Positions 1-64,000 of a stretch of DNA of 64,000 nt are shown piece after piece (position 1 is the first letter of the stretch; every line of letters starts with the position of its first letter). Position numbers and translations under genes: made by a program. This stretch comes from Kalaharituber pfeilii (lineage: Eukaryota; Ascomycota; Pezizomycetes; Pezizales; Pezizaceae): assembly GCA_015179045.1 (NCBI GenBank), contig WHUZ01000022.1:705239-769238 (forward strand). The letters are read 5' to 3'. The notes under the pieces are model-generated. The model did no database searches, was not told where the DNA came from, and saw only the letters and a list, made by a program, of their open reading frames with translations.

Positions 1-2089
1 AATTAGTGACTTCAAGCACGTCACCTCTGGATTGTGACTTCAGCAACTTCCATTCTGACCTAGCTGGCTGCGAATTGACTTCTATAGATCTAGGAGCTCA
101 TGTAGATGCTGCACCTTCTCTCCCAAACACCTCACAGCTCTAGTACTATGAGAGTTTAACTCTAAAAGCTCTACTGCACCACCACTCCACTATCAGCTTC
201 AACCCTCACCTCACCCTAACCACAATAGCTCATTGCCTACACTATTGCTCATATCCTTGACTACATCCTTACTTATCATAGCCACAGCTATAGTGTTTGT
301 ACTTGACTCATAGTCCAGCAACAGCTATTTAACTGTTTTGGCTCGGTTAAGTAGCTACTTCTGTTATCTTTAAGAAGTTAATAAAAAAATACCAGTAACT
401 GCCTGTTAACTCTTAATAGAAGGATATACTGGTTTCTTGTATCACTGATAAGATATTACTACCTGCTCTTGTACTAGGTTCTACTTCAATCCTAGTAGAG
501 GTGACTCTGGTTATAATATAGGTAAGAATCCGACCGATTTCTTTACTATAACTAGTTTTACTATAGCAAACGCACTTTCTTTACCTGTATACATAAAAAA
601 TCTGGTCCATCCCTTCACTACAGTGAGTTTTTCACTAGAAAGAGGTTTATTATAGCCAGAATTACTTGTATTCAAATTATCATAAGCCTTACTTTATCGA
701 GCTCCTCCTCTACTATCTCCCATATGTTCTAGTGATTCTCACATCAGTGTAAGTCTCAAAATCACACATATTACCACTTGACAGCATCCTTCCATGCTCT
801 CCGTACTAGTTATATAGATGAGAGCTAGAAAAATACTAGAGAGAAGAGGTAGCAGAGCCACCTATATAGCTGAATTCTTGGAGGTAGAGCTGCTAGAGAC
901 TCAGATACCTGAAGAAGTAGTGGCATTTGCATGCACTCTTCTACCCAATATATATGGAGCTTGATTCCAAACCGGTATCTTCAATTCTCCTCCTCTGAAG
1001 AGCTAAATAAGATTGAGATTAATAACTAGAAAAATATATGAACTTTTGGAAATATATATAATAGTACTTACAATTTACAATGCTATACAATAGATCTTGA
1101 GCTTCTACTAACCTTATATTATAATTTAGTCCTCATAACCCCGTTGCCATCAGTAGGCAGGCGAGTAGTGTATTTAGAATGGGTATAAGCTTATGAGGGC
1201 CGGAGGGGGTATTCTGCAAGGTAGTGAGGTGTATAAAATTGTAGATGCTGTAGATATAGCTTTTTGGTCCTTTTGACTGCAGATTTAAAATCAGCGTACT
1301 CAATTTAGCCCATACTCAATGCATCACATATATGTATTTACTATTCTGTGAAATATTGACTGCATTTGGTAGTTGGGGAGGGTACTCTAATCCCGGTCGC
1401 TTCCTATCCGCAGATCGTATCCTATCCAGTACTGGTAATGTTCCTTAGAAACCACGGTTGCTACGTCGAAATAAAAACGTGTAATTGTAACTAAGCTGTA
1501 ATTAGTTCTATTTACTGCAACCCTGTATGTACACAAGCCATCATAGGCTCATTTTCATCACAAACACTCATTAGCAAAAAAAATTGTTCACATCCCAAGG
1601 CGTTCCATGCGTCAGATGCACTAATGCCATAGGACGTCAACCGCCTATCCCAGTAATAGAACTTTTCTAACGCTGTGTCTGGATGGCTTTCCGCGTCGGC
1701 TGTCCTCCTCAATGTTGAGTATTTTCTCTGGCATCTGGAATTTGGCTCTTTTTTATTTATGTATCTTCAACTATGGCCTGATATTTACTTATTATCAATT
1801 CTAGACTTATATGCCCTACATTATCAATTACAGACTATATCCTCAGAATTAGTAGTTGACTACTCATGCCTCCCATGCTTATTGCATAGATTTTATTCTA
1901 CCGCGCCATAATATCATGTTTGACAACCAATTCATTAATAACTAGCTATGCTGATCTATATACAACTGCCCTCCACTATTTCATCTCTTCTACTACTGCT
2001 CTACCGTATTCTTATTCTACTACAGATTACAATCTTAGAAGACCTGCCATACCTGTTTAATTGGGCTCATATTACCTCATCATGTGCCG
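1..2089. other. AT-rich gene-free stretch
   Basis: I see no coding region, RNA gene or recognisable transposon here. All frames are broken by frequent stops, and the few open frames are under 80 codons with no family resemblance. Base composition is AT-rich compared with the gene islands at 16-19 kb and 54-57 kb, as in decayed repeat DNA. Confidence 0.5.
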
Positions 2090-3060
2090 TCAAGTGAGCT
2101 ATGCCATTCCTATTAAATTAAGCTCATTCTGCCATATCTCATGTCGTTGTATAGAACCTATTATAGGTATCAAATTCGGCTCATTCTGCCACCTTTCACG
2201 CCGTTAAGGGAGGTATACCATACCTATTAAATTGAGCTCATGTTGCCTCACCACATGCCATCGAAAGAGACCTACTATACATATCAAATTCAGCTCATAT
2301 TGCTACATCTTATACTGTTGTATAGAACCTGACATATGTGTTAAATTGAGCTCATTCTATCATATCTCACACTGTCGTATAGAACCTCTCATACCTGTCA
2401 AATTCGGCTCATTCTGCCATTTCTCCCGCCATCGAGTAGGACTTGCCATATCTATTAAATTATGCTCATGCTGCTATGTCTCGCACCATCATGTAGGAGC
2501 TGCCATACCTCTCAAATTCGGCTCATTCTGCCATATCTTGCAAGATGAAAATATCTGTAAATTGAGTTCATTCTATTACATCTCACGCCATCGTGTAGGG
2601 CCTGCCGTATCTCTCAAATTCGACTCATTCTGCCACATCTCACACGATGGAAATAGACCTGAATGACCTGTTAAATTAAATTCATTTGCTACATAAGAGA
2701 GATACGCCATACCAGTTGAATTGAGCTCATTCTGCTATATATTGTGCCATTGTATTGGACCTGTCGTACCTGTCAAATTGAGCTTATTCTATTATATCTT
2801 ACACTATCATATAGGATCTGTCAATACCAGTCAAATTTAGCTCATTCTGCCATATCTTGCAAGGTAGAAATGGACCTGCAATACCTATAAATTGAGCTCA
2901 TTCTACTATATCTTACGCCGTTAGCTTATTCTGCTACATCTCATACAGTGGAAATAGACCTGGATAACCTGTTAAATTGAGCTTATTCTGCTACATCTTG
3001 CATCTCGTGCTTGCAACGGGAACCTGTTATATCTATCAAATTCAGCTAATGTTGGCTCAT
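2090..3060. repeat. Degenerate ~60-bp minisatellite (about 16 units)
   Basis: A unit built around TTAAATTGAGCTCATTCTG, followed by a CATATCTCACGCCATCGT-like block and an AGACCTGCCATACC-like block, recurs about every 59-60 bp from roughly 2.09 to 3.06 kb. Units differ by substitutions and short deletions, and some are truncated. An open frame of 144 codons at 2232-2666 only reflects this periodicity (about 20 residues per unit) and is not called as a gene. Confidence 0.8.
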
Positions 3061-3099
3061 TGCTTGCTATTAACTTAAAAAGAGACCTGCCATGCCTGT

Positions 3100-3262
3100 T
3101 AAATTGACGCTGCTGTCAATACCGTTGTTGATGCTGCTGTTGCTGTCGATACTCCTGTTGACGCTGCTATTGCTGTCGACACTGCTGTTGCTGTCGAGTC
3201 TCGACACTGCTGACGATGCCACTGTCGACGCTGCTGTTACTGTCGACAGGGGTGTCGACAGC
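3100..3262. repeat. Imperfect GCTGTTGCTGTCGA tandem repeat
   Basis: Overlapping copies of GCTGCTGTTGCTGTCGACA-like words are arranged head to tail directly after the minisatellite. Open frames on both strands are translated low-complexity sequence (Leu-rich on plus, Ser/Asn/Val-rich on minus), so no protein is called. Confidence 0.65.
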
Positions 3263-4440
3263 ACCTTTAGCACTTGTTGATACCTAATCTTCAATCAATA
3301 TGATACTCATAATAAAAAGACTCGATACTTTTCACCTTATTTTTTTTTAAAAGCCGTCATTGGTTTTTTTTAATGCTAGTAAATCTTTCGATACCTAAGG
3401 TAGGTTTCTTCTTCTTTTGGTATTGCATAACTGTTGTACATTCCTTTGCAATTCCTCTTCTGTCACCAAAAGGTACATCAATAACTAATATATGGCTGCA
3501 ATCATCTGAATGACCTCTGCTTGAAGCCTCTATTAGGTTTATCATAAGGTACTTCTAATCTCTATAGAACCACCCACCATCTATATTAAAGAAAAAAAAA
3601 ACTCAGAAGCCCAGGGGGGAACAGTGGAATCAGGCAAAAATGGGATCGGTATGTTAGGTCTCCAAAAGTAGCGGTGTTCTTCCTCTGCTTACCAAGTCTA
3701 ACCTCCGCTACCCCCCCTAAATTAGTAGTCCACTATTTACCCTCCAAACAACCCCACAAACGATTCCTACACAAGGAACGGCGAGCTCAGTTACTATCCC
3801 TGCACCTTCGCAATTAGCATCCCAGCTAGCACATTCACAAATTTTGGATGATGCCTCAGGGTCCAGCAACGAGCATTCAGCAGCACTCCCAATTCGAGAC
3901 AGAATTCAAGGGGAACGTCAATACGAGATGAAACCGAAGGCGTAATTCAGGATTTAAAGCAGCGGAAAAACACCAGCAGATATAATGAGCATATGGCTGT
4001 AGTGGAGCGGATAGGACGGATCTTGAAATGCATGGAGAGTTATGCAACTATTTTTGATGTTGCAATACAGAATAGTCCAACTATCACTGCTCTTGTTTGG
4101 GCCAGAGTTAGAGTTATTTTGAAGGTCAATCACAATGATCTTATGTTCAAATCTAGAGATTGATTTCGATAATATAGATTGGGCTTGATTATGTCCAATT
4201 GATGGAAAGTCTGGAATCTGCATTAGCCACCATTGTTGAGACGATGGCTAGATGTGAATTCTACGCCAATATCTATATGAATGTGCCATTGGAGGCCAAA
4301 TTTCACTCAGACTTGACAATGAGAAGCTATCAAGCGCAGGTTGAATCATGCTCTAGAAGAACTCAATAACGCGGTCTTGGCTTTTACCGAAAAAGTACAA
4401 AAATATTTTCAAAAACGAGTATGATATTCAGTTCCTATTT

Positions 4441-6300
4441 AGGTCACCTGCGGGATGACCCCGGACAGGTACTTTTTACCTGTCCGCTCAGGGACAGGTA
4501 GTTCCTTGTACGGTACGCGCATCGCCAGTGGCGTGCGCTAATATGCAGAGTTTTCAAGGGTTACGATTCAGAGGTACCTAAGCTAAGATATTATGTACAA
4601 TACCTGGACATCTAAATAGGTGCAGTGGAAGATACATGGGACCTTGATACAACAAGAATAATATCCTGCGTAGCTTGCTTATCCTCTTCAAGCTCAACTG
4701 CATCTGAGAAGCCTTCACTTTGGCGCTTTCTAGTATTTCTTGCAGCAGCTATTCATTCAGCCAACTCAGCAGAGGTCATAGCATACGCTTTAGCTTTTCC
4801 CTTGGTGTTTTTCTGACGAAATTGATTTAAAGCTGGTGGTATAAATTGCTGGATAATTGGCTGAGCACCATGACTAGCAGGTGCGCTGGTGAATATTCAT
4901 TGCATGTGGCTGGTATGAGTATGCTACAAACATGCAACAAGCTTTGCCCCCCCACCATTTTTTTTTTTTTTTTTTAAATCATTGATCGCTTGCCGCCCAT
5001 GGGACTATGGCGATGCCTTCTCACCAATAAGGGTACAATATAACTGTTAATGATCGTAGAAGGAGATGTCAGCCTTGATTAGTATATTGGTCCTGTGGCT
5101 GCTGTTGAGGTTTTGTAATAGGTAGATCTGTAGGTACTTCTCTGTTAGTCATTGTCTATTTTATGGGTGCTATTGGACCTTTGATTTGCTAGTGTGGATG
5201 GAGAAGCTAAAGAGGAATCTGTTGATTTTCATAAACCACAACTACAAATCCAGTAACTAATACGTAGTCTTGAAGACAATGTAATACATCATTAATAAAA
5301 GTGTACTGCTCTTCAGTAATTGGATTAATTCAATGAAGTACAGGAATACCATATCTATCACCCATATTGCCTATTTAGGTATAAAAAGATATGCATAGGG
5401 GATAGGTTGTTGCACGGGGATAGGTGCATAGAGTAAACGGAGGAATACATGAAATGGTACGCATGGAGCAAACTGCAAACGGCATGGGTACAAACACTGA
5501 TTCCCGTTTGCATATGACATTCTCATGAAATTAGTTAGTGTTCTGGTGGGACTTTTTGAGAGGCCCTTTCGCTCCATTTTTTTTTGAACTAGAACAACCT
5601 CAGCGAATACCAGATCTGGGATCCCTGTGTCTCAGTGTTTCCATGCCGTGTTCTTCATCTCTGTTTCCTATCAGTCCCTTGAGCCGCTCAACCCCTGTTT
5701 ACAGTGTTTTTAAGGTATTGCTAAGAAGAATAAAACCGAGATAATAGGTAATGCTAAATGTTAGGTAATGCTGAGTGAGAGTGAGCATGGCAAGCTATTG
5801 AATAAGCAGAAAATATATGCCAGAACAGTTTTCAAGAGCCTTATATACTATTAAAGCTCTTTAGCCATGTATTTACAAAATTGCGGTAACAGCTTTTTTT
5901 TACTATTATTCGGCCATTTACTATAGCAGGACGCAGCGACAACACAAGTACATAATAAATGGTCTGTATTACTTGTAGACTTAATGGAGGTATGGCCAAC
6001 TTCGGAGGTAGTGGCAGTTGGCTTTGTTGAAAGACCACGTGTCCTGGCTATCAAGTGGTAAGCTACCTAGTAAAATAAGTCCGCGACAGCAGAGACGAAA
6101 GAGAAAAGCTGTGAGTGGGTAGCAACCATATCTTCGATATATGAAGTTATTATACTCAGGAACATGCGAGCTCGCCACCTTTGAAAACTCTGCATATTAG
6201 CGCACGCTACTGGCGATCCGCTAACCGTACAAGGAACTACATGTCCTTGAGCAGACAGGTAAAAAGTACAGTACCTGTCCTGAGTCATCCCGGGTCACCT
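4441..6300. mobile_element. 1.86-kb element with ~120-bp terminal inverted repeats
   Basis: The left end (4441-4561) reappears reverse-complemented at 6177-6300. Both arms share GGACAGGTAC, TTTTTACCTGTC, GTAGTTCCTTGTACGG, GCGTGCGCTAATATGCAG and AGTTTTCAA with scattered differences. The element sits inside the NLR relic, whose homology stops at 4440 and resumes after 6300. No clear target duplication is visible. Inside, two short minus-strand frames (about 5577-5371 and the complement of 4816-4625) could be transposase debris, but I do not recognise a family. Long inverted repeats suggest a Mutator-like or other cut-and-paste class. Confidence 0.8.
4946..5026 (-). mobile_element. Tail-only LINE hairpin insertion (copy A1)
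   Basis: On the minus strand the body starts ATCGCCATAG at 5014, runs through the hairpin (ATCGC paired with GCGAT) and ends in a poly(A) seen as poly(T) at 4958-4975. The flanks GCCCCCCCACCA (4946-4957) and GCCTTCTCACCA (5015-5026) form a 12-bp duplication differing only by three C/T changes. It is nested inside the 1.86-kb inverted-repeat element. Confidence 0.65.
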
Positions 6301-8520
6301 GAGATCTTGCTGACAAGGATTGCATAAATCTAGGGGCAAGGCAGATTAGTTATTTGTTCAAGCCCTTTGCAGTAGTCATCCAACCACTGCTTGATGACAT
6401 ATATTAGAAGAAAAAGGTTGTCCGAGAGGGTGCAGACGAAGCTAGAATAAAAAGAAACATAGGTAAGAACCTACTGGCCTGCAAGTCTTGAATAGGTATT
6501 TTTTCTAATAAGAATAGCTTAAGCAAATGGAGTGTATTCTAAATGATATAAAGAGGGATATAGAGCCTTTGTTGAGGCTAGAGGGTGAGTCTATGATTAT
6601 ATTATAATTCTATTTATTTTCAAAATCCTGCAATTGATACTAATAAAATATATTTAGATATCTATACTTCTGTCAAAAAGATAGAAGAACTATTAAATAG
6701 AATTAGTATATGATATACATACCCTTGCTATGCACTGATTATTAACTTAAAATCAGAAGGTAATTAGCATCAAATACTCTTTAGAGCATCTGAGTTAGAG
6801 CAGCTTAAGGACAGCTACCTAGACAGAAATCAGCTGAAAGAGTTTGAACTTGACCTGTATATTCCAGCAGAGGTAATGAGAAACCAGCATATAGTGAGCA
6901 TTATGATCTATTAGAGGCTATTTAGAATTTCCTGTTGGATGCTGTACCACAAAAGATTTGCCTGATCCAAGGTGATGTGGAAAGTCAACATTCAACCATC
7001 GGGTTGCATGCAAGCTGCATGCAAGCTCTGGTCCGACTACGATAACAGCAACACTCCTAACCAAGTATCTGCCATAGATCCCTTATTCACTCCACTGAAC
7101 AGGTTCTATATATTAGGGAAACAAAAAAACCGAGATATGATAGCTGCTTTCTTCAAAGCACAAGATTTTGACAATGATCAAAGAAAGCTGGCCCGAAAGG
7201 AGTGGCATTTCGTGTTTATCCTGGATGGCTAGGATGAGATTGGGAAGCGAGATCGCAATTTTTATACAGAAAACGAACTTGACCTATGGAATGCTAAAGT
7301 CAACATAACTAGCCGACCTGAGTATTTACCTTCAAGTTATCAGAGCAAGTTCTACTCGCCTGGGCAGCCACAGCTATTACAAGAATACTAGCTTGCTCCC
7401 TTTTCGAAGTCAAGCATCCGGCGGTATATTTCACAATACCTAAATGCTAAATCTACTGGCCGTTCAGTTGAGGATTACGAAGAGTATATAATGAAGCCTG
7501 GCATGTGTACATTAATCAGCAATCCTTTTCTCCTCAGGATAATTATGTCTATAGCACCAGCTCATAATAAAGACGAACCAAGCGTGTAAATCTATACAAA
7601 CAGTTCATCAATGATTGGCTACAGAAAGCAAAGGCCCGTTTAGATATAATTTAGCTACAAAGACTCAACATGATGCTTATACACATATAGAACAGCATGA
7701 GTTTAGCTTTCGAGTATGGCACTTTTGTCAACTGTTTGCGCTAACTTTGCATCGTCATCAGGTGCTGGAAGCAACCTACATCCCCAGCATCATTCCCAAT
7801 GTGGAGTCCCATTCGCAGGACCAGCCGATCTAGAGAGAGTTTCTAGTGAATGATAATAATATTGTACAGCTTTTATGCTTCAGTTCACCACTTATTTGGC
7901 AGGGATACTCGTTCAGATTTTTGCACAAATCGCTACTGGACTATTTGGTAGTAGAAGTAGTTTGGCAAGATGAATCACACTAAGAATGTAAAGCCAATGC
8001 ACTGGTCAATGAGTTTCATCTTGTCAATGATCGTGGTGTTCTAGACTTCATCATCGACAAAGCATGGCTTTTACATGACATTCTATTGGGCTTCATTGAG
8101 CAATCTAAAACCAACTGTAATTTTCCACCGCAGCAGCAAATGCAGTTACAATTCTAGTTAGAGGTGAGAAGAGCTTTAGTGGTCATGATTTGCGTGAGTT
8201 ACGGATTCCCAGGGCTGATCTAAGTGGCGGCTTCTTTGACCATGCCCAACTACAAAATGCAGACCTATGTCAGGTTCGTAAATATATAACCAATAAAAAT
8301 TCATTACTTGTATTAAAATTAGATAACACCATGGAGCAGGTTCGTACGCATCAAATTTGGCTTAGGGAGGCAGACTCAAGTAAAGCTAGAATGAGCCTTG
8401 TATCATTTGGGGAAAGACCTTTCATACAACTATCAGTTTCTGTCGGAACGTGCTACTTCTCTCCAGACGGTCTGCTGCTAGTGTCCGGCAGCTGTGATAA
8501 GACTGTACGGCTCTGGTCAG

Positions 8521-8880
8521 TTCAACGTCAAGAAGCCATCCATACCTTTCAGGCCTATAACAACTCGGTAACTAGTATAGCCTTCTCTCCTGACAGTTAC
8601 CTGCTTACTTCCGATCTTAAAACTATGCGGCTCTGGTCGGTTCAGCGTCAAGTAGCCATCCATACCTTTCAGGCCTATAACAACTCGGTAACTAGTATAG
8701 CCTTCTCCCCTGACAGTTACCTGCTTACTTCCGATCTTAAAACTATGCGGCTCTGGTCGGTTCAGCGTCAAGTAGCCATCCATACATTTCAGGGCCATAG
8801 AAGCTGGATAACTAGTATAGCCTTCTCTCCTGATGGTCAGTTGCTTGCTTCCGGTAGCTGTGATAGTTCTTCCCATAATC
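8521..8880 (+). repeat. Three 120-bp WD40 repeat units, two nearly identical
   Basis: Units 8521-8640 and 8641-8760 differ at three positions by my count; 8761-8880 is more diverged. Each encodes one WD blade with IHTFQ, VTSIAFSPD and MRLWSVQRQ. The unit is 40 codons instead of the usual 42 because the ASGSCDKT turn is shortened to TSDLKT. High identity between blades is known for fungal NLR WD40 arrays under concerted evolution. Confidence 0.9.
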
Positions 8881-8882
8881 CC

Positions 8883-9133
8883 ATAATACAGTGCATTACT
8901 TCTCAAGCCTCCGGAGGGGGGCGAACGCGAAGGGGGACACGTTGACGGCACTGCTGAGATGGGTGGAGTCCAAGTGACCTGGTTAGACTTGGTTGCATAG
9001 GGATTGACTGGGATATTTTTGTCTTTTATCTCTCATCTTTCATTATTCTCTCTTATCTCCTATGTACTTAAAATATCGCCATATCCCGTAGGGCGGCACG
9101 CGATCAATGATATTAAAAAAAAATAATACAGTG
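8883..9133 (+). mobile_element. 5'-truncated LINE 3' end inserted in the WD40 region
   Basis: An 11-bp duplication, ATAATACAGTG, occurs at 8883-8893 and 9123-9133. The 229 bp between ends with the LINE hairpin tail (ATCGCCATAT at 9075, GCGATCAATGATATT, then A). This is a classic poly(A)-tailed target-primed insertion. It replaces the end of the WD40 frame with about 17 foreign codons and a stop near 8945. Confidence 0.88.
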
Positions 9134-12100
9134 TAGTTGTGGGCAGTGAGTACATGGCAAGTATTGGCCAACATCAACTGCTATGAATAATTCATTCCCT
9201 ACAACGCTCCAAAAACCGGAAGGGATAAATAGTAAGCAATGCCGTCAACTTCGCCAAGTATCTACTTACCAAATGTCACCATTTTTTCATTCTTTTATCA
9301 TTACCATATGCCACATTCAAAACGGATTTCTGTGGAGAAGAAACGCTTGCAGACCCCTCAGATTCATATAACCCATGGATTTCAGCCATTGGGTACTATC
9401 GTGAATATTTTATGCATAAAGCGTACTAAGGATACTCACAGGCTCTCTATGTAGCTCTATGGTACTTGCAACTATAGTACACTTTACTGCTGTTACTTAT
9501 CTAATCACGTATTATCATCTATATCTGATATATATACTTATTACTGCTCTCGTTGCATCCTGCACATCTCCCTACTCAAGTGGCCAGATAGCATCTAGAT
9601 CCATTAGCTAGTGCTGCCAGCAGTTCACAAAATACCTTATTATATGTGTTTCAATGTTACAGCTTTAGAGAGTCTCCATACAATGCTTTTACACTGTATA
9701 ATAGCCCAGTATTCCTGTGTGTATGCATAGGTGAAGTTGAATGATTGAATATGACAGTGCCATTCTCTGCGTATTAGCCTGAGTACCACCCAACATTTCG
9801 TACTTTCTGAGAATAGGTAACAGAGTGTAAATTGAGAGCAATAAGATCTCAGGGCAAAACCATTGACACATGGCGACTCAAAATATGTCTAGTATAAGAT
9901 ATTGTATATACCAAATATGATAGGTCATCACTTATAAGCCTAGAACATGTGCGGGGGATAGTTTAGCGTATTCTCCCATGCTCTAGCTTCAATATGAGCC
10001 CACTTAAGGGTAATTTGCACTCATAGTCATTTTTGTGGTATCCGGAAAGTGCGCAATACAGTATCCCGGTGGTTCATAATATCCCGGTGGTGCGTAATAT
10101 CCCGATAGCATGCATTATTAGTCCACAGTAGGAAATGGGACAATCAGCACTCCGATAAGCTGGCAGATCGTTGGACGAGGTCATATAAGGTAGTAGAAGG
10201 AAGTGAAGGAGGGGTATGCCGCAGTAGGCGAAGTGGACGGGGCTGTGACCTATGAAACGGTGGCCACGAACAGACTAAAGAAGTTCCACGTTCGAGAAGA
10301 ACCATTCATTCGATAACACGCGCGATCCACCTAAGCGATTGTGCTAGCATACCCTTGATTCGCTCCTTACGGACTTTTGCGGCAGCGTTCTAGGTCTTGC
10401 AGCTTATACGGAGTCAGTTGCTAATCACGTCAAATAACGGACCGCTTAAGATCAACCGTCCCCTGGACTACCTTCAACCTCGGGCAATAGGAGTACCTCA
10501 TTCACTTCGAATTTACAATCAGCCTTTTCTAAAAAAAAAAAAAATTGAAAAATTGAGGCGCCCCGGTCAATAGCGAGTTGAATTGTACCTTGTTTCGCCC
10601 ATTTCCGCAAGATATCTCCATCAGCTAACACCCAGCTGTAGTTGCCGCTCGGTGCACTCCTGACACAGTTGATCGATGTGGTCCTTCATTGGCTGTTACC
10701 AGGTGCTATTGTTGTCCAAATCAGCAATCCATTGAACATTTTGGTCTAATTGGACTTCAGGTCTTTTAAGACTCCCGCAGGAAGTATCTCTAGCAGTTGA
10801 GTCTGAGGCGATTGTAGTCCGTGCATGCCGACTTGCAATTCAAATTTCCGTCCTGTCTTGAGAAACAAATTCGTAATACGCGCTGTTGTACTAGTATTCA
10901 GAGTTGAAAACAGTCTATCGGTGATGACCGTGATGTCATATCGTGGGTGTGAATTCAAAACCTAGCTCCCTGAAAACATCTCTGAGTATCTGGTTGTGCG
11001 AGGGACTTAAAGCTTGCTGTTTGCTTAACTGTACAAATGACCGATTTAGGAGCTGAATGACGTCTCCGTAGGAAACTGGTACCCCTAGAAGTTGAACCTG
11101 TCCATTCAAATGTCATACCGGTCCGTGCCAAGCAATATCAAACTGCGCCAATGATTGCATTGCCATCTTTCAAGTAGCATTAATAGACCCCCTCTTCCGC
11201 AAATTTGGCATTATAAGAGACCCTCCAGGAGTCCCGCAAGGAAGGGGTGATTCGAGTCACTTGGTCCCATGTATAGAGGACGGATATTATAGAGCCAAAA
11301 AAGCGTCAAAGTAACCGCATTTGAGTCTCCGTATCGGCGAGCTGGGCGTGGAGATGTAGCATTTGTGATTCCTCCCCTCCCCACCCCTCCCCCGAGAGAA
11401 TTTTCTTGACTCAGCAGAGGTTCAAGGGATAGGCAGAGTGATTCACATGTAAGAATGACTAATGAGATTGTGTCCAGGCACCATTTTTGTGCTTGAGATT
11501 CAGGTCGAAAGGGTACGATGTACTGTTGTATGAATATCCCCAGTTCCATATCCCCTCCAAACATCCCAACTGAAAAGACATCATCCAGCTCTCTGGTCAC
11601 AATTCCAGATATTTTCAGTATCGCGGAGACAGTCACAACAATATGCAGTGTCCTCCGCAGATATTAAGACCTCCGTAGCTGGCAATCTCTTCGAGTATTC
11701 GATGGATTACAAGAATTGCAAAGATGCAGTAAATACTGAAACTTTCCCGTAATGAATAGAAACAGTTAAGTCTCATACTCACTTTGGGCAGAAATGCAGA
11801 TAAATCCTTATTGCATCTTATTTTTGTGAAATATAGCTGGAAATTACCTTTTTGCAGTAACAATGTACGGTACTGTATTCGGACACTGGATGTTAGTCTG
11901 GAGGTTGCATACGAGCTATGCGCTTTTGGGAATAGCATTGTATGCAACATTCGTTCCCATTCAAGTATTTGTAATTCGAATATATCTGCTATTATAAACC
12001 ATAGTGGTTGTCAATTGCATAAACTTTCACAATAGCATGTATTATTGTTCTATAGAGCTTGGAAGTGTTACTCATGAATTATTGATGCAGCAGCAATAAA

Positions 12101-13896
12101 GATATAAGTATCCTTGGGGTCGCGATGAGCGTAAACCCCCTCCCTTCACTACTTCTGGGTATGCTTCCAAAAAAATCACCAACAAATCAATAAAATAGCA
12201 AGAAAACTACAAAAAAAATTAATAGACCGCATGGATGGGCATCGAGGAACCGAAATAATGTTTCACAAATTTAAAAAGGAGCATTTTCGGTTGAGTTGTG
12301 TTTTTCAAAAGGTGGTTTCTCGGATGTAAATCTCGCGACCCCAAGGGATACAATAGCACCAAAAATGCATGAAGAATATATGCTACAGACTAATGCTAGG
12401 TCTCTATTTGTCCAGTGCTCACAGGAAATGACTGAGTGTGTTAGGTGCGTTTACTCAAAAAGCTTTTTTGTACTTTCTTCCCTATACATGTTAGAAAGTG
12501 AGTATAGGTGTTATGGGAAGTATAAGTGGAGAATATAGTATGAGGGTTGAAGGTGCAGCGTAGATTGGAAAAGTATAGGATAGATCTGAGTGTTGTGAGA
12601 AGGGAGAAGTACTTGGAGTTGAAAGAGTAAAAGCGAGCAGGAACATAGGAGCATAGAATTTTACAATATTCACTAGATACATACAATTTACTGCAGAACT
12701 ATATATTTGACATTTACCCAGAATAAGGTAACACCTAGATTGGTCAGCTTCCTGTCGCAGACTCCGCAGAAGATCCAGAAATGATATGCGGAGTTAGGAA
12801 AGGACGGTTAAAGAGAAGTCAATAAGAGCAAAGCGTGGTCTACAACTAAAGAGAGCAAGGACTTTCTACGCCGATTAACAGCTGCGCTTAAGTGCATGGA
12901 AGATCGATGTGAAGGTCATAACTCGGGTGTATAGAATTTCATTGGGCGATAAAGGAGACCCGAGTCGGATTCATAATCATTTTCTACCTCCAACTACCTT
13001 TGCGAACCACCGCTACTGGTCCGTACGCTAATCTCGGCACTCCCAATGCATCATGCGAGGCCGTGTGGAACTACGGGAGGTTCTAGTATACTTCGGGAAG
13101 GACATAGGCGACGGGATTCATCTAGAGGGAAAGGGAGTGACTTCATCCCAGCACGGATATTGAAGAAGTAGACTTTGGATCAACTGGTGATAACTAGCTA
13201 CTGGTGAGGCGAAAGGGAGCGGCAGAGTGAGATGCGCCTGCAGTTGTGCAAAGCAGCATCCTAAGCTGTGATTTAAAACAGGTGAGTGACATTACGGCGC
13301 CATCACGAGGCTATAGAGTAGTCATCCACAGTGTTTCTAAATTCTCAACAGGGGTGTTAAAGCTGTTAACTAACGACATACATAGCTTTGCAGGTTAGTC
13401 TAAGTGTTCTTTCCTTTTCTGGTAGTCATTGCCGCATTTGGAGCGCTATAAAAATGTAACAGTGCCCTGCGTGTGTCACACGCAATGGGTGATGTGACTA
13501 TTGTCACAGTGAATGTGTTCCACTACCGGGAGATGGTGACGTCAAGGCATCGGTAGCGGTGTTGATATCCAGTGAAATAGTATTTTAATGAGACTAAGCC
13601 AGCGAGGCACTGACTAATATTCTAGGGTGGTCTACGTGCGTGGTTGAGAAGTCCCACTGGTACTTGTACATATACTGTTTCTTGCCGAGGGAGCAGTTGA
13701 GTGTCGTATTCTGAAAACTTGGGCGTTCTTGTTACAAGAGCAATACAACTGCGCAATATACATGTGAACGCTTCAACAAAATCGGGAGGGGTTGTGGGAT
13801 GGGTTGAGGGTGTCTTTGCTTTGGCTATTCGTATGAGAATACTTTAAAGAGAAGCTGTCTCATCATTTATCATGATTTTTATCAATAATAAAAACT
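9134..13896. other. Gene-poor intergenic stretch
   Basis: No convincing gene is visible. A minus-strand open frame of 141 codons (11636-11211) and a neighbouring 70-codon frame (10958-10746) contain helical-looking stretches that could be debris of an NLR N-terminal domain, but no diagnostic motif supports this. The only other structure noted is an 18-bp triplication at 10060-10113. Confidence 0.5.
10060..10113. repeat. 18-bp tandem triplication
   Basis: Three consecutive 18-bp units read AGTATCCCGGTGGTTCAT, AATATCCCGGTGGTGCGT and AATATCCCGATAGCATGC. Drift increases towards the right. No coding or regulatory role can be assigned. Confidence 0.7.
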
Positions 13897-13970
13897 GGTT
13901 TCGTGGTGTAGTTGGTTATCACGCCTGTCTAACACACAGGCGGTCCCCGGTTCGAACCCGGGCGAAATCA
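13897..13970 (+). tRNA. tRNA-Val(AAC)
   Basis: A 74-nt cloverleaf is complete and intron-free. Acceptor GGTTTCG pairs with CGAAATC (one G-T pair), with discriminator A. The anticodon arm CCTGT-CTAACAC-ACAGG places AAC in the loop, which decodes GTT (and GTC after A34 to inosine conversion) as valine. The T arm CCCGG-TTCGAAC-CCGGG contains the B box GGTTCGAACCC, and the A box is TGGTGTAGTTGG. A run of T about ten bases downstream can serve as the RNA polymerase III terminator. It stands alone between gene-poor stretches. Confidence 0.97.
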
Positions 13971-15393
13971 ATAGAGCCCTTGTTTTTGTGACTCTTACTC
14001 TCGATGGCTCCGTGATGGGTTTTGTTTTTTTTCAAAAGTGGGAGGGTTATCCTCGTGGGAGAGAGTAAGCAGAGGTTGAAGGGTCAGGTAGCGGAACAAT
14101 CGTCAACATGTGATCACGAGATATGTGGTCATTGGAATTATATACAGTTGCTGACGTGTACTTTTGTAGGTCACTGAGTGACTATAACAATCTCTATGGC
14201 TTTAATTCCTACCCTTGAATCGATCACGGGGAATAATGAGGGAATTTCATATCATGAGATGATGAAATCAGGCCCGTCAAGGAGATGCACAAAAGTTCTT
14301 TTTGTGTTGCATTGCTTTTTCGCCCTTGTAGGGGAATTGATCGGTCTCGGAATTATATCGAATGTAATGGATGTTTTTTTAATGTCCAAGTCGTCTAGGC
14401 AACAGCGAAGAACGGAACGTAACACGTTTCCTCCGGGGATCTGAGGAGTAAAAGGCCACCGGTAGTTGCAGTTGTATTCATGCTAGTTCGCTCAGTTGCG
14501 TGCAGGGGTTGCGTGTTGAAATTTGGATGAGCTGGAGGCATCCTTAAAGGACAGATCCATATACATGTACAAACTGAGCACAAGAAACCCAGTGCTCGAG
14601 GCCAGTGTTTGGATTTGTACTAGTTTGGTGTGCGGTGCTGCGAGTTCTATGACGTTTGACAGGGGTAGCTTTCCTTTTCGCTGGAGCCTATGCACAAGCC
14701 CACAGGGGGTGGGTTGGCGGGGTAGCACGTTTAACTACAGTAGAACGCCCTTTATTAATTAGCAGCTCGATGAACATTGCGCAAAGCTCCTTTGGCTGGT
14801 GCGTATTTGTTTTGCGAGAAAGCGACGTCCCTGTACACAATCGATTGGGATAGGTATCCCGTTTCGTGAATCAAAATTCTCGGCTTCTCCTGACGAGTTT
14901 GCGGGTTGTGACACCAGGCTTCGAATTCCGCACGACAACGAGGCACAGGCACGAGATCAATTCCACGAGTACACGACAACAGTGAGGTTTTCCGGATCAG
15001 CTACTGCAAGAGTATCGGCGTGGGGAAAAGCTATTGCATGTTCGGTTGTCACAGTCGCGCGCGGGGTGGGACTCAATCAATTCTCAATCGGGCTCATCTG
15101 CAGCCTTACGGCGGGGTGGGAGGGAACTTCACTTGGCGGGCTCGACATTGAAGATTAATATCATAGGCCTGCACATCAACGCGGTGCCTCCGGCTGACAC
15201 CAATTGGACGGCATTTGGTGTCATTTGCGCCCTGTTGTGTGGACAGAGAGCGCCGCACCTGCAGCTGCCCTGTGTGTGTATCATACTTTGACTGGTTCCT
15301 GAGCCTGCGCCCTTCCACACCCACGTGCGCGCGGAGCTGCGGGTCGCCAGGCCCCTCGAGTGCTGATGCTTGTTAGGCCCCCATGTGTGCATG
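13971..15393. other. Intergenic stretch before the kinase gene
   Basis: No supported gene. Several open frames of 60-120 codons overlap on both strands in moderately GC-rich DNA and show no recognisable domain. A possible hydrophobic segment in the plus frame at about 14195-14444 is not enough to call a protein. Confidence 0.5.
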
Positions 15394-16274
15394 TCCCTAC
15401 TGCTACTACTTCATAGTATCAATACTGTTGTACCTTTTACAAGTACTTCTAATCCAGCCGCTCATTGCACGAACCAGAAGCAGCAGTCTGTCCATCGGTC
15501 AGACACTACTACTTCTTTTAGTAGTACTTCTCAGGCCCCCCCCGCAGCATTTCCCTTCTTCTTCCCTCTTCTCCTTTTCTTCTCCTCTCCTTCTCCTCTC
15601 CTTCTCTTCTTCTCCTCTTCATCTCTCTCTTTCCACATCCTCCCTCTCCTCTCGACCCCCCACCAACTCATTTCTGGACTTTCCTTCATCCCGTTTCGAC
15701 AACACAAATAAACAACAACAAATCTACTACGTTCACATCATAACATTAGCACCTTCTGTCGGTCGCTCGGTAATCGATCCCCGGAAAGGAGAAACACTCA
15801 GCACATAATTCAGCTTTCCTTTGTATCATATTTAAGACATTTCCCTGTCATCTACAGACGTAAACACAGATACACACGCACACACTCAGGCCGTCGGGTT
15901 ACTGCCTGTAATAAGTTTTCGACACAGTCCCATCTAAGCTCGACTCGATAGCAGCGTCCCAGGCAGGAATTACGTACTACTTGATACATCCGCTATCGGT
16001 GGGCTGCTAGCACAACAGTGTCGTTCCAGTGTGTCTGTGACACTGTGGAGAAATTGGATTGGTTTTGTCGGAAGGCCGGAGGTAAATATTCCCGCTGTCC
16101 TAAAGTTGCAATAAAAAAATTGACTACTACGACATTTTACCCCTCCCGTACACTCAGGCATACCCCGTACACAGCTTCTTGGTGCCAGTGCTGACAATAT
16201 CAGCCTTCTGTGGCTCTCAGCTCCTTTCGGTTCCCCGTGTGTAGTTCCTTTCACAGGAGGATTCGAGAATACAG
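15394..16274 (+). promoter_or_regulatory. ATG-free leader and pyrimidine-rich promoter of the kinase gene
   Basis: A long CT-rich tract (15541-15660) precedes an A/C-rich stretch with CAACACAAATAAACAACAAC, a common layout around fungal transcription starts. No ATG occurs on the plus strand from 15394 to the start codon at 16275, which I checked line by line. A candidate leader intron runs from GTAAATATT at 16082 to an acceptor ending CACAG near 16173. That intron is a guess; the lack of upstream ATGs is a direct reading. Confidence 0.6.
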
Positions 16275-19200
16275 ATGAACCGTTACGGGGTCTATCCCGG
16301 AAACACCTCAGCGTCGACATCCACTACTGGTGAGCCATTTACCTCAGATGAAGAATCTGATTATGAGCTAGATGACGCCGACTCTCGAGAAGGGAGTCTA
16401 GAACAACCTGATCCTGATCCTGTGGAAAGTAAAGCAAACGATCCTACCGAGGATGATGCAGCAAAACAGTCCGAATCAGGGTTGACGGCATCGACTCCGG
16501 TGTACGAGATTCCAGACCCACCCCTGTTTCCACTCAATCCAATGGCGCTGTCGCCTGCAGTGGCTTTGCCATCACAGAGTGGTAACCTCACACCAATGGA
16601 ACGCTTTGCTTTCAATGCATTGATTGAATATTACTGTTCTCAGCAAGTGAGGATGTATATCCCGTCGCATTATCCTCAAGAAATCCATGACCGCTATAAA
16701 AGGGAGCTATACCAACGAGTAATTTCTGCTATGGGAATGAAGGGATTCGATCGTGATGAGTTTTCAGGTATACGAGAAGAGATGTTGATGCGGATAGGCG
16801 CAGTGGTGAACACGGAAATTTCAAAGGTTCTCCAGTCTGGTCCAACTAGTCCTTCCATGAGTCCTTCCATTGAGTATCCTGCTGCGCCACAACCAACTAC
16901 CGGAATGGAGAATTTTAATGAAAACCAAGTGGTGAAGATTCACCGACCGAGAAGCTTTGACAATCTTGCTCCACTAGCCTTTCTGCCGCCGAATCACACA
17001 ATAGTACCTGGAGCGGAGCGGCCTGCTACTAGTGACGGGAGGAAGGTTGGAGATGTGCTTGGCGTGGCGGCGGCTGGAGAACCAGATAGAGCGAGATACA
17101 AGCGACGCCCGGAAATACTAAGAGCAATGAGTTTCGATACTCTTCACCAACAAGTGGGAGGAGTAGCAATCAGCTCGCCCAGCGCTGGGCCTGGACGAGG
17201 CTCGTCTGGATACTTTTCAGGTTACAAGACCCCACAGCCCAAGACTCCTATCAACTCAACCTATCCTTTTCGGTTTCGTCCATCTGGGCCCTCTGGACCA
17301 CCTAGAGATGCTGAGCTGTCTGGGCAGTTTTCGTCTGGCCCTCCTCGAGGCATTCCTGGAATGAAACGCTCTAGGTCTCACATTTCTGCCGTCGATGCCT
17401 TGAAAGCTTCTCATATGCTTCAAAGGACAACAGTTCAGAATTTGTCACCCCACCAAGGCCTCTCTACACTGCATTACCCGCAGCCATTGCCACCCTCTCA
17501 TGAGCCTCTATATCTTAAACCTAGCTTAGAAACTGTATTCACAACAACTTCTCGATACAAAACCGATTTTATGGAACTTGGGTTTTTGGGAAAGGGGGGG
17601 TTTGCGTCCGTGTATAAAGTGCGGAATCATCTTGATGGTAGGGAATATGCCATAAAGAAGGTTCCTATTAGATACAGGCATTTGTACTCTGAGAGGCAGG
17701 ATAAACTGGAGGGAATTTTTAATGAAATAAAAACTTTGGCAAAGCTGGAGCATACGAATGTGGTTCGGTACTATAGTGCGTGGATTGAAGGGGCGAAGGG
17801 ATTGTGGGAGACTCATGCTGATACTCATGTCCCGACGCAGCCTATGCCGGTTTCTGCGGCTGGTGCACTTTCTTGCGGGGATATCAAACAGGGCACTGGA
17901 ACCAAGGAGTTTGCGACGACTGCTGCGGGTAAGAGAGAGGCTACCCCGATGGCTGAGAGGTTTCCAGTATTTAATGAAGCGATATTTGATAAAAAGGAAT
18001 TTGATGATCCATTCAATACGGCATTTTCGTCCGAATCTATGAACGATGACTCCATGGAAATACATTTTGGGGATGATACAACGAATGAGGATGATGGTGA
18101 TAGCGATGGTGCCTCCAACGGTGGGAAGAGCAAGAGAGCTAAGGTGGAGTCTGATGATTCGGATGATGAATTGGACGATTCAGATGAGCCTAGTAAAGAC
18201 ACTGTTGAAGACCGTACCGAGCAGATATTGAAAGAGGAGGTGCTTTCAGATATGGATGTGGAGATTATTCCACGATTGCTGTCTCCGACCGCGCCATATC
18301 AGATTCCACTTCCGATTTCACCACAGTATCAACCAGATCATCTGCGGGCAAGGAGAAGGAGCTTTGTGTCGGCAGTGGATGCAGAAGGGAACGAGATGCC
18401 GTATCCAGAGTCTTATGCGACAGGGGGCAGCTTCCCTTCGTCGCCGGCGAGCGGGAATATGAGTGAGGTTGGGTCTCCGAGGGATCCGCAACAAGCTGTG
18501 ACACCGCAGGAGAAGCCGGGTAAGGAGTTTTTGGAAAATTTGCGGAAGCACAAGGCGAAGAGGGAGAGGAGCAATGCAATATCGGATACAGAAGAAAGTA
18601 GTGGTGGGTCGGAAGAGTCGGGAGATAGTGATACGGCGACCTTGAACATCTATAAGCGTAACTCACGAAAGAAAGGTTATGGAGAGAGGAGTAGGCGAGC
18701 GTATCCGGAAATCAGAAGCAGCAGCAAGACTTCCACAGCACAAGCGGACATGAGGGCGTTAGTTAAGGCGAATAGGATGGCGAGACGGGCATCGGATAGG
18801 AGGGAGATACTAACCCTTATGATCATGATGAGTCTCCATCCATTTACCTTGAAGGACTTCTTGTTACTTACGGAGGACGACCCAACTCTTGGACAGCACG
18901 ACTATGGCTTCGCACACCCGACGGAGAGGAATGCTATCCTGAAAGTTCCGAAACATGCACCACCAGATGTCAAGGAGGAGTACTGTTGGCATATGCCATG
19001 CGCGTTGCTGGTCTTTAAGGGAATACTGGAGGGAGCAGAGTACTTGCATCGAAATGGCGTTGTGCATAGAGATTTGAAGCCTGGAAATATATTCCTGAAC
19101 ATTGAGGCGGGAAGTGGCCCGAGGAAGGATGGCGAGTGTAGGTACTGTGACAAAGGATGGAGGGCGGTGCCGAAGATTGGGGACTTTGGGTTGGTTGCGG

Positions 19201-19775
19201 AGTTGTGTGATGGGGTGAGTGTGAGGCGGGAGAGTGCGGGGAAGGAAGCCGAAGATGGAGAGGAGATACGTGAGTTCTGTGAGGAGTATTTGAGGGGGGG
19301 GTTGGTGGGAACGGCTCTATATAGGCCGCCGCCCTCCGGGGAATCGGATAGGGAAGATGTATGCTCGTCAGCGGATGAGGAGGGGCATGTGACATTTATG
19401 ACAACGAAGAAGAAAGATGGGAGCAAGAGGGGAAAGAGATTGAGAGACAACATTATTTGTCCAAAGACGGATGTGTATGCGTTGGGGATTATATTGTTTG
19501 AGTTGTTGTACCGGTGCGATACGGTGAGCGAGAGGGTCAAATGTTTGGTGGAGTTGAGGGAGGGAGGAAGGTTGCCAGGAGATTGGGGGGAGAGAGTGGG
19601 AGGTGTTAGTGGAGGGAAGGAGAACGAGATTGTGGACGGACAAGATGAGCAGAGGAGGGATGTCGTGGAGAGGGTTGGCAGGTGTGTGTTGGGAATGACG
19701 GCGAGGAGGAGGCGGGAGAGATGGGGATTGCAGAGGGTTAAAGAGGAACTAGGGAAGTTGGAGGAGTGGCGCTGA
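16275..19775 (+). CDS. eIF2-alpha kinase, HRI/IfkB-like
   Basis: The single uninterrupted frame encodes 1,166 residues. Kinases of this family phosphorylate eIF2-alpha on a conserved serine to reduce translation under stress. After an acidic, Pro/Ser-rich N-terminus, a conserved-looking helical block lies at about residues 105-180. The kinase domain starts near 427: glycine loop GKGGFASVYK, catalytic K461 in YAIKK, then NEIKTLAKLEHTNVVRYYSAW. An acidic insert of about 340 residues follows, as typical of the PEK/GCN2/HRI group, then MSLHPFTLKDFL, HRDLKPGN (931-938), DFG (970-972) and GTALYRPP. Downstream are TDVYALGIILFELLY and a C-terminal helix. There is no RWD or HisRS-like domain (against GCN2) and no signal peptide or membrane segment (against PERK). 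The usual glutamate after the P+1 proline is missing and about 45 acidic residues are inserted there. Identification as the second, HRI-like fungal enzyme is strong; the exact orthologue name is inferred. Confidence 0.88.
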   Translation: MNRYGVYPGNTSASTSTTGEPFTSDEESDYELDDADSREGSLEQPDPDPVESKANDPTEDDAAKQSESGLTASTPVYEIPDPPLFPLNPMALSPAVALPSQSGNLTPMERFAFNALIEYYCSQQVRMYIPSHYPQEIHDRYKRELYQRVISAMGMKGFDRDEFSGIREEMLMRIGAVVNTEISKVLQSGPTSPSMSPSIEYPAAPQPTTGMENFNENQVVKIHRPRSFDNLAPLAFLPPNHTIVPGAERPATSDGRKVGDVLGVAAAGEPDRARYKRRPEILRAMSFDTLHQQVGGVAISSPSAGPGRGSSGYFSGYKTPQPKTPINSTYPFRFRPSGPSGPPRDAELSGQFSSGPPRGIPGMKRSRSHISAVDALKASHMLQRTTVQNLSPHQGLSTLHYPQPLPPSHEPLYLKPSLETVFTTTSRYKTDFMELGFLGKGGFASVYKVRNHLDGREYAIKKVPIRYRHLYSERQDKLEGIFNEIKTLAKLEHTNVVRYYSAWIEGAKGLWETHADTHVPTQPMPVSAAGALSCGDIKQGTGTKEFATTAAGKREATPMAERFPVFNEAIFDKKEFDDPFNTAFSSESMNDDSMEIHFGDDTTNEDDGDSDGASNGGKSKRAKVESDDSDDELDDSDEPSKDTVEDRTEQILKEEVLSDMDVEIIPRLLSPTAPYQIPLPISPQYQPDHLRARRRSFVSAVDAEGNEMPYPESYATGGSFPSSPASGNMSEVGSPRDPQQAVTPQEKPGKEFLENLRKHKAKRERSNAISDTEESSGGSEESGDSDTATLNIYKRNSRKKGYGERSRRAYPEIRSSSKTSTAQADMRALVKANRMARRASDRREILTLMIMMSLHPFTLKDFLLLTEDDPTLGQHDYGFAHPTERNAILKVPKHAPPDVKEEYCWHMPCALLVFKGILEGAEYLHRNGVVHRDLKPGNIFLNIEAGSGPRKDGECRYCDKGWRAVPKIGDFGLVAELCDGVSVRRESAGKEAEDGEEIREFCEEYLRGGLVGTALYRPPPSGESDREDVCSSADEEGHVTFMTTKKKDGSKRGKRLRDNIICPKTDVYALGIILFELLYRCDTVSERVKCLVELREGGRLPGDWGERVGGVSGGKENEIVDGQDEQRRDVVERVGRCVLGMTARRRRERWGLQRVKEELGKLEEWR

Positions 19776-20727
19776 GGGGGTGGGAAGGAAGGCGTTGAGC
19801 AAATCGATAGTATACGGAGTGAGGCTGCTGATTTGCTCGACTCTTTACTCTATATATCTCTTTTCATTTTCGATGTAATTTTCCTTGCTCGCTTTTCTTT
19901 TCTTTTTCTGCTTTTGAACATTTTTACTTGATACCGGACTAACTTGTTTTTTGTTCTTTTCCCGCGGCTTTTATGGGGCAGGGGTAGGGATAGGGTATGG
20001 ATATGATCTGGATATTTGATACGGGATTTCGGAAGGAGAGCAATGTTGGGTTTGGGTTTGTCTTGTCGTTGCATCTTTTCGATAACCTCTCGACTCGATT
20101 TTTTTGATCTTGGTATATACTTTTTTTTTGAACGATGGACGATGATGGTGGAATGGAAATTTGTGTTTTATATATTTTATATTTTATATTGTATTGTTAT
20201 ATTTTTCTTTATTTCCTATATTGGGTGTTTGATTTTTATTTTTATTTTTATTATTGTTTTTTATATCAGGGTTTGTCTTCAAAAAATTCTTTTATATAGG
20301 GATCTTATTTTTCTATAATATTTACAATATTATATATTAGCATACTAGTTATACAGTTTGTGAGGTATATCTAACTAGGAAGTTCTTAATTCAAAAAAAT
20401 GTAAATCTATACTTTTTTCAAATCACCTTTTACATTAACGTAATATTATCCCCTTGGAAATAAGATTAGAAAGAGTAGTTTTCCTCCACATGCATACACA
20501 CACAACGAATTATTTAAAAACATATTTGCTGAAGATATATTCATTGTCAAAAATGCCGATCTTGGAAATTTTTTACCCTACAAGACTGCCCAAAAAAATA
20601 AAAAAAAAGAGTTCCTAATCACAGGACTAATTCTTTCGGTACAAGATTCGTTTCCGGGCTGTTCAGCAGTTCAAATACCTTTAAACTGAGTTCTTAATTT
20701 CCCCATTTCTAGAAGTAAATCTACGAC

Positions 20728-20764
<37 letters not shown>

Positions 20765-21171
20765 TTGAATGCCCTTCATAATTTTTACCACTTTCATATC
20801 CCATGTTTCACTATCAAGGTGGTATAAATAGATAGGTATATTACACTCAAGAAACATCTATAAAAGCAAGCCATTAATTATAAACCAAACCTACCCTTCC
20901 CAAATCTAGTTCAGTTCAGGGTAAGGTCACCCATCCTCATAAGCCTAGCTTACAACTTCCCGTTCCCCTTCCTATCCTTGTCTCACTGCTCCTCATACAT
21001 CAACTCCTCTGGCACCCCGTCCGTGTTTCTTTCTTCCTCCCCTTCCTCCCCTTCCTCCACCGCTCCACAAATCCCACACCTCACTCCCTCAACAACCCTC
21101 CTAAGCCCCGTCTCCCCCACCTCCGGTGGATTCACCACTTGCACATCCCCGCGCTCCCCCAACTTACTGCT
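19776..21171. other. Convergent intergenic region with a long poly(A) tract
   Basis: This stretch separates the stops of two convergent genes. It is T-rich just after the kinase stop, which would suit a 3' UTR, and then AT-rich. A run of more than 30 A lies near 20729-20759 and is flanked by no visible target duplication. I see no gene in it. Confidence 0.6.
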
Positions 21172-24100
21172 TCACCATGCGCCCCACAACGGTACTCCAC
21201 GGGCCCCCAACTCCCTTGCCCTCTGCATCTCCTCCGCCCACGCCTCTATCCCTTGTCCCTGCGGCCCCATCGGTCCCCTCGGCACGAATCCCACTGTCCT
21301 CGACGCATCCCCGCCCGCAATGCCCCCCTCTTCCCCATCTACCCCCGCCTTCTTAATCCCATCCAACCATCTTAAATACGTCGCCACCTCCTCTGCCCAC
21401 TTACCCCCATCGCTAACCCACAATTCTAATACGCTTTTTGGAACCACGGTGATCCTATGCTTGAACTTCATGGGGCCCCCTCCCGCTAACCCCTGTGGCC
21501 ACCTCGGTGCATACCCCCCCGTCAGTTCTTCGCCATTACTATGAGCAGCTCCAACCATATTCCCGGCTTCCCTCCTCTCCCCCCTATCCGCTATGTATCT
21601 CATCCGCACCACAACCCTCTCCACCGCCTCCAAGTCCACCCATCCACATCTAACCTTCCCATCCTCCCCTATTACCGGTACCTCAAACGCCTTCGGGGCC
21701 GCCGTGTCCTTCGATACCGGATACTCCCCAGACATCTTCAAGAAATCGGTCACCTCCTCGAGCCACTCCTCATAATCGTCCCGCTGCAGCGGACACTATC
21801 CGAACTGCTCGTCCTTCAAATTCTCCTCCGGTTCTACTGGCCCCGAGCCCATCACTCTCGCCATATAACTGCTCTCATTCGGAAATCTCCCTTTGTTTGC
21901 CTGTAAGATCCTCGCCAACAGCATCACATATTGCCCCCATATATGCGTCACCGTTCTCCACATCACATCCTCATTCAGCAGTTCATGCAACCGCAACACC
22001 CTGTATTGCGCCCTATCCGCATCATGTCTACACTGCCTCGCGACCCTCAGCAATGTCCGATACGTCTCTACCCCCACCGTTTCCCGCCCCTCCAGCTCCT
22101 GCTCCCCGAGCACCCCTTTCTCTCCACACTTTAAATTCGATCTGCACACCGGCGCCGTCCCAGAGGCTGCCATCATCACCACCGCATTCCATCCTGCATT
22201 TTTCGCCACTACAAGCTGATCTGCCAACTTCTTACCCCTTACCATCAACAGACCAGTCTTCATCGTCGATGACTCCAATTCCTTGGTAAGAGCGTCAATA
22301 TCGCGTCTCATCGCAGTCCTCTCAAATTCATGCCTCCTTGCAATCTCCATGATGTCTCGGTTAAGCTTCTCCACCTCTGCTATCTTCTCCATAAACGCCT
22401 TTCTAGCGTCTTGTAGCCCAATTTCCTTATAACCCTGTATCTCCTTTTCCAACATCCTCACTTTGCCGTTGAGGGACTTGATAGTCTCCTCTTGCAACAT
22501 ATCAATTTCGTCCCGCTGTGCCTTTTCCGCTTCCATCTTTTTCCTTTCCGCTGCATGTGTCTTGCTTAACGTAGCCGCTCTCTTCAAAGCTTTTGCTTCT
22601 TCTTTGCTGGCTTTTGTCAGTTCTTCCATTGTAATCTGCAACTTCATTTTCAAATCTTCTCTTTCCTCCTCTACCCTTTCCGCTCTCTGCTCTTCGGCCA
22701 TTACCTTTCTCATCAACTCCTTGATTCGCTTTTCAGTACCCTGTAACAATTTTCGCGAGCTCTCATCGTCTACTATGTTTTCTGATTTTTTCTGTAGCCA
22801 CCAACACAATCAGTCCATGTTACTCTACAGCCACATTAGAAATCACTCACCGCTAAAACTATCCCCACTTGTTCGGCCAATCTCTTCCAACTAGCCACTT
22901 CTTGCTCCAGTCCCTTCACTCTTGCTTGCCACCTATCTTTCTCCAGTCTTTTCGCGTCTTCCTCCTTCAGGCGCTCCGTCCTCCTTGCCTCCTCCCTCAC
23001 CTCCCATTCACTCTCTCTTGTCTTCAAGATATTCCGCTTCCATTCCTCTACTCCCTTCCTAAACTCCCCCTTCTCCTTCTTCACCTCATCAGCCTCCTTT
23101 TCAAGTTCCTTGACTCGAGACTGCATCGAATCTATGCACTTAACAAGTACCTCCTCCCTTCTTTCCATCTCCTTCGCAAGCTCTACTATCTTGATCAGCA
23201 GGCACCTCGTGTATGTTTCCTTCTCTTTCTCAACTGTCGCTCTCTTGTTTCTATCTTCTACCTCTTCCTGCGTCTCACTCTCCAGCTTGCCCTCAACTTT
23301 TATGACCTTATCTTCACTCCCCTCAATCTTCAACACGACTACATCCTCCTCTTCGTCAATTCTCGCGAACAAATCCTTCATTACACATTCTCGTTTCTGT
23401 GCCTTAATATCATCCCAATGCCGTTCCAACTCCCTCCTATCCCATTCCCTTCTCATATTCCTCAAAGTATCCTTCAAAAGCATAATCTCCCGAAACTGCA
23501 TATCTATCGTCGCTCTCGCCCTTCCCAAATTCATTTGCAGCGATTGAACTCTGGAGATGGGGATAGATGCCGGATAAGGGCCGTAAAAGGAAGATTGCGG
23601 CGGTGGGGCGGAGGAGGAGGAGGAGGATGCCCCAGGAGTGGCAGTGGTAGCGGCTCAAATGAAGGACCCGGAGGACCATAGTTAAGAACCTCTGGCTGGG
23701 TCACTGCTTGCAGATAATTAGCGATGTTATCCTCAAACGCGGGCTGCTCTGAACGATTGATCCCAATTTCCGGGTTAATCCAATTCTCACTCTCCAAATT
23801 CATACCCATCCCCCATTCCCCCTCCAACATCTTCACAGTCCTTTCCAACTCCCCCGTTCTCATCCTCTCCCTATCCAGTTCTGCCTCAACTCTCCTCCGC
23901 TCCTCTTTCCAATAGCCTTCCTCCCTTTCCCACCTCATCTTTAACTCCGTCACCTCCCTCTCCTTCTCCTTCAACCTTCTCTCCATCCCTATCAACACCG
24001 TCTCCAACACCCCTCCAGACGGCTCCTCTTCCAACTCTTCTTCCCACTTTGGCACCTTCAGCGCATGCCTTCGCAGCAGTCTCTCAAACACCTGCACCTT

Positions 24101-25546
24101 CTGCACCATTTTCACTTTTTTGGTTACATATTCCCTCAGTTGTTCCCTCAAATCACTAATCTCCCTTTCCAACCTTTCCTTTTCAGCTGTTACCAAATTC
24201 CCACCGTCACTCTTGCGGCCCTTCTCTCGTCTAATGCCCTCCCTCACCATCCTAACACACCTCGCCTCAACCTCCTTACACTGCCTACACCTCCCCATCC
24301 TTCTTCTGAGTTCCTCTCGATCTGCGCTCATTGTTCTCTCTCTGACCCTCTGCATCCTTCCTTTCCCCGCATGAATACTCTCATCCCCATAAGCCCTCCA
24401 CGCCTCCACCACCATCTCCACCTCTCGTACTTCGACCCACCGTCTCCAAACCCTATCCCCCTCTCTCGCCCACCGCTCAAGCATCTTCTCTGCCTTCCTT
24501 CTCTGTACGATCTCCTTCTTCCTGGTCTCTATCCTGTCCCATACCCTTGCTGCTAGGAAGTCCAATTGATCTACTGCCCCCTGGTATTTCCTACAATCCT
24601 CAATCATCCGTTGGAGGATTTGCTGCTTGCGTGCAAGCTCTTCGTAGCCACGCAGCATTTTTTCCGTCTTTTCGTTATACGCTTTCTCGGCGTTTTGCCA
24701 GTGGGCGTGCAGACGGGAAAGGTTCCAGCGGAGGTCTTCAACCGTCGTGCACTTGAGACTATCATCTGGGAAGAACGGGAAAACCTCTGGCTCTCCTGCT
24801 ACTAGCTCAACCTTTTCCACATAATTTTCCTCGTTCAAAAAATTCCCGCCTGCTGCTTCGTCTTGTTCTTCTTCTATCTCTAGCTCCCCCTCACCTTCAT
24901 CATCACCACCCCTCAAACTACTCCTCTCCATAGCAGCCCACCTAAACCTCTCCATCAAACCAAACACCTCCTCTTGTGTCTCCCGCTGCCGCTTTGCGTA
25001 CCGGAGCACCCGCTCACTGATGTCTTTGTGCCTCTGTAGCAACCCATACAACTGCTCTTTCGAAAGCCATACGCCGCTCTCCTCAGAACACCTTACGGTA
25101 TGTGGAATATGCATGGTAGGATCTGTTTCAACACCAGTGTCACCCCCAGTGATATTATTAATAGTAGTATCAGTATTACTATCATCTAGGAGACAGAGGT
25201 TGGGACTGGCGCCAGTGCAAGGAAGGGGATAGATGAGTTGTTTAATATCCAGGGTGTTGTGACTCCGGTTCGTGAGGCTCGTGGCTGAGGGACATCGAGC
25301 CTTTGGACTCTTACCACAATACGAATCTATTGTGACACTGATCTCCGGGGGAGAAGTTTTAGTGCTTGTATTTGTACTTGTGTTAGTAGTGTTGTTGTTG
25401 ACGGGGCAGCCCATACCACTCGAGGTTTCGAGAGGCGATTCAGGGGTCAGTTTGAGGAAGCGGGTACCGAGGATGAGCCCTGCTGCTGCTCCTGAGCGGT
25501 GGGTATGGGGGTGGAGGTGAGGGCTGTTCGAGCCCATCATGCTCAT
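21172..25546 (-). CDS. Large coiled-coil protein of unknown function, ~1,420 aa
   Basis: The model runs from ATG at 25546 to the stop at 21172, with introns 22850-22792 (GTGAGT...CTACAG, 59 nt, phase 0) and 21837-21784 (GTAGAA...CTGCAG, 54 nt, phase 0). The second removes the only in-frame TAG of the joined 3' part. Near 23605-23608 the frame shifts by one base in a CCCC run. Adding one C joins both open frames and makes the first part 899 whole codons. The N-terminus is Ser/Thr/Pro-rich. Most of the rest is charged heptad-like helix (repeated E-K-R-rich segments with spaced Leu/Met/Val) interrupted near the shift by a Pro/Ser linker. The C-terminal ~200 residues are less charged, with EWLEEVTDFLK and GWVDLEAVERVVVRMRYIADRG. 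I recognise no family; structural or cytoskeletal roles are only suggested by the coils. The antisense open frames are Leu/Ser/Pro-rich shadows. Confidence 0.75.
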
Positions 25547-28500
25547 GCTATCAATATATGTATGTATGCGCAGTTGTGCAGTGTAGGCTCTTGTGCAAAG
25601 TAACGTTTTGTCACAGATAGAAAAATGGATGAAGGAAGAGGTATGGCGTGTAGCAGATTATATCCGCTCGGGGCGAAGTGCCCCCTCGCTGCTGCACCCG
25701 ATCCTCTGATACCGCTTTAAGTATTCAAGAAAGTCTGGCTTGGCTTGGGATTATACCTCCTACTGCTCAAATAGAAAACAAGCAATTCACGTGACCCAAC
25801 ACTTCACCCCATCATCCGCACATATCATAAGGGGATACTCAGACTAGAAGTACCCGATCGAATATAGCGGATATGGGACAGATATCCGACTTGGCAATTT
25901 CATGTCCACAAGCTGACCATACGAAAAAAAGTATTCGATGTTGGGTGTTGAGGACAACTTGAAGTGTTGATGTACGGTCGGTCCAAATCTGGCGGATATG
26001 GGGGTCTCGTATCCGGATATTGCACTCCAATGTCCGATCGAATATGACATGATATCTGCTATCAACCTGGTGTTTACTTGAGGCTCTACCCACGTGAGAG
26101 CTAAGGCAGCTGCAAATTTCTTAACTTCATCCCCACGGATACGACCCTCAGAATGGGTGCCTATTGTGAGCTGTATCTGGTCCCTATGTGGTCCCCATAT
26201 CCGCTCATTTGTGGTAATACCAGCCCTGAAGGCCAAGCGAGGTCTGGCGAACACGTAACTAAATAGAATATTTCTAGTCTCAATACTCCTTGTGTAAATG
26301 TTCCACTGTTTACGAATGCTTGCTGGCAAGGTCCCTTTTTCTATTTCCGTTCCACTCGCGAGCGAAGAGATAACTTATCGAGAGTGTGAGAAATCACTCG
26401 AGAACTTTGACCTGATCTCCGAGTTTGATATACCTTCCGAATGGTCTCTAACTACTCCACCCCTTGAGCAAAACCACCCTCTCTCTGTCTCGCTGACATG
26501 AAAAAAGTCCAAGTACAAGTAAGCGTACAAGATATGTTCAACAAATAAAACATCTACAAGAAAGAACTTTGCTCTTCCTTACTAAATATAACATCAACAG
26601 ATTTAGTGATAACATTGTAAACCATAATTATACTGAAAACCAAGAATACTGTATATTCGTTTATTGTAGAATTGTAGGATTTCGTAAGCACAGCTGGTAA
26701 ACTCAGTGGTATTCTTGCCGTATTTCTTTTTTTCTTAAAAAAAAAAATAGCCAGCAACCAAAGCAGATTTCATTTTCTTTAAAGTTGCTAGCTTGATCGA
26801 GAAGAAATCTCATGTGACTTCTGAAGGGTTGATTGAAATTCAAACTCTTACATCAGGACAGAGCATTGCTATCTTTTTCTTTTTTCAAAGAAAAAAGGAT
26901 GCGCTAAAATTAAAGTATCTAATTTTCTTTTCTTTATATATAAGAATTCGTGTTGTGTTTTTGCTCTGTTCTCTTGTTCCTCTCATATCCCGAAAAAAAA
27001 CATACTTCCTTATCTAGCAAGCCACAGCACTTCGACTACTCTTTTCGGCAAGAACATGATGCCAAGCGCGTGTCACAGAAGATCACGCTATTAATCGACG
27101 AATGCAATATCGCAGTTATATACATACTTAGAAAGCCATAGATTTCTGCAACTTAGTCTACATATTCATAACTTCCCATGCATTGAAACGCAAAGGGGGT
27201 TGCCTAAGCATGCGCAATGAAATCCATCGAACATCTGCTTGTCCCAGAGTTTGAGAGCGCGCGCACGCGCAGGCAATATAGTACTACTGTACGAGTGTGC
27301 AGGGGGAACTAACCACGCAATGCCTGTTCAGTGTGATGCAGGTGTGATGATGATCATCGACTCCCAATGGAGCTCCATCCCTCCACAAAAAAAAAAAAAA
27401 AAAACCTTAAACCAAAGAGGGAGAAAAAAGAAAAAAAAATCTTATGAATTATATGTTATATTACTTTATGCATATGTATTGAAATCTTTCTCGAAAAGCC
27501 CTCTTTCTAGAAATCGTCCTCAGCCAGCACGTCCAAACGTTAGATACATGGTTTATGTAAATAGTTGGGTATAACCCGGGAAAGAACAGAAATATGACAC
27601 GTGGATGTGTTATATTACCATCAGGTCCAATCAACCCTGTTCCCTCTCCTGATCTTCACAGTACCATGGATGACATCATAATCCCGGGGAAATTCTCGGC
27701 CCAACTTTCGGGCATGTGTGCGGGGTAACGAATAGTTGTCTATATGCTTGAGGATACACAGAATTACAGGGTATGCACTATCAGAGATGCAAAGTTTCCT
27801 GGCAAGACAACATCCTAGCTAGATACATACATAGCCGAATTTACCTGGTTGTTCTCACGGGCATAGCTGCATACTGTACTCACTTTGTAATATTACTATC
27901 AGAAATGCGTCGAGCCAACCCTTATTAGGGTGACAAATGACCATGGCAGCTGATTGTCGCTTAGTACTACCTGTATAGCTAGTACTAGTAGTATTGCCCT
28001 GAAATGTGCATACTTGGTTTAACTTAACAAGTACTAAGTACTTGAGCTGCAATGTCCTAGTTGCCCTAGTTGTATGGGTTTACCGTGAGGTTAGTTCGTA
28101 AGAGATTTCTATATGAGAAGAGACCTTGGTCCATAATGAATTGCTAGCAAAGTTACGAAAATTTATCCATTGTGATGATAGAAATCAGTTTACAGGTGAT
28201 TCCTGGACATGTGGTAGAATTGCAAACATTCTATATCCTACGTGATTAGAAGCTGATATTGGGTGGTAAGATCGTGTAACCAGAGCCAACTAGACTTAAA
28301 TATACTCCATATAAGACAACTCTCCACTAGGGTCCCTATATCGAGGAGGGACCGACATCAACTTAGTAATACAGGACGTCCCATTATGAGCCAATTTTTG
28401 CAGTACAAGATATATTACGGGCATATGTTCGTATCAGACACAAGAATACTTGTGTAACTAGAACCTCCCATTCTAAGTTACTACTACTCTATATTTTAAT

Positions 28501-29393
28501 ACATGACAGGACCTTGATAGCTCGAATTCGTTAGATAAGGCTGGCCATGGCCGGCACTGGACGCTGGTATGTTTGGGCCAGTATCATCCTCTAGGACCAC
28601 TGGATACTCCCACAAGGTACCAAGTACTAGTGAGTCAGTTCTTGTGCCCCTGAACAAGCGAATGCTCTAGCGTTCGAGTTGATTTGGAGGCACAGGCTTC
28701 ATGCATGGAGCTATCCTATATGTGTTGCCTAGCTATGTAGACTGGCCGCAGTGCTGAGCTCGAGCGCTCAGGGTGTAGAAGATTTATTTGAATCTAGATA
28801 TGCTGGAAATGAATAAGAAATAATTAACCCCCGTAGCGCATGAAAGCACATGAAATTCTTTTATATATATACCATTATTCGTATACTGCCCTGAAAGCCT
28901 CAAACGCAAACATCATAGACATAAACGTAATCATCTTGATGCGCCGGGCAGCAACCAAGTGAACGTAAAAAATTGCGAATAAGAAATTAGACGGCATTCT
29001 TAAACATGGGGCCTGTGTTCTAGCCGGGGGGCTCATTCACTGTCTTATCACGGGTACTTCCTTAGACCTAAGTATTTTCTCATTGGCGGGTTTTACGATA
29101 CATGTGAAACCTCTGATGTAGTACATACAACATCCTCAGCCAACCTTTGGCCTTTGGCAGTAATAACTTTAACTGTAGTATCTTGGCCCGCTCGCCATGA
29201 TACATCAAATCTCACGTGACGTCCATGTGCACTCAAAAGACTTAGTCCTACTTTTGCTTCCTCTAGACATACATCCCGGCTGAGACTGTGATAGGATTTT
29301 AGTGGTGTTTATAACCTGAAGCGAGCAAAACCTTATCCTCATCTACCCTATAACACTACCGCACCTTGAATATTACATAAAAGCCATCCAATA

Positions 29394-29401
29394 CCGTAAA
29401 T

Positions 29402-29435
<34 letters not shown>

Positions 29436-29460
29436 TCAATACTCGCGTGCCGTAAATAGT
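29394..29460 (-). mobile_element. Minimal LINE tail insertion (copy A3)
   Basis: CCGTAAATAGT occurs at 29394-29404 and 29450-29460. Between the copies are a T run of about 28 and only 17 bp of LINE 3' end (ATATCAATACTCGCGTG on plus). On the minus strand this is the last part of the hairpin followed by poly(A). It is a 5'-truncated insertion consisting almost only of tail. Confidence 0.75.
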
Positions 29461-30458
29461 TACTAGTCCGCGTGCTATATGACTATCCTCAATTAGAAGT
29501 GACTTCAGGGATCCAAAAAGAACTGTACCTTAATACGAGGCCAAGACAAATGTAACAACACAACTGGTCTGCCAGTCATTCACACGTGCAGCTAAATTGA
29601 AGAGGTACTAGAGAGCTAGCTCGCAGTATGACACTACGCGTGTTGGCGAGTTTGAACGTGTAAAAGTCCTCGACTTATAAATGTTTTTCATGGCAGGTGT
29701 TCCAAGTATTGCATACAGAAGTACAACACGTTTCTGGGAGTAAAATAGGTACCACATAACGGCATCTGAACCTACTGAAGAACATAATACAGGCACATAC
29801 TGTACAACGCTAAATTCGGCAATTGGTGAAACATATATGTTGAAGTATCGTTAACCGAGCTCCAAAGAAATGTCTCCACCATCGTTGAGTTCTCATGAAT
29901 CTTAGACAATTATCAGTTCTAATTTTCCATGCTCGCTTCCCTGAGCCGACCTGCAATGAACTATCATCATCTATTGATTTCCACCCCGTGTACCTCCAAG
30001 CTGACGGAGTTGTGTTTCTTGGTTGCATAAACGGCCTATTCACGCCGTTACAGTATAATGCTTACCGAGTACCTAAAAGCTGTAGGATAAGAGATGCCTT
30101 GGGTTTGGCCTGCTGGTATTGGGGAGGCCAGATGACGGCTGCAGGGGAGTGGGTGTGGTGTACCGTGGACATACACATGTGGGGATATCTGGGACGTGCT
30201 CTATCTCGTTGCCTGCAGGTTAACGTTACAGTAACACGTACTTCGTATTGTTACGAGTGCACATGCTCTCTATAACTCGGCAAAGCTATTTAATTCGTCT
30301 CCACTTATCTTATGGCCAAAATAAGTCCTTGTAGAGTATTAATTTCCCTTTCTGTTCTTTTCTTTTCTTTTCTTTTTCTTTTTTTTTGCTTTTTTCCTCT
30401 CTTAAATATCTTGTTTAACATTTCTAGGCCCGCAATTACTGGGTCATGAGAGACATAT

Positions 30459-31223
30459 CACTGTGGTGCAAGGTTTGTATGCAAAACTTAAGTTATTCCC
30501 ATGGCAGGTGTCATGTACACCCAAACTTGGTTTCACCTACATAAATTTTCCTGCATAGACGCCAGACCAGGTGTCAAGGGGATCGTGCGAACTAGTCCCA
30601 ATACCTTTTCGGGTGTCACTGTGAATTATACTGCACTGACCCCCAACACTGCTATAGTGACACCAATAAGATACACCTCAATTTTGCACTCAAGATTTTG
30701 AGAACTCTTGTGACACCTGATACCAGCATACTAAATATAGTACACCATACACAGGTATAATACTGATGATACTCTGGAAGAGTGTACTTGAAATACCTGC
30801 CTGTGGAGTCATGACTTAAAACTTCCTGGCAGACTAAATATGGCACAGTTTCAACTGTATACATATGCAGAAAACACAAACCCTTCCATAATTTTTTTGT
30901 GTCAACAGATTTGAATTTTGTAGCTCAAGTTTATGCTCGCATGTATTGCCCAGTGTTATAGTAGCAGTGTTAAGTCATGTAATGAACCTGAGGGAACTTG
31001 GCCTGCTCTTTGCAAATTGGTTCGGTTCTTCAATATGATATTCTACTGCAGTGTCGTAACGTTCCAAAAGAATGCCACTGCTGGGTGTCACGTTTCTGAT
31101 CAGCGGAATTGCACACCCGGCTGCGGTGTAAGTTACAACACCCTTTCGGGTGTACCTGGACACCCGCGAAATTGACGCCCCGCCCGGGTGTAGTGACTAC
31201 ACCTGACACTTTGCACCACAGTG
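30459..31223. mobile_element. 765-bp inverted-repeat element with internal GGTGTCA motifs
   Basis: The ends read CACTGTGGTGCAA at 30459 and its reverse complement at 31211-31223. GGTGTCA or TGACACC and related ACACCC words recur about nine times inside, concentrated towards the ends, as in subterminal transposase-binding sites. No transposase frame is visible, so it would be non-autonomous. Target duplications are not clear. A hAT-like origin is a guess. Confidence 0.55.
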
Positions 31224-31494
31224 GTACATGAGATATCTATGCAGTGGCTTCATCAAGTTTAGAAAGTGTACAAGTGGGGACCGTTGCGGCATGTGTCATT
31301 TAACGGTGAGTGTGGTCAGGTTCAAAATTTGTAGGCCATAGTAGGAAAGTTACAAGAACGTACCTTTGCTCTATTTAAGAAACTGGGAAATTTCAAGTGC
31401 ATGGGATCCTAGCATCAAGGATGTATATAGTGATGAAAGCTATAATCAAAATATGGCAGCTTCCAATGTTATCATGGTGGGCCTTTTGGACCCC

Positions 31495-32233
31495 TTTTTT
31501 TTTTTTTTTTATATCATTACTCGCGTGCCGCCCTACGGGCTATGGCGAGGGTTTTATTAAAAGGACCAAAACAAAACAATCTGGCTAATTACATGTGATG
31601 CCCGCGGTGTTCATTCATGATGCGGGTGGTAGCAACGGCAAGTCAGCGAGTCCTATCTCCTTCTTCTGTCCGACTCGTACTTGCATGCCCTCAACCATTT
31701 CCCTCCTAAGCGCACTCTCTGAATTTCAGTCTCATCCTCCAGGTATACTACGGCTGAGCTGGTCTTCTTTCCCTCCTCTATCAACAGCTCCTTTCGTCTC
31801 AGCCATCTAATCCCAACGGTCTTCCCTATTTCTTTGTTTGCTTCCTCCAGCCATCTTCGGACCTTCCCCAAGTCCTTTCTTAGGGCTATTCCATGTACTA
31901 CGATGCCGACTTTGTTGGTGTTGGCTTCGGGGCTGGGAGGAGGAGCGCTTCTGGTGTTTGGGTTAGACGTAGTGTTCCTGTGTCTGGGGGTGCGTCTCGG
32001 GGTGGGCTCGGGGGTTGGGGTGGAACCGTGGAATCCGATTTGGTTGTGGCAGCGGGGGTATCTTCCTTTTGGGCTGCCGGAGTGACTGTCTCGGACGCCG
32101 CGATCTTCCTTGCTTCCTTGTCACTGAGCTGGCGTTTGAGGGCGTAGTCATCTAGGTTCGTCGGTGTCTTGCCCTTGCGCTTCTTGGAAGGCTTCTTTTG
32201 GTTGTTCGCGGGCGGAGTCGGTGGTGTTCTCAT
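31495..32233 (-). mobile_element. Internally deleted LINE: ORF1 remnant joined to the 3' tail
   Basis: On the minus strand a frame from 32233 (MRTPPTPPANNQKK, basic and Pro/Thr-rich) continues after one frameshift near 31930 into NTNKVGIVVHGIAL and GKVRRWLEEANKEIGKTVGIRW, ending about 31653. This resembles the ORF1 (gag-like) protein of Tad-type fungal LINEs. Just beyond, 31549-31511 is the LINE hairpin tail (CTCGCCATAG...GCGAG), followed by poly(A) (T run 31495-31510). The reverse transcriptase ORF2 is absent. No target duplication was identified, so it may also be two neighbouring insertions. Confidence 0.65.
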
Positions 32234-33306
32234 TCATCACTGAGCTGAATTGGGAAGCATGTAGCTCAGCATGTAAGGCAGTGAGAACTTAACATGCAAC
32301 CAACGACGAACTTGTTAGCTTGTTTCAACATTCACACTATCGTTAATGGGCTACAGATTGACTCAATGCCTGTTAAATTGGAATGAGATTGATTCACATA
32401 TAGGCGTGCCAATAATTGGGAACTGGGTTTAGGTTATTACGAGCGAGATCACAATGAAGGATCTCCCACTAGATACTTCATGTGAGGCTACGGACACTTA
32501 CAGTCAACCTGTCATTTTCACTGGATCAAGTTGGCACTGGAAACAAAAGATCTCTTGCTGATCATTTCCCGCCGATTGATGCAGCAGCAACAACCCACTT
32601 AGCACCTGGAAGGATAATGTAATTCTATGGATCCAATACATCAGGTTGAATTATAGCAAATTTAAGCTTTATTGCGTGCTCACCTAGAGAGGATATTATA
32701 GGTATAAAGGAAGAAACGAGCTATAAAAGTCTCGAAACCACTCAATATATGGCAACCAGCTTTACAATTAGTCATTCTCTAATCTCAATTGACACCTCAT
32801 CTACATTTATGAAAGTGAAACGTGACTGAAGATGTTGGAGAGCACTTTTGCGCCCTTTGCCTCGGCACGTGTTCGGTAATGACGTTTATTGCAAACGAAG
32901 TTACACAACGCAAATCAAAAACGTTAGGGTCGACTAGCTGCAAGGATGACCAATAAAACAGACGATATCCCTCGGCATAGGATGTCAATTGGTCCTGTGC
33001 TATCAGATGCATTTTTTCAACGGGGCAGGAGCGGCCCGGCCGTGGTGGCTCAGCCGTGAGTGAACCTCTCATGGCATGTATGACACCGGCCGATGTATAC
33101 AGTATCGCGTTGAGTTGCCTGATGATGAAATTAATCGAGCTCATGATGCTTGCTGCACTACTTGTTGTGGACAGTTTTGAAACACTTGTGGTAGGTGTAT
33201 TCAGGGTAGTGTATCAAATATGGATGGATAATCGCCCACATTTGGTGCGTTGGCTCCCAAACCCCGCGTCCTACTACTAGTATATATTTATTTATAGCAA
33301 GAAATT

Positions 33307-33459
33307 GAGACTTGGAATCATCGCCATAGCCCCCAGGTTCCCTCGCCCTAGCCCAAGGGGCGGCACGCGAGTAATGATATTAAAAAAAAAAAAAAAAGCC
33401 CCCAGGGCGGCACGCGATTAATGATATTAAAAAAAAAAAGAAAAAAGAGCCTCGGAATC
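33307..33459 (+). mobile_element. Nested pair of LINE-tail hairpin insertions (copy A5)
   Basis: The outer copy starts ATCGCCATAGCC at 33320 and ends with poly(A) before 33446. Its flanks GAGACTTGGAATC and GAGCCTCGGAATC (33307-33319, 33446-33458) form a 13-bp duplication with two differences. An inner copy, 33338-33395, sits in it and is bounded by a perfect 10-bp duplication AGCCCCCAGG (33328-33337 and 33396-33405). The outer hairpin has ATCGC/GCGAT, the inner CTCGC/GCGAG. Confidence 0.85.
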
Positions 33460-33928
33460 CATTACTGTCGCTCACTATTGAACAAATGCTTAGTTAGGAG
33501 CTGCACATGTGGACAATCACTTGCGCTACTTACTGATGCCGCAACCTTGCCGGTACATACTTCCCTTCGGAGCCGAGAATTTCCTCTATGCGCTCGGCTT
33601 GAAGAATTTCTGAGCTCCAGTAGACAAGAAAGCAACAAGAGGTTTTGTTCATGGAAATGATAAGTCTTCTCTATCGTGGAGCCTATATCACAGCTTTGTA
33701 GCGTATTGAACGACACATCATCTTTGCCCCTATCAGATACATATCAACTTGTAGCAATATAACTAAGGGGGTTCGAAATGCAGGAATCTTAGCTCCATAT
33801 CATAGCTCTGATACCATGGCTAGACTTCTCTGCTCAGTTACGGCCAGCTGTCAGGGTGGTCACCTGGCATAGACACGCAGCCCAAGACCGGGTACCACAA
33901 GGGCCGATCATCTTTCAAATAGTCTACT

Positions 33929-33999
33929 GATGCCAACGTATCGCCATAGCCCCAAGGGCGGCATGCGATCACTGATATAAAAAAAGAAGATGCCAACGT
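33929..33999 (+). mobile_element. Tail-only LINE hairpin insertion (copy A6)
   Basis: A perfect 11-bp duplication GATGCCAACGT lies at 33929-33939 and 33989-33999. The 49-bp body begins ATCGCCATAG, contains the ATCGC/GCGAT stem and ends TGATATAAAAAAAGAA. It is the cleanest example of a hairpin-only copy. Confidence 0.9.
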
Positions 34000-34400
34000 G
34001 AAATGCTGCTGACGTAGCATTCGGTCCAACGGATGGTAGGTCGATCGATTACTATCCGTAACACCGAGCTGTTACCGCGGCATATATGCATAGTGGAAAG
34101 GTTCGACTCATGACTATCAAGAACATAATTGGGGATTTGTCCTCATATGCATCTCGCAACCTTTCTTCACGCAAGAGCTTATACCGCCTCCCTGCGGCAT
34201 GCGGCCTGGTGCAGCTGTTCGTAAACGGCATTGAAACTAGGTTGTGATGTTAACATTACCTTTGTAGAAAAGATACTATAACAGCGAGTGAAAGACAACT
34301 TACACGTAACATTGGTTTACATTTAGTTTGTTGCAGGCCGCTTTGTGTTTGCATTACAATGCTGTGGGGAAGCCCGAATAGGCCAAGCCTCGTGATACCA

Positions 34401-34719
34401 GGTTGTCACTCTGGCATAAAGGATGGATCTTTCTATGGCTTCTTTGACTATTCTTCTTTGATTATTCTTCTTTGATTATTTGGACTTCTTCATTATTAAA
34501 ATTCTTTGCTTCCTTTGTTAATATGTAGATTAAAGTAGCATGTTTGTTCTGTAATTAGGATAAGCAATCTTTTCGGCACTCTTGCAATACTACACTTTGC
34601 ACCCGCGGTTCACATTCGCTATTCAACGTGTGAATACAAGCCTTGTGTATTCCGCCAGTTCTCAACCTTCCGGTCACTCTGAGGTTAAGTAGACACTATC
34701 TCTCTCCTCTTACAATACA
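34401..34719 (-). mobile_element. Copia-like LTR, minus strand, with adjacent primer-binding site
   Basis: This is a ~319-bp copy of the LTR at 39741-40105 in opposite orientation, sharing TCAGAGTGACCGGAAGGTTG, TGCCAGAGTGACAAC and a CAAAGAAGAATAATC-type repeat. On the minus strand it ends ACAACC and is followed at 34400-34388 by TGGTATCACGAGG, matching a primer-binding site, then by a short leader also found next to the other copy. No coding remnant of gag or pol is recognised. Confidence 0.75.
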
Positions 34720-34850
34720 AGGCCCTGGCTTCTCTGCTGCCCAATGGAAACCAGAGGATAGAGAGATAGTTTTGTGATCTGGGCGTCATTCTACTCTGTG
34801 CTAGTTCCTGTTTTTTTTTGTTTTTTTCCCTGTATCTCTTTGTATTTAAT

Positions 34851-34900
34851 CTCGTCATACCCTCAGAGCGGCACACGAGTAATGATATACATATAAAAGG
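34851..34900 (+). mobile_element. Diverged LINE hairpin tail (copy A7)
   Basis: The segment starts CTCGTCATACCC and continues AGAGCGGCACACGAG and TAATGATATA, with a short A-rich tail. The outer stem is CTCGT/ACGAG, a compensatory change from CTCGC/GCGAG. I could not identify a target duplication. Confidence 0.6.
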
Positions 34901-34918
34901 AAACCTGAGGACAAAAGT

Positions 34919-34987
34919 ACGTCTGTCACGTGCCCTGCCATGGCAAACAGGTGTAACGTGACCAAAGAAAGAAATGTCTGTCACATG
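34919..34987 (+). mobile_element. CCCTGCC mini-retroposon (copy B1)
   Basis: ACGTCTGTCACGTG (34919-34932) and ATGTCTGTCACATG (34974-34987) form a 14-bp duplication with two transition differences, both at CpG. The 41-bp body starts CCCTGCCATGGCAAAC and ends ACCAAAGAAAGAA, a decayed A-rich tail. Its 5' boundary is the same as in copies B2 and B3. Confidence 0.7.
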
Positions 34988-35060
34988 GTTTTTTTTTTTT
35001 TTTTTTTTGCGGTTGGGGGGGAATCACGTATGCCCGCATACAGGCTACCAGCCCATGGCA
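34988..35060 (-). mobile_element. Possible further CCCTGCC element (copy B4)
   Basis: On the minus strand a CCCTGCCATGG start near 35060 is followed by a GGCTGGTAGCC hairpin, GCGGGC and ACGTGATTC, and then a poly(A) seen as T near 34989-35009. Layout matches the B family, but the middle differs and no target duplication was found. Confidence 0.4.
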
Positions 35061-36173
35061 GGGACACGTGACTGATCTGCATATCCGGTAATCGACTTGC
35101 AAAGCAATTTGTCAGTCACATGAACAATTGAGATTATGCAGCCTTCTGACTGTAGAAGATCAGATAATCTAAGGTTTTCAGTGTCTAAATACAGTTCAAT
35201 GCCGTCCCTTATTCTTGTAAGACACAAGATCTGGCGTCGGATATAATGGCTGGTAAGCTACTGCACTCTAAGCAAGTTGTCCGCGGTCCAGTCAAATTTT
35301 TGAAGTCATAAACCCTAGTTTATCCCTTTTCCCAAACCTGATTCAATTGTACTTCGCACTTTTTACCAATTATCCAGTTACCCGTCGGTTATTTCAGCAT
35401 CATCGGCTGAAGCATTTATAGCCGCTCCCAGTTAAACTCGACTGGCACTATCTAGCAACCAAGTAAGGCCCAACCAAGTAAGGCCCGTGATATAAGGCCA
35501 GCCCCCAGGTACATAGGTGTATGCTTATGTACTTAGAGTTCCTGGGGAATGATACGATATACCGGGTACGATCTACGGGTGTTAAAACTTGAAATGTTGG
35601 TCGTTTGTAGACTAGTGTCCCGCACGCAAAAGGAAAAACAGAAATCCGAGTGCTCCTTACTTCACGCCTTTTGGGACTTTCTCGTATCGGGCGTTAGTGT
35701 CTTATATTCCCCAGGTTATACACATATTAACTCTCAAATGAGTGGTGTTAGTGACAACTGCTGTTATTTCATGTTTGTTTTTCAAGAGCAAATTTGACGG
35801 AGAATAATCCAACTCGAACAATCTAAAAAGTGAGCACTAGTATGCTGGAAACGAGAACAACCACTAATGTAGAAAACAAGCAAATACGTTCATGAGCGGC
35901 ACAAGATGACAAATATACTTATAATGACATCGCCCTCATAGAAGTATTAACCAAAAACAGATTCCAGGGCCGGGAACTACTGCACGTTAAGTACTGTGGC
36001 TTCAGGAACAGACAGGACTTATGATATCATAGCACCATCTATTCTGAAAGTTGACGCGAACCATGCAACAGTGAGCGCACATGACAGAACGCAGGTGTAG
36101 TTGCATCAGTAGAACCCTTGAGAAAGCCAAACGCAGGTCGGGAGATGCTAGCTAGACTATCAGTTGAACATTC

Positions 36174-36244
36174 ACAAAACTAAATTTTTTTTTTTATCAT
36201 TACTCGCATATCACCCTAAGGACTACGGCGAGACAAAAGTAAAT
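36174..36244 (-). mobile_element. Tail-only LINE hairpin insertion (copy A8)
   Basis: ACAAAACTAAAT (36174-36185) and ACAAAAGTAAAT (36233-36244) form a 12-bp duplication with one difference. The minus-strand body starts CTCGCCGTAG at 36232, exactly at the outer stem, and ends GCGAGTAATGATA plus about 11-12 A. Confidence 0.85.
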
Positions 36245-36246
36245 AC

Positions 36247-36669
36247 AGTTTTCCCCTGCTATACCGGATGCTCTCAGGCTGTTACATTCCGTTCCCATAC
36301 AAAGCCCTCTTGCTATACCGGACGCACCGGACCGGACAGGTACTTACCCCCTTGTCTCCATACAAATAATATTTGCTATACCGGATACACTAATACATAC
36401 TTATACGTCCAGTCTTGGCTGTGCCACCTTTGCATTCCTTGAACATGCTTACTAAACTTGACTTTACATAATTAAATTAGGTTGTCATTGTCAATCCACT
36501 TCCCAATTAGGCAATATTACCATTATTTTTGCTGCCCATCCCTATTGTATTTCTGCTAAGCACTTTATTTTATAACGGAACCTTGCTACCGGGCGAAAAG
36601 GGCCGGATTTACAGATCCGGTCCAAGAACTAAATTTAGTTTATTTAAGAACCTATAGCAAGGGAAAACT
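36247..36669. mobile_element. 423-bp inverted-repeat element with GCTATACCGG repeats
   Basis: The left end AGTTTTCCCCTGCTATA and the reverse-complemented right end AGTTTTCCCTTGCTATA match at 16 of 17 positions. GCTATACCGG occurs three times within the first 140 bp, and GCTACCGGGCG lies near the right end. No coding sequence and no clear target duplication are visible. It begins two bases after the duplication of copy A8. Confidence 0.55.
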
Positions 36670-38398
36670 TTAGTACGACGCCATTATTCCAATGAGAATT
36701 ATATCTAGGGCCAGGATTAGTAGAGGCTTGTTGGGGAGGAAGTTGATTCACTCCCAATTCGGGTCTGACGGAGAAAAGCTCCGGTACCTGATAATTGACC
36801 CCGCATCCTAAGGGTCTATCCCTTAATTAACATGAGAAGCAAAAGCAAAGACACATAGCAGCCACTCTGATGTATGCCGCTCGGGCAGCCCTCCCAGACA
36901 CCTGTATTGCATTTCTTATGCTTTCCTTCCCGGCCACAAGGGACCTAAAAGAAACCAGATCAGTTCATACAATTACGATTAAACTACATGCGTCTGCAAC
37001 GTTCCACATTACTTCGTTCTACGTTGCTACCGGTCAAACAATATCGCACGATACTCTACATGTAGCACTTCTACCAGGTATTGGAGCTGCCGTACGTGTA
37101 GGCGAGTGCGTCTACTGGCGGCACTTGATTACGGTCTTCATTTCGCTTCCGCATTTGGGTCTAGGCTTCTGCATGTCGTGAGTAGTGGTCGTCCCAATAT
37201 GATAATGCCCAGAAAGCTAGGCCATCAAAGGTTCAAAAACCATTTGCCGTTCTATGCATGCATTAATGTACGCCACTCGACAGGGGGTCAAAAGTGAAGA
37301 AGGTATGGCTTTTTGTCGAAAAGTCTTCAGAACTTTTGTATGGGATTTACACACAAGAATACGACACATGTATTTTTTAACTGCATGCAAGTTAAAAAGG
37401 TGTTGCATAATTCCATCTGACTACCATAACACCGAAGCTAATCCAGCACACTTCTAATCAATGACAGGAGCCTTTCTTTTATCATTTTTTCCTGCTCTTT
37501 TGAAGCACTTCCACCTCATTTGTGCATTCATCACGTCAGATGTGCTCAACTCAAGTAGTTTCTCGATTGTGAATTTCATGACCAAAATCTTTGCGTGCCG
37601 AGCTTGGATTTTCATTTCGCTATTGTACGAGGCTTTAGTGGTTGATTCGAGGCTGTGACTGGGAAATGGAGTTGTGCGAGTTGGCTGAAAACAAACATGA
37701 CAGCGTGTTATGCGAAGCGTGCAGGAAATGCCTATAGAGTAACAAGGATCGTATTACATAACAACCAGGTGGACTCTATCGTAGCAACTATCCCTGTCAC
37801 ATTGTATGCGCTTCTCAAGACTTACCTCTACCCCCAAGTACACCAGCAAGCCAAGAAGAGTCTTTGCCTTCATTCTCATTTGATATTTTCTCTTTGCAAT
37901 AGAACACATTACATGAGTATCCAAAAGGGGGAAAGATATCCAGTTATATACTTTAGTACTGATGCAAGTCCCACAGAAAGCAACAACAGTAACACAGGGT
38001 ACTGTAAACCAGTAGTATTTCGGTGAGCACAACGTTGCTTCTGGAACATCTGCCACGAACCCCTCATGGTTGTGATTCCGCTTTCATCGTGTTGAGAAAT
38101 GGCTGGTTCACCTAGACATGCACTGGCTGAAGGTCCGCTTTGTCCGGGCTTCGGTTAGTCTGCTCTCGGTAGATTTCCACTGATTATTGACCCTGTGTAA
38201 CGGTGTGCTGCATTGGCAGTCACGAGATGCACCCATCCTTTTTCTGGAATGCACATGTGTTTTAACGCATCTTCAACAAATTAGGGATTAACATCACAGA
38301 GCATAATAGTAGTAATCAGGTATGCGTTACGTTACCTTGCGTTAGGTAACCCATGTCCATCAACTAAGCCTAAATGAGAGGACAGTAGCTGATTTCGA
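36670..38398. other. Gene-free stretch
   Basis: Open frames of 60-125 codons overlap on both strands without recognisable domains, and splice signals do not join them into a plausible protein. I see no repeat structure here. Confidence 0.4.
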
Positions 38399-39039
38399 GA
38401 AAACCTTTTTTTTCCCCTGTTTTCATGACGCCACTGAGATTTTTCCCCTGTTCAAGTTTCGGATGATCAACTAATACTATATTATTTAGTCTATTCATAA
38501 TATTACATAGCATTGTACGCCAATGCAATAAATCCTTAATTCTACTCATATATAGTGAAATATGCAACCATTGAACCTTCAATATAGTTGCATATTCAAT
38601 ATATAATTTCTAGTCACATATTTTTTTCAAGTTCGCAATAAAATATGCTATCAGAATATTATATTGAACTTTAATAATGCAATAAGAACTTTATTTAATC
38701 CATTTTAATATTGTGGTTCTATGTAATATTCTCGTATTATGAACTTGAAATAAAATATGCAACTAGAATGTAAAATATATAACCAGAATATATATAAAAT
38801 ATGCAACTAGATATATATAATATATGCGACAAGATATATTGTATTATATGTCAATATGCGACTACATTGAAGTTCAATAGTCACATATTTCACTAGAATC
38901 AATGCCTTATTGCATTGAAATGTCATGATATGTAATATTATGAATAGACTAAATAAAATAGTATTAGTTGATCATCCAAAACTTGAACAGGGGAAAAATC
39001 TCAGTGGCGTCATGAAAACAGGGGAAAAAAAAGGTTTTC
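38399..39039. mobile_element. 641-bp AT-rich foldback element
   Basis: The outer ~110 bp of each end are nearly perfect reverse complements: GAAAACC, a T run with CCCCTG, TTTTCATGACGCCACTGAG, CCCCTGTTCAAG, GGATGATCAACTAATACTAT and TTAGTCTATTCATAATATTA. The match continues inward with lower identity for about 100 bp more (CAATGCAATAA, AGTGAAATATG, TTGAAC). The centre is AT-rich with repeated ATATGCAACTAG-like words. No protein or target duplication is seen. Confidence 0.85.
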
Positions 39040-39740
39040 TGTTCCCCGAGACAAGTTACCAAATATTACCCTTGCATATCGTCACATCTGTAACAATCAC
39101 CATGCCGCGGATGTCGGAAAAGGCCAAAATCGAACAGGTGGCCACGACCGACATCGAGACTCTATGTTACTTGATTCTGATTCTGATTCTGATGACTACG
39201 AGCTCTTAGAGGACCTGCTTATGCTTGATCTCATAGTTTCTAACCAGAGCTTTAATGTGTAGATTGGTATACTGCTAGATTTAATACGCGTTATGCATAT
39301 GCACAAGCTGTCCAAAAACTACTATTTTAGGTTGAAGAACCCATTACATAACTCTGTGGTTAGCTGAAAATTGGTTGCATACCTCTATCCTTGCGCATCG
39401 TTTGCAGAGTTATCGTGATCACTTTGCCAAATAGCTACGTTCTCACGATAACTCTGCGTGACGGATATCCCTGTCTTTTCGTTACGGAGTACGAACTCAG
39501 TCAACCAGTGCCTCTGCTTATGTCATGTTACCACACGTAACAGTTACGAAACGCATAACTGATTACCACTAAATAATTCTCTTCTTGGCTACGGAAACTT
39601 GTTAGATTATGAATTTCTACAATGACAGCTTCTAAATGAAATCACGATTAATCGACATCCATTGCAATTACAGGCTTGGAATTCACTGTGCCTCTTCTAC
39701 TACCTACAGGTCTACATTTCAGGATTGCAAATGCATACTC

Positions 39741-40105
39741 TGTTGCGCTGCAAGAGAGAGCGATAGTGTCTACTATCCTCAGAGTGACCGGAAGGTTGAG
39801 AACTGGCGGAATACACACACAAGGCTTGTTTTCACATGTTGAATAGCGAATGCGAACCGTGGATGCGAAGTGTAGTATTGCAAGAGTGCCGAAAGGATTG
39901 CTTGCTTTCCTAATTACAGAACAAACACGCTATTTCAATCTACATATTAACAAAGGAAGCAAAGAAAGTAATAACTCGAATCACAAAGATTCTTTGTCAA
40001 AGAATTCTAATAATGAAGAAGTCCAAATAATCAAAGAAGAATAATCAAAGAAGAATAGTCAAAGAAGCCATAGAAAGATCCATCCTTTATGCCAGAGTGA
40101 CAACA
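39741..40105 (+). mobile_element. Copia-like LTR with primer-binding site
   Basis: The 365-bp sequence begins TGTTG and ends CAACA, the usual LTR inverted termini. TGGTATCACGAGG follows directly at 40106, as expected for a tRNA primer-binding site with TGG complementary to the CCA end. A tandem CAAAGAAGAATAATC-type stretch lies at about 40035-40065. A second, shorter copy is at 34401-34719 on the other strand. No second LTR in the same orientation is visible, so this is a 5' fragment. Confidence 0.8.
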
Positions 40106-40462
40106 TGGTATCACGAGGCTTGGCCTATTCCGGTGCAACACCAATTCTTTCAGCTTCCCCACAGCGCAATTGTAGATTGTGAGGAATACGAAGCATAGCA
40201 TATGCGCATACAATACATTTTTCATCGACCTGTTGGCATCTAGTCGATATGGGGGCTAACCTTTGTCCGACTTGTCTGATTTATCTCCTCTTTTTTTTTT
40301 TTTTTTTTTTTTTCACATACCACGCTCTAGTCCGAGATGTGATACAATCACAAGGCGGAGCATACATAATCAGAGTCAAATTGCGCCATTGTCGAAAGCA
40401 AATTCAAATAGATCTCTTTGGAAACTGGCAGGCCGGGCGATAGTGCCTTTTTGGTAATCTTC

Positions 40463-40516
40463 GAGCCACTCAACCTGCCCTGCCTTGGCGAACAGCTGCA
40501 TGCGGGGTCACGTGAT

Positions 40517-40547
<31 letters not shown>

Positions 40548-40554
40548 CTCAACC
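40463..40554 (+). mobile_element. CCCTGCC mini-retroposon (copy B2)
   Basis: A perfect 13-bp duplication GAGCCACTCAACC lies at 40463-40475 and 40542-40554. The body is about 42 bp: TGCCCTGCCTTGGCGAACAG, CTGCATGCGGGG and TCACGTGAT, then about 24 A. CCCTGC can pair with GCGGGG and TGGC with GCTG, giving a two-part stem. Confidence 0.92.
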
Positions 40555-43086
40555 GTCTAGTAGGGCTTGTAGGACTGGGAAATTCATCTCATGGGCAGCT
40601 CTCTCTTCGGCCCGGTGGGTGCTGTGATAGTCTGATTGATTTTGTGTACGCATCAACGGATGTCAACTAGTAAGTCCACTGGAACTTTGCACGATTTATT
40701 CCAAGGCCAAGTAAACGGGGAAACTAATCTCCCAAAGCACTTGTTTTGGAAGGATAATGTCAAGTGTGTTACATCGCTCCACTTCTCTATAAACTCCCTG
40801 GCCAGAGATTATATTGTGATAACGTACGTTAGACGTTCCATTAAGTCAAAATATGAAAAAAACGCCACAATCCGGACATTATTCCTTGTCGAGATAAGTC
40901 TATTGCTTTTCGGAATTGGGCTAATACTTTTCAAGATAAACTGGTTATATAGGATGTTCACATTACAATTCCTGGCAAACATATCGACAAGAAGATATAC
41001 TGCAATATGGTCATTAGCATGAACATCTGAAGTCATCCCCGTGTTCCCAGGATCGTTCTACGCGGAGACAGTCTTCAGATTCTCCTCGAACACGAATAGT
41101 TACGTGATCCATTAATCAGGCAGCAATGAGGGAGAATGTATGGAACTGTAAAGCCAGAGAAGCCAAATTGTATAGTGCGTCCAAGAGAAAGCAAGCATGT
41201 GGCTATGTACTGCTGATATGACTTTAAGAGCGAGAGAGCTGTACAAGGCATGGGATACTGTAGCCTCATTGCAAGTGCTGAAATCTAGAGTAGATCAGCG
41301 TATTTCTCAATGAACCAGCCACATCGCTTCTGTTGCGTCGAATATGATTGAGCCTCACACACAGAGGACGGATAAGCAGTTAATATGCCCGCCAGATAGG
41401 CTCCGAGAGCTACTAAGCTAAGGTAGGTAATATTTCAAAAGCCAGGTAGGTACCAATATGAAATACGAATGGGCTTGGGTTTCCTGGGCCCAATTGCAAG
41501 GAATGCAAAATTTTACCGACCTTTATATACGTTCATCCTTTAGGCCTAATAGTGTCCTGATATCGTAAGATATACTAAGTAGTATTCTTGCAATGATTTC
41601 CAGAGTTGACTATTCCTCGAGTTTTGAGTTCAAAGGCTGCAAACGTGACTATAGATGTTTATGCAAGGTACACACAAGGTCCTACCGCATGCGGCGTCAA
41701 CGTATTAGTGTATTGAGACGGAGGGGGAAAATTATATTAGCAGCTACAGGTACTTTCAGTCCACCTAATGCTCATGTATGCAGCGGAATAGAGTACATAT
41801 AGTGTACTATATGCGCACCCTGTCACGGCCTGCTTATCCGGAAGTTGCACCACAAATAGTACTAATGGTGAGCTGTTCCAGGCTTGTTCATGATCAGGGG
41901 CAGAGAATAGTGTCTGCATAAGGTATTTCTGTGATACATAGTAACATCCAGAAGTAGATGCATCAAATAATACTATAGATACCAGAACTAGCCTTGAAAA
42001 CGCTTGCTGTTAAGACCAAACTAATAGGTTAGCTGAAGACTACTTGGACTCTCGCGCCCATACTCCACTATTGAACGGGAGTCATCCAGTTACTAAAATC
42101 TAATTACTCGTTAGTAACAATTGCATGCCCTGCTGTTCACACAGTTTTTAGAATGGGAAAGGTCTATGCGGAGTGACGGTAATTTACAACAATTGCTATC
42201 CATTGGTAAGAAATTTCAACTTATTGTATCAATCTAAAAAGCAGATCGGTAGAGGCAACCGGTCAACAGAACTGACATTTGACTAGTTGGTACCTGCACG
42301 CGTCGAGAGTTGTGTCTAAGATTTGCAGAGAGGACACGCAAGGAATTTAGAACGAACTCTCTTTCGCGAACTCCGGTTTCAGATCCTATTTATTTATCTA
42401 TTTATTTATTTATTTTTGTACCGATAGTACAGTACAGAGTACAATATCACGAAGCTCAAATAACCTTCCCACCAATAGGATTCTGAAAAGCCAACGATCG
42501 CATTGCACGTGTATTGCCACTAATCACCGAATAATTCGGAGAACAATACAGGCACGGAGAAATAATTCTCCGTGAGGGTCAATACGATGAGCCTACTGGA
42601 CGTGTGCAAGTGACGACGTCGCCTCCGCTGAACCGAGCCCGAGCGACAAACTCCAGCCACAAGTCTAAGCTGCAATGTTGTGCACAACGAATGTACGTCT
42701 CGGCAACAGGCGGTTTCACCGAAGGCATTTCATTGATTCTAGGTAACCTGTAATGCAATGTCCTGTTGATCATGAGGCTACCGCGGTAAGTCTCTGATGC
42801 GCAGGCGCACATATAATCCACCTGTCGCTGCAACGCATTCATTTCGTATTTGTTGCTGTTGTGAGGCTGCCTTGGATATTCGTACCACTTGCAAGTAAGT
42901 ATCCGGTAGTATAATCGAGTTGGGAACACCCTAAATCACGCTTACAAATAAAGCACGCTCCAGTGCAGCTTTGGATATCATAACTAGTCTTGCTCAAATG
43001 AGCATAGAGGAATTCCATGACCTGCAATGCAAGAATTGTGATGATGGAGCATGCGCGATGCAGCCACTAATTTAGTAGAATCCACC
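40555..43086. other. Gene-free stretch
   Basis: Nothing supports a gene here. The 128-codon plus frame at 40636-41022 ends in a hydrophobic segment but has no recognised domain or start context. A TTTA tetranucleotide run lies near 42388-42416. Confidence 0.4.
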
Positions 43087-43914
43087 TCACCGCAACGCGA
43101 CGTACACCACGTCCCGACGCACGTTTTACACCAAAACTGACCGCGCGCGACAACATATATCTCAAACACCAGAATAGGATTTGGCATCCAGCTTGTGGAT
43201 GGATTAAATGAAGGACTAATCTTCATATTCTGCACCTCAGCTTCTTCAGAAATGATGTTTTGACTTATGATTCCATGAATTCCACGCCACACATTGGTAT
43301 AGGCTTGGCATATACTTTCTACTGTAATGCCACTAGTATTGCATTCCACTTATCACACCTAAATTAAATTTGATAAAAACAATAGGACACTTGAATATTA
43401 ATATTTTACCTTATTTAAAGATGTGAGAAGTGCACCAAGAAAATTTCTCAAGAAATGGTGGTGTTATTCACAAAATTCATATTCTCACAGTAACTGTATG
43501 CAATAATTGTATAGGAAACTACAAGGAATGGCAATTTGATGTATAAAATAGGCATCAAATAACATCAAGCCAATCAAAGCACTAATTATCAAGGAACTTA
43601 TTGAGGAGACTCTCTAGCTACAATTCTATAGCCATTATGATGAGCGTTGAAGGGAAGTAGTGCATTCTACCCTCCAGCACTTTGCATGGAAATTCCATGT
43701 AAATGCATGCCAAGACATCAATGCAAAACTCATGGTGCCATTTATTTGATCACAATGTCTTTTCAGAGCAAGTAGAGATATTAAAGGTGAATAATTTATT
43801 TCCCCTGAAAGCGCATACAAAATTCTATTCTGGTGGTTGAGATATATGTTGTCGCGCATGCTCAGTTCTGGTGTAAACGTGCGTCGGGACGTGGTGTACG
43901 TCGCTTTGTGGTGA
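43087..43914. mobile_element. 828-bp element with ~95-bp inverted repeats
   Basis: The left arm starts TCACCGCAACGCGACG at 43087, and the right arm is the reverse complement starting TCACCACAAAGCGACG at 43914. Both continue with TACACCACGTCCCGACGCAC, then ACACCA, GCGCGACAACATATATCTCA and CACCAGAATAG. The interior shows no transposase. No clear target duplication is seen. Confidence 0.8.
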
Positions 43915-46694
43915 AAGACAGTAATGAATAATGAATGTTACTCGGAACCCATGGTCAAGTAAGCGACATGAGGAGAAAACTATCATAAGATGAACACTAG
44001 ACAAGCCCAAGTTTGGCCTGTCTGATCTGCAGTTGTTGGCATAGAATTCAGGCTCAGCAGATCTTGGTTACTAGGTAAGTGTTCGAGCACTCACCTAATC
44101 TTCGTCGCAGGGGCCTTGGGTCTGGATACCAAAATAGTAAAAGCATTCCATGTCATGTCATTGCTTAGCAATAGATACATGCTCCAGCAGCGCCAAAGCC
44201 ATCCAGTCAGCGGATTCCCAGTGAGCTATAAGAGTACATAAACATTAATTGTGGCCCATCGTCCGCATGTTACTCTATTGCACAACTAAGAACTCCACTT
44301 TCCGAGGATTTGGGGAAAAAACTGTGGGACGAAGTATGTGCTTGCCCCCTAGTGGAGACTAAATTTAAAAACAAGTGTTGGAGCGTATCATACCCTAAGA
44401 AAAAGTAAGGCTTAGGCTTGCAGGAGGGAGGCTAACCTCTTATCTTCACGCCTGCAGCCGACCTGCTTCGAAGATATGTACTGATGGCTATGGACGCGAG
44501 GCACTTCTTCACAGTATTATCTTCCCCTCATATTTGTGTACCCCATAAGCAAATTTCGGCATCGGACGAGTTCAGTATGCTTTCACGATTGCCTGCAGTA
44601 CTGCTTGATGACGACCTCATGTCAAGAACTTCCAACAATGTTGATGCAGTTCTAAATTCGTGCGGCCGTGAGGGCAACTTAATGAGCGTGAGTTGATTTG
44701 TACCGTCATAGCAACTTTAAACTCCAATCCGCGGGGTTATGTGAACCCCGTAAAAAGGACTCTACTTCATAAATTCATATGCACGTACATTGCCTCCATC
44801 TTGGGATCGACATGATTCTGGGATATCTCATAGATCTACAGCACATGTGACCTCGGAAATACTATACCTAGCTGATAAGAAGCTACATACCTGCTCTATT
44901 CGCTAGTCTCATGCCAAGGCGTTGGTGCGGGCACACGATTACAACAGGCAGGCAAGGGCAGGTTCTCGTCTTAGGGGAAGACACAGCAAATGTGCTTGCA
45001 TGAATGAACGGGCATGCTTGTTCCTTACTAGCTTGATCACAAATCAGTTATGAGAGGACTTTTCTAAACACTAGACCAGACTTGCTTCAGCTGAGGACGC
45101 AAAATCAAATAGAGTACTTGATAACATAATAATACATACTGTGCTTAGTTAGCGCTGCGTTTGCATGTGCATTGTGTACATGGCATGACATCCGTAAATG
45201 TACCTTATTCTTCTCTGTACAAAGCACTATGCACTACATTACCTACACGCCCACTACACGTGTACTCTACAGTTAACTTCGAACCCAACCAAACTGCCGG
45301 TAAGAATGCGGAACCCTCATCAGCGAAATGCGTTCTGTTCAGCGAAATATTCAGTAAAATACTTTCTCTTCAGCGAAAATTCCATTCCAGTGAAATACTC
45401 CTCTATAGCAAATTGTGGAGAATCATACTAAAATACAGATACATAAAAGAAGATTCAAAATTATTAAAAGCATGTAACTGCCAAAGGATAAGAGAGTATA
45501 TGAGTAAATAAATAAACAAATACTCCAAAGAGTTGAATAAAATTTCAAGTATCATAATGTTGCAACCGCAATAATGTAGCGACTAACCTGTTCTATGATA
45601 TTAGTTTCTGCAGTGAAAGAAGATCAATACAATGTTGTACAAGTAGGCGTGTTGTGAGTGATCCGGGCCAGTCATGAACCGTAGTGCTACTGAGTATCAT
45701 GGCCCGGGCCAGTGGTGACTGGAACGTTTGTTACGAATGGCCCGGCACATATCCTGTAAGTTGGTTCGGAACTGTTATGGAATATGACCTGCTACCGGTA
45801 AGCCCAATTACTCTCAAGCTCAGATCTCAGATCAATTTCAATGAGGCCAGCTAGCCCGAGCACATAGCACTACGCGCGGTGGTACACCTCTGCATGCAGC
45901 AGAAGCAACTAACCCTAGGACAGCTACTCTCGGCAGTCTCGTAACCAGACTATACTTTCGGTACATTCCCTTTTCTTCTCGAATTTCCATGCGATACCCA
46001 GAAATCACGTAGCCTTTCAGTCCAAATTGGAATCCTTGGGGTGAACAGGGGTGGGGCATGTCAATGCGGATTTGAAGCCCATTTCGATGGGGAAAGGTCT
46101 CGGATGGTATGAAAATCAGGCAAAGAAAGGTTACGAGTCGGAACGTGTGTGCGTGTACCGGGTATGCAAGCCATGAGCGCCGTGGCGCACCCTGATTCCA
46201 AGACCTCCAGGGCTACTGTAACCGAAGGAGGTTTAGCGGCCTGCGTATCTTGACTCAGAAACTCACACCATGTGCGCCAGTGTCTCCACTTTCTTCGAAT
46301 TCTCCGAGAGAACGATCCTTCAAATGTAGTTGTTCATCTTTGAGCGGAGGGGGAGGTCGCAAGGCACAGTTGTTACCTCGCTAAGACGTGGTCCCTTAAC
46401 TTTTTTAATACAAAACCTGGTATATGGAATAGACGGAATAAGTTATTAATCGACATATTTAGTAAGACAATGCAACGCAACTTGACACCACCCCTAGGAA
46501 GGGAAGGCCTCATGTAAGCGTGCATGCGGCATGCATACCAGAAGAAAATGATATGGTACAGCGACCATGAGAAGCACTCAGCAACGTAGCAACAGATATG
46601 CTCAGGCCTCTACGTAACAATGAGAACATGAAGAATCTGTTGATTGTAGTTCATGGCAGTTTTGCACTTCTGATCTGTGTTTTGCTGATATCCA
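43915..46694. other. Gene-free stretch
   Basis: Only short unrelated open frames (up to 116 codons) are present. GGCCCGG recurs three times around 45665-45745, and a GGGGTT/AACCCC hairpin lies near 44733-44750. I do not assign a function. Confidence 0.4.
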
Positions 46695-46781
46695 TTAGCA
46701 CTGGAGTGCCCTGCCATGGCGAACAGCTACAAGCGGGGTCACGTGAAATATAAAAAAAAAAAAAAAATTAGCACTGGAGTG
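46695..46781 (+). mobile_element. CCCTGCC mini-retroposon (copy B3)
   Basis: A perfect 14-bp duplication TTAGCACTGGAGTG lies at 46695-46708 and 46768-46781. The body is CCCTGCCATGGCGAACAG, CTACAAGCGGGG and TCACGTGAAATAT followed by about 15 A. Stem potential matches copy B2 (CCCTGC/GCGGGG, TGGC/GCTA). Confidence 0.92.
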
Positions 46782-47655
46782 GAAATTGGAGGTTTGTGAA
46801 TCAAAACGGCCTAACTGGCGCTTGGCTGCGTATCCTAAATCAGTAAGTAAGGTATAAGTAAGATGTATGTCTCAGTGCAGCTCTGGTCAGGAACGGAAGG
46901 GCGGACCTGATTTTCGCGAACCCTAGAAGATAATCTTGTGCTTTCTCCGCCGCAACCCGCAAGGATTGATTGGAGTACAATTCCTACTAATGCTTCACCT
47001 AGAAGTTTTCACTGATGATGGCATGAACAAGTAATTTTGAATTTGATTGAACGTTTTTGCCTTTGTCTTGGTTTTCTTGCGATCGTAATCCGTGACGTCT
47101 AGTGACGGTTTTTCGTATTGATGGCTGGGTCAGCATGAATTCTGATATCTAAGACTGTAATAGGAGCTGATATCCTGAGAGGGCACCGACGACACACTTG
47201 CCGACAGTTATATTCCAATTAAATTGGAAATATTGGCCAGGTTTGCGATTATATAGGTGTGGATACTTCGGCAAAGCCTCTTCCACAACCCGTTGCAAGG
47301 CTACTGGGTATGCCATGTCATGCCCATGCGATGCCTCCCCGGCACCACCGGACGAACCGCTCCCCAGTTCACACCATGCATGTCAGTATGTGTCTTACTT
47401 GATCATCATCGAAAGCCAGGGCTGGAGTACTTTATGATAAGTAGACGCCGGCCGGTCGGTGTTTGTTGTGGAGAACCCTACCTAGGGCCTAGGGCAGAAT
47501 TCCCATAATTGTAAAAAGGTACAGTAGAAGAACTGCATATCGCACTCTATTTGCTGATGCTACATTTTGCTAAAGCCTGAAGGATAAGGTAGATCAAAAA
47601 GTTATTGAATAGTTTTTCCGTAGAACTCACAACCAGCGCAATTGATTTTCACGAC

Positions 47656-47802
47656 TACTGTATCGGACGGTTCAATGGGACACACTAAATTTACATACAA
47701 AATTACCAATGCGCGCCTTGGCCTCAACAGCCTTTTGCTTGAATTCTGAACAGATTTTGCCAACTTAGGTTTAGCTGTCCCATTGAACCATCCGACACAG
47801 TA
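47656..47802. mobile_element. 143-bp MITE flanked by TA
   Basis: CTGTATCGGACGGTTCAATG at 47658 is repeated inverted at the right end (CTGTGTCGGATGGTTCAATG on the minus strand, ending 47800), with TA on both outer sides. Size, AT interior and TA flanks fit a miniature inverted-repeat element mobilised by a Tc1/mariner-type transposase. Confidence 0.8.
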
Positions 47803-47992
47803 CAGATGTGGCTAGAAGCCAGGAAATTTGCATGTACAAAACTTACTGTAAAGGGTAGCGGTGAGCGCTAGCGAGATACGGTATGGTGCCGGCAGCTTAG
47901 TACCAACACCAAATTAAGGGGGTGACAGATCGATGTATCAACCAGACTATCATGTATCCACAACACCACAACTACGGATCTAGAATGTTTAA

Positions 47993-48350
47993 TAGCGGTA
48001 TTCAGATTAGAAAAATCTGGTCATCTCCATACAAAGATTTTATCTGGTATTTTCATGTTATCAACCAGTTAAACCGGTTTATTTTCGCGTTTTTTTGCGG
48101 AAAAAAATCCAGTCCGATTTTTTGCGACAACTTGCATATATATGATGCATTTTTGCGGGGCCTTGATGCAATATTCAGGAACCTGGTGTGCATAAATTCC
48201 AGTGGATTTTTGGACCCAAAACCCAGTTTCCGATTTGACAAAAAACTCCGATTTTCACAAGAGGGTTACTCATACTACAGACCGGATAAACTGGTTTGTC
48301 CGCCGGATTCCCATTTTATATGAGAAACAGTCTAATCTGAATACCGCTAA
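47993..48350. mobile_element. 358-bp inverted-repeat element flanked by TA
   Basis: TAGCGGTATTCAGATTAGA starts at 47993, and its exact reverse complement ends at 48350. If TA is the duplication, the repeat is GCGGTATTCAGATTAGA. The interior has internal AACCAGTTAAACCGGTT-like palindromes and no transposase. The long plus-strand frame across it is not considered a gene. Confidence 0.8.
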
Positions 48351-49056
48351 TCATGTAAATCTATAGTATTTGCTATTTTGAACAATTCTACGAGGTTAAA
48401 AAATATATATATATATATATAAAAAAGAAATATTGCACATGTGGATAGGAAAATAAAAGAGGACATTTTGTATGAGAAAGGATAAAGATTGTTAGGCGGC
48501 AAGAAGGCAAAAATTTCCCGAATAGGCAATTTGGGTACTTAGTCATCCAGTCTTGGCACGTCCATCGGCATTTCCGAGTTCTTCGGTGACTTTTGTATAC
48601 TCGATCCTTGAACTTAATCGTACACCCATCACAGTACGCTTGCATGTTCCGTTGGCATTTTTGATAAAATTGCCAAATTGTTGTCTCTGATACTGAGGCT
48701 AGAGACTGTGGAATAGTACAGTATCTCGCAATCCTTGATGAGAGTATTCACAGTTCTCTCGCACATGCCTTTTGACTGGAGAAGTGTTTTGAGATCGGTG
48801 ATTGCTGTCCGAATTAAATCAGACTTGGGAGGCGAAGTTGGTATTGGACTCGGAATTGGATGCATGGAAAAGAATGGGTAGCTGCCGTGGCACCAGCAGC
48901 TGCTTGCCGAAGAGTATCTTTTTATCTTTTTTTTTTTATCTCGCCATAATGTTTGCCGCGATCTTTGTCGGTGATACTTTAATCTTACGGAGTAGTCTCA
49001 TATCAAGCCCCTAGCATGATCAGCTATAGCCATAGTCATTAAATGTGTAAAAGCAT

Positions 49057-49272
49057 CTTCTGCCATCACCAATTCTCCATCGGCACCCCCCTCAAGCTCT
49101 TCCTCCAACCCTTTCTCTAGCTCTTCGCCTAACTCTCCGCACCCTTCTTCTGGCACCAATAGTACTTCTGCCATCACCAATTCTCCATCTGCACCCCCCT
49201 CAAGCTCTTCCTCCAACCCTTTCTCTAGCTCTTCGCCTAACTCTCCGCACCCTTCTTCTGGCACCAATAGTA
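49057..49272. repeat. Perfect-but-one tandem duplication of 108 bp
   Basis: Units 49057-49164 and 49165-49272 differ at one base (CATCGGC versus CATCTGC). The length is 36 codons, so frames stay open. The plus strand would give a Ser/Pro/Asn/Thr-rich repeat; the minus strand gives an acidic Glu/Leu/Gly repeat in a 125-codon frame (49375-48998). Neither frame has supporting context, so I call only the repeat. Confidence 0.9.
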
Positions 49273-51698
49273 CTTGTATGCATATAATATGTGGTGCCAT
49301 TTCGAGGCGACGGGGAGTACATACCCAAGTACCGCTATGCAGGCTATGTCTAAGAGCTCGTGGTGTGGTTAGCAATCTATTTCAAAAGTATTGCTGACTA
49401 AGTGTGTTACAAGGTGTTGGTACTTAGCTGCCGGCACCATTGCGGGCCTTGTCGCAGCTTGTCTCGTGGGAATCACGAGGGCTGGTTAATGGCGCACTAC
49501 AGCTGATCAGCAAAGAAACTACATTACTTGCCAAGCTGAACAGCCCGTGAACACAGCGAGGCTGCGGGTATTGCATCGTATGACGAAGTTGGCGTACGTC
49601 GCTGCCGAAGGAAGGCGATTGCAGCCATGTGGATGTAACGTGATGATTAGGAGATGTAAACATGTTCATGAGGCTCGAATTCCGGCAACTCCAGTCCTAG
49701 GGTACACTTTCGACAATGATCTAAAACGTAAGGCGGTTTTTGTTGTAGATTGTGCATACTAGTATTCTCCATGGGGACCCCATGAAGTAATAGTCTGATT
49801 ATGCAGTGAGCTCCTCAATTGCGCCTTTTAGTAATTGCGCCCTTTCAAGTTTTATGCGCATCGATATATTCACTTGTATCGGTATCAGTTTGAGCTCTTA
49901 CAAGCGGCGTTTTTATGTTTGATTATAATTATACTGTATTGTGGCAGCAGTTATATGTCCAACATTTTCCAAATATAATTAATTTCCCTTGAGAAAAGCC
50001 TCTGTGGCGCACCATAGTAGGTACTATTTGCCGGGTGGCTACAACTTCCGCGGTACCTACATTAAGTACCCAGTTTCTTTTTGTTGGTTTGTCCTTTGAT
50101 CTTCCTCGAATAGATATTAAATATTTATTTTATGGACAATATAATCGGCCTTGATAAAAGTATATATATATCGATATAGGCCCTACGTCCAGGTTTATCT
50201 TGCACAATTTTGCTTCGGCCTTTATATCTTGTTTGAGAATACGTACGCAAACGAAGTTTTCAGGGAATGGGTGTGTAGGTTTTTGCGTGCTCGTGTTTTT
50301 CTTTATCTGTGCAAAAATTGTCCAATATAGGTCAAATCCTACAGGATTATGGGCTTTCTAGCTGTAGGCTCATCCGTATGTACAGTACTTGTACTATTTG
50401 GAGGCGAGTTTTGAGAGTATGAAGGTCACTATGATGATACCTATACTGCATTTGTCCGGTTTCCAAGATGTTTGAACGGTTGTAGAGCCTCATGAATTGT
50501 TTTACACAAAGGGACTGGTAGGATTTGCTAGAGTCAAGCCTACTGCAAACAAGACTAACTCAACTTGTCAAACACGACTGAGCCGAACATCGACGCGGTC
50601 ATCATCAACCCTTCCAGATGGCGTATAAACGAGTCACATATCATTTTCCTATTCTGGATATACAACCATACAATAAACACTCATGTGTTCGATCGTAAGT
50701 AGCGAGTGATAATCACAATCCACGGCCTGTCACACGCATTGCCCTTGATATATTTGCTCCCCCGCCCTCCTTGCCTTGCCTTGTCTTGCTTTACCCTTCC
50801 ATTCTTTCCCTGTGCACCAAGGCGCACCCCGGCCCACTTGGCTCGTTTATGCGTGCACCGTTTGGGTTAGAAGACAGAGTACTTTAGATATGAATGAATT
50901 TGCTGGGGAGGAGTTTTTGTCGGGAGGAACGGTGCGATACAGTGCTGGTGGGCATGCTGCCCACCTAGCATTGCAGCTTACATGCATTAGAGCATGGTCC
51001 TGGGGGGATAGTAAGGGAAGGGACACATGGGTCCTGAATGATATTGAATGCCCTTCAGAAAGTAAAAGTACAGGTTTAGTACGTTACAAAGGTAAACCCA
51101 GACCAGGAAAGGAATGTTTCCTGTATACCGTTTTGCTCATGGCCAAGCGAGAAAAGCTTGGGGAGTCTAAAGCAACGTACTCCATTGTTCCGTGAGCCTG
51201 CCCTGGCCTTGCACATCTAGGTAACTAAACCTGGGCCTGAACCTGCTAATAATAAAAGGAATCTTAATTGATACCCATAATAATCATGACAGTTGATTTT
51301 TACTCCGTATAGGAATGTTCCGTGACACCGAGGACATAATACGTTGCTGCCCATGTCTGTGAGCCCGGAAAGGAGGGCCCAAGAGACGAAGACATGAGAT
51401 TGTGGAGGGAGGCCGACATGGAGGGGGAGAGCAGTCCGGAGTGCATTGATATGGGATTACTGATGAAATAACTGATGTCTTGTTCCCTGGAGATTGGTGC
51501 TACTAGCTGCTAGTGATACTAGTAAGTATTGTAACTTGTTCTGGAGAGCAGAATGTTAGCGCTAACTGGCTCGTGGCACCGACCAGCTTTGGATAACCAC
51601 GGTGTACCGTGCACCAAATGTAACCTGCGACGTAGCTCGTAGAATGTGTATTTTGTGATCTGAAGCTACCTATCAGTGCCTGGGAGGTTTGACAAGCC
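49273..51698. other. Gene-free stretch with one weak open frame
   Basis: A plus frame of 139 codons (50776-51195) follows a CT-rich tract and starts MPCLALPFHSF. It has no recognisable domain and is left uncalled. Otherwise AT-rich sequence with no visible structure. Confidence 0.4.
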
Positions 51699-52204
51699 GT
51701 TGGGGGCCGTGATTTTTTTTTTTTTTTTTTTTTTTTTTTATATCAGTACTCGCGTGCCGCCCTGTGGGCTATGGCGAGGTTATATATATGTTAAGTGATG
51801 GGAAAATGATGGAGAAGACTATTAAGTGGTAGGAAAATAATGGAAGGAACCAAAGAGTATGAAAAATCCGTCCTCCCGAGAAAAATGACTGTCCCTTCTC
51901 TCGTGATGTCCTCTTCGACCCATTCCAATAATTCCCTCAGGGGGTCTTTGTCCTTACTCTTCGGTGGATTTATTAGTTCCGTCATTCTTCCGGGCCACCG
52001 CCGTTTCCAGACCCTACACCGGGTGAGTATGTGCGTGGTGGTCTCTTCTTCCTCTCCACACCACCGGCACTCCGGGCTGTCTGCTTTCCCAATTTCGAAC
52101 TGCCGCGACTTTCCGCCTAGTAGGCCTGCCAGAGTTGATACCCGACGTCCATGTCTGGTCAGTGGCCTGTAGCTTAGTTCCAGTCTGTTTGTTGGGGGCC
52201 GTGA
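51699..52204 (-). mobile_element. 5'-truncated LINE with ORF2 C-terminus, hairpin tail and poly(A)
   Basis: A perfect 14-bp duplication GTTGGGGGCCGTGA lies at 51699-51712 and 52191-52204. The 478 bp between, read on minus, encode the end of a non-LTR retrotransposon ORF2: SYRPLTRHGRRVSTLAGLL, then a CCHC zinc knuckle (C-x2-C-x8-H-x4-C, CRWCG...HILTRC), ending near 51791. After the stop comes the 3' tail with hairpin CTCGCCATAGCC...GCGAG, TACTGATATA and poly(A) (T run from 51713). The ORF2 C-terminal knuckle fits Tad/I-type fungal LINEs. This copy identifies the source of the short tail-only insertions elsewhere in the window. Confidence 0.93.
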
Positions 52205-52724
52205 GGGAACATGCAATGTAACAATATTGCAGCTGAAGAGGGCTTCCAACTATTATTTGACCCCAGCAGGCAGCGGGGAATTAAGAAGCCGGGAAGGAAA
52301 CAAGCAGCAAACATTCTAGCAAACAATCGCCAGTTACAAGCATCATGTATTAATCCAGCAACACTGCAGGTGTGTCACGTCTCTTTAGTCGTTGCTGGCC
52401 AGGATGCCGGCGGCGGCGGCGATGCTCCTGCTCTTCCTGCTGCTGCTAGCTACATTATTGTAGGTCGCTAGAGTGAGGAGAATACTGTACGGTGCTGGCG
52501 GCGGACCCAACCTCCCTTCCCTCCAAGTAAGTGCAGCTACTAAGTGCAGCTACTGCCAAAGCAGTAATCGGCTGGTGCACCCTCGCCAATTCGATTGCAT
52601 GACCGCTTCCTCATGTAGCAGTATACCAGTGCAGAACACATATATCATAGTCCCTGCCACCGCCATCGATTCCCCGAATCCTGTCCCGAGTAAACTCGCC
52701 CCAGTTCTACTTCGCCTCCCCGCT

Positions 52725-52749
52725 CGTTCGTTCGTTCGTTCGTTCGTTC
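52725..52749. repeat. (CGTT)n microsatellite
   Basis: About six CGTT units in a row, located upstream of the possible small gene at 53.2 kb. Confidence 0.9.
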
Positions 52750-53201
52750 TTTACAAACCCGCAGCAGAGACTGAGCCACGGGGGTCGTCTCACTCGCTCT
52801 CGACCATGAAGATCTACTACTACTCTACCCTTGTTGCCACCTTTTTACCAGAGTGTGTTCATTTGCCTTCGAATTCAGTCACACGCTACAAACAGGCCGC
52901 TGCATTCCATTTTCTCATTTATCTATTTATTCAACTGGGACGAATTGAACTTTTTTCGGCCTTTAGGAGGTTAGTACTGTTACTTTTCTCAACTTTAGCT
53001 CCCAGCTCTTTTTTCCTTTCTTTTTTCTTTTTTTCACACTTGCGTCAGTTGGGCTCCTCCTTCATTGGGCTTGAACTAGGCAAACTGATAAGTAGGGCGG
53101 GAGAGGCTTGGAAACGGCATGAGGTGTGGTTGGCCAGGAAGGTGGGAATTGGACAGCCATCGAACGTTTTGCCCAAGCCTGTTGTAGGATAGAGAGGTCG
53201 G

Positions 53202-53504
53202 ATGGCGTTTGGTGGGGCCCCTCGTGTGTTTCGATCTGCCGGCGCCATTTTCAACCGAAATGTGCAAAAAGGATTGAGAACAGCGAACGAATCGCATAAG
53301 AAAATGAAATGGGCAAGGCAAACAAAAGAAGCTGATCTGATTGATCCAGATAAGCGCTTTGAAGATCTCGATAGCACAGGCGCGTTCGGCTTTAGCGGGG
53401 ATTGGCAGTTGATACCCGAATTCGCGAAATTCGGGGAGCGGCAGAGAGAACTGGCTGTGAAAAAGCAGATTCATCGTCAGCTGTCAAAATCCTGTCAAAC
53501 TTAA
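53202..53504 (+). CDS. Possible small basic protein, 100 aa
   Basis: The frame starts MAFGGAPRVFRSAGAIFNRN and is followed by a T-rich stretch after TAA that would suit a fungal 3' UTR. A T-rich tract ending GCGTCAG (53048) upstream could be an intron acceptor or part of a promoter. The first ~25 residues carry Arg/Lys without acidic residues, as in mitochondrial presequences, and the rest is Lys/Glu-rich. I recognise no family, so it may be a chance frame upstream of xlnR. Confidence 0.3.
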   Translation: MAFGGAPRVFRSAGAIFNRNVQKGLRTANESHKKMKWARQTKEADLIDPDKRFEDLDSTGAFGFSGDWQLIPEFAKFGERQRELAVKKQIHRQLSKSCQT

Positions 53505-53918
53505 TTCTATTTTTATTCATTTACTTTCATTCTTCACTCTTTTTTTCGTTTTTGTTTCCGTTCCTTTTTCTGGGTTAGTGGTGACATATGGTCGTACAGT
53601 CGGCCGCAAAGCTGCAAGGTTTTGTAGTTAGAAGTGGCCTCTGGCCTGGCACCATATCACCTCTTAAATTGCGCCGACCAGGAAGGGGGGGAGCAGAACA
53701 GATCTGAAAGGGCTCGACGTCTTTTTCTGGCTCTGTGGAGTGCGGCAGGGCACAGGATTGCCCGACTTGTTCAAGGTACGCCGGACCCGAGACCGTCCCC
53801 ATATCCATCGTAATCTATCACGCGAGACGACGGTCGGCAGCCAGGCCGCACGAGTGCAGAGGACCTGACTCGGTGCCGCCTGCGCCTGCGTGGGGTTCTG
53901 CGCCGTGACTTCCTCGGG

Positions 53919-53940
53919 CCATTGGGCCATTGGGCCATTT
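53919..53940. repeat. GGGCCATT tandem motif with CCAAT-type cores
   Basis: GGCCATTGGGCCATTGGGCC is a short tandem of GGGCCATT. Read on minus it contains CCCAATGG, which resembles CCAAT-box sites. It lies about 950 bp upstream of the xlnR start; regulatory use is unproven. Confidence 0.4.
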
Positions 53941-54009
53941 CGCACCCTCGGCCAGATGATGCAGCAGCTTCCTAGCTACAGTAGCTATTGTAGCTAGGCA
54001 GCTGGCATG

Positions 54010-54889
54010 CCAGTCATCATCAGGGTGCTAGCCGCCTCGACTGGGTGCACGCATCCCTGCCGCCGCCGTCTGTCCGTCCGTCCGTCCCTCTGCGAGTGCA
54101 GCACGCTCTCCCTCTCCCTCTCCCTCGCCCTCGCCCTCGCTCTCGCCCTCGCGCTGCCTGAGGGAAAAAGCAACGGAGGCGCACGCTTCGACGCTTAGTG
54201 CGAGGAGGCCTGCGGACCCCTGCCGCGAAGCTGCAGCGCCCACGCCTGAGTGTGCGTGCTAGCGCAGACCGGCGCTAGCGCCCCTGCCGGTGGCTGCCAG
54301 TCGGGGTCGGGCAGCCTGCTGCTGCTGCTGCTGCTGCTGCTCTGCGCTGCTGCGTCCAGTTTCATCGGCGCCGCTCCCTCCCTCGCGCCCCAAGGCGCTG
54401 CCCACGCACTTGCTTGCCTGCTGCTGCTGCCACCTCCACTCTCTGCCCCCGCCCAGCACCACATCTCGTAAGAGCGAGCGAGCGAGAGGCGCTTGCTGCA
54501 TCGGACTAGCGTGCCCCCCCTTCCCCCCTCCCCCCTCCCCCCTCCCCCCTCCCCCCTCCCCCTCCACCCTCCCCCCAGGCCTCAGCATCCTGCGCGAGTA
54601 GCGTCGCACTACTCTCGTCCAGGGAAGCCCCCCACAGTAGTTAGCGGACCTCCCCCGGCGGTGAGCCTTAAAGCTTCCCCAGTTTCCTTCCGCCGGGCGT
54701 CCAGAGCGCCCTCCACAGTAGCAAGAAGCAGCGCAAGAAATTAAACCCGTCGTCGTGCGACAGATCGAGAACGGCGCCTCGGAGCTTGTCCTTCGCTGCT
54801 CGACTGACAAGTTACCCTCACTCCCCCCACGACAGACAGCCCCAGCCGCCGGCCTCTTTCCAGCCCACCCCGCTCCCTACCCACCAAAG
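54010..54889 (+). promoter_or_regulatory. ATG-free GC-rich leader/promoter of xlnR with simple repeats
   Basis: No ATG occurs on the plus strand between 54010 and the start codon at 54890. The stretch carries CCCTCT/CCCTCG repeats (about 54108-54155), eight CTG units (54316-54339) and a CCCCCCT array (about 54517-54565). The A/C-rich CCCTACCCACCAAAG context just before ATG fits a leader. The transcription start cannot be placed by eye. Confidence 0.55.
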
Positions 54890-57800
54890 ATGCTTTCAAC
54901 GGCAATGCATCAGTTCTCGCCCGCCTTCGCACCGCTGCCATCGTCGACGCTTGGGGGCCCGTCCCCGACAATGGACCACAATGGCAGCCCGCTCGCCATG
55001 AACGGCAGCCTCAAGTCGTCAAAGTCACGGCGTCATCCGTACGACGCACAGCGCAACGGCATGAGCGGGACCAGCGGGGCCGGGCATGTGAACTCGGGCA
55101 CATCGGCGCAGAATGGCACTGCGGGCCCCATACGGCGGCGGATCAGCAGGGCGTGCGATCAGTGCAACCAGCTGCGGACAAAGTGTGACGGCAAGCAGCC
55201 TTGCCAACACTGCATAGGTACTACCGACTGACCGTGATCAATGATGACGATGCGTGGCCGCTGCGCGGGGCGGCGGGGCGGAGTGTGTCTGTGTTGTATG
55301 CATCGCTGACATTGTGGCAGATTTCCAGCTCAAGTGCGAGTACGCCCGCGAGCGCAAGAAGCGCGGGAAGGCGTCGAGGAAGGACATCCAGGCGGCGGCG
55401 GCAGCAGCAGCAGCGGCGGCGCATGGTGGGTCGGTGCCAGTCAGCAGCATGGGCAGCGCGGCTTCATCTACCTCCCCGACGGGCACCATCCACGTACTGG
55501 GCGGCCCCCAGCGGCCGGACCTGGCGCCGCCCCCAGTGCCCGCCGGCGTAGGCGCGCGCAAGGGCTCCGTCGCAAGCAACAGCACCCGCGGGTCAATTGG
55601 CGACATTCACGACATGTCCAACCCGCCCCTCCAACATCTTCAGCACCCACCCCCACACCACCACCAGCTGCCCGCGCCCGACTCGCCGCTTCACATGCAC
55701 CACCAGCAAGGCATGCCTCACGACGGCATGCCCATGACATACGAGCGCATGTCCCCATTCCAGCACCAGCTGCACTCGACTTCCGTCGTCAGTGGCTCCC
55801 GCATGCTCCCACATCCGCTGCACACCGCTCCCGGCGCCCCTCAATACCCTGGCGAGTACTCCATGATCTCGCCACATCACCAGACGCACCACCATCAGAT
55901 GGGCGCGATGCCCACGTCCGCGCCCTCACCCCTGGCAAACTTACTGGGCCATTCCCCCGACGCGGGGTCGCCCTCATGGCTGTCGATGCCTTCGCCACCG
56001 CAGCCCATGCTGTCTTCAAACGTCGGAGTGAGATACCCCGTTCTTCTTCCTTTGTTGCCTCACATCAACTTCATCCCTGCCCATCTGGCTTGCGACCTGC
56101 TCGACCTCTACTTCACTAACCCATCTACCGCGTTCTTCCAACCAGCCTCACCCTACGTACTCACCCACATCTTCCGCAAGCGATCATTCTTACACCCTAC
56201 AAGCCCTCGACCAACCTCTCCCGCCCTTCTCTGCGCCATGCTCTGGGTCGCCGCCCAGACATGCGACACATCATACCTCACCGCCTCACCCACTGCCCGA
56301 GGACGCGTCTGCCAAAGACTACTGGAACTTTGTATCGGGTTACTCCGACCCCTTGTTCACGTCAACATTGGATCATCTCAACATACCCATTCAGCTGACG
56401 GCGAGGGCGGCGGCATGGGGGCTGGCCTCGGAGGTCTAGGGGGGAGTCCCCGGTCGGGGAGGGGGGGGGTCGGGGCGGCAGGCACGTTGGACGACGTACT
56501 GACATACATTCACTTGGGGATAGTAATATCCTCAAGTGAGTTCAAGTCCGCCTCCCTCAGATGGTGGCACGCCGCCTGGACGCTTGCGCGGGAATTGCGA
56601 TTGAACCGGGAGTTGCCCCCTCCAGAGATGGAGATGCCACCCCCGGAACAGGATGAGGACAACCACAATTCACCCACAGAGAACGGAGCGAGCGGCAATC
56701 ATCGCCCGTCAGCGGTGAGCGAGGAGGAGAAGGAGGAGCGACGACGAACATGGTGGCTATTGTACATTATGGATCGGCATCTTGCATTGTGCTATAATCG
56801 GCCCTTGGCCCTACTCGATGTCGAATGCGAGAATTTGTATCTTCCGATTGATGAGGCGTCATGGCAGAATGGAGACTTTTACCCGGAACCAAAAAATACC
56901 CATTCACATCTTTACCAGCATGGATCTCCATCGGCAATGGGGTATGCCAGATCGAGTACCCGGCAGCGCACGACAGGCCCAATGTTTGAAATTACTGGGA
57001 GTGGATTGTTTGAGTACTTTCTACCACTTATGACAATTCTTGGCGAAGTTGTTGACCTTCACCACGTGCGGAACCGTCCGCGATTTGGGGTTTCGTCGAA
57101 CGGTGGCATTGGCAGCGCCCTTACTACGTCAACTGCTCCTGGCAGCGAATACGACGAGCGCATGGCTGAAATCGCCAGCTATCTCGATGCCTACGAGCGG
57201 TCATTGCAAGAATTCGAAGCCGCAAAATGCCCAAGCGCACAACACGAAAATCGCGCCACGTCCTCAACAGCCACAGGCAACCAGCCCGTCAACAGCGGCT
57301 CAAACAACAACGGAGCAGAGATGCAGAACCGGGTTGTGCATGCGTACAGTACGCACGTGATGCACGTTTTGCACATACTGCTTGTCGGCAAATGGGACCC
57401 AATCTCGATGCTCGACGACAACGATCTGTGGATCTCGTCGCCGGGGTTCCTGTCGGCGACTGCGCATGCCGTATCGGCAGCTGAGGCGATTTCGAATATA
57501 CTCAAGTACGACCCGGATTTGAGCTTCATGCCGTACTTTTTCGGAATTTATTTGCTGCAGGGAAGCTTCTTGCTGCTGTTGATTGCGGATAAATTACAGG
57601 GCGAGGCGAGCGAGGCGGTGATTAATGCGTGCGAGACAATTGTGAGGGCACATGAGGTGTGTATAGTGACGTTGAATACAGAGTATCAGGTATGTTATCC
57701 CCAATACGTCGTCGCCCCTTGCATAAATGGATAATATGTACTAACATGGTACTGCAGCGAAACTTCCGCAAAGTGATGCGATCAGCCCTAAGTCAAGTCC

Positions 57801-57904
57801 GTGGCAGAGGTCTACCGGAGGATATGGAAGAGCAGAAGCTCCGAAGGAGAGAAGTGCTGGCGTTGTATAGGTGGTGTGGAGATGGTTCTGGGTTGGCTTT
57901 GTGA
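54890..57904 (+). CDS. xlnR: XlnR/Xyr1-type transcriptional activator of xylanase and cellulase genes
   Basis: Three exons (54890-55217, 55321-57689, 57758-57904) give 947 residues, in line with known XlnR proteins. Intron 1 (103 nt, GTACTA...GGCAG, branch CTGAC) interrupts the zinc cluster in phase 1. Splicing restores [20 protein letters not shown]. Intron 2 (68 nt, GTATGT...CTGCAG, branch TACTAAC) is in phase 0 and joins TLNTEYQ to [11 protein letters not shown]. The Zn2Cys6 block [20 protein letters not shown] is diagnostic. A His/Pro-rich linker follows an Ala run, then the fungal regulatory middle domain (VACDL-like [56 protein letters not shown]). The C-terminus ends [18 protein letters not shown]. 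In known fungi this nuclear factor binds GGCTAA-type sites and responds to xylose or related inducers. The start at 54890 has a good AAAG-ATG context; earlier in-frame codons lack ATG. Confidence 0.96.
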
Positions 57905-60307
57905 AAAGCTTTTTTTGTTCAAACGCTTCTGGAAGATAAAAGCAGCATTCGTTTAAGAAAAGGCCCTTTTTTTTTTTTTTTTTTTTTTTTGGCATTGTAT
58001 ACGCGGCATAATGAAGGAGGAAGTTAATAACGACATATGGGATAATGGGACACGATTTTGGAAACTACATAATACCTCACATATATACAACAAAAAGGAA
58101 TCGAAAAAAAAGATGAGATTGGGAAATGGGATTGGGATAAGGATTTTGGATTGTGGAATGGGGGAATGGTTCTTGAGAATCGGCCTTGGGCTTGGGAGGT
58201 TTAGGAAATCAAGGGTATCTACACGGTTTTGGAAGGTGCTTATGGATTTCGATTTGGAAGAATTTTGAGTGGGCAATATACAGAGGATATACCCCCTAAC
58301 TTTTTTGTTTCTATTACTGTCTTAACTTTACATGTTGGTTGGTTGACTATTGTTGCATAAGTTACGCTTACAAGAAAGCGTTTCTTTTTTCATTTGTCTC
58401 TGTATTTACTATTTGTTGTTTTCACGGAGCTGGGTCTTCATTGCGTTTTCCCTTTGTTTTGCTTCTTTAGCTGGTGTTTAGCGCATCTTGTACTAATTTT
58501 TATGTTTCCATACAAAAATTCCTATGTGTCTCTTTTTTTGGGAGGTGCGGGTTCTAACTTTTTTTTTCTTTTTTTTTTTTTAATATCTTTTGGTTAACCA
58601 TGATTTATGTTGCATACAACACAAAATTTCGCTTTTTGTAAAAAGCTGGGTTTCAAAGTGTGTTTTCTTTCTTACTGTTTATTTATTTTTTTCTTTTTCC
58701 ATCTCCTCTTTTCCCTTTTGTTTTTTGGATATTGTGCGCTTAGGTTTTTTTTTTTTAGGCATTAGCAATAGTAGTTGATACCATAGTTGGTGAAAAATTT
58801 GAAGAGTGGATGCGAAAGTATGATATACTCGTTGGGGAGTTCGTTATGAGGAAAATAAAGAGATAGGTGTATACGATACGGATATAGGATATAGAGGTAT
58901 CATGAAAGCTTGTGAGGGCACGTGAGCATTTGTCGTTGCTGGGAGTGATACTGTGTAGCGTACGAGGAGCTACTTAGTCTCATATGGGATTCTTAGATAC
59001 CTTTCTTCCGTGAATTGGAGAATCGAATTTTTGCAGACAGCAGCAAGCCAATCTGGTGGGTACTGTTTACTTTCAGGGTCACCCTCACTGGAGTGAGTGT
59101 ACATGTACAAGCCTCATCCATCCCCTCAGTATTCCCTTCCCCGGGCCCTTGGACCACGCGCGAGTGTGTGCGTGTCTCTCCAGGACTCTTTTGCCTAAGG
59201 TAGCCACAGGATCCCCCTTTTCTAGATTTTATATTAGTAGTTCGAAACAACCCTTTTTTCTGGGGTACCCCGTCCTTTGATTCAGATCTAGGCCTGGTCG
59301 AGTTCGTCTATCGATCGTCAGTAAAACAGTCCAGGGGGATGGGGGAGGTAGCCCTAAGTCTGTTTCTCGGATTCCGGGTTCCGTATTCCCAGCATTGTAT
59401 CGCTGACCATACCCGGTGATATTAGTGAAATCGTTTTGTTTTTCGTTTCCTTTCCCTTCGTTCCCTTCCTTCTGTCCGGTGAGAGAGAGGCAATGTGGGC
59501 ATCTGCATGGTCAAGCTTTCCTAGGGAGATAAAAGGGGTCATCAGGCTCTCTACATGTGAAGCGAAATGTCTCAGAGCGTTGTTACTGATGTATACTTTA
59601 GCTAGAGTCATTATTTTATTTGTATTTTTTTTTTCTCCTCATTTTTTTTCTAGGGATGCTGGTTGTCAGGAACCCAAAGGAGTTCATGATGATGAGGAAG
59701 GTGGGGTATGGGGTACGGCGGTTTAGGCTAAATTGGATGATGGGATCCCGATAAGTTACTGGATACTGTTCATGTCATGCTGGGGCAGCCGGGGAAGATG
59801 TACTATAGAAAAGGAAGCAATGGAAGCATTCCATATCCCGAATTTTTCCTTCCAAACGGGATTCCAGAGGGAAGATTTTGTGGATATTGAGTTACGTATG
59901 TACATAGTTTAATAGCTTACCCCACACATGGATGGGGGGAGCTTAACTCTATAGTAAGAAGTGGTTAGATGTAAATTGATGGCTAATGGATCTTGTGGGT
60001 AGGTATAACAATTGGCGGATTGGGGTGGAGGTAATATAGTAATAGTAGTTAAAAGGTAGATGGCTAGCTGCTAAGCTTGAGGGTTGGGATATTTTTGAAA
60101 GATTGGAAGATGTATCGTGGCCTGACCGCCGTTTTTTGTTTTTCTACGGATGGACCTTTTATCTAAGCTTTTTTGACGGGTGTTGTTGACGAGATCAATT
60201 TCGCTTGTGGGGGACGGACTGGGGGCGGCTCGGAAGGGGGATTTGGGGGTATTAGGCTGAATATGTATGTATGTATCCGAAGTAAGTATGTATGATGGAG
60301 AAAAGGG

Positions 60308-60309
<2 letters not shown>

Positions 60310-60354
<45 letters not shown>
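60310..60354. repeat. (TG)22 microsatellite
   Basis: An uninterrupted TG run of about 44 bp, with a GGGGGGGGGAGG tract about 80 bp downstream. Confidence 0.95.
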
Positions 60355-60355
<1 letters not shown>

Positions 60356-60641
60356 AACGGTTCGAAACTTTTTGAAGTAGCATGCGCAACAGGTGCAGAC
60401 GTACCTGGTGGGACTCTGGAAGAGCTTTGGGGGGGGGGAGGGGGGAGGGGGGAGAATTGAGTGAGGGGCGGAGGGGATGGCGAGCTGGCTGGTTCTGCTT
60501 CGACGTATGTTGTGTAAAATAGGTAGTAGTACCTACTTGGAGCTCAGCCCCCGTATGTTTGAGAGAGGGCTGTGTGGTTCGCGTGTGTGCTGGTTTAGCT
60601 TTTTGCATGGATAGCAAGGCTTGTGGAGGATTTGCGGTTCC

Positions 60642-60659
60642 GGGGGGGGGGGGGGGGGG
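60642..60659. repeat. G18 homopolymer
   Basis: An 18-base run of G; its length in the assembly may be unreliable. Confidence 0.9.
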
Positions 60660-60986
60660 TTGGAAAGGGGGGAAGGATGAGCGGATACATGGACAGAGAG
60701 AATGGTTTCGGGACTTGCGGTCCTGAAGGCTGAGGTATACTGTATTATCGAGTTGAGAGTTTATATTTTATGCATATGGCGTCTGCGGTTGGAGGGTAAG
60801 ATGGAGGTTCTAGACCTGGCGAGATTGGATGGTAAGGGGTTGGGTTTATTTTACTTTTTTTTCGTAGAGGGGGAAGGGTGGGAGGGGGGTGATTGAGTAA
60901 GGAAAGGGAGTTGTGGTGAGAGTGAGGTGAGTAATTGATGTACCTGTACTATTCTACAAGTCACTCGTGTATAGGGAGCTATATAG

Positions 60987-61577
60987 GCACGTGAGGCTTT
61001 TTTAAGGTACTTTGGTCTATGACCGCGGAGAGGTAAAGGTTGAGGTTGAAGGAATATGCGTTGAGTGAGTTGATTGAGTTACCTATGTATTTCTTTTCTT
61101 GACTAACTTCCGCATGTGTATACATGCGCAGATCCAGCAAACCCTGCTGTTGAGAACCACGAGAGGCATGGTGAGAATCATGTTGACTTGGAGCGCGTTG
61201 TTAGTTCCAGCCTATTGAGAAATGAAGGAGGGGCTCAAACGGTTTTTTGAGATAAGATACGTCGCATGAACGTCCTTGCATGCATGCGTCATGCAGTACC
61301 GCCTGATATAAGTTTCAAAAGTAAGTATATGCGCATAAATCAATGCATGTATCCCGACCTCTACGCCGAACTGGGGTCTCGTTACCGCATTATACGGGAG
61401 AAACCCCGATCGGAAAGGCTAGGGGCAGGAGGATATGTTTGCCATAACAGAATTCTGCTTGTCGTCGTAACGGATGAACTCTAGTCTTTGTGCGGAGGAA
61501 CTAGCGTTGTGAATATCATAATCAGTTTACCTGTTCGTTTTTGCTGGTTGCCAAGCGGACGCATATAGATGTATATA
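60987..61577 (+). repeat. ~0.59-kb repeat, copy 1 of 2
   Basis: Starts GGCACGTGAGGCTTTTTT and shares with copy 2 (62590-63144) the blocks GGTCTATGACCGCGG, CTATGTATTTCTTTTCTTGA, GTATACATGCGCAGATCC, AACGTCCTTGCATGCATGC and AAACCCCGATCGGAAAGGC, ending TTGCCAAGCGGACGCATATA. Differences are substitutions and small indels, including a 33-bp segment present only here near 61346-61378. No coding sequence is recognised. It ends at a TA next to the Tc1-like element. Confidence 0.85.
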
Positions 61578-62584
61578 CAGTCACATGGCAAAAGAAAACG
61601 CCCACCTTTGCATAATCTTTGGTAATTAAGACATACACATGCGTGTCTTAGACATAAATGCATGTAGGTCTCACGACATTGCACTAAATTCTAAGCTGGA
61701 GATGATTCTCAAGATTAGAGAATAGAAAAATGTAAAGTCGACTCCTATAGGAGACCGGAAGTCAAGAAAAAAAATCTACAGCCACCTACAGGTAACTGAC
61801 AGCTGAATTTACAAAATGCTGCAATAATGTCAACTCAAACTGCTAACTCCTCAGCCAATACTTACCAGCACTTCTGCCTCCAGTGCCAACTCTTCTACCT
61901 CCAGTGCTGCCTCTTCGACTATCACTGCCGCTCCTAAGAAGCAGATGACCGACGTTGAAAAAAGTCAGAGTGTCCTTTTGGACCAACAAGAGTTGTCATT
62001 TCAATAGGTTGCGAATCAAATAGGTCAGCCTAAGAGTACTATTCGAGATTTTCTTAAGCATTACAAGGAGTGAGGCACCGCTGAAAATGTGCCTAAGAGT
62101 GGAAGACCAAAAAAGCTAAATGAGAATGTTATGGACTCTATCACTGCTTTACTTGATAGTGACCCATCTCTCTCAAAGCTCTCTGACTCATCTCTATCAA
62201 AGCTCTCTCTACAGGAACATTTAAAAGAAAACCTAGAAATCAAAATTGACTCGATCGGAACCTCCGGCTTAAGGGCTGTCGGAAGTGGAGAGCTAGAAAG
62301 AGACCTAAATTAACTCCCATCTATACTGCAGCGAGGTTAGCTTGGGCTCTGGAGAGAAAAAGATTGGATGGAGGAAACCTGGGTAAAGTATGTTTGGTCT
62401 GATGAATGCAATGTTGAGAGAAGTAATGGTGATGGTACGAAGTGGATATGGAGGAAGAATGGAGTGGAGCGATATGCAGTGGACCCTAGCCTTATTAGCG
62501 TTAGTGGCGGTAATAGCGCGTATGTAGGTCTAAGACATCAAATTATGCAAATTTAGGTGGGCGTTTTCTTTTGCCATGTGACTG
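61578..62584 (+). mobile_element. Tc1/mariner-like transposon relic, internally deleted
   Basis: The element is 1,007 bp. The termini CAGTCACATGGCAAAAGAAA then ACGCCCACCT are perfect 30-bp inverted repeats (61578 and 62584), and the match resumes after a 3-nt gap. TA precedes the left end; TT follows the right. Inside, a broken plus-strand frame shows a Tc1-type helix-turn-helix (STIRDFLKHYKE, GTAENVPKSGRPKKLNE, about 62030-62120). After frame changes it shows RKRPKLTPIYTAARLAWALE and WVKYVWSDECNVERSNGDG with WIWRKNGVERY, covering the second catalytic Asp of the DDE/D domain. The region with the last catalytic residue is missing. A duplicated DPSLSKLSDSSLSKL segment reflects a 24-bp tandem duplication (about 62161-62210). 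Confidence 0.88.
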
Positions 62585-62589
62585 TTTGT

Positions 62590-63144
62590 GCACGTGAGGC
62601 TTTTTTTTTAGGTACTTCGGTCTATGACCGCGGGGAGGTAAAGGTTGAGGTCGAAGGAATATGCAGTGAGTAAGTTGATTGGGTTACCTATGTATTTCTT
62701 TTCTTGACTACCTTCCGCATGTGTATACATGCGCAGATCCTATTGCAAGCAAACCCTGCTGTTGAGAACCACGAGAGGAGTACCTGGCATGGTGAAAATC
62801 ATGTTGACTTGAGCGCGTTGTGGGTTTCAGCCTATTGAGGAATGAAGGAGGGGCTCAAACGGTTTTTTGAGATAAGATACGTCGCATGAACGTCCTTGCA
62901 TGCATGCTTCATGCAGGAATGCCTGATATAAGTTTCAAAAGTAAGTATATGCGCATAAATCAATGCATACGGGAGAAACCCCGATCGGAAAGGCTAGGGG
63001 CAGGATATGCTGCCATTACAGAATTCTGCTTGTCCTGTATATACGGAACGGATGAACCTAGTCTGCGCGCGGAGGAACTAGCGTTGTTAATAATCAGTTT
63101 ACCTGTTCGATTTTGCTGGTTGCCAAGCAGACGCATATACAGTA
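62590..63144 (+). repeat. ~0.55-kb repeat, copy 2 of 2
   Basis: Second copy of the sequence at 60987-61577, starting GCACGTGAGGCTTTTTT. It ends TTGCCAAGCAGACGCATATAC. It has a 10-bp insertion TACCTGGCAT-like near 62780 and a T run longer than in copy 1. A transposon terminus follows directly at 63145, as one does in copy 1. Confidence 0.85.
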
Positions 63145-63180
63145 CAGTACCTAGACAAAATTGTACGCCACCCCCTCACT
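63145..63180 (+). mobile_element. Terminus of a second Tc1/mariner-like element
   Basis: After TA, the sequence CAGTACCTAGACAAAATTGT and ACGCCACCCC has the form of a Tc1/mariner inverted terminal repeat and parallels the end at 61578 (CAGT...AAAA...CGCCCACC). No matching right end was found before 64000, so the element is truncated or continues outside the window. Confidence 0.5.
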
Positions 63181-63484
63181 ATGCACTAATAGGAAAAGCG
63201 CATATGTGCTAGCTATGGGCTGCTCAAAACATAAAGTGCCGAAAAACTAGCATGTGTAACATGTTGTAGCACACCTTGCGGTCAAGCGGTAAAGCTGCGT
63301 CGTATTTGAGAAACAACACATATAGAAAATAACGTAAAATTCTGTTACCCTCTATTTTTTTTTTTAAAATTTTGACTTGTGATAGTGGTGCATTACATGG
63401 GACATTTATACAAGGTTAATATATAAAATTCAAATCCTCCTCGTTATTTAAACGCAGCCAAAAGGATCATCTTGCAATTTCCGT

Positions 63485-63830
63485 TGCTAGAAATGAGAAC
63501 GAGAGATGATTGAGCCTGCGCAGAGATAGAGCCAGGGGCAATAGTGTTGCGTATACTCCACATTATGGCTTTCAAGCTTGTAAGCGCGACATCTACACAA
63601 TGGCATGAGGCTCCATAGAGGCGTAATCCAAGGTGGTATCGGACTTAGCGCTGGCGTCATCATGTCGATTTTCTCGTGGAATCGATTTTCTCGTGGAAGA
63701 AGCAGCCTTGTTACCCTGGCATACCAGCAGTGTTTTAGCGTCCTTATCACCGCAGTTGACATCAACCCTGTCTGCCAGCAGCAGCTAAATGACCTTATCA
63801 TTGTTGAAAATGGCATAGCACAATGTTCAG
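63485..63830 (-). pseudogene. Ankyrin-repeat relic
   Basis: Read on minus, one frame gives AIFNNDKVI, a TAG, then LLLADRVDVNCGDKDAKTLL, the pattern of an ankyrin repeat (LLL-x-GADVN-x-D-GKTPL). It then goes to SMEPHAIV and a stop. The TAG sits where CAG (Gln) would fit, so a C-to-T change can explain it. Only about one repeat is recognisable. The 147-codon frame on the same strand in another phase is a shadow. Confidence 0.5.
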
Positions 63831-64000
63831 TCTTTCCACTGCGTTCTGTTCTTTCTATTTCTTCTATATCTTTCTCTAATATTCTACTGCTTTCTAGCTT
63901 TCTCTTATACGTCATGTATTTATTTGTCATACATCATTATGTGTTCAGGATGTTTCTGTCTCTTCGCTCTCTACTCTTGACACTTCTAGATATATCTACA

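Follow-up and report, generated by a model that had tools for sequence, protein, structure and literature searches.

Hairpin-bearing LINE-type 3′ ends and hairpin-only insertions in the genome of Kalaharituber pfeilii

Hairpin copies in the window

The window analysed here is a stretch of 64,000 nucleotides of Kalaharituber pfeilii DNA (GenBank assembly GCA_015179045.1, contig WHUZ01000022.1, positions 705,239 to 769,238), located at the end of a 769,238-base contig in a genome of 78 Mb and 360 contigs. Poly(A)-tailed hairpins recur along this stretch, and direct reading located every copy listed in the first-pass annotation, which had spoken of nine although its list holds ten. The tail motif TAATGATATAA, with one mismatch at most, occurs 11 times in the window against 1.97 expected, and seven of these matches fall at the listed copies. 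An Rfam scan of the window at gathering score returned a tRNA gene (13897-13970) only, and a reading frame of 1,166 amino acids with a protein kinase domain spans 16275-19775.

Four copies, A1, A5 outer, A6 and A8, begin at the first stem base and carry target duplications of their own, as the annotation had claimed; the duplication is exact in A6 and diverged in the other three. A5 outer (33320..33446, + strand) is a hairpin-only retroposon with the outer stem ATCGC/GCGAT and a poly(A) tail. Its left target duplication, GAGACTTGGAATC (33307..33319, +), directly abuts the first stem base, where the insert starts (33320), and is identical at 11 of 13 positions to the right copy, GAGCCTCGGAATC (33447-33459). 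The element is interrupted within its loop by A5 inner (33338..33396, +; stem at 33342-33371), a second poly(A)-tailed copy with the outer stem CTCGC/GCGAG, which starts 4 nt 5′ of its stem and is flanked by an exact 10-bp duplication, AGCCCCCAGG, at 33328-33337 and 33397-33406. A6 (33929..33999, +; stem at 33940-33969) lies between two copies of GATGCCAACGT, an exact 11-bp duplication, and its insert runs from 33940 with the letters ATCGCC. On the opposite strand, A1 (4946..5027, −; hairpin at 4985-5014) is enclosed by the duplication pair TTGGTGAGAAGGC and ATGGTGGGGGGGC (5015-5027 and 4946-4958, 10 of 13 identical), the first stem base being the start of the insert, and A8 (36174..36244, −; hairpin at 36203-36232) by ATTTACTTTTGT and ATTTAGTTTTGT (36233-36244 and 36174-36185, 11 of 12 identical), with an insert starting CTCGCC.

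The remaining copies are of other kinds. A3 (29394..29461, −) is cut inside the hairpin and has an exact 12-bp duplication, AACTATTTACGG, at 29450-29461 and 29394-29405. LINE-like sequence lies upstream of A2 (9075..9104, +; upstream sequence TATGTACTTAAAAT), A4 (31520..31549, −), A7 (34851..34879, +) and the hairpin of the LINE copy at 51.7 kb (51749..51778, −). A4 is the 3′ terminus of a protein-only element, with about 106 nt between the end of the reading frame and the stem that follows it. The reading frame of the 51.7-kb LINE copy (51791..52249, −) contains a zf-RVT region that scores 22.1 bits (E 0.00025), under the Pfam curated cut-off of 27.5.

Structure and covariation of the hairpin

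The predicted fold, obtained for all four hairpins that were folded, has an outer stem of five pairs that an internal loop (CATA/GGCAN) separates from the inner stem (GCCC/GGGC) and its 3-nt loop. The outer stems CTCGC/GCGAG, ATCGC/GCGAT and CTCGT/ACGAG reported earlier were recovered, the last of these in A7; the reported inner stem is part of the fold but is broken in A7. Single-sequence folding gave modest z-scores (−1.0 to −1.9, four hairpins), and the structural case consequently rests on covariation. Across the genome, the first pair is C-G in 1,840 matches and A-T in 1,121, versus 19 with C.T and 28 with A.G, that is, 98.4% paired with a phi of 0.97. At the top inner pair, C-G occurs at least 2,961 times (counting only loops that end in A) and T-A 727 times, compared with 26 C.A and 55 T.G, the last being a wobble pair in RNA. 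The 100 matches listed for each stem type are uniform in neither case: they differ in loop type and in the unpaired base that precedes GCGA. Among 82 distinct hairpins, pairs 2, 4 and 5 each add one or two cases of two-sided change. Stem differences are thus paired in whole-genome counts, and the proposal of a selected 3′ hairpin for recognition is supported by compensatory change genome-wide at two pairs.

Abundance and sampling

The 3′ half of the hairpin, GGGCGGCACGCGAGTAATGATAT, has 4,974 genome matches with up to two mismatches, and its reversed control has none; a longer pattern in which the right arm was left free has 1,278. For the study of insertion ends, the 3′ half was collected with up to three substitutions from 148 loci and the window, giving 237 occurrences. 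Exclusion of 45 occurrences that duplicated a place or sequence already counted, nine that lacked an A-rich tail and seven that lay too close to an edge left 176 tailed copies. The sequence following each poly(A) was then sought in the upstream region, over as much as 1,500 nt in general and about 450 nt in loci L089-L148, and 81 of the 176 copies proved to have an exact duplication of 10 nt or more, the other 95 having none by that rule. The rule overlooks some genuine cases: A1, A5 outer, A6 and A8 are absent from the stem-start copies counted below because their duplications have diverged or their tail is interrupted. The sampled loci lie for the most part on the contigs that open the assembly and mostly represent copies with a well-kept 3′ half, and a copy too short to contain the 3′ seed escapes the search. 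As some loci had been fetched with a left-arm pattern, 76 copies picked by the 3′ seed alone were treated as a separate subset.

5′ ends and target duplications

The sampled copies show a sharp peak of 5′ ends at the stem rather than a smooth distribution, which supports the earlier idea of a minimal mobile unit starting there. Of 81 duplication-bearing copies, 33 start at −23 to −16 relative to CGGCA, the stem itself starting at −19; five more start inside the hairpin, eight at −60 to −24, 10 at −150 to −61, 18 at −400 to −151 and seven beyond. With flanks permuted among copies (40 permutations), this 8-nt stem zone received a mean of 0.03 ends versus the 33 observed. The class that starts inside the hairpin is soft, with 0.5 permuted versus 5 observed for exact duplications and 2.25 versus 6 with mismatches allowed. 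The duplications of the 33 stem-start copies are all different. When mismatches were allowed and 300 nt were searched, 35 of 76 copies started at the stem and none did in four permutations; the density at neighbouring positions would predict 1.8 (Poisson 2.8e-32). The start coincides with the first stem base in eleven of these 35; ten others overlap that base by 1-2 nt, and the remaining 14 start 1-4 nt ahead of it, so that a start "precisely" at the first stem base, as first described, is slightly too strict, although the start zone is sharp. The subset picked by the 3′ seed alone comprises 17 stem-start, six near, 15 longer and one inside copy, and 37 without a duplication of at least 9 nt; 17 of the 39 copies with such a duplication (at least 9 nt) are therefore of the stem-start kind.

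The sequence upstream of the insertion is unlike that of other copies in 30 of the 33 hairpin-only cases. As a check on the method, 27 longer copies were aligned to relatives: in 18, similarity starts no more than 6 nt from the end that the duplication indicates, in seven it starts further in, as when the relative is shorter, and in two it continues 20 and 60 nt past that end. The duplications of these two copies may be false.

A second small cluster of 5′ ends occurs at −41 to −50, 22-31 nt 5′ of the stem (loci L043, L054, L109, L128 and L131), and is too small to judge; one 5′ end lies between it and the stem, and the interval from −40 to −24 holds 1 of the 81. L1 elements have the target signature TT/AAAA, and no clear signature of this kind was seen at the 81 duplications from the sampled loci and the window. 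With leading As trimmed, T stands first in 43 of the 81 and A precedes in 45, which is partly an effect of the trimming.

Longer elements that end in the hairpin

The hairpin ends at least two kinds of longer element, one with RNase H/zf-RVT frames and one with a protein-only frame; the LINE-type elements are known here from the C-terminal RNase H and zf-RVT parts read on hairpin-bearing stretches. At loci L034 and L020, an RNase H domain (E 4.8e-15 and 1.6e-15) is followed by a weak zf-RVT-like region below the cut-off, and the RNase H frame ends 159 nt (L034) and 72 nt (L020) 5′ of the hairpin. Copies of one family of RNase H-type element are 97-100% identical, so this family has moved recently. 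RT domains are abundant in the genome, with at least 150 matches (all 150 candidates scored, of 1,113).

The protein-only element (L024:196-1368; L042; L035; L065; window 31.6-32.1 kb, −) lacks an RT and has the common hairpin end. It encodes a proline-rich protein with a shared terminal block, ...SSVVVYL...LGGRWLRA..YE.DRGRK, which lies 100-116 nt 5′ of the hairpin in the five copies read, A4 included. A Pfam search with one such protein gave no match, and the matches listed for it include at least 10 relatives, all named Kalaharituber pfeilii. The element would be a half-LINE with an ORF1-like protein.

Types, junctions and tails of the hairpin-only copies

The 33 hairpin-only copies represent 19 hairpin types, a few of which differ only in the first bases, possibly derived from the target, and 19 of the 33 are identical to a type present in longer copies. 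With so many types, and with many copies identical to a type in longer ones, the hairpin-only copies appear to arise repeatedly from LINE RNAs and not from a single master. Extrapolated from the sample, about one-fifth of the 4,974 genome matches, or about 1,000 copies, would be hairpin-only.

These insertions have a LINE-derived tail, a target duplication and an A-tail, as SINEs do, but a SINE-type head is absent, the duplication abutting the hairpin, and for lack of a head the unit does not qualify as a SINE. Target duplication and poly(A) are also features of ordinary truncated LINEs, but the 5′ ends are not scattered, and the unit is thus no ordinary truncated copy either. A ribozyme of the R2 SIDE kind was sought, and no ribozyme family was found in the window (gathering score) or in 3 of the 148 loci (E ≤ 5). 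The permissive Rfam scan of these three loci (L016, L024 and L068) returned 12 matches, none of which reached the gathering score and several of which lie over hairpins. The best were the microRNA-precursor families MIR8562 (E 0.00018) and MIR7996 (E 0.00093) at an inverted hairpin pair in L016, with about one-fifth to one-third of the gathering scores, and these were taken for generic long-hairpin matches.

Where 1-4 nt precede the stem, they match a LINE context in 13 of 14 copies, where chance would give 5.25 (two of the 13 matches are to contexts that occurred a single time), and few untemplated bases were accordingly added at the junction. In 10 of 21 hairpin-only copies (0.25 expected for each, p 0.02), duplication and element overlap by 1 nt or more, and they do likewise in seven of 13 longer copies whose aligned start lies at or just before the duplication end. 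The junctions lean slightly towards a cDNA that stopped on a template still continuing upstream. Median poly(A) length does not differ between hairpin-only copies (17, n=35) and longer copies (21, n=43; p 0.18); its spread is narrower in the former (sd 4.7 vs 7.9, Levene p 0.02, post hoc), and tails of 14-18 are found in 19 of 35 versus 11 of 43 (p 0.01, post hoc). Hairpin dimers lacking poly(A) are nearly absent genome-wide (one exact match). At L137 (+, ~400-480), a diverged case, a poly(A)-less hairpin fragment is joined directly to a complete hairpin within one target duplication, possibly by a template jump. Under a slightly different filter, a poly(A) run leads into the inner stem or loop in 3 of 176 hairpins, which resembles the landing of a further copy, each time at almost the same position (window 33328-33406; L035, −, near 712; L085, +, near 937), two of the three with exact duplications; hairpin DNA may be a favoured target.

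A proposed mechanism for hairpin-only insertion

The observed basis for any explanation consists of the covariation, the two kinds of longer element, the independent duplications, the sharp 5′ boundary and the many hairpin types. Our main reading, to which we give a probability of roughly one half, is that LINE-type elements of this genome have 3′ ends with a common covarying hairpin and poly(A), and that the many insertions of the hairpin alone, with ends within about 4 bases of the stem, arise when the LINE protein holds the hairpin and stops once this anchor has been copied. The LINE proteins of zebrafish contact the 3′ stem-loop through the region that lies between their endonuclease and RT (PMC4176376), and by analogy with ZfL2 the LINE protein would hold the hairpin here (PMC4176376). 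The LINE RT would prime on the poly(A) and then copy through the hairpin; synthesis would end when the bound anchor had been copied and lost, and the cDNA would be joined at the target, the template RNA still extending upstream of the hairpin. The hairpin is then best read as a stringent-type LINE recognition hairpin that may also fix the 5′ limit of reverse transcription. More tentatively, and somewhat short of even odds, it may be a built-in measuring device: with the RT stopping once the held anchor is copied, the signal itself would become mobile as a whole unit, some 40 nt with poly(A) added, and the retroposon would consist of its ticket alone.

The same boundary could be set on the RNA if 5′-to-3′ trimming of LINE RNA proceeded up to the protein-held hairpin and left about 40 nt plus poly(A) as the template, a serious possibility that we hold to be somewhat less likely. 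The ragged yet narrow end, 0-4 nt before the stem, suits such processing, and the near-empty interval from −40 to −24, which a processive 5′ exonuclease halted at a bound hairpin would produce, is explained at least as well as by RT release; the narrower poly(A) distribution, a post hoc result, agrees slightly better with trimmed RNAs. In work on human L1, ORF2p is described as processive, and the authors prefer host cleavage of RNA or intermediates over polymerase inefficiency as the source of 5′ truncation (PMC10830420). The L1 RT also adds bases and jumps at template ends (PMC10830420), whereas little untemplated addition is seen here (13 of 14 copies), and the poly(A)-less dimers that end-to-end jumping could yield are nearly absent apart from the one exact match and the diverged L137. 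The 5′ ends lie on the far (5′) side of the hairpin, after it has been opened and copied. Since the junction extras match LINE context and the duplication overlaps the element, the sequences would slightly favour RT release over a trimmed, protected RNA.

The other explanations fare worse. Uniform length together with SINE-like duplications and poly(A) could point to a distinct SINE-like family equipped with a promoter and master copies of its own, but 19 types among 33 copies, 19 of the 33 identical to longer-copy types, extras that match LINE context and the missing head region make this very unlikely, as does the Rfam result, with no gathering-score match at the window copies and sub-gathering matches only in the three of 148 loci scanned. 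Ordinary 5′ truncation with random ends would account for the scattered ends of the longer copies, but not for 33 ends in 8 nt versus 8 in the next 37 nt upstream, and RT pausing at the structure would leave ends on the near, 3′ side of the hairpin; we regard either as scarcely credible for the hairpin-only copies.

Comparison with known systems

HAL1 half-LINEs are protein-only elements with a LINE 3′ end, and the protein-only element described here resembles them in having such an end; the LINE ORF1 origin of its protein is putative. The hairpin itself, a 3′-terminal stem-loop with compensatory changes, would work like a known kind of structure, the stringent-type LINE tail, and protein binding would extend to it by analogy. 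Stem-loops of such tails have been described for UnaL2 (PMC5135761), ZfL2-1 and ZfL2-2 (PMC4176376) and a monocot L1 lineage (PMC3747384). Those tails, too, have a 3′-terminal stem-loop, which LINEs there share with SINEs; here, elements with RNase H/zf-RVT frames and elements with protein-only frames both end in the hairpin. An internal loop in the stem is a likeness to UnaL2 (PMC5135761), and compensatory stem changes are a likeness to the monocot lineage (PMC3747384). Unlike the pentanucleotide repeat of UnaL2 (PMC5135761), the tail here is poly(A).

Fungi offer SINE/LINE pairs, Mg-SINE with MgL and Blumeria SINE2-1_BG with Tad1-24_BG (PMC3747384), in which non-autonomous copies likewise borrow a LINE tail (PMC3747384); these SINEs are listed as tRNA-derived (PMC3747384), whereas the hairpin-only copies are headless. 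R2 SIDEs are similarly short and built of what the LINE protein needs, but carry a 5′ ribozyme (both PMC3414825), of which none was found in the window or in the three loci scanned. Among the matches listed in open-licence PMC papers, we found no report of LINE copies with a 5′ end fixed at the 3′ hairpin. The hairpin-only copies show how small a retroposon can be, and the link between recognition, release and truncation becomes testable with a short RNA and one protein. In contrast to the stringent-type tails of the papers cited, the K. pfeilii hairpin has a stem that doubles as the 5′ limit of a large class of insertions. It provides one fixed and visible cut point in a large share of the copies with readable ends, and this point is linked to the hairpin by which enzymes of this type would be anchored.
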